Shown here piece after piece: positions 1 to 64,000 of a stretch of 64,000 nt of DNA. Below the pieces are notes generated by a model, which saw nothing but the letters and a program-made list of their open reading frames with translations, had not been told where the DNA came from and did no database searches. Source of the stretch: Siphonodentalium dalli (lineage: Eukaryota; Mollusca; Scaphopoda; Gadilida; Siphonodentaliidae); assembly GCA_032622095.1 (NCBI GenBank), contig CP136065.1, forward strand, positions 245,581,474 through 245,645,473, written 5' to 3'. The first letter of the stretch is position 1. Each line of letters starts with the position of its first letter. The position numbers and the translations under genes are program-made.

Positions 1-56
1 GAGGGTGAATTTGGTGATGGTAGCCCACTGATAGCATCAGTAAATTCACCCTCTGG
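1..56. mobile_element. C-family MITE, right-hand fragment
   Basis: It carries the family hallmark gagggtgaatttggtgat and the inverted copy ending aaattcaccctctgg. It is cut by the window edge. A short hairpin (gcagattgccgga paired with tccggcaatctgc, 96-136) follows outside the family consensus. Confidence 0.7.
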
Positions 57-136
57 TTTGTTGATCCGTGTCATAGTATCATGTGGTGTTGAGGTGGGCA
101 GATTGCCGGATGCAGCAAGTTTGATCCGGCAATCTG

Positions 137-379
137 CCGATATCAACTTGACGTGATGCGACGACACAGATCAACTCACTGATGTGATAAAAGGTTTATT
201 ATATTAAGCCAAACTTACAATAATAACCATTTAATTACAGATTTTTTCCACTTCAGCAGTTTGTAACAGGGGCGCAAATGAACACAGCCACAGCGTACCT
301 TACATAGTCTATTTTTAACGGACAAATAGTCTGCTATCATTAATTCGGCAATTTAAGTAGGAGTGTGATCTTATTTGAT
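137..379. other. Non-coding stretch, nothing recognised
   Basis: AT-rich sequence between the MITE fragment and the LINE fragment. It may hold the LINE 3' untranslated part, but no poly(A) tract or target duplication was seen. Confidence 0.3.
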
Positions 380-820
380 CTAGGGAAATCTCACGTGTCG
401 TTTTTCATGAGTGAGATGGATATATCTCTTTACCCGCGGTGTGATGTCATTATCAAATATTCCGACTAGAGTATTATATAATTGAGTGTCGGGTAATAAG
501 TTAATCGCGGGCGATATGCCCCATAGATAATCAAATAATTCAGAGCGTTCGTCCGAGAACAGGGGGCAGTAAAGTAGGAAGTGTTTTTCGTCTTCCACTT
601 GAACGACGCAGTGCGGACAAAGCCTTTTACTTTCCCATGTATCGGATTTAGCTCGGCTGCCCGTTTCAATAGCCAATGAGTGGGCACTAACTCTGAAATG
701 AGTGAACCAGGCTTTGGTGTGTTGAGCCATGGTTAGGTTCAGATATTTTGCCATCCCAAAGGTTTTACTGATCGCTTGGAAAGTTGTAAATTTTGACGAG
801 ACTTATCTTTGTATAATAAA
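380..820 (-). pseudogene. Non-LTR retrotransposon C-terminal fragment
   Basis: A minus-strand open stretch encodes MAKYLNLTMAQHTKAWFTHF, then SAHSLAIETG and CPHCVVQVEDEKHFLLYC. A Cys-x2-Cys...His-x4-Cys knuckle after a conserved SxHxLxIETG block is typical of the tail of reverse-transcriptase polyproteins of invertebrate LINE-type elements. The frame is open from about 820, with a stop just upstream, and no polymerase motifs follow, so this is a 5'-truncated, dead copy. The exact clade is not determined. Confidence 0.6.
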
Positions 821-1050
821 TCGTCCAGCTTTTTAAGGACATATATGCAGTATGCGAGATAGAGAAGGGTGGTATGACATCGGATCAAACTGTAGCTGAT
901 CCGATGGTCGGAAATTGATGGCTTTACTATAGTGGTATTGGGGAAAGAAAAACGATAGTCATATAATAAATGCCAGTATATATATGAACTTATTATATGA
1001 ACCTAAGAGAACTACTCGTCTATGAGTATTTAGTAAAGAAACGGTAAATA

Positions 1051-1258
1051 CAGTAATGCCCTAAATAATCAACCTTAACCACAGCAGAATTATGGGTAAC
1101 TTTTCAGGATTTAGTCGGAAATATGGCTTGTTGCCATTCATTGGAAAGCTCTCACTGAGAGCTTTCCGATGAATGGCAACAAGCCATATTTCCGACTAAA
1201 TCCTGAAAAAATACCAATAATTTTGCTGTAGTTAAGGAGTCAATTATTTAGGGCACTG
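1051..1258. mobile_element. A-family foldback MITE (TA target, CAGTAATGC ends)
   Basis: A nearly perfect palindrome of about 208 bp runs from cagtaatgccctaaataatc to its inverted end gggcactg, flanked by TA. The arms carry aacttttcaggatttagtcg and its complement around a ctctcactgagag loop. The TA duplication and CAGT start suggest a Tc1/mariner-type element without coding capacity. It ends 15 bp from candidate exon I. Confidence 0.85.
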
Positions 1259-1273
1259 TACGCATGTACTGAC

Positions 1274-1350
1274 CGCTGAATGCTGTTCTTCACTTGAAGT
1301 AAATCTCGTCAGCTGGGATGTTGCAGCGGCTGGGTCATCAGAGGCGACAT
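1274..1350 (-). CDS. Exon I (candidate): last visible exon
   Basis: This candidate 77-bp minus-strand exon follows a T-rich tract and acceptor ccaatag and ends at donor gtcagt. It needs two leading bases, exactly what exon H leaves, and ends in phase 0. It reads VASDDPAAATSQLTRFTSSE and then EQHSA. Composition resembles exon H, and the phase agreement is the main support. Splice sites are only moderate and there is no recognisable domain, so a chance open stretch is possible. A foldback element ends 15 bp beyond the donor side. Confidence 0.45.
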
Positions 1351-1504
1351 CTATTGGTGGAACAAAAAATTCATATTATAATAATAATCAAAATGACGGA
1401 AAATTAACAGCCCTCACCATGAATGTGTTCATCGGCCCAAAATTGTTTGATTTTCCAAAAGCAATACCTCGAACACAAATTGAATAGGATTCAAGAATGC
1501 ATGG

Positions 1505-4500
1505 GTGCAGGGACCAACATGGAGGGTGACTTGGGAGACAGGGACCAGCCTGGAGGGTGACTTGGGAGACAGGGACCAGCCTAAAGGGTGACTTGGGAGA
1601 CAGGGACCAGCCTAAAGGGTGACTTGGGAGACAGGGACCAGCCTAAAGGGTGACTTGGGAGACAGGGACCAGCCTAAAGGGTGACTTGGGAGACAGGGAC
1701 CAGCCTATAGGGCAACTTGGGAGACAGGGACCAGCCTAAAGGGTGACTTGGGAGACAGGGACCAGCCTATAGGGCAACTTGGGAGACAGGGACCAGCCTA
1801 AAGGGTGACTTGGGAGACAGGGACCAGCCTATAGGGCAACTTGGGAGACAGGGACCAGCCTAAAGGGTGACTTGGGAGACAGGGACCAGCCTATAGGGCA
1901 ACTTGGGAGACAGGGACCAGCCTAAAGGGTGACTTGGGAGACAGGGACCAGCCTATAGGGCAACTTGGGAGACAGGGACCAGCCTAAAGGGCGACTTGGG
2001 AGACTGGGACCAGCCTAAAGGGTGACTTGGGAGACAGGAAACAGCCTAAAGGGCAACTTGGGAGACAGGGACCAGCCTGGAGGGTGACTTGGGAGACTGG
2101 GAACAGCCTAAAGGGTGACTTGGGAGACAGGGACCAGCCTAAAGGGCAACTTGGGAGACTGGGACCAGCCTAAAGGGTGACTTGGGAGACTGGGACCAGC
2201 CTAACGGGTGACTTGGGAGACAGGGAACAGCCTAAAGGGTGACTTGGGAGACAGGGACCAGCCTAAAGGGTGACTTGGGAGACTGGGACCAGCCTAAAGG
2301 GCAACTTGGGAGACTGGGACCAGCCTAACGGGTGACTTGGGAGACAGGGAACAGCCTAAAGGGTGACTTGGGAGACAGGGACCAGCCTAAAGGGTGACTT
2401 GGGAGACAGGGAACAGCCTAAAGGGTGACTTGGGAGACAGGGACCAGCCTAAAGGGTGACTTGGGAGACAGGGACCAGCCTATAGGGTGACTTGGGAGAC
2501 AGGGACCAGCCTGGAGGGTGACTTGGGAGACAGGGACCAGCCTATAGGGTGACTTGGGAGACAGGGACCAGCCTAAAGGGAGACAGGGAACAGCCTATAG
2601 GGTGACTTGGGAGACAGGGACCAGCCTGGAGGGTGACTTGAGAGACAGGGACCAGCCTAAAGGGAGACAGGGAACAGCCTATAGGGTGACTTGGGAAACA
2701 GGGACCAGCCTGGAGGGTGACTTGAGAGACAGGGACCAGCCTATAGGGTGACTTGGGAGACAGGGACCAGCCTAAAGGGTGACTTGGGAGACAGGGACCA
2801 GCCTATAGGGTGACTTGGGAGACAGGGACCAGCCTGGAGGGTGACTTGGGAGACAGGGACCAGCCTATAGGGTGACTTGGGAGACAGGGACCAGCCTAAA
2901 GGTCGACTTGGGAGACAGGGACCAGCCTAAAGGGTGACTTGGGAGACAGGGACCAGCCTAAAGGGTGACTTGGGAGACCGGGACCAGCCTAAAGGGTGAC
3001 TTGAGAGACAGGGACCAGCCTATAGGGTGACTTGGGAGACAGGGACCAGCCTAAAGGGTGACTTGGGAGACAGGGACCAGCCTATAGGGTGACTTGGGAG
3101 ACAGGGACCAGCCTGGAGGGTGACTTGGGAGACAGGGACCAGCCTATAGGGTGACTTGGGAGACAGGGACCAGCCTAAAGGTCGACTTGGGAGACAGGGA
3201 CCAGCCTAAAGGGTGACTTGGGAGACAGGGACCAGCCTAAAGGGTGACTTGGGAGACAGGGACCAGCCTAAAGGGTGACTTGGGAGACCGGGACCAGCCT
3301 AAAGGGTGACTTGGGAGACCGGGACCAGCCTATAGGGTGACTTGGGAGACAGGGACCAGCCTGGAGGGTGACTTGGGAGACAGGGACCAGCCTATAGGGT
3401 GACTTGGGAGACAGGGACCAGCCTAAAGGTCGACTTGGGAGACAGGGACCAGCCTAAAGGGTGACTTGGGAGACAGGGACCAGCCTAAAGGGCGACTTGG
3501 GAGACCGGGACCAGCCTAAAGGGTGACTTGGGAGACAGGAAACAGCCTAAAGGGAGACAGGGAACAGCCTAGAGGGTGACTTGGGAGACAGGGACCAGCC
3601 TAAAGGGCGACTTGGGAGACAGGAAACAGCCTAAAGGGAGACAGGGAACAGCCTAGAGGGTGACTTGGGAGACAGGGACCAGCCTAAAGGGCGACTTGGG
3701 AGACAGGAAACAGCCTAAAGGGAGACAGGGAACAGCCTAGAGGGTGACTTGGGAGACAGGGACCAGCCTAAAGGGCGACTTGGGAGACCGGGACCAGCCT
3801 AAAGGTCGACTTGGGAGACAGGGAGCAGCCTATAGGGTGACTTGGGAGACCGGGACCAGCCTAAAGGTCGACTTGGGAGACAGGGACCAGCCTAAAGGGT
3901 GAATTGGGAGACAGGGACCAGCCTAAAGGGTGACTTGGGAGACAAGGAACAGCCTATATGGTGACTTGGGAGACAGGGACCAGCCTAAAGGGTGACTTGG
4001 GAGACAAGGAACAGCCTAAAGGGTGACTTGGGAGACAGGGACCAGCCTAAAGGGTGACTTGGGAGACAAGGAACAGCCTATATGGTGACTTGGGAGACCG
4101 GGACCAGCCTAAAGGTCGACTTGGGAGACAGGGACCAGCCTAAAGGGCGACTTGGGAGACCGGGACCAGCCTAAAGGGTGACTTGGGAGACAGGAAACAG
4201 CCTAAAGGGAGACAGGGAACAGCCTAGAGGGTGACTTGGGAGACAGGGACCAGCCTAAAGGGCGACTTGGGAGACAGGAAACAGCCTAAAGGGAGACAGG
4301 GAACAGCCTAGAGGGAGACAGGGAACAGCCTAGAGGGTGACTTGGGAGACAGGGACCAGCCTAAAGGGCGACTTGGGAGACCGGGACCAGCCTAAAGGTC
4401 GACTTGGGAGACAGGGAGCAGCCTAAAGGTCGACTTGGGAGACAGGGAGCAGCCTATAGGGTGACTTGGGAGACAGGGAGCAGCCTAAAGGTCGACTTGG

Positions 4501-7500
4501 GAGACAGGGAACAGCCTATAAGGTGACTTGGGAGACCGGGACCAGCCTAAAGGGCGACTTGGGAGACAGGGAACAGCCTAAAGGTCGACTTGGGAGACAG
4601 GGACCAGCCTAACGGGTGACTTGGGAGACAGGGACCAGCCTAAAGGGCGACTTGGGAGACAGGGACCAGCCTAAAGGGTGAATTGGGAGACAGGGACCAG
4701 CCTAAAGGGTGACTTGGGAGACAAGGAACAGCCTATATGGTGACTTGGGAGACAGGGACCAGCCTAAAGGGTGACTTGGGAGACCGGGACCAGCCTAAAG
4801 GGTGACTTGGGAGACAAGGAACAGCCTATATGGTGAATTGGGAGACAGGGACCAGCCTAAAGGGTGACTTGGGAGACAGGGACCAGCCTAAAGGGTGACT
4901 TGGGAGACAAGGAACAGCCTATATGGTGACTTGGGAGACCGGGACCAGCCTAAAGGGTGACTTGGGAGACAGGGACCAGCCTAAAGGGTGACTTGGGAGA
5001 CAGGGACCAGCCTATAGGGTGACTTGGGAGACAGGGACCAGCCTGGAGGGTGACTTGGGAGACAGGGACCAGCCTATAGGGTGACTTGGGAGACAGGGAC
5101 CAGCCTAAAGGGTGACTTGGGAGACAGGGACCAGCCTAAAGGGCGACTTGGGAGACCGGGACCAGCCTAAAGGGTGACTTGGGAGACAGGAAACAGCCTA
5201 AAGGGAGACAGGGAACAGCCTAGAGGGTGACTTGGGAGACAGGGACCAGCCTAAAGGTCGACTTGGGAGACAGGGACCAGCCTAAAGGGCGACTTGGGAG
5301 ACCGGGACCAGCCTAAAGGGTGACTTGGGAGACAGGAAACAGCCTAAAGGGAGACAGGGAACAGCCTAGAGGGTGACTTGGGAGACAGGGACCAGCCTAA
5401 AGGGCGACTTGGGAGACAGGAAACAGCCTAAAGGGAGACAGGGAACAGCCTAGAGGGTGACTTGGGAGACAGGGACCAGCCTAAAGGGCGACTTGGGAGA
5501 CAGGGAGCAGCCTATAGGGTGACTTGGGAGACAGGGAGCAGCCTAAAGGTCGACTTGGGAGACAGGGAACAGCCTATAGGGTGACTTGGGAGACCGGGAC
5601 CAGCCTAAAGGGCGACTTGGGAGACAGGGAACAGCCTAAAGGTCGACTTGGGAGACAGGGAACAGCCTAAAGGGTGACTTGGGAGACAGGGACCAGCCTA
5701 TATGGTGACTTGGGAGACAGGGACCAGCCTAAAGGTCGACTTGGGAGACAGGGACCAGCCTAAAGGGTGACTTGGGAGACCGGGACCAGCCTAAAGGGTG
5801 ACTTGGGAGACAGGGACCAGCCTATATGGTGACTTGGGAGACAGGGACCAGCCTAAAGGTCGACTTGGGAGACAGGGACCAGCCTAAAGGGTGACTTGGG
5901 AGACCGGGACCAGCCTAAAGGGTGACTTGGGAGACAGGGACCAGCCTATATGGTGACTTGGGAGACAGGGACCAGCCTAAAGGGCGACTTGGGAGACAGG
6001 GACCAGCCTAAAGGTCGACTTGGGAGACAGGGACCAGCCTAAAGGGCGACTTGGGAGACAGGGAGCAGCCTATATGGTGACTTGGGAGACAGGGACCAGC
6101 CTAGATGGTGACTTGGGAGACAGGAAACAGCCTAAAGGGTGACTTGGGAGACAGGGACCAGCCTATATGGTGACTTGGGAGACAGGGACCAGCCTAAAGG
6201 TCGACTTGGGAGACAGGGACCAGCCTAAAGGTCGACTTGGGAGACAGGGAGCAGCCTAAAGGTCGACTTGGGAGACAGGGACCAGCCTATAGGGTGACTT
6301 GGGAGACAGGGAGCAGCCTAAAGGGTGACTTGGGAGACAGGGAGCAGCCTAAAGGTCGACTTGGGAGACAGGGAGCAGCCTATAGGGAGACTTGGGAGAC
6401 AGGGAGCAGCCTATATGGTGACTTGGGAGACAGGGACCAGCCTATATGGTGACTTGGGAGACAGGGACCAGCCTAAAGGTCGACTTGGGAGACAGGGAGC
6501 AGCCTATAGGGTGACTTGGGAGACAGGGACCAGCCTAAAGGGTGACTTGGGAGACTGGGACCAGCCTATAGGGTGACTTGGGAGACAGGGAGCAGCCTAA
6601 AGGTCGACTTGGGAGACAGGGAGCAGCCTATAGGGTGACTTGGGAGACCGGGACCAGCCTAAAGGGCGACTTGGGAGACTGGGACCAGCCTATATGGTGA
6701 CTTGGGAGACAGGGACCAGCCTAAAGGTCGACTTGGGAGACCGGGACCAGCCTAAAGGGTGACTTGGGAGACCGGGACCAGCCTAAAGGGTGACTTGGGA
6801 GACAGGGACCAGCCTATATGGTGACTTGGGAGACAGGGACCAGCCTAAAGGGCGACTTGGGAGACAGGGAGCAGCCTATATGGTGACTTGGGAGACAGGG
6901 ACCAGCCTAGATGGTGACTTGGGAGACAGGAAACAGCCTAAAGGGAGACAGGGAACAGCCTAGAGGGTGACTTGGGAGACAGGGACCAGCCTAAAGGGTG
7001 ACTTGGGAGACCGGGAACAGCCTATATGGTGACTTGGGAGACCGGGACCAGCCTAAAGGGCGACTTGGGAGACAGGGACCAGCCTAAAGGGAGACAGGGA
7101 CCAGCCTAGAGGGTGACTTGGGAGACCGGGACCAGCCTAAAGGGCGACTTGGGAGACAGGGAGCAGCCTATATGGTGACTTGGGAGACAGGGACCAGCCT
7201 AGATGGTGACTTGGGAGACAGGGACCAGCCTAAAGGGAGACAGGGAACAGCCTAGAGGGTGACTTGGGAGACAGGGAATGGCCTAAAGGGTGTCAGGGAA
7301 CAGCCTAAATGGCGACTTGGGAGACAGGGACCAGCCTAGAGGGCGACTTGGGAGACAGGGACCAGCCTAGAGGGTGACTTGAGACAGGGACCAGCATAGA
7401 GGGCGACTTGGGAGACAGGGACCAGCATTGGGGGTGACTTGGGAGACACGGACCAGCCTTGTGGGTGACTTGGGAGACACAGACCAGCCTTGTGGGTGAC

Positions 7501-7575
7501 TTGGGAGACACGGACCAGCCTTGGGGGTGACTTGGGAGACACAGACCAGCCTATAGGGAGTTTTGGGAGATATCT
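1505..7575. repeat. 31-bp minisatellite, about 195 units
   Basis: The unit is tgacttgggagacagggacc plus agcctaaaggg (31 bp). A shortened 22-bp unit that lacks tgacttggg recurs in blocks at 2570-2690, 3540-3730 and 4190-4330. Units vary at a few positions (aaa/tat/gga/aga before ggg; aca/acc/act before ggg). The left edge (cagggaccaacatggagggt) and right flank (tttgtcccagggagaatcc) match the two halves of the hAT-like MITE at 40498-40965, so the array seems to be an expansion inside one copy of that family. Open frames here are by-products of the repeat. It fills two thirds of the intron between exons H and I. Confidence 0.97.
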
Positions 7576-7661
7576 TCTCCTAAAGTGTGTCAATTCTCCC
7601 TTTTTGTCCCAGGGAGAATCCACTTCTCTCTCATATGTATGTATATGACCAAACAGCATAA

Positions 7662-8060
7662 TTAACCCTTTACCCAACAAAACGGCCAAAACCGGCTAAA
7701 TAAAGCTTCAACAGCCTAAAATATCTTCGGTCTGTCTCAATAGAACCATACAAATATGGATATCATTGGAACCGGCTCCTTGACCACATTGTGATAGTTA
7801 CAGTTATGCCCTGTGCCAATGCATTCTCTTATATATGCGAGTCGACCATAGGTCGCCTCGCATATATAAGAGAATGCATTGGCCTAAAAAAAATCTTTTT
7901 TAACACTTTTTACCATTTTTTTTTACATTCTTTATCAATTTTATAATTTTTAATGTGTTAAGCCAATGCATTCTCTTATATATGCGAGGCAACCTATGGT
8001 CGACTCGCATATATAAGAGAATGCATTGGCACAGGGCCGTTCTGTTGGGTAAAGGATTAA
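7662..8060. mobile_element. B1-family TTAA foldback MITE (piggyBac-like ends)
   Basis: It is flanked by TTAA and has ends ccctttacccaacaaaacgg and ccgttctgttgggtaaagg. Two inner hairpins of the shared core gccaatgcattctcttatat enclose an AT-rich spacer. TTAA duplication and CCCTTT ends are hallmarks of piggyBac-type elements; no transposase is present. Confidence 0.85.
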
Positions 8061-8217
8061 ACTGAACTTGCTAATAATAATAGTGTCCTTACTCATTATA
8101 ATCATTTTATAAATCGGCTGTTGTTTTGGATAATACTTTTTAGATCATAGAAGGGTGATGTTGGGGTGTAAATTGAACTTCAGCCTTTATGACTTCTCCC
8201 TGATAAATCTAATATCT

Positions 8218-8290
8218 TACTCGTATTTAAATTCACAAAGTACTATTTTTCGTGCACCTATGGGTATGCGACTATAAAGGTGAGCGAAAA
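8218..8290. mobile_element. F-family short foldback remnant
   Basis: It carries cttactcgtatttaaattc and tactatttttcg, which recur at 13278-13452, 60616-60716 and 61133-61236. In fuller copies these face inverted partners ending aaatacgagtaagg. Confidence 0.5.
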
Positions 8291-8439
8291 AAATAATATG
8301 ATTCCTGAGTTTATACCAAATCACAGGGGAAATCAGCTATATTGCGTTACATGTGAAGTTCCCCAGTTGAAGTTGAAGTCACTTTGGACTTTATCTTCTG
8401 CAAATCTCAATTTTTTACATGATGTGTGCCTCGCAGGCT

Positions 8440-8812
8440 GAGAATAAGGTGCCTGTCATTTGCAGAATGAGGTGCCCAGAGGGTAAATTTAGTGTCGCTA
8501 TCCCGCATAGTGGGCTAGCATCACTAAATTCACCATCTGAGGACCTCATTCTGCTTAGGCCTCATCTTCTCTGGAAAGTTTCTTTATTATCAACAATCTA
8601 TAGAAACTTCTTCGCATGGATTCTATTTCTTTTTTAGTTTAGTTTCTCTATCCCCAAATTGGCAGATGACACATTGCATAATCGAGGTTCCCAATGGGTG
8701 TACATCACAATATTCACCACTTGGGAACTTCAATCTGAGTCTATGTCTCCCATAGCAGTTGAGGCCTAAGCAGAATGAGGTCACCAGAGGGTGTAATTTA
8801 GTGATTCAACTG
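8440..8812. mobile_element. C-family element, long form
   Basis: Inverted blocks cagaatgaggt...gagggt lie at both ends, with an internal spacer (ttctctggaaagtttcttta ... cccatagcagttgaggccta) shared with copies at 11452, 26568, 35891, 62585 and 63341. It is non-coding. Confidence 0.75.
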
Positions 8813-9070
8813 GATATTTAGGTGTTTTGCATCAATCAATGACCATGTCCCACCCGTTGTTTGCAGGCTTTTCTGTAACTGTAAGAAAATGGACAAGAAG
8901 TGAAGATCTCATCATATTTTCTACTAAATCCTGAAAAACACTCTCATAATGAGTCAAGCTGAGTTAAGGGACCATATACTACATTATATGGGTTTGTCTC
9001 AATATGACAATGTACTATCAAGATAGAAATTATGTGTACAGGTGAAATTTGGGGTGACAGGTAATTTTAA

Positions 9071-9183
9071 CATCATTTTTCAAATTTATTAATTATAATA
9101 ATGTGATACATTGATGGAAAGAGCTTTGGAGCTCTTTCCATCAATGTATCACATTATTATAATCAATAAATTTGAAAGATGAT
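9071..9183. mobile_element. Perfect-arm foldback element
   Basis: Two arms of about 52 bp (aattataataatgtgataca ttgatgg... and its complement) meet at gagctttggagctc. There is no coding capacity, and no other copy was seen in the window. Confidence 0.7.
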
Positions 9184-9547
9184 CAAGGAAATATGGGTTG
9201 ATAGAAAAATCGGACTTGGCACTGAAAGGGTTAAGTCAGACCTTAAACAGCACCTGAATGTTTTATCTGTTAATTTTATGAATGTTCAGTGCATATAATT
9301 TTTATAATTATTAGTATGCTTAGGTACATCGATTTGAGAGGAAGATAATGTTAGCATAAAAGTACAGTGCATTATACTCATAGAAACCCAAATGGAACTA
9401 TGCAGGGGAGCCAATAGGTTCCTATATAATTTTATGAGACCATATAATCATATAATAGCATATTGATATAGGCTATATCTACAGGAACCTATAGGAAACC
9501 ATATCGCTGTCCAATGATTTCCAATCATTTTCCTATAAGATCAGGGG
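9184..9547. other. Intron, AT-rich, nothing recognised
   Basis: Between two foldback elements. It contains short degenerate repeats of the motif ctataggaac, continued at 10130-10205 on the other side of the G element. Confidence 0.3.
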
Positions 9548-10099
9548 GGAGTCGGAAAAAATTTGCAGGCACGTATGCTGATTTTTGACTTTCGACCCTT
9601 ATTGGGACCCACCCACCCCCGTGTCAAATTTTTTTTTCATTTTCGGCAGTTTTTTCCGACCATTTTTTGACACCCACCCCCCTTTTAACACTGAAACAGA
9701 GATTTGCTGGGGGAAATTCACTGTAAACAGCTGTATATGAATTTCTGTGCATACTATTAGTCATGGATGTTAACATTGACATGTAATTAGGAACAAGTCA
9801 TTTTGGGGTCATTCGGTAAAAACAAAACATGGCTGCCAGCAGCCATCTTGGATTTCAAAATTCAATCCATTAGCATGGGCTACAGGCTATACTGTTTGTC
9901 TGATCATCATGAAATTTGTCAATTATGTTCATATTGACATATAGATGTGTTTTAAGCCAAACTCATTGCAAAAACAGTCAAAAAGACTTGCAGAAAAAAT
10001 ATTTTTGAGTTGCGGATAAAATTGTTTGTTGGTCCTATCGACCACCCACCCACCCACCCCGGCATACGTGCCCGGAAAAAACTTTTTTCCACCCCCCTG
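9548..10099. mobile_element. G-family non-autonomous DNA element (hAT-like?)
   Basis: An element of about 550 bp with ends cagggggg...tcggaaaaa...gcaggcacgtatgc and, inverted, gcatacgtgcccggaaaaaa...ccacccccctg. The flanks share ataagat just outside the CAGGGG ends. Other copies are at 16462-17038 and, as a left half, 47341-47648. A short target duplication of 7-8 bp and CAGGGG ends suggest the hAT superfamily; the assignment is tentative. Confidence 0.6.
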
Positions 10100-10383
10100 A
10101 TAAGATCCTACTAATTTGCATACAAAAACAGGTATCGTATAGGAATCTATAGAAAATCCTATAGGAATCGTATAGGAAATTCTAGGAATATTCCAATAGG
10201 AACGTTTCGTACGGTTGATTTCTTTGACTGACCAAAAGGTCTTCTGGTCAACCTGCCAGTACATTACTCTGACTTGGTCTCTAGTGCACTAGGTGTGAGG
10301 TTCACTTACCCTGGCAGTCAAGTTACCTGGTCACACTCCCAATTATCTATAATGGTTTCACATAAAAACAAAACAAAACTTAC

Positions 10384-10480
10384 ATGGCTGTTCTGTGTCG
10401 AGATTGGTATCCACTTCAGCGATTTCCGCGGCTGCATTTAGATCTGATAAACCAGGATGATCAGAGTTAACACGAGATGC
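10384..10480 (-). CDS. Exon H: polycystin-like linker
   Basis: This 97-bp minus-strand exon has acceptor caactttcag and consensus donor gtaagt. It enters in phase 0 and leaves with one base. The reading is ASRVNSDHPGLSDLNAAAE, then IAEVDTNLDTEQP. No domain is recognised, but it follows exon G in frame where polycystins have a variable Ser/Asp/Ala-rich stretch. The next exon is 9 kb away, across the 31-bp minisatellite. Confidence 0.7.
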
Positions 10481-10506
10481 CTGAAAGTTGTAAACAAGCC
10501 TGGATA

Positions 10507-10629
10507 TAGTGTGTCTGACATTTGCACAATGAGGTCCCTAGAGGGTGAGTTTAGTGATACTATCCTGCACAGTGGGCTAGCATCACCAAATTTGTCCTCT
10601 GGGAACCTAGTTCTCCTTAGGCCTTAAAT
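10507..10629. mobile_element. C-family MITE fragment
   Basis: Has tgtgtctgacatttgcacaa and inverted agagggtgagtttagtgat / tcaccaaatttgtcctctg. It starts 27 bp upstream of the exon H acceptor. Confidence 0.7.
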
Positions 10630-10666
10630 GCTATGCAGATTGAAGTTCCTACTGAGTAATGTTATA

Positions 10667-10959
10667 CAGTAATGCCCTAAATAATCGACTCCTTAACCAC
10701 AGCAGAATTATGGGTAACTTTTCAGGATTTAGTCGGAAATTTGGCTTGTTGCTATTCATCGGAAAGCTCTCAGTGAGAGCTTTCCGATGAATGGCAACAA
10801 CTTGACTGCAAGTCGGAAATATGGCTGGTTGCTATTCATCTGAAAGCTCTCAGTGTGAGCTTTCCGATGAATAGCAACAAGCCATATTTCCGACTAAACC
10901 CTGAACAGTTGCCCATAATTCTGCTGTGGTTAAGGAGTCGATTATTTAGGACATTACTG
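10667..10959. mobile_element. A-family MITE with duplicated central hairpin
   Basis: A-family ends cagtaatgccc and gacattactg lie between TA dinucleotides. The middle carries two successive hairpins (cggaaagctctcagtgagag and a second tgaaagctctcagtgtgagc), so this copy is about 293 bp instead of about 210. Confidence 0.85.
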
Positions 10960-11044
10960 TAAATCTTATGACTAAGTTATGTTTCAGCAAATATTAAAAA
11001 TCAAGGGCAATTGCATTGCATTTTGTCACCTGCATAATGTTTCC

Positions 11045-11444
11045 TTAACCCTTTACCCAACAAACCGGCCAAAACCGGCCAAATAAAGCTTCAACAGCCT
11101 AAAATATCTTCGGTCTGTCTCAATAGAACCATACAAATATGGATATCATTGGAACCGGCTCCTTGACCACATTGTGATAGTTACAGTTATGCCCTGTGCC
11201 AATGCATTCTCTTATATATGCGAGTCGACCATAGGTCGCCTCGCATATATAAGAGAATGCATTGGCCTAAAAAAAATCTTTTTTTAACACTTTTTACCAT
11301 TTTTTCTTACATTCTTTAACAATTTTATAATTTTTAATGTGTTAAGCCAATGCATTCTCTTATATATGCAGGGTGACCTATGATCGACTCGCATATATAA
11401 GAGAATGCATTGGCACATGGCCGTTCTGTTGGGTAAAGGGTTAA
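11045..11444. mobile_element. B1-family TTAA foldback MITE
   Basis: TTAA on both sides, ends ccctttacccaacaaaccgg and gttctgttgggtaaaggg, and two core hairpins. Nearly identical to the copies at 7662, 26141 and 48297 (inverted). Confidence 0.87.
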
Positions 11445-11451
11445 AACCATG

Positions 11452-11836
11452 TCTCAAAATATGGTGCTGGACATTTGTAGAATGAGGTCCACAAAGGGGG
11501 GAATTTAGTGATTCAAACCCGCACAAATACTGCTAAGGCCTCACCTTCTCTGGAAAGTATCTTTATTATCAAATTAACAAGTTTTTTGGTATTAACCCCA
11601 AATTGACAGATGATAAAATGCTTAATCGAGGTGCCCAATAGGTGCACATCACCATCTTCACCATCTGGGAACATAAATATGTGTCCAGGTCTCCCATAAC
11701 AGACGAGGCCATGTAGAATGAGGTCGCCGCACACAGGATAAATATGGTGATGCTAGCCCACTGTGTGCAGTAGTGTCACTAAATCCACCCTCTGGGGACC
11801 TCATTCTGCAAATGTCCAGCACCATATTTTGCATAT
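11452..11836. mobile_element. C-family element, long form, variant ends
   Basis: Terminal inverted repeat caaaatatggtgctggacat / atgtccagcaccatattttg, internal spacer as in the copy at 8440. The same variant end recurs at 62730-62768. Confidence 0.75.
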
Positions 11837-12024
11837 GGGATGTGCAGGGACTCGGCACTATAACCGCGGGATGTGCAGGGATTCGGCACCATGCATATGG
11901 GATATGCAGGGATTCGGTACAATGCGTACAGGATTTGCAGAAATTTGGTACCATGCATATTGGATGTGCAGCGATTCGGCACCATGCGTATGGGAAGTGC
12001 AGGGATTCGGCACCATGTGCGCAG
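11829..12024. repeat. Degenerate ~31-bp tandem array, 6 units
   Basis: Units resemble gcatatgggatgtgcaggga followed by ttcggcaccat. It begins in the end of the C element and stops 74 bp before exon G, within the intron after its donor. Confidence 0.85.
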
Positions 12025-12097
12025 GCCGAAACAGGAATTTCACTTTGCATGATCTTATAACTCTTTTGACTTGGTTCCAATCTAATTTTTCTCATAC

Positions 12098-12223
12098 CTC
12101 GTTTAGAGTGTCTTTGTATGATAGCAGTGTCTCCATGAGATCGGTCACTTGATTTAGCGTGTACTCTTCGCTGTTCGCCAACATGTAATCAACACATCGA
12201 ACCATCACTGATGTCGCCTTCAA
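12098..12223 (-). CDS. Exon G: polycystin helical juxtamembrane region
   Basis: This 126-bp minus-strand exon has acceptor gattctttcacag and donor gtatga, phase 0 at both ends. The reading begins LKATSVMVRCVDYMLANSEE and continues with YTLNQVTDLMETLLSYKDTL. The order of a Cys-x-x-x-Leu-Lys helix (the Cys-x-x-Cys-like end is in exon F) and then a TxxxVxDLxxxLLS helix matches polycystin-1 upstream of its GAIN domain. The last 20 plus-strand bases of the exon (12204-12223), with the acceptor, form the unit of a tandem array in the preceding intron. A separate 31-bp array begins 74 bp past the donor. Confidence 0.82.
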
Positions 12224-12442
12224 CTGTGAAAGAATCAGAATAATTGTGATTATATAATTATCACAGACGTCCCCCTCCCAACTGTAGAAGAATCAGAATA
12301 ATTGTGATTATATAATTATCACAGACGTCCCCCTCCCAACTGTAGAAGAATCAGAATAAATGTTTATGTAATTATCACAGACGTCCCCCTCCCAACTGTA
12401 GAAGAATCAGAATAAATGTTTATGTAATTATCACAGACGTCC
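12204..12442. repeat. 56-58-bp tandem array that copies the exon G acceptor
   Basis: Four units start with atcactgatgtcgcc (exon G, minus strand) or atcacagacgtcccc (intron copies), then caactgtg/aactgtag (the acceptor) and agaatcagaataa. Unit starts are at 12204, 12260, 12318, 12374 and 12430 (partial). Twenty bases of the first unit are coding. A further loose copy is at 12959-13008. If an upstream copy were used as acceptor, the frame would reach TGA after six codons. Confidence 0.92.
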
Positions 12443-12454
12443 AGGCCTCAGCTT

Positions 12455-12550
12455 GTAGGTTGACAATAGGGAGAAGTGACTTCTCCCTCTGGGAATTTCA
12501 GGGAGAAGTGAAGGAGAAATAGGGAGAAGTGGGGAGAGTCAAATCCGTAA
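12455..12550. mobile_element. Fragment related to the hAT-like MITE of 40498-40965
   Basis: Shows ataggg agaagtgacttctccc and tcagggagaagtg, similar to the inner part of that element. It is degenerate, and no ends are seen. Confidence 0.35.
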
Positions 12551-12955
12551 TATTTACCGGATATTTGTTAAATCTTTGGAAATCAACACAAAATTGCTTC
12601 TGAAGAACACCATAAGTACCATAAAGTTAGAAGGTTTCTCCTCCCATGGGACAATGGGATTAGTATAACATACCATAAAGTTAACAGGTAATTAGTGCAT
12701 GATCATAAACTTAATCACCATGCAGAGGTGTCAATTAATGCAGAGGTGTCATAAATACTATATGGGCTGGCCTCACAGTTCACACCATTTATGATCAGCA
12801 TTGAATTGTGAGGTTAATAATAGGTGTCAATAGACTGATCAAGTTGTTTCATTATAAAGATAAAGGAGTTCTAACTGAACTGACACAAAGCATGCACAGT
12901 ATGTCTGAATTGCAAGGCCCTATTTTCTATTTGAAAAAAAAAAAATTGTAAAAAA
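12551..12955. other. Intron sequence, nothing recognised
   Basis: AT-rich, with a small duplicated motif (tgcagaggtgtcaattaatg / tgcagaggtgtcataaatac at 12721-12755) and an A-rich run at 12936-12960. Confidence 0.3.
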
Positions 12956-12992
12956 AAAACTGTAGAAGAATCAGAATAAATGTTTATGTAAT

Positions 12993-13112
12993 CACCACCG
13001 ATGTCGCATGAGGTCGCCAGAGGGTGAATTTGGTGATGCTAGCCCACATTGCAGGATAGCGTCACTAAATTCACCCAATGGGGACATCATTCTGCAAATG
13101 TCAGGCACACTC
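12993..13112. mobile_element. C-family MITE fragment
   Basis: Short palindromic copy (gagggtgaatttggtgatgc against actaaattcacccaatgggg) ending in cattctgcaaatgtcaggca. Confidence 0.75.
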
Positions 13113-13277
13113 TATCCAGGTATGCTGCTAATAATTATTTGATTCACAGCTGTGGAAAACTCTGTTGATATTCTCGCTCATTACATGGTCGTCACAAACA
13201 TAGGAAACTTCATGCCGAACAAAAACCAAGTCTGTCTTCATACTGCAACAAGTCTCAATAGAAAAATCAACTCTCTT

Positions 13278-13452
13278 AATCGTATTTAAATTCGCACAGT
13301 ATTATCTTTCACACATGAGTGCGCAAAAATAATACTGTATGAATTTAAATATGATTAAGAGAGAATTTAAAATATATCAACATGGTCTTTACACATGTAA
13401 TTTAAAACTGAGCGAAAAATAGTACTGCACGAATTTAAATATGAGTAAGGTA
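13278..13452. mobile_element. F-family foldback elements, two overlapping remnants
   Basis: cgtatttaaattcgcacag faces gaatttaaatatgattaag, then a second half aactgagcgaaaaatagtac with gaatttaaatatgagtaagg. Confidence 0.55.
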
Positions 13453-13490
13453 TTTATGTTGAAGTATGAAAAACTAGAGCAAACAACAGC

Positions 13491-13640
13491 AAACAAGAGC
13501 TGGGCTGTCAGAATCTCAACTATATATGTTGAAGTATAAGAAACTGTTGCCCAATACATACCCCCATGTGGCATACCACCTAGTGTGGGCGTATACCTAT
13601 AGCCTATAGCTAAGATACTGAGCTGGGCTGTCAGAATCTA
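13491..13640. repeat. Duplicated intron block flanking the hAT-like element, left copy
   Basis: gcaaacaagagctgggctgt and catgtggcataccacctagt recur at 15933-16028, just past the hAT-like element, with a shorter inner spacer. Confidence 0.6.
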
Positions 13641-13647
13641 TATATGT

Positions 13648-14071
13648 TTAACCCTTTCAGTGTAATTTACGGTCTGTAAAATCGGCCTTAACAAAATTTA
13701 AAAATATTATTATTTTTTTTTAGATTTGTTTGGGTTGAATTTTTTTTGGGTATGCTTAAGCACGCTATAGCGAATTTAAAAACAAACTGGATAAAACCTT
13801 AGGGGCATGTTATAACTCAAAACTATCACCAAGTATTCATAGTAATAATTTTGATGCCCATGAAAACCGTAAGATACCCTGGCACTAAACCTACAAAATA
13901 TGTCTGCTAAAGAATATAAGAAAAAATTATTAAAATTGTAAACAATTGTAAAAATTAATAACAAATGATGAAAAATTGTTAGGCCAATGCATTCTCTTAT
14001 ATATAAGAGAATGCATTGGCACAGGGTATATGGGTTGATACAAAAATCGGACCTGGCACTGAAAGGGTTAA
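13648..14071. mobile_element. B2-family TTAA foldback MITE
   Basis: TTAA at both ends with ccctttcagtg... and ...cctggcactgaaaggg. It contains the shared ccaatgcattctcttatata core hairpin, here collapsed to one short palindrome. Confidence 0.8.
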
Positions 14072-14362
14072 GTATTGGAACTAGGGCCCAACGAATAGGC
14101 AATTTCAACATCGTATCAAATCTTGAATCAAATTGAATCTCGAATCAAAGTATTGCCGACGCTTTAGTAGATTTGCGATACCTATCAGCGGGAGGTATGA
14201 GCAAAAATGGGGGCAAATGTCTGATGATTTTATAATGTCAGTGTGAAAACTCGAAGAAGGTTCATTAAACATGCTATGAAATACATTTAATTACAGTTTA
14301 AAACAGTTTAATATATGAGAATGGCACAACATCAGTTCATATAGTTGTGTCACTGCCACTAT

Positions 14363-14612
14363 GCCTTGAAATAGTGTGCCTGTCATTCGCAGAATGAGGT
14401 CCCCAGAGGGTGAATTTAGTGATGCTACCCCGCATAGCGGGCTAGCATCACCAAATTCACCCTCTGGGACCTCATTCTGCTTACACCTCAGCAGAATGAG
14501 GTTCCCAGAGGGTGAATTTGGTGATGCTAGCCCGCTATGTGGGGTAGCATCACTAAATTCACCCTCTGGGAACCTCATTCTGCAAATGACAGACAAACTA
14601 TTTCAAGGCTTG
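14363..14612. mobile_element. C-family MITE, complete palindromic form
   Basis: Ends gccttgaaatagtgtgcctg and ctatttcaaggcttg; inside are four alternating copies of the gagggtgaattt.gtgatgc block. Nested in the hAT-like element. Confidence 0.85.
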
Positions 14613-14710
14613 ACTGCCACTATGAGTGAAGTTCATGAAAAATAAGCAGATCAAGCACAGAGTCAATGGAATCTGATTGGTGTCTCCTTGCAAGCAGAAA
14701 AGTGCATGTA

Positions 14711-14912
14711 CAATAATGCCCTAAATAATCGACTCCTTAACCACAGCGGAATTATGGGTAACTTTTCAGGATTTAGTCGGAAATATGGCTTGTTGCCATT
14801 CATTGCAGAGAGTTTTCCGATGAATGGCAACAAGCCATATTTCCGACTAAATCCTGAAAAGTTACCCATAATTCTGCTGTGGTTAAGGAGTCGATTATTT
14901 AGGGCATTACTG
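14711..14912. mobile_element. A-family foldback MITE
   Basis: TA-flanked, caataatgccctaaataatc to gggcattactg; arms complementary except for a slightly shortened loop. Nested in the hAT-like element. Confidence 0.87.
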
Positions 14913-15190
14913 TACACCTCATCTTGTCACTCCCAGCAGGCAAGCGTGATAGATATCAGAATTGTGCATTGTGATTGGGAATGGCGCATACACAACAGGA
15001 TTACAGGAACCAATAGTGTCACAACTTGGGCCTGTCTGTCAGATCTACTGAGTCGTCAGGAACCATTCATGAAAGCTGAATGATCAACTATACACCATTT
15101 CCCGGATAACACAATCCTATGCATGTAACTCTATCTGTAATTTCTATATGCGCTGCATAGTATGGAAATAGAGTGTAAATTCCTTCTCAA

Positions 15191-15441
15191 GTGTTGAAAT
15201 AGTGTGTCTGTCATTTGCAGAATGAGGTCCCCAGAGGGTGAATTTAGTGATGCTACCCCGCATAGTGGGCTAGCATCACCAAATTCACCCTCTGGGAACC
15301 TCATTCTGCTTACACCTCAGCAGAATGAGGTTCCCAGAGGGTGAATTTGGTGATGCTAGCCCGCTATGCGGGGTAGCATCACTAAATTCACCCTCTGGGG
15401 ACCTCATTCTGCAAATGACAGACACACTATTTCAAGGCTTG
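15191..15441. mobile_element. C-family MITE, complete palindromic form
   Basis: Nearly identical to the copy at 14363-14612, ends gttgaaatagtgtgtctgtc and acactatttcaaggctt. Confidence 0.85.
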
Positions 15442-15539
15442 TTCCTTCTTATATATAATGAGGATTAGCATTGACAAAAGGCTAACTTTAACCCCAAACA
15501 TTCTTGAATAGTGACTGATTTATTGGTTGTTTACCTCGC

Positions 15540-15764
15540 ATGGAGGAAACCTTGTGCACTACGATTATGGTTCAACATGCTGAACATGCGAATCACTGCC
15601 CTGTAGGTTGCACGAGTGACCCACCGACCTTCCGCGATAACCAGCGCTGGGACTGGGAGGCATATGTGCAGTGGGCTATTGGGTACCTTACCCTACAGAT
15701 TGAACCACGGAGGTCCCAGATGGTCGCGGAAGAAATTACAGGTTATCAGTTTGGGATATAATGA
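15540..15764 (+). pseudogene. Coding-like fragment inside the hAT-like element
   Basis: A 73-codon open frame reads MEETLCTTIMVQHAEHANHC and later RWDWEAYVQWAIGYLTLQIE. Its balanced composition and higher GC than the flanks look like former coding sequence. It could be a transposase remnant or a captured host fragment. No family was recognised and no splice context is evident. Confidence 0.3.
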
Positions 15765-15932
15765 ACATTTCCTTAAAGTTAATGCAGAATCTTCCCGGCG
15801 ATAAAGGACTTTTATACAATGATTCGAAATATCCCGAATCATAAGACCACTTTCGAATCGAATAAAAAAGGAATGTAATATTCAAAATTGAATCAAATCT
15901 CGAAGCTTCGTCGGGCCCTAATTGGAACCTGT

Positions 15933-16028
15933 AGCAAACAAGAGCTGGGCTGTCGCCCGGTGCATACCTCCATGTGGTATACTGCCTAGTGTGGGCATAC
16001 CTATAACCTATATGGCTGAGACACTGAA
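15933..16028. repeat. Duplicated intron block flanking the hAT-like element, right copy
   Basis: Matches 13491-13640 (gcaaacaagagctgggctgt; tagtgtgggcatacctataa). Confidence 0.6.
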
Positions 16029-16168
16029 ATCAACATTTTCAGATAAACAAAGATTAATGACTTTAGAACGGGAAACCAGAACAAAACTTTTAAACACTCC
16101 AATGAATGACCTCATAGTAGTGAACATCCATACCAAATTGAGATCCGAAAAATTGTGGTTGAGATATC

Positions 16169-16373
16169 TGTAATGCCCTAAATAATTGACTCCTCAACCA
16201 CAGCAGAATTATGGGTAACTTTTCAGGATTTAGTCGGAAATATGGCTTGTTACCATTCATCGATAACTGAGAGCTTTCCGATGAATGGAAACAAGCCATA
16301 TTTCCGACTAAATCCTGAAAAGTTACCCATAATTCTGCTGGGGTTAAGGAGTCGATTATTTAGGTATTTACTG
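16169..16373. mobile_element. A-family foldback MITE
   Basis: Ends ctgtaatgccctaaataatt and ggtatttactg; full complementary arms, loop ataactgagag. Confidence 0.83.
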
Positions 16374-16461
16374 TATCTGCCTAGATGGACAGAGAATCGG
16401 GTGAATGTAATCCAATATACCCACCATTTCCTTCGGTCATGGGGGTATAACAAATAATTTC

Positions 16462-17038
16462 CTTCGGTCATCTGGGGTGGGGGTCGGGGGTCGGAATTTT
16501 TTTTCAGGCAAGTATGCTGATTTTTTACTTCCGACCCTTCTTGGGAATAACCCACCCCCATGTCCAAAAAATTCTCCTTTTTCAGCAGTTTTTTCCGACC
16601 ATTTTTTGACACCCACCCCCCCCCCCCTTTTAACACTAAAACAGAGATTTAAGGGGGGAAATTCACTGTAAACAGCTGTATATGAATTTATGTGCATACT
16701 ATTAGTCATAGATGTTAACATTGACATGTAAATAAGAACGAGTCATTTTGGGGTCATTCGGCCAAAAAAAAACATGGCTGCCAGCGGCCATCTTGGATTT
16801 CAAAATTCAATCCATTAGGATGGGCTACAGGCTATACTGTTTGTCTGATCATCATGAAATTTTTCATTTATGCTAATATTGACATATAGATGTGTTTTAA
16901 GCCAAACTCATTGCAAAAATAGTCAAAAAGACTTGCAGGAAAAATATGTTTGAGTTGCGAAAAAAAATTTGTTGGTCCCATCGACCACCCACCCACCCCG
17001 GCAAACGTGCCCGGAAAAAAAATTCCCCCCCCCCCCTC
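16462..17038. mobile_element. G-family non-autonomous DNA element
   Basis: Second full copy of the element at 9548-10099: ggggtcggaatttttttt...cttccgacccttc and inverted cggcaaacgtgcccggaaaa...ccccctctg. The flanks share ggtcat. Confidence 0.65.
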
Positions 17039-17039
17039 T

Positions 17040-17532
17040 GTGGTCATGGGGTATAATGAGAGCAAATATTGCTTTGGGCCAACAGTATAAGTGATCATTT
17101 ATTGAAATTGTTATTTACGCAAACACTTAAAGACATATTATGTACTTGTGCTGATGCATGAAACTTATCAGTTAGTATTCATGCGCTATGCCAACTGGGG
17201 GGAATGTAGCATTCTACAAACATTGCCGAAAATCTGAAGCAAATCGACCATACCACTCCATAGAAAACATGTTCCGAACTATGCTCAATTGTAAATATTT
17301 ACGACTCGATTCGGGACGCATCTATAGGCGGTAAACTAACGAAAACGATTTCGCCATCGAGAGTCACAGAATTTAATTAATATTGACGGTGTGTGTTGTC
17401 AATTTGGATATCATATTTTCAGAAACTACTACTTTGAACAAGATTATTCTCCATTTATATTTGATCACCCTACCGGAGTGTTTCACATCACTTTAATGAG
17501 AATGATGTAGGGCAAAATACCTGACAATCTCG
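17040..17532. other. Intron sequence, nothing recognised
   Basis: Unremarkable composition, no repeat or open frame of note. Confidence 0.3.
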
Positions 17533-17690
17533 TGTATATATAAGGATTAACTGTCATGTGGACTGTTTTTATGGAGATGTAACCGTGAGGTAAGTGGACT
17601 TGCATACAAGTTATGACCACTTACCTCACGGTTACATCTCCATAAAAATAGTCCACATGACAGTTAATCCTTATACTTATATACATTTAG
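17533..17690. mobile_element. Foldback element with ~57-bp arms
   Basis: Left arm ataaggattaactgtcatgt ... aggtaagtgg pairs with ccacttacctcacggttaca ... cagttaatccttat. The arms are almost perfect, and TATA lies outside each end. No other copy was seen. Confidence 0.72.
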
Positions 17691-18122
17691 CGAAAAAGCC
17701 ACTTTTGTAAATGTATTTAAATCGAAAAGTGTATCGTGACAAAAACAGCCCAAAATACCCCATAGCACCCTTGGCAAAAGTTAATAGGAACAATTTCTCT
17801 TCATATTGAAACCCAATGATGTATTAAGCCAATCCTGCGCGAGTCCAAATGCGCCCAAAACATTACGCGTTCGTCTTTCCAAACCCAATGACGTATCGAT
17901 GGTGTTATGAGCTTGGTGTTATCAGCCATTGCGCATTCACCGAGAAATAACTGCAACTAGCCACGTGGGCGCCGACCAATCAGAATGCTGGATTTAGTGA
18001 TGACAACACTTAGTAAGTAAATATATCACAGAGCAGACCTGAGTGGCTATCCCTCAGATTAGACTAGCGCTATCTGCTGATGTAACTCAATTACGACCTC
18101 GTTTATTTTCATGTATATTTAC
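17691..18122. other. Intron after exon F, contains an exon-derived piece
   Basis: Contains two related stretches (aaacccaatgatgtatta and aaacccaatgacgtatcg) and a CCAAT-like ccgaccaatcagaatgctgg. At 18062-18087, gactagcgctatctgctgat resembles exon F coding sequence; read on the minus strand it hits a stop soon after VTSADSASLI. Confidence 0.45.
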
Positions 18123-18248
18123 CTGACACTCTCGTACACATTCTTCAGGGCGGGACAGAGCTGATGTTATGACTGAGGCAACCAAACTAGTACTATCTGC
18201 TGACGTAACTGCCATGTTATCAAGAAGCTCAACTGCTTTCAGTCTTGC
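18123..18248 (-). CDS. Exon F: polycystin helical juxtamembrane region
   Basis: This 126-bp minus-strand exon has acceptor attcttttcag and donor gtaaat, phase 0 at both ends. It reads ARLKAVELLDNMAV, then SADSTSLVASVITSALS and RPEECVRECQ. It aligns by eye with the polycystin-1 segment where a helix of the type xxxxELLxxLxV is followed by a VxxISSALxxxxxxPxExxxxxxQ helix. The exon lies between the 11.7-kb intron holding the 46-bp minisatellite and a 5.9-kb intron. A 26-bp piece of it recurs with four mismatches about 120 bp away, in the next intron (18062-18087). Confidence 0.83.
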
Positions 18249-18355
18249 CTGAAAAGAATGACGTAAATTCAATGAGAATCTAATGAGCCATCTCGGCACT
18301 TCATTGAAAGAACTTGTGATGGTAAATATCCACAAAAAATTTCATCAATAACCTA

Positions 18356-18572
18356 CAATAATGCTCTAATTAATCGACCTCTTAACCACAGCAGAATTAT
18401 GGGTAACTTTTCAGGATTTAGTCGGAAATATGGCTTGTTGCCATTCATCGGAAAGCTCTCGCCGAGAGCTTTCGGATGAATGGCAACAAGCCATATTTCC
18501 AACTAAATCCTGAAAAGTTACCCATAATTCTGCTGTGGTTATATAAGAGGTCGATTAATTAGAGCATTACTG
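18356..18572. mobile_element. A-family foldback MITE with identifiable empty site
   Basis: A-family palindrome (caataatgctctaattaatc ... gagcattactg) with TA on each side. The flanks tttcatcaataaccta and tatgattacaagtcaagtca occur joined, without the element, at 19182-19222. Confidence 0.9.
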
Positions 18573-18574
18573 TA

Positions 18575-19251
18575 TATGATTACAAGTCAAGTCAAAACTG
18601 TTTTATGGTTTATGCCAATTATGGCAAAGTGGATGTCGGGTCTAATAACTTAGAACAGGGTGTACAACGCCACGCCGGCACCACGGACTGGCAGGTAAGA
18701 ACCAGTATGAGGCGTCAACTGACAACCGGAAAGTGTAAAACTCACGGCTATCTATAAGTCAACAGAGGAATATAGGACAGAAGAACGTTGGTTATTCCGT
18801 TGTTATATATATAAAGTGTTCACATGATATCAGTATGGCATAGGTGTATATATATCTCGTGATGGAAGAGGAGAGTAGCTGTAAGACATATTAAATATGT
18901 GGGGATGTTTTATGGTTCTGGTGCCCAATTTGTACAGGTACTGGTTTCCTCGTCCATCATGATAAATAGTTGTGAGGCATGATCCAGGAGCGGTTTATAG
19001 AAATTTTGGAAGAAATTTGGAACGTACAGATCAAAGCAAAGTTAGCCAAAATATATCATTTTGAACCGTTAAAAAAGAAATTTTTGGAAAGGTTGAAATT
19101 TCACCGGAGAACGTCATCAGTTGCTAGCGCTTGATTTATGACCACCTAAACGGTTGCCATATTTATCCTTTTCGGCACTTAATTTCATCAATAACCTATA
19201 TGACTACAAGTCAAGTCAAAACTGAGCAAACTCAATCAAATAATGAAAAGT
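18575..19251. other. Intron sequence with the empty-site copy
   Basis: The only repeat seen is the unoccupied relative of the 18.36-kb MITE site at 19182-19222. The rest is unremarkable. Confidence 0.4.
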
Positions 19252-22200
19252 TAATGTATCTAATAGCGTGTATGCGTAGTCACGTGATGTAGGGAGATAA
19301 TGTATCTAATAGTGTGTATGCGTAGTCACGTGATGTAGGGAGATAATGTATCTAATAGCGTGTATGCGTAGTCACGTGATGTAGGGAGATAATGTATCTA
19401 ATAGTGTGTATGCGTAGTCACGTGATGTAGGGAGATAATGTATATAATAGTGTGTATGCGTAGTCACGTGATGTAGGGAGATAATGTATCTAATAGTGTG
19501 TATGCGTAGTCACGTGATGTAGGGAGATAATGTATCTAATAGTGTGTATGCGTAGTCACGTGATGTAGGGAGATAATGTATCTAATAGTGTGTATGCGTA
19601 GTCACGTGATGTAGGGAGATAATGTATCTAATAGCGTGTATGCGTAGTCACGTGATGTAGGGAGATAATGTATCTAATAGCATGTATGCGTAGTCACGAG
19701 ATGTAGGGAGATAATGTATCTAATAGTGTGTATGCGTAGTCACGTGATGTAGGGAGATAATGTATCTAATAGCATGTATGCGTAGTCACGAGATGTAGGG
19801 AGATAATGTATCTAATAGTGTGTATGCGTAGTCACGTGATGTAGGGAGATAATGTATCTAATAGTGTGTATGCGTAGTCACGTGATGTAGGGAGATAATG
19901 TATCTAATAGTGTGTATGCGTAGTCACGTGATGTAGGGAGATAATGTATCTAATAGTGTGTATGCGTAGTCACGTGATGTAGGGAGATAATGTATCTAAT
20001 AGTGTGTATGCGTAGTCACGTGATGTAGGGAGATAATGTATCTAATAGTGTGTATGCATAGTCACGTGATGTAGGGAGATAATGTATCTAATAGTGTGTA
20101 TGCGTAGTCACGTGATGTAGGGAGATAATGTATCTAATAGTGTGTATGCGTAGTCACGTGATGTAGGGGGATAATGTATCTAATAGTGTGTATGCGTAGT
20201 CACGTGATGTAGGAAGATAATGTATCTAATAGTGTGTATGCGTAGTCACGTGATGTAGGGAGATAATGTATCTAATAGTGTGTATGCGTAGTCACGTGAT
20301 GTAGGGAGATAATGTATCTAATAGTGTGTATGCGTAGTCACGTGATGTAGGGAGATAATGTATCTAATAGTGTGTATGCGTAGTCACGAGATGTAGGAAG
20401 ATAATGAATCTAATAGTGTGTATGCGTAGTCACATGATGTAGGGAGATAATGTATCTAATAGTGTGTATACGTAGTCACGAGATGTAGGAAGATAATGTA
20501 TCTAATAGTGTGTATGCGTAGTCACGAGATGTAGGGAGATAATGTATCTAATAGTGTGTATACGTAGTCACGAGATGTAGGAAGATAATGTATCTAATAG
20601 TGTGTATGCGTAGTCACGAGATGTAGGGAGATAATGTATCTAATAGTGTGTATACGTAGTCACGAGATGTAGGAAGATAATGTATCTAATAGTGTGTATG
20701 CGTAGTCACGAGATGTAGGGAGATAATGTATCTAATAGTGTGTATGCATAGTCACGTGATGTAGGGAGATAATGTATCTAATAGTGTGTATACGTAGTCA
20801 CGAGATGTAGGAAGATAATGTATCTAATAGTGTGTATGCGTAGTCACGAGATGTAGGGAGATAATGTATCTAATAGTGTGTATGCGTAGTCACGTGATGT
20901 AGGGAGATAATGTATCTAATAGTGTGTATACGTAGTCACGAGATGTAGGAAGATAATGTATCTAATAGTGTGTATGCGTAGTCACGAGATGTAGGGAGAT
21001 AATGTATCTAATAGTGTGTATGCGTAGTCACGTGATGTAGGGAGATAATGTATCTAATAGTGTGTATGCGTAGTCACGTGATGTAGGGAGATAATGTATC
21101 TAATAGTGTGTATGCGTAGTCACGTGATGTAGGAAGATAATGTATCTAATAGTGTGTATGCGTAGTCACGTGATGTAGGAAGATAATGTATCTAATAGTG
21201 TGTATGCAAAGTCACGTGATATAGGGAGATAATGTATCTAATAGTGTGTATGCGTAGTCACGTGATGTAGGGAGATAATGTATCTAATAGTGTGTATGCG
21301 TAGTCACGTGATGTAGGAAGATAATGTATCTAATAGTGTGTATGCGTAGTCACGTGATGTAGGAAGATAATGTATCTAATAGTGTGTATGCGTAGTCACG
21401 TGATGTAGGAAGATAATGAATCTAATAGTGTGTATGCGTAGTCACGTGATGTAGGGAGATAATGTATCTAATAGTGTGTATGCGTAGTCACGTGATGTAG
21501 GAAGATAATGAATCTAATAGTGTGTATGCGTAGTCACGTGATGTAGGGAGATAATGTATCTAATAGTGTGTATGCGTAGTCACGTGATGTAGGAAGATAA
21601 TGTATCTAATAGTGTGTATGCGTAGTCACGTGATGTAGGAAGATAATGTATCTAATAGTGTGTATGCGTAGTCACGTGATGTAGGAAGATAATGTATCTA
21701 ATAGTGTGTATGCGTAGTCACGTGATGTAGGGAGATAATGCATCTAATAGTGTGTATGCGTAGTCACGTGATGTAGGAAGATAATGTATCTAATAGTGTG
21801 TATGCGTAGTCACGTGATGTAGGAAGATAATGTATCTAATAGTGTGTATGCGTAGTCACGTGATGTAGGGAGATAATGTATCTAATAGTGTGTATGCGTA
21901 GTCACGTGATGTAGGAAGATAATGTATCTAATAGTGTGTATGCGTAGTCACGTGATGTAGGAAGATAATGTATCTAATAGTGTGTATGCGTAGTCACGTG
22001 ATGTAGGAAGATAATGTATCTAATAGTGTGTATGCATAGTCACGAGATGTAGGGAGATAATGTATCTAATAGTGTGTATGCGTAGTCACGTGATATAGGA
22101 AGATAATGTATCTAATAGTGTGTATGCATAGTCACGTGATATAGGGAGATAATGTATCTAATAGTGTGTATGCGTAGTCACGTGATGTAGGGAGATAATG

Positions 22201-25200
22201 TATCTAATAGTGTGTATGCGTAGTCACGTGATGTAGGAAGATAATGTATCTAATAGTGTGTATGCGTAGTCACGTGATGTAGGAAGATAATGTATCTAAT
22301 AGTGTGTATGCGTAGTCACGTGATGTAGGAAGATAATGAATCTAATAGTGTGTATGCGTAGTCACGTGATGTAGGGAGATAATGTATCTAATAGTGTGTA
22401 TGCGTAGTCACGTGATGTAGGAAGATAATGAATCTAATAGTGTGTATGCGTAGTCACGTGATGTAGGGAGATAATGTATCTAATAGTGTGTATGCGTAGT
22501 CACGTGATGTAGGGAGATAATGTATCTAATAGTGTGTATGCGTAGTCACGTGATGTAGGGAGATAATGTATCTAATAGTGTGTATGCGTAGTCACGAGAT
22601 GTAGGAAGATAATGAATCTAATAGTGTGTATGCGTAGTCACGTGATGTAGGGAGATAATGTATCTAATAGTGTGTATACGTAGTCACGAGATGTAGGAAG
22701 ATAATGTATCTAATAGTGTGTATGCGTAGTCACGAGATGTAGGGAGATAATGTATCTAATAGTGTGTATACGTAGTCACGAGATGTAGGAAGATAATGTA
22801 TCTAATAGTGTGTATGCGTAGTCACGAGATGTAGGGAGATAATGTATCTAATAGTGTGTATACGTAGTCACGAGATGTAGGAAGATAATGTATCTAATAG
22901 TGTGTATGCGTAGTCACGAGATGTAGGGAGATAATGTATCTAATAGTGTGTATGCATAGTCACGTGATGTAGGGAGATAATGTATCTAATAGTGTGTATA
23001 CGTAGTCACGAGATGTAGGAAGATAATGTATCTAATAGTGTGTATGCGTAGTCACGAGATGTAGGGAGATAATGTATCTAATAGTGTGTATGCGTAGTCA
23101 CGTGATGTAGGGAGATAATGTATCTAATAGTGTGTATACGTAGTCACGAGATGTAGGAAGATAATGTATCTAATAGTGTGTATGCGTAGTCACGAGATGT
23201 AGGGAGATAATGTATCTAATAGTGTGTATGCGTAGTCACGTGATGTAGGGAGATAATGTATCTAATAGTGTGTATGCGTAGTCACGTGATGTAGGGAGAT
23301 AATGTATCTAATAGTGTGTATGCGTAGTCACGTGATGTAGGAAGATAATGTATCTAATAGTGTGTATGCGTAGTCACGTGATGTAGGAAGATAATGTATC
23401 TAATAGTGTGTATGCAAAGTCACGTGATATAGGGAGATAATGTATCTAATAGTGTGTATGCGTAGTCACGTGATGTAGGGAGATAATGTATCTAATAGTG
23501 TGTATGCGTAGTCACGTGATGTAGGAAGATAATGTATCTAATAGTGTGTATGCGTAGTCACGTGATGTAGGAAGATAATGTATCTAATAGTGTGTATGCG
23601 TAGTCACGTGATGTAGGAAGATAATGAATCTAATAGTGTGTATGCGTAGTCACGTGATGTAGGGAGATAATGTATCTAATAGTGTGTATGTGTAGTCACG
23701 TGATGTAGGAAGATAATGAATCTAATAGTGTGTATGCGTAGTCACGTGATGTAGGGAGATAATGTATCTAATAGTGTGTATGCGTAGTCACGTGATGTAG
23801 GAAGATAATGTATCTAATAGTGTGTATGCGTAGTCACGTGATGTAGGAAGATAATGTATCTAATAGTGTGTATGCGTAGTCACGTGATGTAGGAAGATAA
23901 TGTATCTAATAGTGTGTATGCGTAGTCACGTGATGTAGGGAGATAATGTATCTAATAGTGTGTATGCGTAGTCACGTGATGTAGGAAGATAATGTATCTA
24001 ATAGTGTGTATGCGTAGTCACGTGATGTAGGAAGATAATGTATCTAATAGTGTGTATGCGTAGTCACGTGATGTAGGAAGATAATGAATCTAATAGTGTG
24101 TATGCGTAGTCACGTGATGTAGGGAGATAATGTATCTAATAGTGTGTATGCGTAGTCACGTGATGTAGGAAGATAATGAATCTAATAGTGTGTATGCGTA
24201 GTCACGTGATGTAGGGAGATAATGTATCTAATAGTGTGTATGCGTAGTCACGTGATGTAGGAAGATAATGTATCTAATAGTGTGTATGCGTAGTCACGTG
24301 ATGTAGGGAGATAATGTATCTAATAGCGTGTATGCGTAGTCACGTGATGTAGGAAGATAATGAATCTAATAGTGTGTATGCGTAGTCACGTGATGTAGGG
24401 AGATAATGTATCTAATAGTGTGTATGCGTAGTCACGTGATATAGGAAGATAATGTATCTAATAGTGTGTATGCATAGTCACGTGATATAGGGAGATAATG
24501 TATCTAATAGTGTGTATGCGTAGTCACGTGATGTAGGGAGATAATGTATCTAATAGTGTGTATGCGTAGTCACGTGATGTAGGAAGATAATGTATCTAAT
24601 AGTGTGTATGCGTAGTCACGTGATGTAGGAAGATAATGTATCTAATAGTGTGTATGCGTAGTCACGTGACGTAGGAAGATAATGAATCTAATAGTGTGTA
24701 TGCGTAGTCACGTGATGTAGGGAGATAATGTATCTAATAGTGTGTATGCGTAGTCACGTGATGTAGGAAGATAATGAATCTAATAGTGTGTATGCGTAGT
24801 CACGTGATGTAGGGAGATAATGTATCTAATAGTGTGTATGCGTAGTCACGTGATGTAGGAAGATAATGTATCTAATAGTGTGTATGCGTAGTCACGTGAT
24901 GTAGGGAGATAATGTATCTAATAGCGTGTATGCGTAGTCACGTGATGTAGGAAGATAATGAATCTAATAGTGTGTATGCGTAGTCACGTGATGTAGGGAG
25001 ATAATGTATCTAATAGTGTGTATGCGTAGTCACGTGATGTAGGGAGATAATGTATCTAATAAAGTGTATGCGTAGTCACGTGATGTAGGGAGATAATGTA
25101 TCTAATAGTGTGTATGAGTAGTCACGTGATGTAGGGAGATAATGTATCTAATAGTGTGTATGCGTAGTCACGTGATGTAGGGAGATAATGTATCTAATAG

Positions 25201-25550
25201 TGTGTATGCGTAGTCACGTGATGTAGGGAGATAATGTATCTAATAGCGTGTATGCATAGTCACGTGATATAGGGAGATAATGTATCTAATAGTGTGTATG
25301 CGTAGTCACGTGATGTAGGGAGATAATGTATCTAATAGCGTGTATGCGTAGTCACGTGATATAGGGAGATAATGTATCTAATAGCGTGTATGCGTAGTCA
25401 CGTGATATAGGGAGATAATGTATCTAATAGTGTGTATGCGTAGTCACGTGATGTAGGGAGATAATGTATCTAATAGTGTGTATGCGTAGTCACGTGATAT
25501 AGGGAGATAATGTATCTAGTAGTGTGTATGCGTAGTCACGTGATGTAGGG
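19252..25550. repeat. 46-bp minisatellite, about 137 units, E-box in most units
   Basis: The unit is ataatgtatctaatagtgtg then tatgcgtagtcacgtgatgt then aggaag/agggag (46 bp). Most units carry CACGTG; a minority have CACGAG. Variants (tatacg, tatgcaaag, tgatatagg, aatgaatc) recur at spacings of exactly 2208 bp (48 units) and 2346 bp (51 units), showing duplication of long blocks. It lies in the intron between exons E and F, 1 kb from the exon F acceptor. Confidence 0.97.
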
Positions 25551-26140
25551 TTCAAAAGAATAGTGAAGTATCTTTCAGTCAATCTCCAATTGAATGTCCA
25601 TGGAATAAATTACACTTAGTGATGTTCAAATAATGAAAAACCCCATCAGACCGATTTCCGATAACTGGAGGCACAATCAGCCGATTCTGATTCCGATGTT
25701 TATATATATTGAGCGTTTGTTCCCATAAACACTCATTGCACTCCCTATCTTGATATATTTTTCAAGCCAAATACATGAAAGAAATATATTCACATTGTCA
25801 CGAAAGTATTTCTGCCAACGTCAGCTGTGCCCTGAATTTGATGTATACTGGTAGTTGTTAGACAAAGAGATAAAAGGTGCCGACCCAGAGTGGTGACTAC
25901 CGAGTAACATTATAACCATGCGTGAAACATGTGCGTATGGTGTATAAGTCTTTGACTTGTGATTGAATACTAGTTAAGTTGCGACAATGTATGGAATGGT
26001 GATGATTATTAACTAAATTTAGATTGATGGATAATTATTTCTATCATATTTGTCTGAGATTTCCCTAATTCCCATTGGTCAAGCCTATATAGATTTCCCC
26101 AATTCTCATGCCTGTTGATTTCCTTAATTCCTATTGTCTT
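25551..26140. other. Intron sequence, nothing recognised
   Basis: AT-rich sequence with a partly duplicated block ccctaattcccattg / ccttaattcctattg near 26061-26130. Confidence 0.3.
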
Positions 26141-26540
26141 TTAACCCTTTACCCAACAAACCGGCCAAAACCGGCCAAATAAAGCTTCAACAGCCTAAAA
26201 TATCTTCGGTCTGTCTCAATAGAACCATACAAATATGGATATCATTGGAACCGGCTCCTTGACCACATTGTGATAGTTACAGTTATGCCCTGTGCCAATG
26301 CATTCTCTTATATATGCGAGTCGACCATAGGTCGCCTCGCATATATAAGAGAATGCATTGGCCTAAACAAAATATTTTTTTAACACTTTTTACCATTTTT
26401 TCTTACATTCTTTAACAATTTTATAATTTTTAATGTGTTAAGCCAATGCATTCTCTTATATATGCGAGGCGACCTATGGTCGACTCGCATATATAAGAGA
26501 ATGCATTGGCACAGGGCCCTTCTGTTGGGTAAAGGGTTAA
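26141..26540. mobile_element. B1-family TTAA foldback MITE
   Basis: TTAA-flanked, ends ccctttacccaacaaaccgg and cttctgttgggtaaaggg, two core hairpins around an AT spacer. Confidence 0.87.
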
Positions 26541-26567
26541 CTGGGAAGCTTTCATAGTTCCGTCCAA

Positions 26568-27025
26568 TCCTGAGTTTAGTGTACCTGTCATTTGCAGAAT
26601 GAAGTCCCCGATAGGATGAATTTAGTGACGATATCCCCCATAGTTGGCTAGCATCACTAAATTCACCCTCTGGGGACCTCATTCTGCTTAGGCCTCATCT
26701 TCTATGGAAAGTTTCTTTATTATCAAATTTCTATATAAACTTCTTCACAAACATTCTATTTCTTTTTTAGTTTAGTTTCTCTACATCCACAAATTGGCAG
26801 ATGACACATTGCATAATCAAGGTTCCCAATGGGAGTACACCACAATATTCACCATTTGGGAACTTCCATCTGAGACTATGTCTCCCATAGCAGATGAGGC
26901 CATGCAAAATGAGGTCCCCAGAGGGTGAATTTTGTGATGCTAGCCTGCTATGCAGATATCATCACTAAATTCACCCTCTGGGGACCTCATTCTGCAAATG
27001 ACAGACACACTAAACTCAGGCTTGG
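26568..27025. mobile_element. C-family element, long form
   Basis: Terminal inverted repeat cctgagtttagtgtacctgt / acacactaaactcagg; internal spacer as in the copy at 8440. This end variant also occurs at 62830-63249. Confidence 0.8.
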
Positions 27026-27805
27026 TTTCGGCTACTCAATTTTTTTTCAGGAGACCACCTACAAGTTCAATGTGGATCTAAGGCTCCCAAGAATATTTCA
27101 TTGTGTACATTCTAAATTGTAACGAAAGTATCACTAACAATGTCGACTCACAGAGTGAAAAAAACATGTGAAATTGGCCTCTTTGTGATATTAGGCTATG
27201 CCCTCTCACGTTGGTCGTTATTGAAGATAATTCTGATCGCGACTGTACTAATACATTCAGTGTGTGCTTCAAATTATTGAAATAGCATTTGACATCACAT
27301 GGCACTTGCTCGACATGAAACTACAATGTCATGAGGTCAGCTATTTAAAGCTTTCTTTGAATCTATTTCATGTCCACGTGATTGAACCAATAACTTATTG
27401 CACTTAAACACTAGAATTTTTTTTTATGGAAATTGGTAAAAGCCAATGTTTAACTGCGAGGTACGATTAATATCTGATGGGCTATTGTCGGCTGATGGCC
27501 GATTAACAGAACATCACTAATTATACTTAACTGTTATATTCGCGGTCATGAAACAAGAAGGCTAGAACAATTAAAGTTAACTAAAAATGAGAGATTGTGA
27601 GGGAATACTTGCAAGTTTATCTACTTTTTCTACTTCGCAGTAGTTGTGAATGTTAAAATATTACCGATAAATGCATTACGTTCGCGCATTCCCTGGTTTG
27701 ATGTATTAAAAATTACTATTCACTGTTTCAATCTAATTGATTTTGAATCGAATATCGCGGTTGTATCGAATAAAAAAACGAATATCTAATATTTGCAGGG
27801 GCCTA
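27026..27805. other. Intron sequence, one transposon fragment
   Basis: No coding signal. At 27725-27810 attgattttgaatcgaatat resembles the end of the hAT-like element at 14082-15920. Confidence 0.35.
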
Positions 27806-28340
27806 CTTCTAACTCATTGAGATAACACACATCTCAAAACACACCATGCTATTATAGTATATATACCATAATTATCTAACTCATTGAGATAACACACATC
27901 TCAAAACACACCATGCTATTATAGTATATATACCATACACACATCTCAAAACACACCATGCTATTATCATATGTATACCATACACACATCTCAAAACACC
28001 ATGCTATTATCATATATATAGCATACACACATCTCAAAACACACCATGCTATTATCGTATATATACCATACACACATCTCAAAACACACCATGCTATTAT
28101 CGTATATATATACCATACACACATCTCAAAGCACACCATGCTATTATTGTACATATACCATACACACATCTCAAAACACACCATGCTATTATCGTATATA
28201 TATACCATACACACATCTCAAAACACACCATGCTATTATCGTATATATATACCATACACACATCTCAAAGCACACCATGCTATTATTGTATATATACCAT
28301 ACACACATCTCAAAACACACCATGCTATTATCGTATTTAT
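27806..28340. repeat. 45-47-bp minisatellite, about 11 units
   Basis: Units read catacacacatctcaaaaca then caccatgctattatcgtata with a varying TA run. The near multiple-of-three length gives long spurious open frames on both strands. Confidence 0.95.
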
Positions 28341-28589
28341 TACATGCTTGTTCCCAGAAGTACAGTGTTATTGCTGTTCCATATTTACAAATACGTATGA
28401 AAAGTACGTTCCATACGCATCTTGTTGACGTAAAATGATGTACATGACGTTCGCCTCAACCATGAAACCGGAACTATAAAATAAAAGCATCATCTCACAT
28501 GACAAAACACACCCTATATGTGCCTAAATAAACCTTCTAAGCCTGTATTTTTAAAATGCACGGATTCTAGAAAGCGAAGCGTGTAATAA

Positions 28590-28645
28590 ACACAGAACGA
28601 CACGATGTGTAAGTGGGTTTGTCGACACATCGTGTTGTTCTGTGT
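28590..28645. repeat. Short hairpin abutting a MITE
   Basis: acacagaacgacacgatgtg pairs with cacatcgtgttgttctgtgt around aagtgggtttgtcg. It ends 3 bp before the A-family MITE. Confidence 0.6.
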
Positions 28646-28648
28646 ATA

Positions 28649-28814
28649 CAGTAATGCTCTAAGTAATCGACTTCTTAACCACAGCAGAATTATGGGTAAC
28701 TTTTCAGGATTTAGTCGGAAATATGGCTTGTTGCTATTCATCGGAAAGCTAAATCCTGAAAAGTTACCCATAATTCTGCTGTGGTTAAGGAGTCGATTTC
28801 TTAGAGTATTACTG
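28649..28814. mobile_element. A-family MITE, central deletion
   Basis: TA-flanked cagtaatgctctaagtaatc to gagtattactg; the second half of the palindrome lacks the inner arm. Confidence 0.83.
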
Positions 28815-28996
28815 TAGTGTGTGTAACACCTATTTTTAAATTTCAGCTTTACAGCCTACTGTGGATATAAATGTGGGAGTATATGATCAAACATCGTAGT
28901 TAGCTAAACTGTTCTTCTGTTACATCAATTTAAAATTGGATGTTGTTATGATATCAATTAAACATGAGGAAAATTTCTGCATTAAAATCAAATGTA

Positions 28997-29100
28997 CAGT
29001 AATGCCCGAAGTAATCGACTTCTTAACCACAGCAGGATTATGGGTAACTTTTCAGGATTTAGTCGGAAATATGGCTTGTTGCCATTCATCGGAAAGCTCT
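28997..29100. mobile_element. A-family MITE, left half only
   Basis: Starts cagtaatgcccgaagtaatc and breaks after cggaaagctct. It lies 180 bp from the previous copy. Confidence 0.8.
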
Positions 29101-29576
29101 AATGAAATTTTTTTTTGCCAAATTTCAAAATGATTGACCAAATTTAATTGAGGGTATATAATTGGGGAATTGAAGGAAATTCTCATTTTTTATTGTTATA
29201 TAATGTAAAAGCTAACCACACACACAGGTAAAATAAGCTAGCTAAACAAGCTAGTATTATTAATATATATCAAAGTATCAATAAATATCTAAGCGACACC
29301 AGAAATTACATTTAATGTTGCAAAGATCATAGCATACATATTATTTCCAGCAACAAAACCGAACCACCAATTAATCCCCCGCTCGCCATTCACATTTGAC
29401 TGATTAACCTGTTGTCTTATAATCACTGGTCACAACACACAGACATAAATCATAAATATGTGATGTAAAGTGTCGCCAGTGATGTGCATACAAAGGGGAT
29501 TAACTGTAAAAACAATTTTGTAATTACCTTTTGCTGTTTCATGTGAAGTGTCGTAATCTACCTTGAGAGCCTATCC
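29101..29576. other. Intron sequence, nothing recognised
   Basis: AT-rich, no repeat or open frame of note. Confidence 0.3.
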
Positions 29577-29727
29577 AAGCCTTGAAATAGGGTGTCTGTC
29601 ATTTGCAGAATGAGGTCCCCAGAGGGTGAATTTAGTGATGCTACCCTGCATAGTGGGCTAGCATCACCAAATTCACCCTCTGGGAACCTCATTCTGCAAA
29701 TGACAGACATCCTATTTCAAGGCTTGA
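29577..29727. mobile_element. C-family MITE, short perfect palindrome
   Basis: agccttgaaatagggtgtct to gacatcctatttcaaggctt; arms complementary throughout. It lies 231 bp past the exon E donor. Confidence 0.85.
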
Positions 29728-29958
29728 GCCTTTCACAAGCAAATTACTTACACCAGCCTCAATGAAATAAATACAGAACATTTTTTTTTATGACTGCCAT
29801 ATTTTAAGTGCGGTTGATTAGATTAAATTTCGTTGATCAGGATTCCCTTTGCATTGTCTCTAAGTCGGCACGCATAATGGATAACCCACCTTCGATGATG
29901 GACAGAACCAATTTCTAAGTCATCCACCACACTGTGTTTTCAAGTGTTAACTACATAC

Positions 29959-30021
29959 CTGTGCAGAACCATCTCTCGCCGCTTCATATGCTTGAAGGCG
30001 TTCATTCTGCAGGTCTACACT
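29959..30021 (-). CDS. Exon E: short helical exon
   Basis: This 63-bp minus-strand exon has acceptor cattattacag and donor gtatgt. It is phase 0 on both sides. Its 21 codons read SVDLQNERLQAYEAARDGSA plus Q, a charged helix typical of the linker before the ELL/DNM helix of exon F. The exon is too short to be recognised alone. Support comes from phase, splice sites and in-frame continuity with D and F. A TTAA foldback remnant starts about 33 bp upstream of the acceptor, and a short AT-rich tandem array follows it, so the branch-point region is largely repeat-derived. Confidence 0.7.
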
Positions 30022-30053
30022 CTGTAATAATGTCAAAGTCAGACAAGATTATT

Positions 30054-30555
30054 CCATAGGTCACCTCGCATATATAAGAGAATGCAATGGCCTAACAAAT
30101 TTTTATAAATTTTTCTTACATTCTTAAGCAATTTTTATCATTTTTGTTATCATTTTTTCTGACATTTTTTAACAATTTTTATCAGTTTTGATAATTTGTT
30201 TTTACATTCTATGACAATTTTCATAATTTTTTTGTTATAATTTTTAATAATTTTATCATTTTTATCATTTTTTCTTACATTCTTCAGCATTCTTAAACAT
30301 TTTTAATTTTTTATAATTTTTTCTTTATACATTCTTTATCAATTTTAATAATTTTTTCTTACATTCTTGAACAATTTTTATCATTTTTTATCATCATTTC
30401 TTACATTCTTTAACAATTTTTTCTCATTTTTTTCTCACATTTTTTAATTATAAAAATAATATAAAATTTGTTAGGCCAATGGATTCTCTTACCAGTATAT
30501 ATGTGAGGTGAGGTTTTCACAATAAATTCAGGAAGTTCCCGTCATGAAAGTGTTA
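30054..30555. mobile_element. B3-family TTAA element, left end missing
   Basis: Starts in the core hairpin (cacctcgcatatataagaga), has a long T-rich spacer of repeated cattttttcttacattctt, and ends caggaagttcccgtcatgaa ... ttaa. It is inserted in, or next to, the array that begins near the exon E acceptor. Confidence 0.65.
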
Positions 30556-31066
30556 AAGTCAGACACGATTATTCCTAAATTAAAACATGATTATTCATAA
30601 CATCAAATATGATTATTCCTAAAGTCAAATATGATTATTCCTAAAGTCAAATATGATTATTCCTAAAGTCAGACATGATTATTCCTAAAGTCAAATACGA
30701 TTATTCCTAAAGTCGGACACGATTATTCCTAAATTAAAACATGATTATTCATAACATCAAATATGATTATTCCTAAAGTCAAATATGATTATTCCTAAAG
30801 TCAGACATGTTTATTCCTAAATTAAAACATGATTATTCATAAAATCAAATATGATTATTCCTAAAGTCAAATATGATTATTCCTAAAGTCAGACATGTTT
30901 ATTCTTAAATTAAAACATGATTATTCATAACATCAAATATGATGATTCCTAAAGTCAGACATGTTTATTCCTAAAGTCAAATATGATTATTCCAAAAGTC
31001 AGAAACGATTATTCCTAAAGTCAGAAACGATAATTTCTAAAATCAGAAACAATTATTCCTAATTTT
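30556..31066. repeat. AT-rich 20-24-bp tandem array
   Basis: Units of the type aaagtcagacatgattattc ct, mixed with aaattaaaacatgattattc at. The same unit (aaagtcagacaagattattc) occurs at 30035-30054 beside the exon E acceptor, so the array originally reached to within about 15 bp of it and is now split by the TTAA element. Confidence 0.9.
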
Positions 31067-31175
31067 GGATATCCCGAGTACCTTGATCCGTGTACCCTAA
31101 TCTATATTTGCAGATACAGAGTAGGACTACCTTAATCAAAAAACCATCAGACTTTACCAATGCAGTAATACTTAC

Positions 31176-31264
31176 TTCTTCAGGAAACGCTTCAGCTCTC
31201 CCGTCCTCAGGATCATTGTTTGTTGCTGTGTAAAGGGAAGCAACTCCCGCAACACCAGAATAGT
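31176..31264 (-). CDS. Exon D: acidic linker
   Basis: This 89-bp minus-strand exon follows acceptor tttccctgcag and ends at the consensus donor gtaagt. Its first two bases complete an Asp codon begun in exon C. The reading is DYSGVAGVASLYTATNN and then DPEDGRAEAFPEE, an Asp/Glu/Ala-rich linker with no recognised domain. The call rests on the two good splice sites, phase agreement with exons C and E, and position between recognisable exons. Another frame of this exon is open, but it would put a stop at the start of exon E. The acceptor and the first 11 exon bases are duplicated 72 bp upstream in the intron (see 31254-31395). Confidence 0.75.
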
Positions 31265-31395
31265 CTGCAGGGAAATAATATATAAGTTATTACCAGAGAA
31301 ATAATATACAAGTTATTACCAGACAACCAGTGTAGTCTACAGGGAAATAATATATTAGTTATAATATATATAAGTTCTTACAAGAGAAAATGTGA
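31254..31395. repeat. 72-bp tandem duplication that copies the exon D acceptor
   Basis: accagaatagtctgcaggga at 31254 (last 11 exon bases plus acceptor) recurs as accagtgtagtctacaggga at 31326, each followed by aataatatat.agttat. The second copy reads as acceptor ccctgtag on the minus strand. Use of it would bring an in-frame stop (TAA) before the true exon. Confidence 0.85.
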
Positions 31396-32040
31396 ACAAA
31401 AACAGATAGATTGAACCAAATTACTGAATATTCTGCACTACAGCATTATTACGAAATCATTAAATTTCAAATTGATCAGATAAGTAGAATATATTCCAAT
31501 AGGCTTAAGGCCACAAACAGTTTATTAGTTTTATTGTTTTATTTGTGAACATCAGGAACAAAATCTCTTGATGAAAGAGGGTAAAAAATACTGAGGCAGG
31601 TCTGACACATTCAAATTGAAATCCGAAGGTGTATACTTCGTTCACTACCGTACTTCGAATCACAGTTGGACAGAGAGTACTATTTTCACCTGCCAGAGAA
31701 TACGAAGCTCTGATAGGCTAGCGTAAAAAATGCCAAATCAGCCGATCCTCCGGCCAAATTTGCTCATAACATACATATCATAAGCAATTCGCTTATGTGC
31801 ATATAATGGCCAAATAAATATATTGAGATAATGACTTCAGAAGATAATTATTCCACACGATCACTGGTGAATGCAAATTTCAAATATTAATTTTAAATCA
31901 TTGACTGCAAAGAAAATAATAACAAGAGAATCGCTAGAGTGCGGCAAAATATGCTTATGGTAATTTCAACAAAGGGAATAATTCTGGTAAAAATTGGCGG
32001 GGAAAACCCAAATTCGAACTTGAACTGTAATTTCGGCTAT
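31396..32040. other. Intron sequence, nothing recognised
   Basis: No coding signal or repeat family recognised. Confidence 0.3.
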
Positions 32041-32048
32041 TAAATTCA

Positions 32049-32340
32049 CGTACCAAATTTGATTCCATTCAGTTCAGACTTACTAAACTAAAAACGAAAA
32101 TTGAGTGCAAATTCCAACAAAAAGTTGTTCTAGTAAACCCACAGTAAACCCACATACTAAATTTCATTCCATTCAGTTCAGAATTACTAAACTAAAAACG
32201 AAAATTGAGGGCAAATTCCAACAAAAAGTTGTTCTAGTAAACCCACAGTAAACCCACATACTAAATTTCATTCCATTCAGTTCAGAATTACTAAAGTTAT
32301 CATCTGGAAACGAAAAAAGCGAACGGACGGGCAAACAGAC
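32049..32340. repeat. ~104-bp tandem repeat, 2.4 units
   Basis: Contains aatttcattccattcagttc three times and cgaaaattgagtgcaaattc twice, ending in gaacggacgggcaaacagac. A looser relative is at 60050-60180. It looks like the 3' part of an interspersed non-coding repeat. Confidence 0.75.
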
Positions 32341-32417
32341 AAATAACATAATACGTCATGTTTTTTTCAAAACGGGCATATAAAAATAAATAAATCCAAC
32401 ACGCTAATATTTGAAAT

Positions 32418-32667
32418 ACTTGAAATAGTGTGCCTGTCATTTTCAGAATGAGGTCCCCAGAGGGTGAATTTAGTGATGCTACCCCGCATAGCGGGCTAGC
32501 ATCACCAAATTCACCCTCTGGGGACCTCATTCTGCTTATATCTCAGCAGAATGAGGTTCCCCGAGGGTGAATTTGGTGATGCTAGCCGGCTATGCGGGGT
32601 AGCATCACTAAATTCACCCTCTGGGAACCTCATTCTGCAAATGACAGGCACACTATTTCAAGGCTTG
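32418..32667. mobile_element. C-family MITE, complete palindromic form
   Basis: cttgaaatagtgtgcctgtc to ggcacactatttcaagg, four inner blocks, as at 14363 and 15191. Confidence 0.85.
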
Positions 32668-33780
32668 GTCTTATACAAACTGAACACAATGAGCTTGAGG
32701 AAGTTACCTTCACTGTTTTTTGTTTAAACATATTTTATTGTATCATTTATGTACAAATGGGATTGGGGCACAAGTTATAAAACTTAGATAGCCCCTCTCC
32801 CCATATAATTACACACATTATTATAATTGTTTACTGTGGTATTTATGAGTAACACTGAAGCATTCTCTTGTTCAAAATTATTTAAATACGGTTTTCTAAT
32901 TCTATCAAGATAGTGTTGAGCAAGTCTCATATACCGAATATCAACAACTTCAGTTGATATTTTTTCAAGCTACTGCGATCAAAATCCACATAAATGAACT
33001 ATTTAATGCCCACAACTCGGCCGAAAATATTCAGACCTGTCCGGTTTTCTAATTCTACCAAGATATTGTTGAGCAAGTTTCATATACCAAATATCAACAA
33101 AATCAGTTTATATTTATTCAAGTTATTGCACCAACGCAGTCCTAAATCATAATGAAAGTGTCAATGACACTGTAGAGCAACTTGGGGAGATGTTAATAAT
33201 TTTATGCTGAGTATAGAACGATAAAGAAGGAAAGTCGAAATGTTTCAGTAAATGGATTGTATTGTGTAAATGAAATTAGTTTCATTTCAAACATTTCTCC
33301 ACTAAATGTGGGCTGCAGGGTATGCCGATGGATTCAAATGTGAAATTCAAGATGACTCCAGGTGCCCATGTTTTTAACAAATTCGGAAGAATTGAACAGC
33401 TTCCATCTAGAGGTAACATGAAAGAACCATATGAAGTTTGGATGAGGCTTGTGGCATGTAGGGTGCGTCAAAGGATTTAAAGAGTAAAATCCAAAATTAA
33501 GTCTCCGAGAAATAGAAACCTGAAAATTCATTTCTATCAATGCTTTTAAGCAAGGACAATTCCTCCTTAACCATTCTTCTAATCTTGGGCTTGGACATAC
33601 GATATTATATGACATAAAATTTAAATCCTGAAATTATGGATTACTAAACACATGTGCAACAAACAGATGATAATATGGTGCTCGCACTTCTATATAAAAT
33701 TAAAAACTAGTGGTTTGTGAAAGAAAGACGTCATCCATGCATCATGCTCTACTAAGATTGCCACCTGGTCTGAAAATATT
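32668..33780. other. Intron sequence with weak local duplication
   Basis: The stretch ggttttctaattctatcaag ... gttgagcaagtctcatatac at 32889-32940 repeats at 33041-33095, about 150 bp apart. At 33395-33425 tccatctagaggtaacatga resembles 46072-46094. No coding signal. Confidence 0.4.
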
Positions 33781-33781
33781 G

Positions 33782-34085
33782 TGTTGGACATTTGCAGAAT
33801 GACGTTCCTACAGTAATGCTCTAATTAATCGACTTCTTAACCACAGCAGAATTATGGGTAACTTTTCAGGATTTAGTCGGAAATATGGCTTGTTGCCATT
33901 CTTCAGAAAGCTCTCGGCGAGAGCTTTCCGATGAATGGCAACAAGCCATATTTCCGACTAAATCCTGAAAAGTTACCCATAATTCTGCTGTGGTTAAGAA
34001 GTCGATTAATTAGAGCATTACTGTAGAGGGTGACCCTACCCCGCACAGCTGGCTGGCATCACCAGTTTCATCCTCTGAGGACATA
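33782..34085. mobile_element. C-family MITE split by an A-family MITE
   Basis: Left part gacatttgcagaatgacgtt ccta stops at 33810 and resumes at 34024 as tagagggtgaccctaccccg ... catcctctgaggacat. The A element sits exactly at the TA, which is duplicated. Confidence 0.8.
33811..34023. mobile_element. A-family foldback MITE nested in a C-family MITE
   Basis: Full palindrome cagtaatgctctaattaatc to agagcattactg with loop ctctcggcgagag. Confidence 0.9.
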
Positions 34086-35890
34086 TGGGATGTAAACACA
34101 AGCACTGTATGTTTGCAATGAAAGCCCTGTTTTCCAGGAATGATCTAATTGCACAGGTCTCCCATGGGTCAGGGACATACAGAAGAGGTCCTGGTTAATT
34201 GGATTGAGCAAAATTTCCTGTAGGTTTCTTGACCATGGTAATTTTCCTACAGGATGCACTTTGGAATTATGAAAAAATACTGTAAATATTCCTATAATTT
34301 TCAGGCTATAGTGAATCGTCGTTTCCTATTTGGAATCCTATAGGATCCATGTGGATACTTTTAAAATGAAGAGTGCGGGGTGCGGAAAGTATTGTTTCTG
34401 CATGCATATCGTAAAAGAATTCACAGTACTAACACTTTTCATTGAGCAATACAATTTTAAAGATGCATAATCCGAATTACTGCTCACAAATTACTATTTC
34501 CTTGGCTACGGGGGTCAAAAATATTTTATTCGAGTCCAGGAACCCATCCATCAAAGTTCAGAATGATCAGATATCGATTTTGTTTAGTGGACCAGTAAAA
34601 GGTCGACGAGAAGATGGTCTCAAACCAAATTGCGGCTGCAGATGGATAACTCTAAAATCAAGTGGCTTTTTTGTGTTAGATATTTGACAAACCGGCAAAA
34701 TTTCATTGAACAAAATGTTGATAATAACAGGTTTTGGGCAATTTTATACTACAGTTGACTGTGGTTAGCATTATTTTTGGGCAATTAATCGATTCTGATA
34801 ACTGTAGCGGCATTTAAAAAAAACATTGTTGTTTTTGGAATCTGATGATATGGGGACAATCGAATCGGATTGATTACCTTTAACAGTGTAATATATATAT
34901 ACATGTACACATGGTTTTGTCCACAATGGTAAAACATCTAAATCATGCAGTTAAATCAGTCAAGTACAAAAATACAAATCAACACTACTTCACATGCAAA
35001 CAGTCACACAAGTGCACCAATCATTACAATGAGAATACTATACCTCGCATATAAACGGGACACCTTTTCAACCTACTTTGGGTAATCGTTGCTTATAATG
35101 AAATTCATGATTAATTTGTGTTCCATGAAATGTTCATTGCCAACGAAAATATATCAGTTAAATTGAAATGATATATATATATGTCCGATGCTGTGAAGAG
35201 AACAAAAAAAATTTAGGCCGATGACCTGTGTAAATCAATGTTTTTAGAAACATAGTCCCCCCCACAGCTGTCAATGTTGCCATAAAAGATACAAGTTGTT
35301 GCCATTGAGGATAAGGAATTTCATTATTTGCTAAGCTATCAAATTGTAGTGTTTTTGCATCAGATGAAAACTGATATCCGTCACGTGAGATATCGATATC
35401 TCACTCATATCCATCCGCGATAAAATTAAAAGTGATACAGTTTCTTGGAGGAAGACTGTGCTAAAAGTCCCTGAGTGTTCTGGTTGAAAAAATTGTAATA
35501 TATGATCAATTAAATGTTTTTGTTGAACATACTGATGTTAACCTCTCTATCCCTCAACCAGTCTGTCTGAAAAATGGAACTATTTTATATGCACAAGCTT
35601 ACTACCATGGCTGTGCTTGGGAATATAAATTTGTACTTTTTATTCGTTCTTTCGATTTGATACATGGGCCAACTGACGGAGCATATAATAAACAGAACAT
35701 CTACACTTTTTGGATGGATATGGTAATTATCTCATTCGTGACAACACAAAAAAAATAATTTTGACTTGTGGCAGAGCCAATCGTGGAAATTCATTTTTTT
35801 TGTCATCACTCGTGAGACAATTTCCATATCCAACCAAAAAGTGTAGATATTCTCTATGTAAAATGCCTAGTAGTTTTCGCATGTATTCAA
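34086..35890. other. Intron sequence, nothing recognised
   Basis: About 1.8 kb without a recognised gene or repeat family. Open frames at 34068-34259 (minus) and 34442-34687 (plus) have no recognisable domain and no matching phase for the gene. Confidence 0.35.
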
Positions 35891-36285
35891 GCCTTGAATA
35901 GTGAGTCAGTCATTTGCCAAATGAGGTCCACAGAGGGCTAGCATCACTAAATTCACCCTCTGGGGACCTCATTCTTCTTGGGCCTCATATTCTGGAAAGT
36001 ATCTTTAGTCTCAAATTAACATTCTTTTTAATTACTTTTTCCCTTATGTTCAGTTTCTATATCCCCTAATTTGCAGAATATAAAATGACTGATGTGTGAA
36101 CATCACCAACTTCAACTGGGAAACTTCAATCTCAACCTAGGTCTCCCATAGCAGTTGAGGCCTCAGCAGAATGTGGTTCCCAAAAGGTGAATTTGGTGAC
36201 ACTAGCACGCTGGGCGGGATATCATCACTAAATTCACCCTCTGGGGACCTCATTCTGCAAATGACACACACTATTTCAAGGCTTG
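35891..36285. mobile_element. C-family element, long form
   Basis: gccttgaatagtgagtcagt to cacactatttcaaggcttg, with the internal spacer of the long form (ctggaaagtatctttagtct ... cccatagcagttgaggcctc). Confidence 0.8.
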
Positions 36286-36310
36286 CAAGTGTTGGAGGAA
36301 AATGAATCTA

Positions 36311-36433
36311 CAGTAATGCCCTAAATAATCGACTCCTTAAACACAGCAGAATTATGGGTAATTTTTCAGGATTTATCCTGAAAAATTACCCATAATTATA
36401 CTGTGGTTAAGGAGTCGATTATTTTGGGCATTG
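36311..36433. mobile_element. A-family MITE, short form
   Basis: Only the outer arms remain: cagtaatgccctaaataatc ... gatttatcctg ... attattttgggcattg. Confidence 0.8.
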
Positions 36434-36626
36434 ATCTAATTGTAAGATAAAATGTATGATCAATCGCTCCAAGGGAGAATAAAAAGTGTGGGTTGAAATT
36501 ATTCAGAAAATATGCATCCTCATTAAAACTGTTCCCATGGAATACATTAATGCTATATTAACCACCTGAATGTTTCAGAAAAGTAAAAAACTATCTCATA
36601 GGAAATTAAATGTTCAGATAATACGT

Positions 36627-37129
36627 TTAACCCTTTCTATATTAACCATTTGAGTGCCAGGTCAATTTTTGTATCAACCCATATTCCCTGTGCCAATGCA
36701 TTCTCTTATATATGCGAGTCGACCATAGGTCGCCTCACATATATAAGAGAATGCATTGGCCTAACTTTTTTTTTTTTTTTTTTTTTTTTTACAATTTTAA
36801 TAATTTATTCTTATATTCTTTAACAGACTTATTTTGTAGGTTTAGGGCCGATGAGATCGGCCCCTGGCACTCAAATGGTTAAAGCATCATTGATGATTCG
36901 TTATCCCATAGGAAATGTTCAGATAATAAGTTAAACAAATGACAATAGGTCGTTCGTTGAACTTATTATCTGAACATTTCCATCAATAAATAGGTCTCCT
37001 TCTGCTCTTTTATTTATCTGTCGTCTGCTTTTATTTATTACCTGTACATCCCTGGATTTCAATAATAGACCATCCCAATGTACATTTTTTAACTGACTGG
37101 GAGAATCCATTTAGTATAGAAAGGGTTAA
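36627..37129. mobile_element. D-family TTAA element with a nested B2 element
   Basis: TTAA ends with ccctttctat... and ...tccatttagtatagaaaggg. It contains an internal hairpin aatgttcagataataagtt / aacttattatctgaacattt. Relatives are at 58449-59266 (complete, array-expanded) and 52010-52105 (right end). It ends 121 bp before exon C. Confidence 0.75.
36642..36882. mobile_element. B2-family TTAA MITE nested in the D element
   Basis: ttaaccatttgagtgccagg to cctggcactcaaatggttaa, with one core hairpin and a T run of about 28. Removing it leaves one TTAA and restores ctttctatattaaagcatca of the D family. Confidence 0.82.
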
Positions 37130-37249
37130 GACCCTGTTCAGAATTATGCATGGGGCACCCAGCCCTGTTCCTTATGATGTGGACCTAGTTTCCCCCACCC
37201 AATCCCAGGTACTACGTGCTGACATAACAATAATTCATGCGACATGCAC

Positions 37250-37418
37250 CTTCAGCATAATCCGTACTCAGCCCGTTCAACATAGACACATATTTTGATG
37301 CCACTTTCGAGAACAGCACCACGTCACCGTTGTCGGCAAGAGAGTTAAGCGGACTCGTATCAGAATTCAGGTAGCTGTCCCTCAGCGCTTCGGCGTCTTC
37401 GTTCGACATTTTCCTCAC
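37250..37418 (-). CDS. Exon C: post-REJ helical segment
   Basis: This minus-strand exon of 169 bp has acceptor catatttcag and donor gtgcat after GAAG. That donor is weak, but it is the one that keeps exons D and E open. It enters in phase 0 with V-R-K-M-S-N-E-D and contains NGDVVLFSKVASKYVSMLN before ending in TDYAE plus one base. Acidic spacers and an amphipathic helix (FSKVASKYVSMLN) fit the region between the REJ strands and the GAIN-type region of polycystins. A TTAA foldback element with another nested in it ends 121 bp on the intron side of the donor. Confidence 0.8.
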
Positions 37419-37456
37419 CTGAAATATGCAGTATCAATATCATGAAAACACATATC

Positions 37457-37894
37457 TAATCCTTTCATGACGGAAGCTGCGCTGGCGCAACATTAAAGAC
37501 CCTGTGCCAATACATTCTCTTATATATGTGAGTTGACCATAGAATGCAATGGCCTAACAATTTTTTATAAATGTTTCTTAAATTCTTTAACAATTTTTAT
37601 CATTTTTTTTTACATTCTATAATAATTGTTATAATTTTTTATCACTTTTTCTTATATTCATTAACAATTTTTATCATTATTTCTTACATTCTTTCACAAT
37701 TATTTATAAATTTTTTCATTTTTTCTTACATTTTTTAACAACTATAAAAAATAATATAAAATTTGTTAGGCCAAATCATTCTCTTATATATGTGAGGTGA
37801 CCTATGGACCTAAGGTCGACCCGCATATATAAAAGAATGCATGGGCACAGAGTTTTTCGCAAAAATTCAGGAAGCTCCAGTCATGAAAGGGCTA
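37457..37894. mobile_element. B3-family TTAA-type element, degenerate ends
   Basis: ctaatcctttcatgacggaa to ctccagtcatgaaagggcta a, with two degenerate core hairpins and a T-rich spacer. It lies 39 bp upstream of the exon C acceptor. Confidence 0.7.
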
Positions 37895-38475
37895 ATAAAT
37901 GATAAAATGCACATTAAAATTTCACCTGGAGTCGACAAATTCCAATTTCATAATTACCCAAAATATAAGAAAAATCAGAGTCTAAATTTATTTGTGATAA
38001 ATAAATGATTAAATGATTTGTGATAAATAATTGTGATACAGCGGCATAAACAAAGACATGTGTGTAAATAGGAATTTATCATTGCACTTGAAAAATCACG
38101 ATTATATAAATAATCAATTTTATGATCGAAGAAATCGATTAAAATAGATTTCGGGTTTCCCCCAATGTTGCAATGACATATGATTACGTACATTCGCAGT
38201 ATTAGATACGCCACCTTGAATTTGAATTACGAAAATAATTAGTTATTTGGCAAACTAAGTCATAAATTAATTTTCATTATAATTACTATGTTGTTTGTAT
38301 TGTTCATACGGTAAATGGGTGTATTTTGCAGTAACCCATGGCTCAAATTGGTCCCAAAAATGGCCAGATTTACTGGACATTACCCCTTTAAATTGTCCTT
38401 AATTAGCTGATATAATGTTCAAGTGAATAGCAAATAAACATGCTATTCTGGTTGAGAGAAACATAAGAAAATATA
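37895..38475. other. Intron sequence, nothing recognised
   Basis: AT-rich with no recognised repeat or coding signal. Confidence 0.3.
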
Positions 38476-38616
38476 CACTCAGTGTATCATCGCTGAGGAA
38501 GGCCAGTGACCGAGAATTGTTCTACTCAGTGTATCATCGCTGAGGAAGGCCAGTGACTGAGAATTGTTCTACTCAGTGTATCATCGCTGAGGAAGGCCAG
38601 TGGCCGATAATTGTTC
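38476..38616. repeat. 47-bp tandem repeat, 3 units
   Basis: actcagtgtatcatcgctga ggaaggccagtga repeats with starts at 38478, 38525 and 38572. Confidence 0.93.
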
Positions 38617-38642
38617 TGATTATTGAGCTGCTATATTATATA

Positions 38643-39068
38643 TTAACCCTTTCAGTGCCAGGTTTGATTTTTGTATCAACCCATATACCCTGTGCCAATG
38701 CATTCTCTTATATATGCAAGTCGACCATAGGTCGCCTCGCATATATAAGAGAATGCATTGGTCTAACAATTTTTCATCATTTGTTATTATTTTTTACAAT
38801 TTTAATAATTTTTTCTTATATTCTTTAACAGACTTATTTTGTAGGTTTAGTGCCAGGGAATCTTACATTTTTCATGGGCATCAAAATTATTACTATGAAT
38901 ACTTGGTGATAGTTTTGAGTTATAACATGCCCCTAAGGTTTTAACCAGTTTGTTTTTAAATTCGCTATAGCATGCTTAAGCATTACCAAAAAAAATTCAA
39001 CCCAAAAAAAAAAACAATCGAAAATAAATTAAAAAAAATATTTAGGGCCGATTTTACTGAAAGGGTTA
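38643..39068. mobile_element. B2-family TTAA foldback MITE, full length
   Basis: TTAA with ccctttcagtgccaggtttg and inverted ...ttactgaaaggg. One strong core hairpin, then a spacer shared with 13648-14071 (inverted) and 46577-46937. Confidence 0.85.
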
Positions 39069-39508
39069 AAATGCCGATTGAACTACACGGCCCCTCTGAT
39101 TATGGGTTAGCTACAAGGTTCAAATATACACTCACAGCCGTATAAAAGTCTTCAGCGTATTTAACCGTATTGCTTTTTTGTTGCCAGGCAGCAGTAGGCC
39201 TGCCTATACATGAGCGAGTTAAGAACATGTACCTACACTGCATAGAGTCTTGGTTCTATGGCGATAACTCTCAATCGTGAGGCAGGGTTAGACCAATATG
39301 CACTGATATCTTCTCTATCGACACAATGTCTAGACTAATTCGGTCCCAAAGTGAATATGACACATGAGAGTCAATGATCTAATGAGATATATGCAAACTG
39401 TTCCGAAATGAGAGAGTATATTCCTGTTTCCAGATTTAAATTTCCAATTAAATGCACGACCGTTGTGATGAAATGCGTCTGAAAACTCATTAGAAATTGT
39501 GTCAATTA
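39069..39508. other. Intron sequence, nothing recognised
   Basis: No repeat or coding signal recognised. Confidence 0.3.
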
Positions 39509-39719
39509 CAGTAATGCTCTAATTAATCGACTGCTTAACCACAGCAGAATTATGGGTAACTTTTCAGGATTTAGTCGGAAATATGGCTTGTTGCCATTCA
39601 TCGGAAAGCTCGGCGAGAGCTTTCCGATAAATGGCAACAAGCCATATTTCCGACTAAATCCTGAAAAGTTACCCATAATTCTGCTGTGGTTAAGCAGTCG
39701 ATTAATTAGAGCATTGCTG
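39509..39719. mobile_element. A-family foldback MITE, full length
   Basis: cagtaatgctctaattaatc to agagcattgctg between TA dinucleotides; loop agctcggcgagagct. Confidence 0.9.
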
Positions 39720-39797
39720 TATACATTAGTGGGTGAAATAAATCATATGGAGATGATCAATTTTAACTTTCGTGGACATTTGTTTGGGTAACTGATA

Positions 39798-40058
39798 TTA
39801 ACCCTTCCACCTGGAGCTTCCTGAATTTTGCGAAAACCCTGTGCAAATGCATTCTCTTATAATGCGAGTTGCCCATAGGGCGCCTCGCATATATATAAGA
39901 GAATGCATTGGCCTAACAATGTTTACCTTGACCTCTTAAGCCAGTGCATTCTTTTATATATGCGAGGCTTCCTATGAGAGACTCACATATATAAGAGAAT
40001 GCACTGGCACAGTGTTTTTAATGCTGCACCAACGCAGCTCACATCATGAAAGGGTTAA
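39798..40058. mobile_element. B3-family TTAA foldback MITE
   Basis: TTAA, cccttccacctggagcttcc at left, acgcagctcacatcatgaaa ggg at right, two core hairpins with a short spacer. Confidence 0.83.
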
Positions 40059-40489
40059 ACCCTGCAGAGCTAGCCGATCTATTATTTGGTTTTAGTTGGG
40101 GTTTATTATTTCAACTGCCAGATCATATCACGATGCTTTCATTTTTAAAGGTGGAGGAAAGAACGCACAGAAAAATACTCCACTGCACATAGAAAACGAC
40201 TTCCAAATATCAACTGACAAACTTTCCCCGATACACAAACCTGGTTACCTTCACTGGGCATTTTATTTTTTATTACTTGGTTTACGGATTGTTTTGGCTA
40301 AAAGGTAGGGGCTGAGGTGGGAGGAAAAAAAATAAAAATAAAATCTGTACAATTTTTTTTTAAATTCAAATTGTCAAAAAATAGGGTCCGGAGAAATAAA
40401 ATACTTGCTGTATAATATTAAATAATCTCCTCATCTAAAACATGCCACCATATCACCTATAACTATGCTTTGCCCTTGTACACTTGCAT
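40059..40489. other. Intron sequence, nothing recognised
   Basis: A plus-strand open frame at 40096-40308 has no recognisable domain; A-rich runs follow. Confidence 0.3.
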
Positions 40490-40497
40490 AGGCAAAT

Positions 40498-40965
40498 TAG
40501 GGACCAGCCGAGAGGGCGACGTGGGCGAAGAAGTCTCCATATTCTTGCTCACTTCTCCCTAATTTTGCAGCCGGGCGAAGTTTAAGTCGCCCTGAAATTT
40601 CCGAAGTTGACCGACGAAAATCGGCAAAATATTCATCCTAATTTAGTGCCAACATTGATTGAACCCAGTTATCCATTGACAGGGTCTCCTAACACACCAT
40701 AATTGTTATTAACATCTGTATTAATCCGATGCGGGAGCATATTCACACCTGAGATTTGAACAAAATTATTCCATATATGAACCATTGTTTCATCATTTTA
40801 ATTTAGATATTACATATCTCCTATTTTCGTTATATAGACGACTACTGCACTTGTCGATTTCAATTTTGTAAATCCGACTTCGCCCTATCGATTGCCCACT
40901 TCGCCTTATTTTTGTGACAGGGAGAAGTCACTTCGCCCTGAAAATCAGGTCTAGGCTGGTCCCTG
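40498..40965. mobile_element. hAT-like MITE, source family of the 31-bp minisatellite
   Basis: A 468-bp element with inverted ends tagggaccagccgaga and tctaggctggtccctg, flanked by the perfect 8-bp duplication aggcaaat (40490-40497, 40966-40973). Inside are gggcgacgtgggcgaagaag and inverted cttcgccctg blocks. The left 31 bases match the minisatellite unit of 1505-7575 apart from a few substitutions. No coding capacity. Confidence 0.82.
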
Positions 40966-41199
40966 AGGCAAATACATTTTTTTTCTATTGATAGATGAAA
41001 AAGTAAAACAATATCAAAGTTTGTCATTTTGTCTTTGACATTCAATACCATAATGATCGCCAGGAGGCATAATTGTTCAATCGATGTTGTATATTTTATA
41101 CAAACTTATACTTTTTTCATTTTTTTTTTACATGTCTGGATTAATAATCCCATTGGCGGAAATAAAAAAAACAAAAACTAAATTTATATTTTTTTTGAC

Positions 41200-41309
41200 T
41201 CGGGGAGAGCTTTCAGATGAATGGCAACAAGCCATATTTCCGACTAAATCCTGAAAAGTTACCCATAATTCTGCTGTGGTTAAGGGGTCGATTACTTAGG
41301 GCATTACTG
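41200..41309. mobile_element. A-family MITE, right half
   Basis: Begins at the loop (gactcggggagagctttcag) and ends gggcattactg, TA. Confidence 0.82.
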
Positions 41310-41310
41310 T

Positions 41311-41400
41311 ATGTGCACATCATATATGAGTGGCATGCGGGTATTCAGACACTGTGTTGTGAACACAGTGGTCTTTCGAATATGTATTAACCCTTTCAGT
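41311..41400. repeat. Duplicated 90-bp block, occupied copy
   Basis: tgtgcacatcatatatgagt ... ttcgaatatgtattaa matches 43382-43465 closely. Here the TTAA is followed by B2-type sequence (ccctttcagtgccaagtccg). Confidence 0.85.
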
Positions 41401-41440
41401 GCCAAGTCCGATTGTAGGGAAATCCGTAAAGCAAGTAATA
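41397..41440. mobile_element. B2-family TTAA element, left-end remnant
   Basis: ttaaccctttcagtgccaag tccgatt... stops being recognisable after about 40 bp. Confidence 0.6.
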
Positions 41441-41584
41441 AAAAATAAAATTCCCTGTGTGTGGATGAAAACTCTATGATTATTCGGATTCAAACCAGAT
41501 TTTCAATCACTTTATGGATTATGTTGACCTAATGGGAAAAGCACACCGAGAGGGAATATGGTGATGACATCACTGAGTACTTAC

Positions 41585-41754
41585 CGTCTTGACTCCGAGC
41601 GGAAATATGGTGATGGCATCACGGGTGTCTTTAATCTCAGCAAACAGTGATATTTTGTATTCATCGTAATCGGCACCAGCTGGAACGAACGCATCCATGA
41701 CATTCTCAACACCGAAACCCAAATCTATGTCAAGTGGATTATCCTTATGTCTCC
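41585..41754 (-). CDS. Exon B: REJ module, continuation
   Basis: This 170-bp minus-strand exon has acceptor tttcacag and donor gtaagt. It starts with two bases that complete the Gly codon of exon A and ends on a full codon (VKT). The reading includes LDIDLGFGVENVMDAF and YDEYKISLFAEIKDTRDA. This matches the REJ pattern of a Gly-rich turn, then a hydrophobic strand, then an extended strand of the type xYxISLxAEIxDxxxA. It directly continues exon A in frame, which supports both. The first 18 bases of the exon and its acceptor are also the repeat unit of a long tandem array that fills the adjacent intron (41737-42712). Confidence 0.87.
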
Positions 41755-42712
41755 CTGTGAAATTGACATGTATAATGTTAATGGACATGTATAACACAGA
41801 AACCCGGGTTGATTGATAACATGTATAACACAGAAACCCGGGTCGATTGATAGCAGATTATCCTTATGTCTCCCTGTGAAATTGACATGTATAATGTTAA
41901 TGGACATGTATAACACAGAAACCCGGGTTGATTGATAGCAGATTATCCTTGTGTCTCCCTGTGAAATTGACATGTATAATGTTAATGGACATGTATAACA
42001 CAGAAACCTGGGTCGATTGATCGCAGATTATCCTTGTGTCTCCCTGTGAAATTGACATGTATAATGTTAATGGACATGTATAACACAGAAACCCGGGTTG
42101 ATTGATAGCAGATTATCCTTGTGTCTCCCTGTGAAATTGACATATATAATGTTAATGGACATGTATAACACAGAAACCTGGGTCGATTGATAACAGATTA
42201 TCCTTGTGTCTCCCTGTGAAATTGACATGTATAATGTTAATGGACATGTATAACACAGAAACCCGGGTCGATTGATAACAGATTATCCTTGTGTCTCCCT
42301 GTGAAATTGACATGTATAATGTTAATGGACATGTATAACACAGAAACCTGGGTCGATTGATAACAGATTATCCTTGTGTCTCCCTGTGAAATTGACATGT
42401 ATAATGTTAATGGACATGTATAACACAGAAACCCGGGTTGATTGATAACAGATTATCCTTGTGTCTCCCTGTGAAATTGACATATATAATGTTAATGGAC
42501 ATGTATAACACAGAAACCCGGGTCGATTGATAGCAGATTATCCTTGTGTCTCCCTGTGAAATTGACATGCATAATGTTAATGGACATGTATAACACAGAA
42601 ACCCGGGTCGATTGATAACATGTATAACACAGAAACCCGGGTCGATTGATAACATGTATAACACAGAAACCCGGGTCGATTGATAGCAGATTATCCATAT
42701 GTCTCCCTGTGA
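41737..42712. repeat. 85-bp tandem array that copies the exon B acceptor
   Basis: The unit contains gattatccttgtgtctccct gtgaaattgacatgtataat and then gttaatggacatgtataaca cagaaacccgggtcgattga. Period is 85 bp, with shorter 29-34-bp subunits near 41810 and 42610-42665. About 11 copies. The first 18 bases (41737-41754) are coding sequence of exon B, and ctgtgaaa is its acceptor, so every unit brings another ttcacag|ggagacA-type acceptor. In the phase of exon A each upstream copy would run into TAA after about 20 codons. Confidence 0.95.
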
Positions 42713-42754
42713 TGTTGTTGGGGGAAAATGCTACAGTGACATATAATCCTTTTG

Positions 42755-43030
42755 TACAGTGAAAACTGTAATCTGCGGCCACCGTTGAGAACGGCCACCT
42801 TTCTTTACCGGCCGTATTGGCGATGTACAGACTGATTTTATTATATAAATGAACTGTCGTGAGCGGCCACCTGTCAAACGCGACCAACGAGTGGTATAAG
42901 TGGGCAAAAATAGAAAAATATACCCTTAATGTGCGGCCACTTTATTGTCCAAAAGTAAATATTTCGATAGTTTTCGAAAGAAACCATTGTAAACAGGTAA
43001 AGTCGACTTCCGGTTATAGCAGACACATCT
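42755..43030. mobile_element. Possible pogo/Tigger-like remnant
   Basis: gtacagtgaaaactgtaatc with repeated gcggccacc/acggccacc blocks is reminiscent of the ends of pogo-type Tc1/mariner elements (cagtg...cggccacc). No transposase frame and no second end could be confirmed. Confidence 0.35.
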
Positions 43031-43273
43031 CATCAATATTCATGAGTTGATTCGCTGTGCTCAGGCTTCATGGAAGCCCTTGTTGTGAGCATTGTTATAA
43101 AGAAACCTATCGCTTGGTTAATTAAATGCATGTGTCATCGAATGTCTGGCGATAAACAATGAATGAGTTGGCTATTCAATTAGAATGTATGAATGGAAGC
43201 CACTTGCCATGGGTTATGTTAAGAAAAGAAGGTTTATATAAACAAAGAATACAAACTGGCCTTATGTAAAGGA

Positions 43274-43360
43274 TAATGACTGAGTGAAGTGTCTGGGACC
43301 AAATAATCACCCAAGGCCGTGAGTGTTGGGCCCAGACACTTCACCAGGTCATTATCTGAC
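43274..43360. repeat. Imperfect inverted repeat
   Basis: gataatgactgagtgaagtg tctggg pairs with cccagacacttcaccaggtc attatc around a 33-bp loop. Confidence 0.6.
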
Positions 43361-43381
43361 TAATTAAAACCCACACACCTA

Positions 43382-43465
43382 TGTGCACATCATATATGAG
43401 TGGCATGCGGGTATTCGGACACTGTGTTGTGAAAACAGTGGTCTTTCGAATATGTATTAATTAAT
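43382..43465. repeat. Duplicated 90-bp block, empty copy
   Basis: Same block as 41311-41400 but continuing tatgtattaattaatgaatt, with no TTAA element after the target. Confidence 0.83.
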
Positions 43466-45698
43466 GAATTATAAGCTTTGCTGAACACCCATTAAAACCT
43501 ACTATCCAATAATTTTATTGGTTTGGCCTTTATACATCGCTGACCTGATAGCGAGCGGTTAGCAACTGTGCATGTGATATCTTAACACAATTTGCAGTCG
43601 TCACATTTCAGCATGGGCTGAATGCAAGTTACCATTAATCAGGAAAAAGTACAGTATTTTCCGTCACCTCATATTTATGGTCTGGCTTCCCCATTCATAA
43701 CCCAGACCCGCAAGATAAGAGTCATGCTATTGGGGTTTGCTGCTGTAGTGTGGACTCACGACATGCATATGAGATAATATTTTTTTCATTTTTATCTATT
43801 TCAGCCTTTTTTTTCGTATATGATTTCATATATTATTTGTTGAACGATTACTAGCTTGAATTTCAATAACCCTCATTTGGTAAAAAAAGGGACATGGTAT
43901 AACACGGTTTTCATTTGGGTGGGGCATCAAGCTTCGAAGTTTAAACTGCACCCCTCCATTCTGCAAACTGTCCTGCATCCCTTTTCGTGTTAGCAAACAG
44001 CATTTTTCAACTGGATTTCTTATTTTTCTCTTTCTTTTCTGTTTTGCACGTCCATTTTATGTTTGTTGTTGAGTGCGTTTTAATTGCTATTTTAGAGTAG
44101 ACACGATTACTTATCTTGGAACTTGAACTAATTATCGTTCTTTACATTCTATTATTTCTATAATATGACCTGGGGTGGGGGTTGTTTGGTCAAACTTATC
44201 ACACATGACAATCTGTCTCATCTAAGAGTTCTATGTATAAAACTTTTTTGTTTTGCTTGGCAATATTATATTTAAATATTGACGCGAAAATGTAGTTTAT
44301 GTTTTGGTATGGACAATTAGGAAATTCCAACTGCATTTGTAACCAAAGCTGGAAACTTCTATTTGGGCTGCAAGCATACAACTGGTAGACTTCAAGCTTT
44401 CCAATTGTTGTATATTTGTCTCGCCAACCCTCGTCTATGTGGTGATTTATGACACTTTTATTACAAATTTTCACTGAAATGTAAGAACGATTTAAATTTT
44501 AACATCAGATAAATGTCAACTTGTTGTTTCTTTTACAATTGATGAGTCATTAACTCATTGATATTTCCAACTATTGAACATTTTGATAAAAGTTTCGCAT
44601 GAAACCAGCTCAATCTACTCGCCATATCCTTGTCTTACATCTTTCGCAAATTTGGAATTCAATTTGATGTAATTCTTCACTGTTGATGTCACTGGGAGAT
44701 TAACATGTCGAATGTTATTAATCGACACGCTGTTTCCGCCCCTGGTTAAGTTGTCCTGCTAATATGCTATGATGCTGGTGGGTCCTGCTGATTTGCTATG
44801 ATGCTATATTGCTATTTTTCTAAAGTTGTTATTTAGCTGTGTAATATAGGTTGATAAATACACGATATATTAATATACCGGCTCCATATGCTCTGAAAAA
44901 TACAAACTGTTTTCAATTTTCGCACCGAAGTGAAACAAAAGCTCATTACTTCTACCACTTCAGGAATAGAATAACAAGGAACATTCTTTATTGTTTCGTG
45001 TTGTCCAGAATTTTCTGCATTCGATCACTTGAATTATTCTTTCTGGGCTTAACAGGCCGCATGAGAATTGTAGCGTATTTATCGACCTATGTTGATCCCT
45101 GGAACCTGACCGCAATTTAATAAAAAACGAGCATAATTTGGATCTTGAAATATCTTACAATATACATGTATGTTTTTCAATGTTTTATAAACATAATAGC
45201 TTTTCTCGATTCTTCATATTAGCCACAGGTCGTGAACATGACAACTAAGAAAAAATAAAGGTACATTTTCAAAACAGCATCAGTTTGCTCTACCAACATT
45301 ATAGTAATTCACCAGGACCAATCAGCATAAAAGCAGGACCACTTCACCGGGACGGTTTATTCCTCTTCCCAATGTGGTCATTATTTTACAGGTCATTATT
45401 TAGATAATGCACAGTTGAGCTAATAATGACTCGCAAAATAATTACCACCTCGTCGAGCTAACACCTCGGTGTCTTGAGTGGAAGACATTCGTCGGGATAA
45501 TACTCAAGCAACAACAATAGGTCGACCAGCAAGTGGGTTTTAAGTAGTATTATGAACTTTCAACAGTGAGAAAGTCTTTGATTGCATGACTGCCCCTCAT
45601 GTCCTCCAACCAACACCAGCACCCCATCCATTTCTCCGCACCCCACTCTGCCCCCAACGACGATGCACCTAATTATCAAAAATGAAACTGACCAGCTA
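43466..45698. other. Intron sequence, nothing recognised
   Basis: About 2.2 kb in the intron between exons A and B. Open frames at 44199-44474 (minus) and 44851-45120 (plus) show no domain and no usable phase. Composition is AT-rich. Confidence 0.35.
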
Positions 45699-45911
45699 CA
45701 GTAATGCCCTAATTAATCAACTCCTTAACCACAGCAGAATTATGGGTAACTTTTCAGGATTTAGTCGAAAATATGGCTTGTTGCCATTCATCGGAAAGCT
45801 CTCGGCGAGAGCTTTCCGATGAATGGCAACAAGCCATATTTCCGACTAAATCCTGAAAAGTTACCCATAATTCTGCTGTGGTTAAGGAGTCAATTAATTA
45901 GAGGATCACTG
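45699..45911. mobile_element. A-family foldback MITE, full length
   Basis: cagtaatgccctaattaatc to gaggatcactg between TA dinucleotides, arms nearly perfect. Confidence 0.9.
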
Positions 45912-46317
45912 TATCTGGCTTTTACAGACTTGTTTGGCCTGTTTTGTTGCTCTCAATGCTGAATTGTTATCATGAGGGATGTAAATACCATCCAAACAAG
46001 CAAAAGAAAAATGCAAAATGGCAGCCGTCATATGTTTTTTTCATTGATAATCATACAAATTCAATAGCTCCCATCTAGAGGTGATCCTAAACATGCCTGT
46101 ATAATTTTGAGAACCCCGGTCCATGACTGCGAGCGCTCCTTGCGACTCAAAGTCCGACATCAACGAAGTGACCCCAAAAAGTAAGCTCAAATGGACGCTG
46201 TATTCCAACGTCGCACTTATGAGACTATATGCACATTTTAAGTTCTCTATTGTGTATATATAGCAGAAATGGCACAGTGGCATGTTATATATACGTCTCC
46301 GAGATTTGCACTGTCCC

Positions 46318-46522
46318 AAAATGCATAATCGAGGTAACTGATGGGTGAACATCACCAACATCAATCTGATACTAGATCTCCCATAGCAGTTGAGGCCTGA
46401 GCAGAATGAGGTCCTCAGAGGGTGAATTTGGTGATGCTAGACCGTCGTGTGGGATAGCGTCACTAAATTCACGCTCTGGGGAACTCATTCTGCAAATGAC
46501 AGACACATATTTCAAGTCTTGA
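46318..46522. mobile_element. C-family element, right part
   Basis: Starts in the long-form spacer (aatgcataatcgaggtaact) and ends agacacatatttcaagtctt. Confidence 0.72.
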
Positions 46523-46550
46523 TAGTCACAAGACTGAATATCAACCATGA

Positions 46551-46998
46551 CAGTAATTCCCTAAATAATCGACTCCTTAACCCTTTCAGTGCCAGGTCCG
46601 ATTTTTGTATCAACACATATACCCTGTGCCAATGCATTCTCTTATATATGCGAGTCGACCATAGGTCGCCTCGCATATATAAGAGAATGCATTGGCCTAA
46701 CAATTTTTCATCATTTGTTATTATTTTTTACAATTTTTTACAATTTTAATAATTTTTTCTTATATTCTTTAACAGACTTATTTTGTAGGTTTAGTGCCAG
46801 GGAATCTTACGTTTTTCATGGGCATCAAAATTATTACTATGAATACTTGGTGATAGTTTTGAGTTATAACATGCCCCTAAGGTTTTATCCAGTTTGTTTT
46901 TAAATTTGCTATAGCATGCTTAAGCATACCCAAAAAATCCTGAAAAGTTACCCATAATTCTGCTGTGGTTAAGATGTGGATTATTTAGGGCATTACTG
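46551..46998. mobile_element. A-family MITE interrupted by a truncated B2 element
   Basis: Left arm cagtaattccctaaataatc gactcc (46551-46576) meets B2 at TTAA. The right arm tcctgaaaagttacccataa ... gggcattactg (46938-46998) resumes after the broken B2. The element ends, with its TA, seven bases from the exon A donor. Confidence 0.85.
46577..46937. mobile_element. B2-family TTAA MITE, right end deleted
   Basis: ttaaccctttcagtgccagg with one core hairpin and the spacer of 38643-39068; breaks at ttaagcatacccaaaaaa. The insertion target is the TTAA in the A-family arm (cgactccTTAAccacag). Confidence 0.83.
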
Positions 46999-47007
46999 TA
47001 TACTCAC

Positions 47008-47271
47008 CATAATACCTGTAACCGGCGATACCGTCATAATCAGTCCAATCAATGCATGTGAAAGTGACTTTCGTTCCTTCCTGATTGATGATCTCCGGGT
47101 CCATCGTGCATGTTCCGCCCATCGGTGGGTCATTAACCGTCAGTATAGCTGAAGCCATGCCGGGTTCACTTGCCCCTTCTGATTTGACAGATAGCTCAAT
47201 TCGGAACTGCTTTCTGTTCGGGATTTTAAGAAACATCTCCGGCCACACAGCAAGGCTGGGAGAGCTGATGC
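47008..47271 (-). CDS. Exon A: REJ module core of a PKD1-like protein
   Basis: On the minus strand this 264-bp exon follows a good acceptor (ttgccttgcag) and ends at donor gtgagta. It enters in phase 1 (two leading bases) and leaves with one base. The reading starts ISSPSLAVWPEMFLK and contains NDPPMGGTC, then FTCIDWTDYDG and GYRYYG. The NDPPxGGxC block and the Cys-x-x-Trp-x-Asp-x-Asp block are the classic conserved parts of the REJ domain in polycystin-1, PKDREJ and sea-urchin suREJ. The domain is extracellular and Ig/FNIII-like. The split Gly codon is completed by exon B. The donor lies only seven bases from the end of a TA-flanked foldback transposon. No earlier exon was found to the right, although 16.7 kb remain there. 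Confidence 0.87.
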
Positions 47272-47340
47272 CTGCAAGGCAAGTGATATAATAATAAATA
47301 ATAGGGCCAATATAAATAAATTGCTATTTTAGAAAAATGG

Positions 47341-47648
47341 GGGGACGGGACAGGGGGGGGGGGGGGTCGGAAAAAAAATTCAGGCACGTATGGCATTTTT
47401 CCCCTTTCGATCATTTTTTGTACCCACCCACTTCCACCGCCAAATTTGTTTCCGTTTTTGGCATTTTTTTCCGACCATTTTTTTTACACCCACCCCCCCC
47501 TTTTAACACTAAAACAGAGATTTGCGGGGGAATTCACTGTAAACAGCTGTATATGAATTTCTGTGCATACTATTTATCATGGATGTTAACATGGACATGT
47601 AAATAGGAATGAGTCATTTTTAGGTCATTCGGTCAAAAAAGGACGGGA
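47341..47648. mobile_element. G-family element, left half
   Basis: acagggggggggggggtcgg, tttttccgaccattttttt and aattcactgtaaacagctgt as in the copies at 9548 and 16462. It ends after gggtcattcggtc-like sequence. Confidence 0.7.
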
Positions 47649-47793
47649 GGGCGATTTTATTTTTTATATTTTATTATTCCCAACATGAATGGCCATAGAC
47701 AGTTCAAGATATTGAAGTAGTATCTTATATATTACAAGGTAATTGTGATAAAAATAGACTGATTAATGGATCATTGAAATGTTAATTTGATGA

Positions 47794-47960
47794 TTAACCC
47801 TTCCATGACTGGAGCTTCCTGATTTTTTGCGAAAACCCTGTGCCAATGCATTCTCTTATATATGCGAGTGCCCATATGGGAGACTCGTATATATAAGAGA
47901 ATGCACTGGCACAGGGTCTCTAATGCTTTATCAGCGCAGCTCCCATCATGAAAGAGTTAA
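47794..47960. mobile_element. B3-family TTAA foldback MITE, short
   Basis: TTAA, cccttccatgactggagctt and inverted agctcccatcatgaaagag, single core hairpin. Confidence 0.85.
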
Positions 47961-48191
47961 GGCATGAGAAAAGAATTTGCATAAAAGATATGCAAATAAA
48001 ACAAATTGAGAAGGGGACTAAAAATAAGTTCGGGATGGGATGTAAATCAAGCGATATTTTTATATTGGCCTTATACCAATATCTGTTAATAACAAACAAT
48101 GTGATTGGTTACGGAACATTCAAATAACCTTGGGCAGCGGGGTAATCAAAGTGTCATACCTCCAATTACAACAACAACATGCAAATTCTAA

Positions 48192-48287
48192 TTTCACCCT
48201 TCCATGACTGGAGCTTCCTGAAATTTTGCAAAAACCCTGTGCCAATGCATTCTCTTATATACGCAGCTCCAGTCATGGAAGAGTTAA
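48192..48287. mobile_element. B3-family mini-element
   Basis: acccttccatgactggagct to agctccagtcatggaagagt taa, with only one arm of the core hairpin. It ends 10 bp before the next TTAA element. Confidence 0.75.
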
Positions 48288-48296
48288 CATCACCTT

Positions 48297-48698
48297 TTAA
48301 CCCTTTACCCAACAGAACGGCCCTGTGCCAATGCATTCTCTTATATATGCGAGTCGACCATAGGTCGCCTCGCATATATAAGAGAATGCATTGGCTTAAC
48401 ACATATTAAAAATGATAAAATTGTTAAAGAATGTAAAAAAAAATGGTAAAAAGTGGTAAAAAAAGATTTTTTTTAGGCCAATGCATTCTCTTATATATGC
48501 GAGGCAACCTATGGTCGACTCGCATATATAAGAGAATGCATTGGCACAGGGCATAACTGTAACTATCACAATGTGGTCAAGGAGCCGGTTCGAATGATAT
48601 CCATATTTGTATGGTTCTATTGAGACAGACCGAAGATATTTTAGGCTGTTGAAGCTTTATTTGGCCGGTTTTGGCCGGTTTGTTGGGTAAAGGGTTAA
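48297..48698. mobile_element. B1-family TTAA foldback MITE, inverted
   Basis: Opposite orientation to the other B1 copies: ttaaccctttacccaacaga at left, gccggtttgttgggtaaagg gttaa at right. Confidence 0.87.
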
Positions 48699-48843
48699 TT
48701 GGTCTGCATGATCCTACAAAGACCAAGAAAAATAGGCATTGCATAATGAGCCACTGACTTTTCAATAATTTAATAATTTTGGCACAGCTGCATGTTATAT
48801 GTACTTAATTGTCTCCAAAACATGCCGAGCGTTGCACTATGTA

Positions 48844-49009
48844 CAGTAATGCCCTAAGTAATCGGAAATATGGCTTGTTGCCATTCATCGGAAAGCTCTC
48901 AGTGAGAGCTTTCCGATGAATGGCAACAAGCCATATTTCCTACTAAATCCTGAAAAGTTACCAATAATTCTGCTGTGGTTAAGGAGTTGATTACTTAGAG
49001 AAATTACTG
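48844..49009. mobile_element. A-family MITE, left arm shortened
   Basis: cagtaatgccctaagtaatc joins directly to ggaaatatggcttgttgcca; right arm complete to aattactg. Confidence 0.83.
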
Positions 49010-49295
49010 TACATGCCTGGGACTATCTATAACACAAAAGGCGCTGATTTTTAGAAGCTGCACGTGTTTTTTAGATAATGCACAGTCCAATGTTGTTACG
49101 GTGGCAGTGTGGTATTGATGTTTGTCTTTGAGTCACAAGGCGTGCCTCCAAATCCCACCCAAACCAAAAAATGTGCATTGTCTAAAAAACACATTCAGCT
49201 TCTAAAACATTGTATTAAAATCTGGTTAAAATTAATTGAACAATCAATTACAACGACATACAAAATCTAGTTTAACCTCTTGGCTGCTATACATC

Positions 49296-51037
49296 TGTAC
49301 TATAAAATGTCCTGCTTTGTACTATATGTCCATACTGAGTACGGATGTAAAATGTCATGCTTTGTACTATATGTCCATACTGAGTACGGATGTAAAATGT
49401 CATGCTTTGTGCTACATGTCCATATACTGTGTACGGATGTAAAATGTCATGCTTTGTACTATATGTCCATACTGAGTTACGGATGTAAAATGTCCTGCTT
49501 TGTACTATATGTCCATACTGAGTACGGATGTAAAATGTCATGCTTTGTACTATATCTCCATACTGAGTACGGATGTAAAATGTCATGCTTTGTACTATAT
49601 GTCCATACTGAGTACGGATGTAAAATGTCATGCTTTGTACTATATGTCCATACTGAGTACGGATGTAAAATGTCATGCTTTGTACTATATGTCCATACTG
49701 AGTTACGGATGTAAAATGTCATGCTTTGTGCTATATGTCCATACTGAGTACGGATGTAAAATGTCATGCTTTGTGCTATATGTCCATACTGATTTACGGA
49801 TGTAAAATGTCATGCTTTGTGCTATATGTCCATACTGAGTACGGATGTAAAATGTCATGCTTTGTGCTATATGTCCATACTGAGTTACGGATGTAAAATG
49901 TCATGCTTTGTACTATATGTCCATACTGAGTACGGATGTAAAATGTCCTGCTTTGTGCTATATGTCCATACTGAGTACGGATGTAAAATGTCATGCTTTG
50001 TGCTATATGTCCATACTGAGTACGGATGTAAAATGTCATGCTTTGTGCTATATGTCCATACTGAGTACGGATGTAAAATGTCCTGCTTTGTGTGACATGT
50101 CCATACTGAGTACGGATGTAAAATGTCATGCTTTGTACTATATGTCCATACTGAGTACGGATGTAAAATGTCATGCTTTGTACAACATGTCCATACTGTG
50201 TACGGATGTAAAATGTCATGCTTTGTGCTACATGTCCATACTGAGTACGGATGTAAAATGTCATGCTTTGTGCTATATGTCCATACTGAGTACGGATGTA
50301 AAATGTCATGCTTTGTGCTACATGTCCATACTGAGTACGGATGTAAAATGTCATGCTTTGTGCTATATGTCCATACTGAGTACGGATGTAAAATGTCATG
50401 CTTTGTACAACATGTCCATACTGTGTACGGATGTAAAATGTCATGCTTTGTGCTACATGTCCATACTGAGTACGGATGTAAAATGTCATGCTTTGTGCTA
50501 TATGTCCATACTGAGTACGGATGTAAAATGTCATGCTTTGTACTATATGTCCATACTGAGTACGGATGTAACATGTCATGCTTAGTACTATATGTCCATA
50601 CTGAGTACGGATGTAAAATGTCATGCTTTGTACTGTATGTCCATACTGAGTACGGATGTAAAATGTCATGCTTTGTACTATATGTCCATACTGAGTACGG
50701 ATGTAAAATGTCATGCTTAGTACTATATGTCCATACTGAGTACGGATGTAAAATGTCATGCTTTGTACTATATGTCCATACTGAGTACGGATGTAAAATG
50801 TCATGCTTTGTGCTACATGTCCATACTGAGTACGGATGTAAAATGTCATGCTTTGTACTACATGTCCATACTGAGTACAGATGTAAAATGTCATGCTTTG
50901 TGCTATATGTCCATATTGAGTACGGATGTAAAATGTCATGCTTTGTGCTACATGTCCATACTGAGTACGGATGTAAAATGTCATGCTTTGTGCTACATGT
51001 CCATACTGAGTACGGATGTAAAATGTCATGCTATGGA
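49296..51037. repeat. 45-bp minisatellite, about 39 units
   Basis: Unit catgctttgtactatatgtc catactgagtacggatgtaaaatgt, 45 bp. Because 45 is a multiple of three, several frames stay open for hundreds of codons, the longest being 415 on the minus strand with repeats like MTFYIRTQYGHIVQS. No start context, splice site or composition change argues for translation. Units with a one-base insertion (gagttacgg) break frame early in the array. Confidence 0.96.
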
Positions 51038-51418
51038 CCAACTATAATACACCAGCAGTAAGCCATTATTCATAACTGGAATTCAGAGATTCATCAGAAT
51101 CATTGTATGTCAAAGTTTAAAAAAATGCATGGTGTTGCAGGATAGTGAATGATAAGCCTTTCAATTGAGTTAGTTTTCAGGTTTTCATGGTATTCCCATT
51201 ATATTTTCCACTGTAAAATGGTCATAATGTCAACGGCCCAGCACACAGACATCATGACGTCACTTAGCAGTGAAGAGGTCAACATCACATGCTTTGTTTC
51301 ACTGAAAAAAATGTTGAAACAAAATGCCAAACTTAAACTAGACCTATAAATCAAAAATAATGCTATTTTGTGGTTGAAAATTTCACATAATAGATTATTG
51401 CTATCCCATTAACTCTTC

Positions 51419-51598
51419 CATGAAGGGAGCTTCATGAAATTTTGTGATATATAAGAGAATACATTGATCTAACAATATTTACCATGACATTGTAAGCCAG
51501 TGCATTCTCTTATATATGCAACTCACATATATAAGAGAATGCACTGGCTCAGGATCTTTAATGCTGCACCAGAGCAGATCCTGTCATGAAAGGGTTAA
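51419..51598. mobile_element. B3-family TTAA foldback MITE
   Basis: TTAA, ctcttccatgaagggagctt to gatcctgtcatgaaaggg; two short core hairpins. Confidence 0.8.
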
Positions 51599-51649
51599 AC
51601 AATAAGAAATAACTGGATAGAAAATGAGCACAGCATATAAGATAGAAGG

Positions 51650-51850
51650 AACTAGAGGATACCCCCCCCCCCCCCCCCCCCCCCCCGGTGTTTTTAAAAC
51701 ACTAAGATATTTCACATATCAGTAAACATTAAGTTAAAATATTAAAATAAAAGATTCCCATTGCAGGTGCACAATTATTCAAAAATGATTTAGAAAAACT
51801 CCAGACAAAGCTTGTCCATTGAAGGTGGACGGACGGACGACCCTGCATTC
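51650..51850. repeat. E-family interspersed repeat with 25-base poly-C run
   Basis: gaggata then C25 (51662-51686), then gtgtttttaaaacactaaga ... gcaggtgcac ... gacggacggacga. The related copy at 56270 has only about five C, so the run is a local expansion. Confidence 0.7.
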
Positions 51851-52260
51851 CAGATTGTAGCAAGGATAGTAGTCGGAGGGTTTTTCATGATGATACACTA
51901 GTGGATAATTATAAGTAGTTAAACTAAACATCATCTTCACATCAAATAATTGTTAAAAAAATTACAGAGAAAAATGAAGTCAAGAAGGTCAATAATTCTG
52001 GAAAATAAGTCTGACCTGAAAACCCCTCTAATGAATAATTGACCATTCCAAAAATATACTTTTACAACTGAGTGGGAGAATCCATTTAGTATAGAAAGGG
52101 ATAAAGGTGAGTGGTAGCCTTCAGCTACTATTAGTCAATTTTTCCTGCCAATCATATAGAGCATTTTAGTCTTTTGACCTTTTGACACATTTAAAAGTGG
52201 CTACGATTCAAAAAGAAGAAAACACTGCATAACCACAGACTGAAAATTAATGGACGTATA
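51851..52260. other. Flank sequence with a D-family right end
   Basis: Includes 52010-52105 (gggagaatccatttagtata gaaaggg), the right end of a D-family TTAA element. The rest is not recognised. Confidence 0.5.
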
Positions 52261-52375
52261 CAGTAATGCCCTAAGTAATCGACTACTTAACCACAGCAGA
52301 ATTATGGGTAACTTTTCAGGATTTAGTCGGAAATATGGCTTGTTGCCATTCATCGGAAAGCTCTCGGGGAGTGGT
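52261..52375. mobile_element. A-family MITE, left half
   Basis: cagtaatgccctaagtaatc to cggaaagctctcgggg, where it breaks into a B1 fragment. Confidence 0.83.
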
Positions 52376-52505
52376 CAATGTGGTCAATGAGCCGGTTCCA
52401 ATGATATCCATATTTGTATGGTTCTATTGAGACAGACCGAAGATATTTTAGGCTGTTGAAGCTTTATTTGGCCGGTTTTGGCCGTTTTGTTGGGTAAAGG
52501 GTTAA
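52376..52505. mobile_element. B1-family MITE, right-end fragment
   Basis: gtggtcaatgagccggttcc to gccgttttgttgggtaaagg gttaa. It is fused directly to the broken A-family element. Confidence 0.82.
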
Positions 52506-52890
52506 CTAACACCATTTCCGATTGGGCAAAAGCCGCCACGTGATAGTCCTGGAAAAAGTCATATTGGACTCCCGAAAGTCATATTGGACTCCCGACTGTA
52601 CAATATAACTTTTTTATTGGGACTCCGTGACGTCACGAATTAACTCTATTGCGAAATGAATCGGTGAAATTGTGATGCGCGCGCAGCACTGATGGATTTT
52701 AGCAGACGTTTCACTTCCGCATTGAATTTTTTTTCTCACTTCCATGTTTACTTTTCCAAATCATGCTTTCTGATGATCAATATACAGGCTTTTATAGAGA
52801 ATTAAGTGGCGACAAATACCAAAAATAACCACAAAAGTTTTATTCCCAAAATTTGGATAAACATACAGATGGATAATAAAAATGTCATTA
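52506..52890. other. Flank sequence with short direct repeats
   Basis: gtcatattggactccc occurs twice at 52558-52590 and its core again inside the hairpin that follows; otherwise nothing recognised. Confidence 0.45.
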
Positions 52891-52892
52891 TA

Positions 52893-53046
52893 CAATGTTG
52901 TGTACAGTATGAGTTTTCCTTGTACTCGTCCAGGTTGTGGTGAAAAGTCATATTGGACTCGACATTGGCGGCGTGTCTCGTCCAATATGACTTTTCACCA
53001 CAACCTGGACTCGTACAAGAAAAACGCATACTGTACATTGTATAAT
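52893..53046. repeat. Foldback with ~65-75-bp arms
   Basis: tacaatgttgtgtacagtat ... ccaggttgtggtgaaaagtc atattggac pairs with gtccaatatgacttttcacc acaacctgg ... catactgtacattgta, around cgacattggcggcgtgtctc. Slight arm differences (tccttgtac against gtacaagaa) show it is imperfect. Confidence 0.8.
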
Positions 53047-53177
53047 AACTTTATATTACGTGTAATCCGATTATAACAAAGAAGCTGTTTCCTAAATATT
53101 TTGATATGAAATAACTTATTTTTGACATGATTGTGTTATTTCTGGCGCAATGCCTCAGCGTAGTGTTTCATATCACT

Positions 53178-53580
53178 TTAACCCTTTCATGATGGGAGCT
53201 TCCTGAATTGTTGCAAAAACCCTGCCAATGCATTCTCTTATATATGCGAGTCACCTTCCATATATAAGAGAATGCATTGGCCTAACAAATTTTATATTAT
53301 TTTTTCATAATTGTTAAAACATGAAAGATAAAATGAAAAAAATGATAAAAAAAATATAAAAAAATTGTTAAAGAATGTAAGAAAAAATGATAAAAAATGA
53401 TAAAAATTGTTAATGAATGTAAGAAAAATTGATATAATAAAAAATGATAAAAAGTTGTTAGGCCAATGCATTATCTGATATATGTGAGGCGACCTATGGT
53501 CGACTTGCATATATAAGGGAATGCATTGTCACAGGGTCTTTAATATTGTGCCAGCGCAGATCACGTCATGAAAGGGTTAA
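53178..53580. mobile_element. B3-family TTAA foldback MITE, full length
   Basis: TTAA, ccctttcatgatgggagctt to cgcagatcacgtcatgaaag gg, two core hairpins and an A-rich spacer. Confidence 0.85.
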
Positions 53581-53699
53581 CATTATCAAGATTATACAAT
53601 TTTTATAATGGCAATGAACACTCATTGTAAAATACATCTGTCACATCTACAAATAAAAAATAATAAAACACCGAATGAATGAATATTTTAACATCAAAA

Positions 53700-54740
53700 C
53701 CAACTTCCACTTCCAATCACGCCACAGAGATGAGATCAGGGCATTGTCAAAATTAACATTAAAACCAGCTATCACGCCACATTGATGAGATAAAAAAATG
53801 TCAAGCATATGGCATTGTCAAAATTAACATCAAAACCAGCTATCACGCACCAGAGAGGAGGTCGGAAAGCATCAAACATGGCATTGTCGAATTTAACCTA
53901 AAAACCAACTATCACGCAACATAGACGAGATCAGAAAGCGTCAAACATGGCATTGTCGAACCTAAAAACCAACTATCACGCAACATAGACGAGATCAGAA
54001 AGCGTCAAACATGGCATTGTCGAACCTAAAAACCAACTATCACGCAACATAGACGAGATCAGAAAGCGTCAAACATGGCATTGTCGAACCTAAAAACCAA
54101 CTATCACGCAACATAGACGAGATCAGAAAGCGTCAAACATGGCATTGTCGAACCTAAAAACCAACTATCACGCAACATAGACGAGATCAGAAAGCGTCAA
54201 ACATGGTATTATCAACCAACTATCACGCAACATAGACGAGATCAGAAAGCGTCAAACATGGTATTATAGACGAGATCAGAAAGCGTCAAACATGGTATTA
54301 TAGACGAGATCAGAAAGCGTCAAACATGGTATTATAGACGAGATCAGAAAGTGTCAAACATGGTATTATAGACGAGATCAGAAAGCGTCAAACATGGTAT
54401 TATAGACGAGATCAGAAAGCGTCAAACATGGTATTATAGACGAGATCAGAAAGCGTCAAACATGGTATTATAGACGAGATCAGAAAGCGTCAAACATGGT
54501 ATTATAGACGAGATCAGAAAGCGTCAAACATGGTATTATAGACGAGATCAGAAAGCGTCAAACATGGTATTATAGACGAGATCAGAAAGCGTCAAACATG
54601 GTATTATAGACGAGATCAGAAAGCGTCAAACATGGTATTATAGACGAGATCAGAAAGCGTCAAACATGGTATTATAGACGAGATCAGAAAGCGTCAAACA
54701 TGGTATTATAGACGAGATCAGAAAGCGTCAAACATCGTAT
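53700..54740. repeat. Two-stage minisatellite: 64-bp units, then 34-bp units
   Basis: First units carry aaaaccaactatcacgcaac atagacgagatcagaaagcg tcaaacatggcattgtcg (64 bp, four or more copies). From about 54245 only agacgagatcagaaagcgtc aaacatggtattat (34 bp, about 14 copies) remains. The left part (53700-53900) is degenerate. Confidence 0.95.
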
Positions 54741-54942
54741 TATCAAAACTAACCTTGAAACACTCATCTTTTTTTATATAACTTCAATATTAATATATCC
54801 TACCTGATTCTGTAGAGAAATAATTAGAATATTGTTTTCAAAACTGAAATCTTACATGTAGTTCATTTGCATTATAATAATTAGAGTTCAAAATTAGAGT
54901 TCACAATTTTGAAAATTATATGTATATACAAGTTATATTAGA

Positions 54943-55581
54943 GATTTAAGGTTGAACAGAACATTGAAACCGAACCAGCATCTTGGTTTCGAATCACCCT
55001 GAAATTGGTTACCGACAGTGACGTCATGAGAGTGGACAATTAGAACATAGTTAGGTAACTTAGTGGGCATATATTAAAATTAACCAATTATCTACATGGA
55101 TATTCCAACATGGAACATGTGAGCAAAACCTACGGAAAGACGATGGTAACCTACTTTAAAAATATATATAACCGACCATTTTATAATGTGCGTGCACTGC
55201 GCAATAGACATCTGCATTTAGTGATTTACAATTTCCTGTGGTGTTTGTTCTGTTCATTTTGCGATTTAAGGTTCAACAGAACATTGAAACCGAACCAGCA
55301 TCTTGGTTTCGAATCACCCTGAAATTGGTTACCGACAGTGACGTCATGAGAGTGGACAATTAGAACATAGTTAGGTAACTTAGTGGGCATATATTAAAAT
55401 TAACCAATTATCTACATGGATATTCCAACATGGAACATGTGAGCAAAACCTACGGAAAGACGATGGTAACCTACTTTAAAAATATAAATAACCGACCATT
55501 TTATAATGTGCGTGCACTGCGCAGTAGACATCTGCATTTAGTGATTTACAATTTCCTGTGGTGTTTGTTCTGTTCATTTTG
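54943..55581. repeat. 320-bp direct tandem duplication, two copies
   Basis: gatttaaggttgaacagaac starts at 54943 and again at 55263. The copies differ at very few bases (for example tatata/tataaa, caatag/cagtag), so the event is recent. Each holds a short open frame starting MEHVSKTYGKTMVTYFKN, of no known family. Confidence 0.93.
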
Positions 55582-55726
55582 TGGCACCAAGTCAAAGGTT
55601 CGATACAACCCAATCCAGGACAAAGGTTTCGAAGGGAACGAATCAATGTGGTGGTTTCAAAGCGAATTGAACCTCAATATAAATTTATTTGGCAAATAAT
55701 AATGCTGAATAGATTGTTATTAATTA

Positions 55727-55938
55727 CAGTAATGCCCTAAATAATCGACTCCTTAACCACAACAGAATTATTGGTAATTTTTCAGGATATAGTCGGAAAT
55801 ATGGCTTGTTGCCATTCATCGGAAAGCTCTCAGTGAGAGCTTTCCAATGAATGGCAACAAGCCATGTTTCCGAATAAATTCGGAAAATTACCCATAATTC
55901 TCCTGTGGTTAAGGAGTCGATTATTTAGGGCATTACTT
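55727..55938. mobile_element. A-family foldback MITE, diverged
   Basis: cagtaatgccctaaataatc to gggcattactt; several arm mismatches (attggtaatttt, ccgaataaattcgg). Confidence 0.85.
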
Positions 55939-56269
55939 TAAATGGCTGGATTTAGGTACAGTTTCCCTTAAACAGATTATAACCTCTCTTGAATTACGTA
56001 CAGGATCCACGCTGGACCGAAATTTACTTTTGCCGATGATAATATTATAAGATTTAATTCTGTGGTTCAGATTTTATTTCTAGAACAACGGGGCTTTCCC
56101 AAGACGATATAGTAAATTGTTTCCAAATATGAAGCGCATACTTGGTATTGTAAAAGTGTGAGAATTGTAGTATTCAGTAATGGTCTGTAGTAGTTATACT
56201 AAAACAGGATGCAAATAAATAATCAGGAATAAATATCGTTGATTGATAAACTAGAGGTGTGACTGTGCC
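55939..56269 (+). other. Flank with a possible coding-like stretch
   Basis: Between cgtacag (56002) and gtaaattg (56112) one plus-strand frame is open and reads IHAGPKFTFADDNIIRF then VVQILFLEQRGFPKT. It could be an exon or a transposon remnant. No family was recognised and the signal is weak. Confidence 0.2.
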
Positions 56270-56990
56270 AATGGGACTAAGGATACCCCCGTGTTTTTAA
56301 AACACTAAGATGTTTCACATGTCAGTAAACATTTAGTTATAATAATAAAATAACAGATTCCCAATGCAGGTGCAGAACCCTAACCCCGAACCCTAATCCT
56401 AAACCTATTGACCGACAAATGTAGGAATAAAAGCTCAAACAAAATTATGGATGTTGCTAAAATGTTCTAAGTTGAAATAGGGGAATAACTCAACAAAACA
56501 AAAAGTGGGACCGACATCATAATCACAGGTGCACAGGTTCCCATGGTACTAAATATATGTGCCAAGTTTCAAAAACATTGACCTAAAACTGTAGGAATAA
56601 AATCTCAGACAAAATTATGCATGTTGCAAACAATTTTCTGTCCAAAAAGGGGGATAACTCCACCAAACAATGTCGAACAGACGTCATAATTGCAAGTGCA
56701 CAGGTTCCCATGGTCCTAAATATCTGTGCCAAGTTTAAAATAAATTGACCTAAAAATGTAGGAATAAAAGCTCAGACAAAATTATACATGTTGCAAAAAA
56801 ATCGAAAAGTCGAAAAAGGGGGATAATTTCACCAAATAATGTCTGACAGAAGTCATAATCGCAGGTGCACAGGTTTCCATGGTGGTTGATGTCTCTGCCA
56901 AGTTTCACAGAAAATGATAAAAAAAACAACTGAGAACAAATTGTGTTCACCGACGACGGACGGACGAACGACTAGATTACAATGTTTGAG
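56270..56990. repeat. E-family repeat with ~167-bp tandem units
   Basis: Starts ggatacccccgtgtttttaa and continues with three units carrying caggttcccatggt, gtgccaagttt and ggggataactccaccaaa at about 167-bp spacing, ending gacggacggacgaacgacta. The same unit type is at 62280-62545. Confidence 0.75.
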
Positions 56991-57295
56991 AAAACATGAA
57001 GCGATCAAATAATCAATAATAAATTATTGGTTGATAAAAAACATGAAGATAGTGTCTCCTAGATTGCAATGAGTAATTTTATTAACATGTATTCTCTATT
57101 GTGTTGTGTGGGAAAATTGTCAACATACCATTGACCTCCAATTTAAATATAACCAATGATGAAGTTATGTTTGTAATTGTCATCAGCTTTTTAAGTCTGG
57201 AGTCTGGATTCCGCCTTGCAATGAGCTGTTATGTCACTAACCACTGAAATTGTGCATAATAGCCGATGTAACCAATGGTTACATAGGGATTCCCA
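56991..57295. other. Flank sequence, nothing recognised
   Basis: No repeat or coding signal recognised. Confidence 0.3.
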
Positions 57296-57529
57296 TTAAC
57301 CCTTCCATGACTGGAGCTTCCTCAAATTTTGCGAAAAACCCTGAGCCAATGCATTCTCTTATATATAAGTCTCCCACAAGGAGCCTCGCATATATAAGAG
57401 AATGCACTGACTTACAAGGTCAAGGTAAATATTTAGGCCAAAGAATGGGAAACTCGCATATATAAGAGAATGCAGTGGCACATAATCTTTAATGCTGCAC
57501 CAGCGCAGCTCCGGTCATGCAAGGGTTAA
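57296..57529. mobile_element. B3-family TTAA foldback MITE
   Basis: TTAA, cccttccatgactggagctt to gcgcagctccggtcatgcaa ggg; two core hairpins. Confidence 0.85.
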
Positions 57530-57549
57530 GAGATTAAAGCGGGTTTAAT

Positions 57550-58190
57550 ATGAATGACCACGAAGACTGTATATGGGAGACTAATACTGTATGAGATATT
57601 TTTGTCAACCACGACCACGGTGGAGGGGAAGGGTGGATAATAAATCGACCATGGTGGTTGGAGACTATAATATGAGATATGATATATTTATATCGAACAC
57701 GAGTACGGAGGAGGGGAAGGGTGGAGAGGGGGGGAGACTAAATCGACCACAAACATGGTGTAGGGTGGAGATTATAATATGATATATTTTTATCGACCAT
57801 GAGCAGGGTGGCGGGGAAGGGTGGAGACTAAATCGGCCACAAACACAGTGGCTGGAGAATATAATATGAGATATAATATATTAATATTGACCACAAGCAC
57901 GGTGGAGGGGAAGGGTGGAGACTAAATCGACCACAAACACGGTGTAGGGTGAAGACTATAATATGATATATTAATATTGACCGCGAGCACGGTGGAGGGG
58001 AAGGGTGGAGACTAAATCGACCACAAACACGGTGTAGGGTGGAGACTATAATATGATATATTAATATTGACCGCGAGCACGGTGGAGGGGAAGGGTGGAG
58101 ACTAAATCGACCACAAACACGGTGTAGGGTGGAGACTATAATATGATATATTAATATTGACCACGAGCACGGTGGAGGGGAAGGGAAGAC
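57550..58190. repeat. 90-bp minisatellite with 30-45-bp internal similarity
   Basis: ttaatattgaccgcgagcac ggtggaggggaagggtggag then actaaatcgaccacaaacac ggtgtagggtggagactata repeats at 90 bp from about 57875; earlier units are degenerate. Confidence 0.92.
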
Positions 58191-58439
58191 TATGTGACGA
58201 GTTGTTTCTCCCGTCACCACTCACCATAACTTCCTGTAAGACACACAAGCGCAGCGCAGAACATGCAAGCAAAAATATGAAATCATTCATGCATAAACAA
58301 AAGATATTCATGTGTAAAAATAACAATATCAAATTTTGTCAAATTCTGATATCGTTTGGCAGATCGCTTTAGTTATTATGTTTTAATCTTTTCTATAGTA
58401 AATACTCATTAATGAGTAGTTACCATAGGAAATGTTGAG

Positions 58440-59075
58440 ATGAAAATTTAACCGTATCTATTCTAAATACTCATTGATGAGTAGTTACCTTATTAACCCT
58501 ATCTATTCTAAATACTCATTGATGAGTAGTTACCTTATTAACCCTATCTATTCTAAATACTCATTGATGAGTAGTTACCTTATTAACCCTATCTATTCTA
58601 AATACTCATTGATGAGTAGTTACCTTATTAACCCTATCTATTCTAAATACTCATTGATGAGTAGTTACCTTATTAACCCTATCTATTCTAAATACTCATT
58701 GATGAGTAGTTACCTTATTAACCCTATCTATTCTAAATACTCATTGATGAGTAGTTACCTTATTAACCCTATCTATTCTAAATACTCATTGATGAGTAGT
58801 TACCTTATTAACCCTATATATTCTAAATACTCATTGACGAGTAGTTACCTTATTAACCCTATCTATTCTAAATACTCATTGACGAGTAGTTACCTTATTA
58901 ACCCTATCTATTATAAATACTCATTGATGAGTAGTTACCTTATTAACCCTATCTATTCTAAATACTCATTGACGAGTAGTTACCTTATTAACCTATCTAT
59001 TCTAAATACTCATTAACGAGTAGTTACCTTATTGACCCTATCTATTCTAAATACTCATTGACGAGTAGTTCCCTT
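58440..59075. repeat. 45-bp minisatellite made of a transposon end, about 14 units
   Basis: Unit ttaaccctatctattctaaa tactcattgatgagtagtta cctta. It equals the left terminus of the D family, including TTAA and a small palindrome actcattgatgagt. The open frame over it (repeats like SLMSSYLINPIYSKY) follows from the unit length. Confidence 0.95.
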
Positions 59076-59266
59076 AGGACATGTTCAGATAATAAATTTA
59101 GCAAACGTTTGTTGAACTTATTATCTAAACATTTCCCATCAATGAGTATGAATTATGCTGTCATTTGTTAATTTATCTTGAACACCCCTCCAAATGAATA
59201 ACAGATCGTTCCAATGTATACTTTTATAACTGAATGGGAAAATCCATTTAGTATAGAAAGGGTTAA
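58449..59266. mobile_element. D-family TTAA element whose left end is amplified
   Basis: Begins ttaaccgtatctattctaaa and ends tccatttagtatagaaaggg ttaa, as the D element at 36627-37129. It includes the inner hairpin aatttagcaaacgtttgttg with catgttcagataataaattt / cttattatctaaacatttcc. Confidence 0.75.
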
Positions 59267-59875
59267 TTGCTGAATGGACACCCAGAATTTTTTTTAAGGC
59301 CACTCCAACATCGCATAGAACTGTCACATGTTATGAGATCCTTTCGAGTCGTGTCCTATGAAGCGCTTCTAAAAGGAGATCTAACTTTAACCGCCACCGA
59401 GAATTGCATTCTAACAGATACAGCTTTGCGATGTGCAATGAATGAGCTACTGTAAACTCACAAAATCGGAACTCTGTTCCATAAATGTACTTGCTGCCCC
59501 AATACCCTGTTCTATTACTTACTAAAACGACCCCTTTCTATTTACCATTTCCCAAACACACCAACTAACCCTTTCCCCACCATATACATACTAGTCATAT
59601 GTGTGTATAATTATACTCATTATCCCCCCCATCACACCACCCATTAATAGTTAACACCCCATGTAATGTTATATTCACGTACTCAAAATATATATATTCT
59701 ACCCACCCTACCATAACCTGATATAAATCAAAAATAAATTGTTATATTTATGTTTCATGTAAGATCTGTAGGGAGTGGAGGTCCATCTAAGTTTTACAGA
59801 ACTTGTCCTCCAATCCCTTATATGTAATGTATTATTTGTGCTTAATACTAATAAAAATATGTTGAAATAAAAAAA
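59267..59875 (+). pseudogene. Retroelement 3' end (last codons, UTR, poly-A)
   Basis: A 62-codon plus-strand frame (59267-59455) ends LLKGDLTLTATENCILTDTA and then MNELL. A 400-bp untranslated part follows with aataaaaatatgttgaaata and an A run at 59869-59878. The layout of a short C-terminal frame, UTR, AATAAA-like signal and poly-A fits a 5'-truncated non-LTR element. It starts directly after the D-family element. Confidence 0.5.
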
Positions 59876-60615
59876 AAATCAATATTAATTACGAAGCCAA
59901 GTTTGATGATAACCAATGACTGGAGTTAACATCTAGAAACCAAGATAACCTAAACTTCGAAGTCATAAAATGTCAATATTTAAAGTCTAGTGAAAAGGGC
60001 AGCCAGAACGCTAAATCAAACATGACCTGTAGTCTGTGGTTGTAAATATACATAATAAATTTCATTCAATTCAGTCCACATTAACAAAAGTTAACAAATT
60101 AAAAATGAACAAATGGATGGCTTTACAGACAGACACGCAGACCAGAAAACATAATTCATGGTTTAATAAATGGGCATATACAATTACATGACGAGGCCCT
60201 TTTTTTGGTAGTGAGGGAGAATTTATCACATGAAACTCAGACAAAAACTGACAATAGTATGCAGTGTGCTGATGAAAACGTTCATTATCAACGTCAGGCC
60301 ACCCAATGTTAATTTCCCGTTTCTTCTGGTTTCTCAGGCCAAAAGTCTGAAAACCATGCGTGCGCGTATTTATATTTTATTATTTATTTCTGGGGCATAC
60401 TCCCAAGAAGCATTCCACCTCTGCATTGGTTAGCTCTGGGACTAGTTTCATGGCCATGAATTCATGAACAGATGTCAATAAACAATTAGTTAATTGATTA
60501 TCTTCGATTTATTTTGTCAAAAATCATCAAATCAAGTATAGTATGCTGACACATTTTTTTTACTGGGATTGCAGTTTAAAGGCCCACTTTATTTTCGAAT
60601 CCCCAGTTCACATTA
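59876..60615 (+). other. Flank with a possible signal-peptide frame
   Basis: At 60353-60430 MRARIYILLFISGAYSQEAF looks like a secretion signal followed by gttagc as a weak donor. At 60050-60180 there is a degenerate relative of the repeat at 32049-32340 (aatttcattcaattcagtcc). Confidence 0.25.
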
Positions 60616-60716
60616 CCTTACTCATATTTAAATTTGCGCAGTACTATTTTTCGCACATTCGTCGGTGCGCGAATTTAAAACTGAGCGAAAAATAGTACGA
60701 CTCTGAATTTAAAATA
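60616..60716. mobile_element. F-family foldback element
   Basis: ccttactcatatttaaattt gcgcagtactatttttcgca against gagcgaaaaatagtacgact ctgaatttaaaatat, loop with gtgcgcgaatttaaa. Confidence 0.65.
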
Positions 60717-60860
60717 TACCACAGCGAAAACAAGAGAGTTACAATGACAAGCCACGTACATCGACGATTGAAATGCCTGTAAGAAATGCAAATTTAGATT
60801 GTATGTGCTTGAAAGAACGTCCCCCAGTCACATACAGTGACCATACAGTCTGAATTAGCT

Positions 60861-61038
60861 ATGTCATCACACCCCACAGCCAAGTCAGTTGTCTTCACGG
60901 TTGTTGTTTTCTGTTTTGGATTTCATTGTATTGATGCCCAGTCCATAACTAGTTCAATATCAGAATCATTATTTAGAGCATATAAACATCCATCATCAAA
61001 ACACATTGATGATATAGTTATGTTTTACACGATGTAAA
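60861..61038 (+). other. Possible first coding exon with signal peptide
   Basis: A frame starting MSSHPTAKSVVFTVVVFCFG then FHCIDAQS shows a short polar N-terminus, a hydrophobic core and a small-residue cleavage-like end. gtaaat after ...acacgat could serve as donor. No second exon or family match supports it. Confidence 0.2.
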
Positions 61039-61132
61039 TCCACTGTGCTCATGTTTAATATACGCATATATCTTCAGAAACGACTGAAAACTGAAACTGT
61101 CATCAGATCCAAGAGTTACACGGAAATAGTTT

Positions 61133-61236
61133 TGTCAGTTTTGAATTCGCGCAGATAGGTGCGCAAATTTAAAGTGCGCGAATTCAAAACTGAGCAAAAA
61201 ATAGTACTGAGCGAATTTAAATACGAGTAAGGTATA
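61133..61236. mobile_element. F-family foldback element
   Basis: ttttgaattcgcgcagatag, gcgcgaattcaaaactgagc and gagcgaatttaaatacgagt aaggt. Confidence 0.6.
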
Positions 61237-61378
61237 CAAAATATATGCCATATTATATACTATTTGAAAGAGGAAGCTCCAAAACATTATATTTTGATCT
61301 TATTCGATGTAATAAACTGTTGTTTTTGTTGAGATAGTGACGTCTGCTCTGTGCTCAAGTTTATGCACAAAGTCTACT

Positions 61379-61441
61379 ATTTTCAATGGAAGGGGAATAA
61401 CTCTATATATTTGGATAGAGTTATTCCCCTTCCATTGAAAT
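61379..61441. repeat. Perfect hairpin, 27-bp arms
   Basis: atttcaatggaaggggaata actctat faces atagagttattccccttcca ttgaaat around atatttgg or so. A core of the palindrome, ggggaataactc, is shared with the E-family repeat. Confidence 0.8.
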
Positions 61442-62031
61442 AAATTAGTTTGAATTCTGTTGGAAATTATTTTATGATTTTAGCTATTTTCTATTACTCT
61501 ATGGGCACCTTCTGAGACAAAGACATTCCAAATGGTGATGAATTATAGTATTTTAATCATATTTTATGGCATAGATTATTATTAAAATCGTATACAAACT
61601 ACAAAAAAAATAATTTGTTATTCGAAAATTAAGTGGACCTTTAAAATCCATCACGTGTTTGTTTGAACATATTTACCAATTACATAATGAATCAGAAATT
61701 TGAAGTGGGATACGGGTTTTAATTGCGAATGTGTTTGTATAAAAAATGTAGCGGAATTATTTCGTACCGATTAAAACTTTCCCTGACAGATCAAAAGCAA
61801 ATAAAAAGGTTGCACATGTGTGGTCCCGGAACCAAGAACGCGGGTCTGAGAAACGGGAAATTGACTTTGCGTGGACTTATGTGCATAATATATGACACAA
61901 TCTGTGATTAGGTGCAGGTAAACGCTTATATAAAAAGCATGAAATATACACAACATATGCATCCATAAAAAAATGTCAATGACAATGTAGATCAACTTAT
62001 GATAAATATTATTTTGAATGTTATTGTATTC
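61442..62031. other. Flank sequence, nothing recognised
   Basis: No coding signal or repeat recognised. Confidence 0.3.
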
Positions 62032-62270
62032 AAGCCTTGAAATACTGTGTCTGTCATTTGCAGAATGAGGTCCCCAGAGGGTGAATTTAGTGATGCTACC
62101 CCACATAGCGGGCTAGCATCACCAAATTCACTCTCTGGGGCTATGCGGGGTAGCATCACTAAATTTACCCTCTGGGAACCTCATTCTGCAAATGACAAAT
62201 ATGGTTGTGGACATTTACAGAATTAGGTCCCAAGAGGGTGAATATAGTGATGATACCTCGCACAGATGTG
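62032..62270. mobile_element. C-family MITE plus partial second copy
   Basis: gccttgaaatactgtgtctg, four inner blocks with one shortened, then at 62205 a fresh start ggttgtggacatttacagaa ttaggtcccaagagggtg. Confidence 0.75.
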
Positions 62271-62279
62271 CACAGATTC

Positions 62280-62545
62280 CTATACTACAGGTTGACATCT
62301 GTGCCAAGTTTTAAAAAATTTGACTGCAAAATGACAGAATACAGGTTCGGACAAAAGATGCATCCCAGGATGTATGATTCTATGTCGAAAAATGGCAATA
62401 ACTCCACCAAAATGAGTCTGACCGAACTCAAAATTGCAGGTGCGCAATTTCCCATGCTGGTTGATATATGTGCCAAGTTCTTTTTTTAAATTTACCAGAA
62501 AATGACAGAATATAGGCTCGGTTAAAGTTCCGGATGGACGCACGA
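62280..62545. repeat. E-family tandem units (two)
   Basis: gttgacatctgtgccaagtt and gttgatatatgtgccaagtt are 171 bp apart, each followed by aaatgacagaata.aggctcgg; it ends ccggatggacgcacg. Confidence 0.75.
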
Positions 62546-62584
62546 GGGTCATTACTACAGTCCTCCAATGGAATGTCGGGGGAC

Positions 62585-62768
62585 AAAAAGAAATTTCTTG
62601 TTAATTGTTAATAAAGACACTTTCCAGAGAAGATGAGGCCTAAGCAGAATGAGGTCCACAGAGGGTGAATTTAGTGATGCTAGCCCACTGTGTGGGGTAG
62701 CATCACTAAATTCACCCTCTGGGGACCTCAATCTGGAAATGTCCAGCACCATATTTTGAGGCCTGACT
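62585..62768. mobile_element. C-family element, variant ends
   Basis: gaggcctaagcagaatgagg ... aaatgtccagcaccatattt tgaggcct, like the right part of the copy at 11452. Confidence 0.75.
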
Positions 62769-62829
62769 GTGAAGATATATAAATCATTTTCCGTTCCATA
62801 CATAATTAAGCATGAGGCTACAATGTCAA

Positions 62830-63249
62830 AGCCTGTCAGTTTAGTGTGTCTGACAATTGCAGAATGAGGTCCCCAGAGGGTGAATTTAGCGACGCTATCC
62901 CGCATAGTGGGCTAGCATCAATCCTGCATAGTGGGCTAGCATCACCAAATTCACCCTCTGGGGACCTCATTCTGCTTAGGCCTCAACTGCTATGGGAAAC
63001 CTAGTATCAGATTGAAGTTCCCCAGTTGAAGTTCGTAATGTTCACCCATTAGTCACCTCGATTATGCAATTTATCTTCTGCATATTAAGGGATATAGAAA
63101 CTTCCCAGAAAGTAAAGGGTGACTAAAAACAATGTTAATTTTAAACTGTAGATTCTTCCTAGAAGAAGAGGCCTAAGTGGGATAGCGTCACTAAATTCAC
63201 CCTCTGGGGACCTCATTCTGCAAATGACAGACACACTAAACTCAGGCTT
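62830..63249. mobile_element. C-family element, long form
   Basis: agcctgtcagtttagtgtgt to cacactaaactcaggctt; duplicated inner tagtgggctagcatca at 62905-62945. Confidence 0.78.
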
Positions 63250-63340
63250 GCATGCTACGATGTCCATCTGTCTTAGAATTAAGACTATTGATGGAGTCAT
63301 GATGAAGTCATCAAAACATATGAGAATGTGTACACACGAG

Positions 63341-63875
63341 CCTTGAAATAGCGTGTCTATAATTATCAGACATAATGAGGTCCCTGTAGGGTGAATTTGG
63401 CGACGCTATTTTGCACAGCGGGCTAGAATAACCAAATTCACCCCCTGGGGATCTAATTCAGCTTAGACCTCATCTTCTGGGATCTAGTGTCTCAAATTAA
63501 TATTGTTTTTAGTTACTTTTTCCCTTCTTTTCAGTTTCTATATCCCCTAATTTACAAGAGATAAATTCAACTTTCCGATTTCCTAATCGCTCCAGTGACT
63601 CTAACATATTAAATTATTTCCTATCCATGTTGAACTACAGTGTCAATGACACTTTCATAGTTACTTTTTCCCTTCCATGCAGTTTCCGTATCCCCTAATT
63701 TACAGAAGGTAAATTTCATAATTGAAGTGAATAATGGGTGAACATCACCAACTTCAACTGGGGAACTTCAATCTGTTTTCTAGGTCACCCATAGCAGTTG
63801 AGGCCTAAGCAGAATGAGGTCCAAGAGGGTGAATTTGACAATGTTAGCCAACCATGTGGGATAGCGACACTAAAT
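63341..63875. mobile_element. C-family element, long form, interrupted at its right end
   Basis: ccttgaaatagcgtgtctat, long-form spacer duplicated in part (actttttcccttc at 63516 and 63664), right block gtgggatagcgacactaaat t where family sequence stops. Confidence 0.78.
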
Positions 63876-64000
63876 TATATACCCGATAAACTAAATGTGA
63901 ACAATGGAAAAGTGCTCATTCCAAAATGTCTCAGTCTCTATTTGGAACAGCCTACCCGTTGATATGAGGAAGATTGACTCAGTATCATCTTTTAAAACAG
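63876..64000 (+). pseudogene. LINE reverse-transcriptase tail fragment, cut by window edge
   Basis: In one frame 63943-63999 reads WNSLPVDMRKIDSVSSFKT, which matches the LWNSLPxxxRxxxSxxxFK block near the C-terminus of many LINE reverse-transcriptase proteins. Just upstream, IPDKLNVNNGKVLIP is in another frame, so there is a frameshift. It begins inside the C-family element, so it is a 5'-truncated insertion or a fragment. Confidence 0.55.

Follow-up and report, generated by a model that had tools for sequence, protein, structure and literature searches.

An array of copied intron/exon boundaries in a minisatellite of a probable polycystin-1-like gene

Ahead of one coding exon in the window (the whole 64,000-nucleotide stretch of DNA analysed here), splice acceptors stand in a row within a minisatellite that runs on into the exon itself. 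Which of these acceptors is the true one, and is the row a regulatory device or a by-product of repeat growth? The explanation we favour, and regard as very probably correct, is a minisatellite of the type known as a mirage, whose neutral growth has reached exon B (Table 1); no regulatory role is needed.

The gene and its true acceptor

Exons A and B join in frame (Y-Y-G-R-H-K-D) across an intron of 5253 nt, and the joined translation matches the REJ domain (PF02010) with E 3.1e-12 and 46.3 bits, above the curated cut-off of 25. Taken singly, the exon A open frame scores 37.4 bits and the exon B open frame gives no match. A search for solved-structure relatives of the joined product found none at E up to 1. 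Further along the same strand as exons A and B lie a PLAT match and a PKD_channel match, the latter within a 502-codon open frame; given this shared strand, it is most likely that the three matches belong to one polycystin-1-like gene of more than 100 kb.

At two other loci (L014 and L019), paralogous exons B share the entry phase of the window's exon B, and a conserved proline is the 24th full codon of exon B in all three genes. Homology thus supports exon B as a real exon. Because both paralogues begin it at the identical position and phase, the exon-proximal acceptor, at 41755/41754, appears to be the true one, as the first-pass annotation had proposed in nominating the last copy.

Table 1. 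Coordinates of the boundary array, its neighbouring exons and the kinesin copies used for comparison
Feature	Position	Strand	Description
Exon A	47008..47271	minus	264 nt; REJ; donor gtgagt; ends in phase 1
Exon B	41585..41754	minus	170 nt; entry phase 1, ends at a codon boundary; second part of the REJ-domain segment
Exon B donor	41584-41579	minus	GTAAGT, strong; consensus match at 8/9 positions
Predicted true acceptor	41755..41784	minus	Branch-point-like TTAAC; TTCACAG adjoining exon B; from sequence and paralogues
Mirage array	41737..42712	minus	11 copies of acceptor plus exon start, ending with the real exon edge
Central block (copies 2-9)	41874..42553	minus	Eight 85-bp copies; mean pairwise identity 97.3%
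Copy 10	41755..41873	minus	119 bp; one additional 34-bp piece
Copy 1 (distal edge)	42554..42706	minus	153 bp; two additional 34-bp pieces; TCACAG preceded by unique intron
34-bp exon-derived sub-repeat	42584..42685	minus	3 copies; 2 further at 41785-41852
Kinesin copy L124	C7, 209.77 Mb
Kinesin copy L125	C7, 207.99 Mb
Kinesin copy L126	C7, 209.48 Mb

Architecture and history of the array

The extent given in the first-pass annotation, with a start inside exon B, is correct: position 41737 is exon B base 18, and 42707-42712 are the TCACAG of the distal copy. The unit includes the acceptor of exon B, again as claimed, and the motif acag/GGAGACA occurs 11 times. The row of sites is therefore real, with the adjustment that the 'about 11' acceptors placed ahead of the true one are ten (exon-like starts at 42706, 42553, 42468, 42383, 42298, 42213, 42128, 42043, 41958 and 41873) and become 11 on counting the real one at 41754. 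Junctions are spaced by 153 bp, then eight times by 85 bp, then by 119 bp, so that the reported 85-bp unit describes the eight central copies and not the end units. TRF returns 85 bp × 9.4 copies with 96% matches and also picks out 34-bp runs, one at 41785-41852 and another at 42584-42685.

A full unit comprises ~28 nt of intron end, with the branch-point-like word TTAAC and no AG from there to CACAG, and ~57 nt of exon-derived sequence. The first 18 bases of the latter, the part credited to the unit at first pass, are indeed near-identical to exon B (17-18/18), but this count is an underestimate: bases 19-57 also match, in the same fixed register and frame, with 21-23 of 39 identical in each of the 10 copies. 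Read in frame, the unit gives GRHKDNLLSIDPGFCVIHVH-stop against GRHKDNPLDIDLGFGVENV in the exon, with seven of 13 residues identical past the common start. With the register fixed and the best end point taken, this similarity is reached by 1/20,000 dinucleotide shuffles and by 3/124,968 window positions. The unit therefore carries the decayed duplicate of a longer exon start, not 18 exon bases alone. The low identity over bases 19-57, 22/39, counts against the mirage-type reading.

The repeat unit spans an intron/exon boundary, with the real exon, as identified by homology and paralogues, at one end and the copies in the intron, an arrangement characteristic of mirages. The centre of the array is homogenised and its edge copies are excluded: at base 8, copies 2-9 all have C, whereas copies 1 and 10, like the exon, have T, and no copies other than 1 and 10 contain extra 34-bp pieces. 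A 34-bp period also recurs in unrelated arrays (window 41785-41852, 42584-42685 and 54232-54743; L103, L124 and L126), and it forms a sub-unit within two different boundary arrays.

The real acceptor context (-30..+18) has 0/48 mismatches to copy 10, against 17/39 mismatches between exon bases 19-57 and the unit, which points to an old duplication followed by recent homogenisation. Through exchange with the array, the intron end and the opening 18 coding bases of exon B have recently been homogenised. The array may have begun as a simple tandem duplication, or as an insertion with a copy of the boundary on its flank; the two leave the same trace here because the distal intron side shares TCACAG alone with the unit (by eye, it shows no similarity to the unit's intron part past that word). 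A mobile-repeat origin was rejected, as a whole-genome search that skipped very common words returned at least 13 matches to the 85-bp unit, all inside the array and none elsewhere.

We propose that a tandem duplication captured the end of the intron and ~57 bases of the next exon, that repeated unequal exchange or slippage would then have both enlarged and homogenised the array. Homogenisation has lately extended into exon B, over its opening 18 coding bases. That the repeat number is instead an error of assembly, or that the locus is a pseudogene, seems highly improbable. The array is known from a single assembly; against such an error or a dead gene, differences between copies are patterned, the A+B frame is open and matches REJ, the PLAT match and the 502-codon channel frame lie on the same strand, and similar arrays occur at other exons.

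Consequences for splicing

As the first-pass annotation had stated, use of an upstream copy leads to a stop in the inherited phase. This holds for all ten upstream acceptors, whose stops fall 140-907 nt ahead of the exon B donor; the frame is kept by the exon-proximal copy alone. Over the 48 positions of acceptor context, there are 0-2 mismatches to the true site in copies 2-10 and 17 in copy 1. Given this near-identity, local sequence cannot single out the true site from copies 2-10, and position must do so. For acceptor choice in the cell, we infer that the obvious positional cue is the strong donor at the end of exon B, which matches the donor consensus at 8/9 positions against 6/9 for the best site within the array. 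RNA structure hiding the upstream acceptors was rejected as a cue, since three units fold no better than shuffled sequence (z -0.44; 66 of 200 shuffles fold as well) and Rfam gave no match at gathering score within 41000-47400.

Under the mirage-type reading, the gene would stay functional by splicing to the exon-proximal acceptor, beside the sole strong donor, and transcripts using upstream copies would run into a premature stop codon and be eliminated. Such near-identical local sites may nevertheless cause real mis-splicing that affects expression, a possibility that counts against strict neutrality; the low-level noisy splicing that the first-pass annotation gave as an alternative may likewise occur. 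A rival reading is an array of decoy or poison acceptors: upstream sites would engage the spliceosome at some fixed rate, their stops would lead to decay, and array length would tune output. The stops lie far enough ahead of the donor for nonsense-mediated decay under its usual 50-nt rule, and the local context of copies 2-10 is nearly identical to that of the true site. We nonetheless consider this reading improbable, in part because the array has no strong donor, and return to it below with the evidence from other exons.

The same weak donors bear on whether copies could be spliced in as extra small exons, running from an acceptor to a GTTTCT donor. Such a 36-nt stretch keeps phase 1 and contains no stop in 10 of 10 copies, and copies 4, 6 and 8 read CAG/GTTTCT. 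A study of amphioxus globins proposes intron gain from mirages (PMC3087553), and in fission yeasts introns are reported that consist of tandem repeats and contain cryptic splice sites (PMC3629103). Yet GTTTCT agrees with the donor consensus at 5-6/9 positions, compared with 8 for the real donor, and the intron remaining between adjacent 85-bp copies would be 49 nt only. A proper mini-exon donor within the unit was rejected, the matches being weak ones alone, and we regard exon birth at this locus as very unlikely.

Boundary arrays at other exons and in other systems

Arrays that contain a splice edge were found at 14 of 114 sampled exons across the source genome (2.23 Gb, 9 contigs), that is, at 15 of 228 edges, divided into six acceptors and nine donors; these are rough figures, as the calls were made by eye and hit edges approximate exon edges. 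The samples are not random, and they include paralogous copies that do not count as independent cases (L065/L067; the C7 PLAT cluster). For the polycystin/REJ/PLAT families, 48 exon hits were taken; the family lists hold 51 (13, 12 and 26), from which the REJ hit in the window and three of the PLAT hits are omitted and to which one other exon is added. The myosin sample (26 of 85 matches) was hand-picked, omitting most of the near-identical copies at C4:274-275 Mb, and the kinesin sample (40 of 123 matches) took every third row.

Six polycystin-family exons carry edge-containing arrays (L037, L038, L043, L047, L053 and L054, the last on both sides), and L038 is a PLAT exon that probably belongs to the window's own polycystin-1-like gene. 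An array lies within 60 bp at nine of the 48 hits in these families. Edge-containing arrays were also called at three of the 26 myosin exons (L065, L067 and L082) and at five of the 40 kinesin exons (L103, L109, L112, L117 and L124). In the arrays for which it was counted, the junction motif occurs 2 to 14 times per array, with the second L117 copy having lost its GT and the two at L043 counted by eye. The PLAT exon L054 (C7:210.034 Mb) has five acceptor and six donor junctions in its flanking arrays. Upstream of the myosin exon L082 (C4:291.689 Mb) are 13 further copies of acceptor plus exon start, and a near-identical TGTATTTTACCC-CAG acceptor stands at either end of that array. In a ranking of PDB matches for one myosin exon, 3i5f, 2ec6, 2os8 and 1dfk, squid and scallop entries, score together with further scallop-type entries at 147.5-142.9 bits, the next match at 127; for a second exon the top match (112.2 bits) is nearly tied with Myosin-7 (110.0), a vertebrate-type entry. 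Together with the size of the genome, 2.23 Gb against ~0.5 Gb in Branchiostoma, the first ranking hints at a mollusc host. Searches for mollusc haemocyanin (PF14830) and GFP (PF01353), run with no positive control, gave no match and carry little weight.

A single decayed edge copy is present at six more exons outside the 14 (L046, L051, L056, L057, L111 and L115), L046 and L056 looking like copies of one another. Three arrays near an exon edge that do not contain it (L034, L052 and L058) were not counted, nor was L089, which shares four exon bases only; the ambiguous L113 is also outside the 14. BLAST found second copies at L014 and L015, and at L088, L096, L098, L102 and L121 outside or barely at the hit.

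Scored in 61-bp windows, arrays touch 17 of the 228 hit edges (7.5%) and 12,698 of 132,822 intron windows centred >60 bp from any hit (9.6%), so that on these rough figures exon edges are not enriched for arrays. Inside hits, arrays cover 692 of 28,245 bases. Arrays thus seem to grow regardless of exon edges and to be weeded out mainly inside exons, and we suggest that they would extend over intron and exon edge alike, persisting where one proper site remains.

These data bear directly on the decoy or rate-control role that the first-pass annotation had suggested, and they speak against it. The same structure occurs on the acceptor and the donor sides of polycystin/PLAT, myosin and kinesin exons; the samples hold no fewer donor-side than acceptor-side arrays (9 versus 6 edges), and contact at exon edges is not above that in introns. 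Lancelet mirages have moreover been suggested to leave normal splicing undisturbed (PMC3087553, PMC3902484). Occurrence on both sides, without edge enrichment, leads us to prefer neutral growth over a built decoy, and the array presumably lacks a function.

Near-identical kinesin copies on C7 offer a ready comparison for array growth or collapse. L124 has at least five junctions and L126 at least four, both lower bounds because the sequence pieces may start in or near arrays, and L125 has one, with GTGACCAGTATA common to intron and exon on either side of the acceptor. Copy number therefore changes at the same exon, with L125 being either the starting state or a collapsed one.

More tentatively, and as a claim that may well prove too broad, minisatellite growth in this genome could ignore exons, with about 1 in 15 sampled splice edges copied, and exchange could go on rewriting the ends of coding exons and providing spare splice sites, from which shifted edges as well as new exons and introns would continually arise. 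The array described here, together with those at 14 of the 114 exons sampled, suggests that such structures appear wherever tandem repeats grow fast, carrying repeat turnover into coding sequence. They also constitute a natural experiment on splice-site choice, since a single true site, even one in a muscle-type myosin gene, can have up to thirteen extra near-identical junctions beside it. In genomes of this sort they may lead gene prediction astray.

Arrays of period >=15 cover 34% of the window, which includes very long minisatellites at 1508-7570 (31 bp × 199), 19252-25550 (46 bp × 137) and 49303-51032 (45 bp × 38); a long open frame at 49794-51041 falls within the last. A dispersed inverted-repeat element (GAATGAGGTCCCCAGAGGGTGAATTTAGTGATGCTA...) is found at window positions 14389-14583, 15217-15412 and 32444-32638 and in the flanks of L081, L089, L096 and L121, and looks like a small non-autonomous transposon.

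Among known systems, tandem exon duplication is an internal duplication that includes a splice boundary; the present array differs in duplicating the exon's 5' third only, with no copy that has its own strong donor. A promoter minisatellite (PMC3039753) and a set of fish introns (PMC3045353) were set aside as parallels, the excerpts of both describing no copied exon edges. The minisatellite of IFI6 (6-16, G1P3) bears splice-site copies at an exon edge, as here; its donors are repeated and its units serve as donors in transcripts (PMC4526556, citing Turri 1995), whereas here acceptors are repeated and upstream use breaks the frame. The fission yeast repeats, proposed as an origin of new introns (PMC3629103), resemble the present array in being tandem repeats that bear cryptic splice sites in an intron of a coding gene. 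They differ in that the boundary copied in our array belongs to an intron and an exon that were already there and is conserved in paralogues.

The closest counterparts are the amphioxus mirages. In the globin genes these are tandem copies of intron/exon boundaries with homogenised centres and variable length; in BflGb6 the 3' end of an intron and the 5' part of an exon are repeated, and RT-PCR suggests undisturbed splicing (PMC3087553). A further report adds a mirage in PGBD5, where one predicted exon within the repeats is left unresolved, and cites Adh and TnC (PMC3902484). In the literature searched, a partial library, no report of mirages under that name outside lancelets was found. The amphioxus cases (BflGb6/BflGb9, Adh3, troponin C and PGBD5) share with the present array minisatellite-like boundary copies, a homogenised centre and excluded edges, and both boundary types, acceptor and donor, occur among them and in this genome. 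Allelic length variation and RT-PCR are on record for the amphioxus mirages, while the present array is known from the sequence of one assembly. Here, unlike there, the gene is polycystin-1-like, the host is probably not a lancelet and array mirages are present at 14 of 114 sampled exons. The structure is thus of a known kind, a mirage; the finding exceeds one locus, and its simplest account is neutral.
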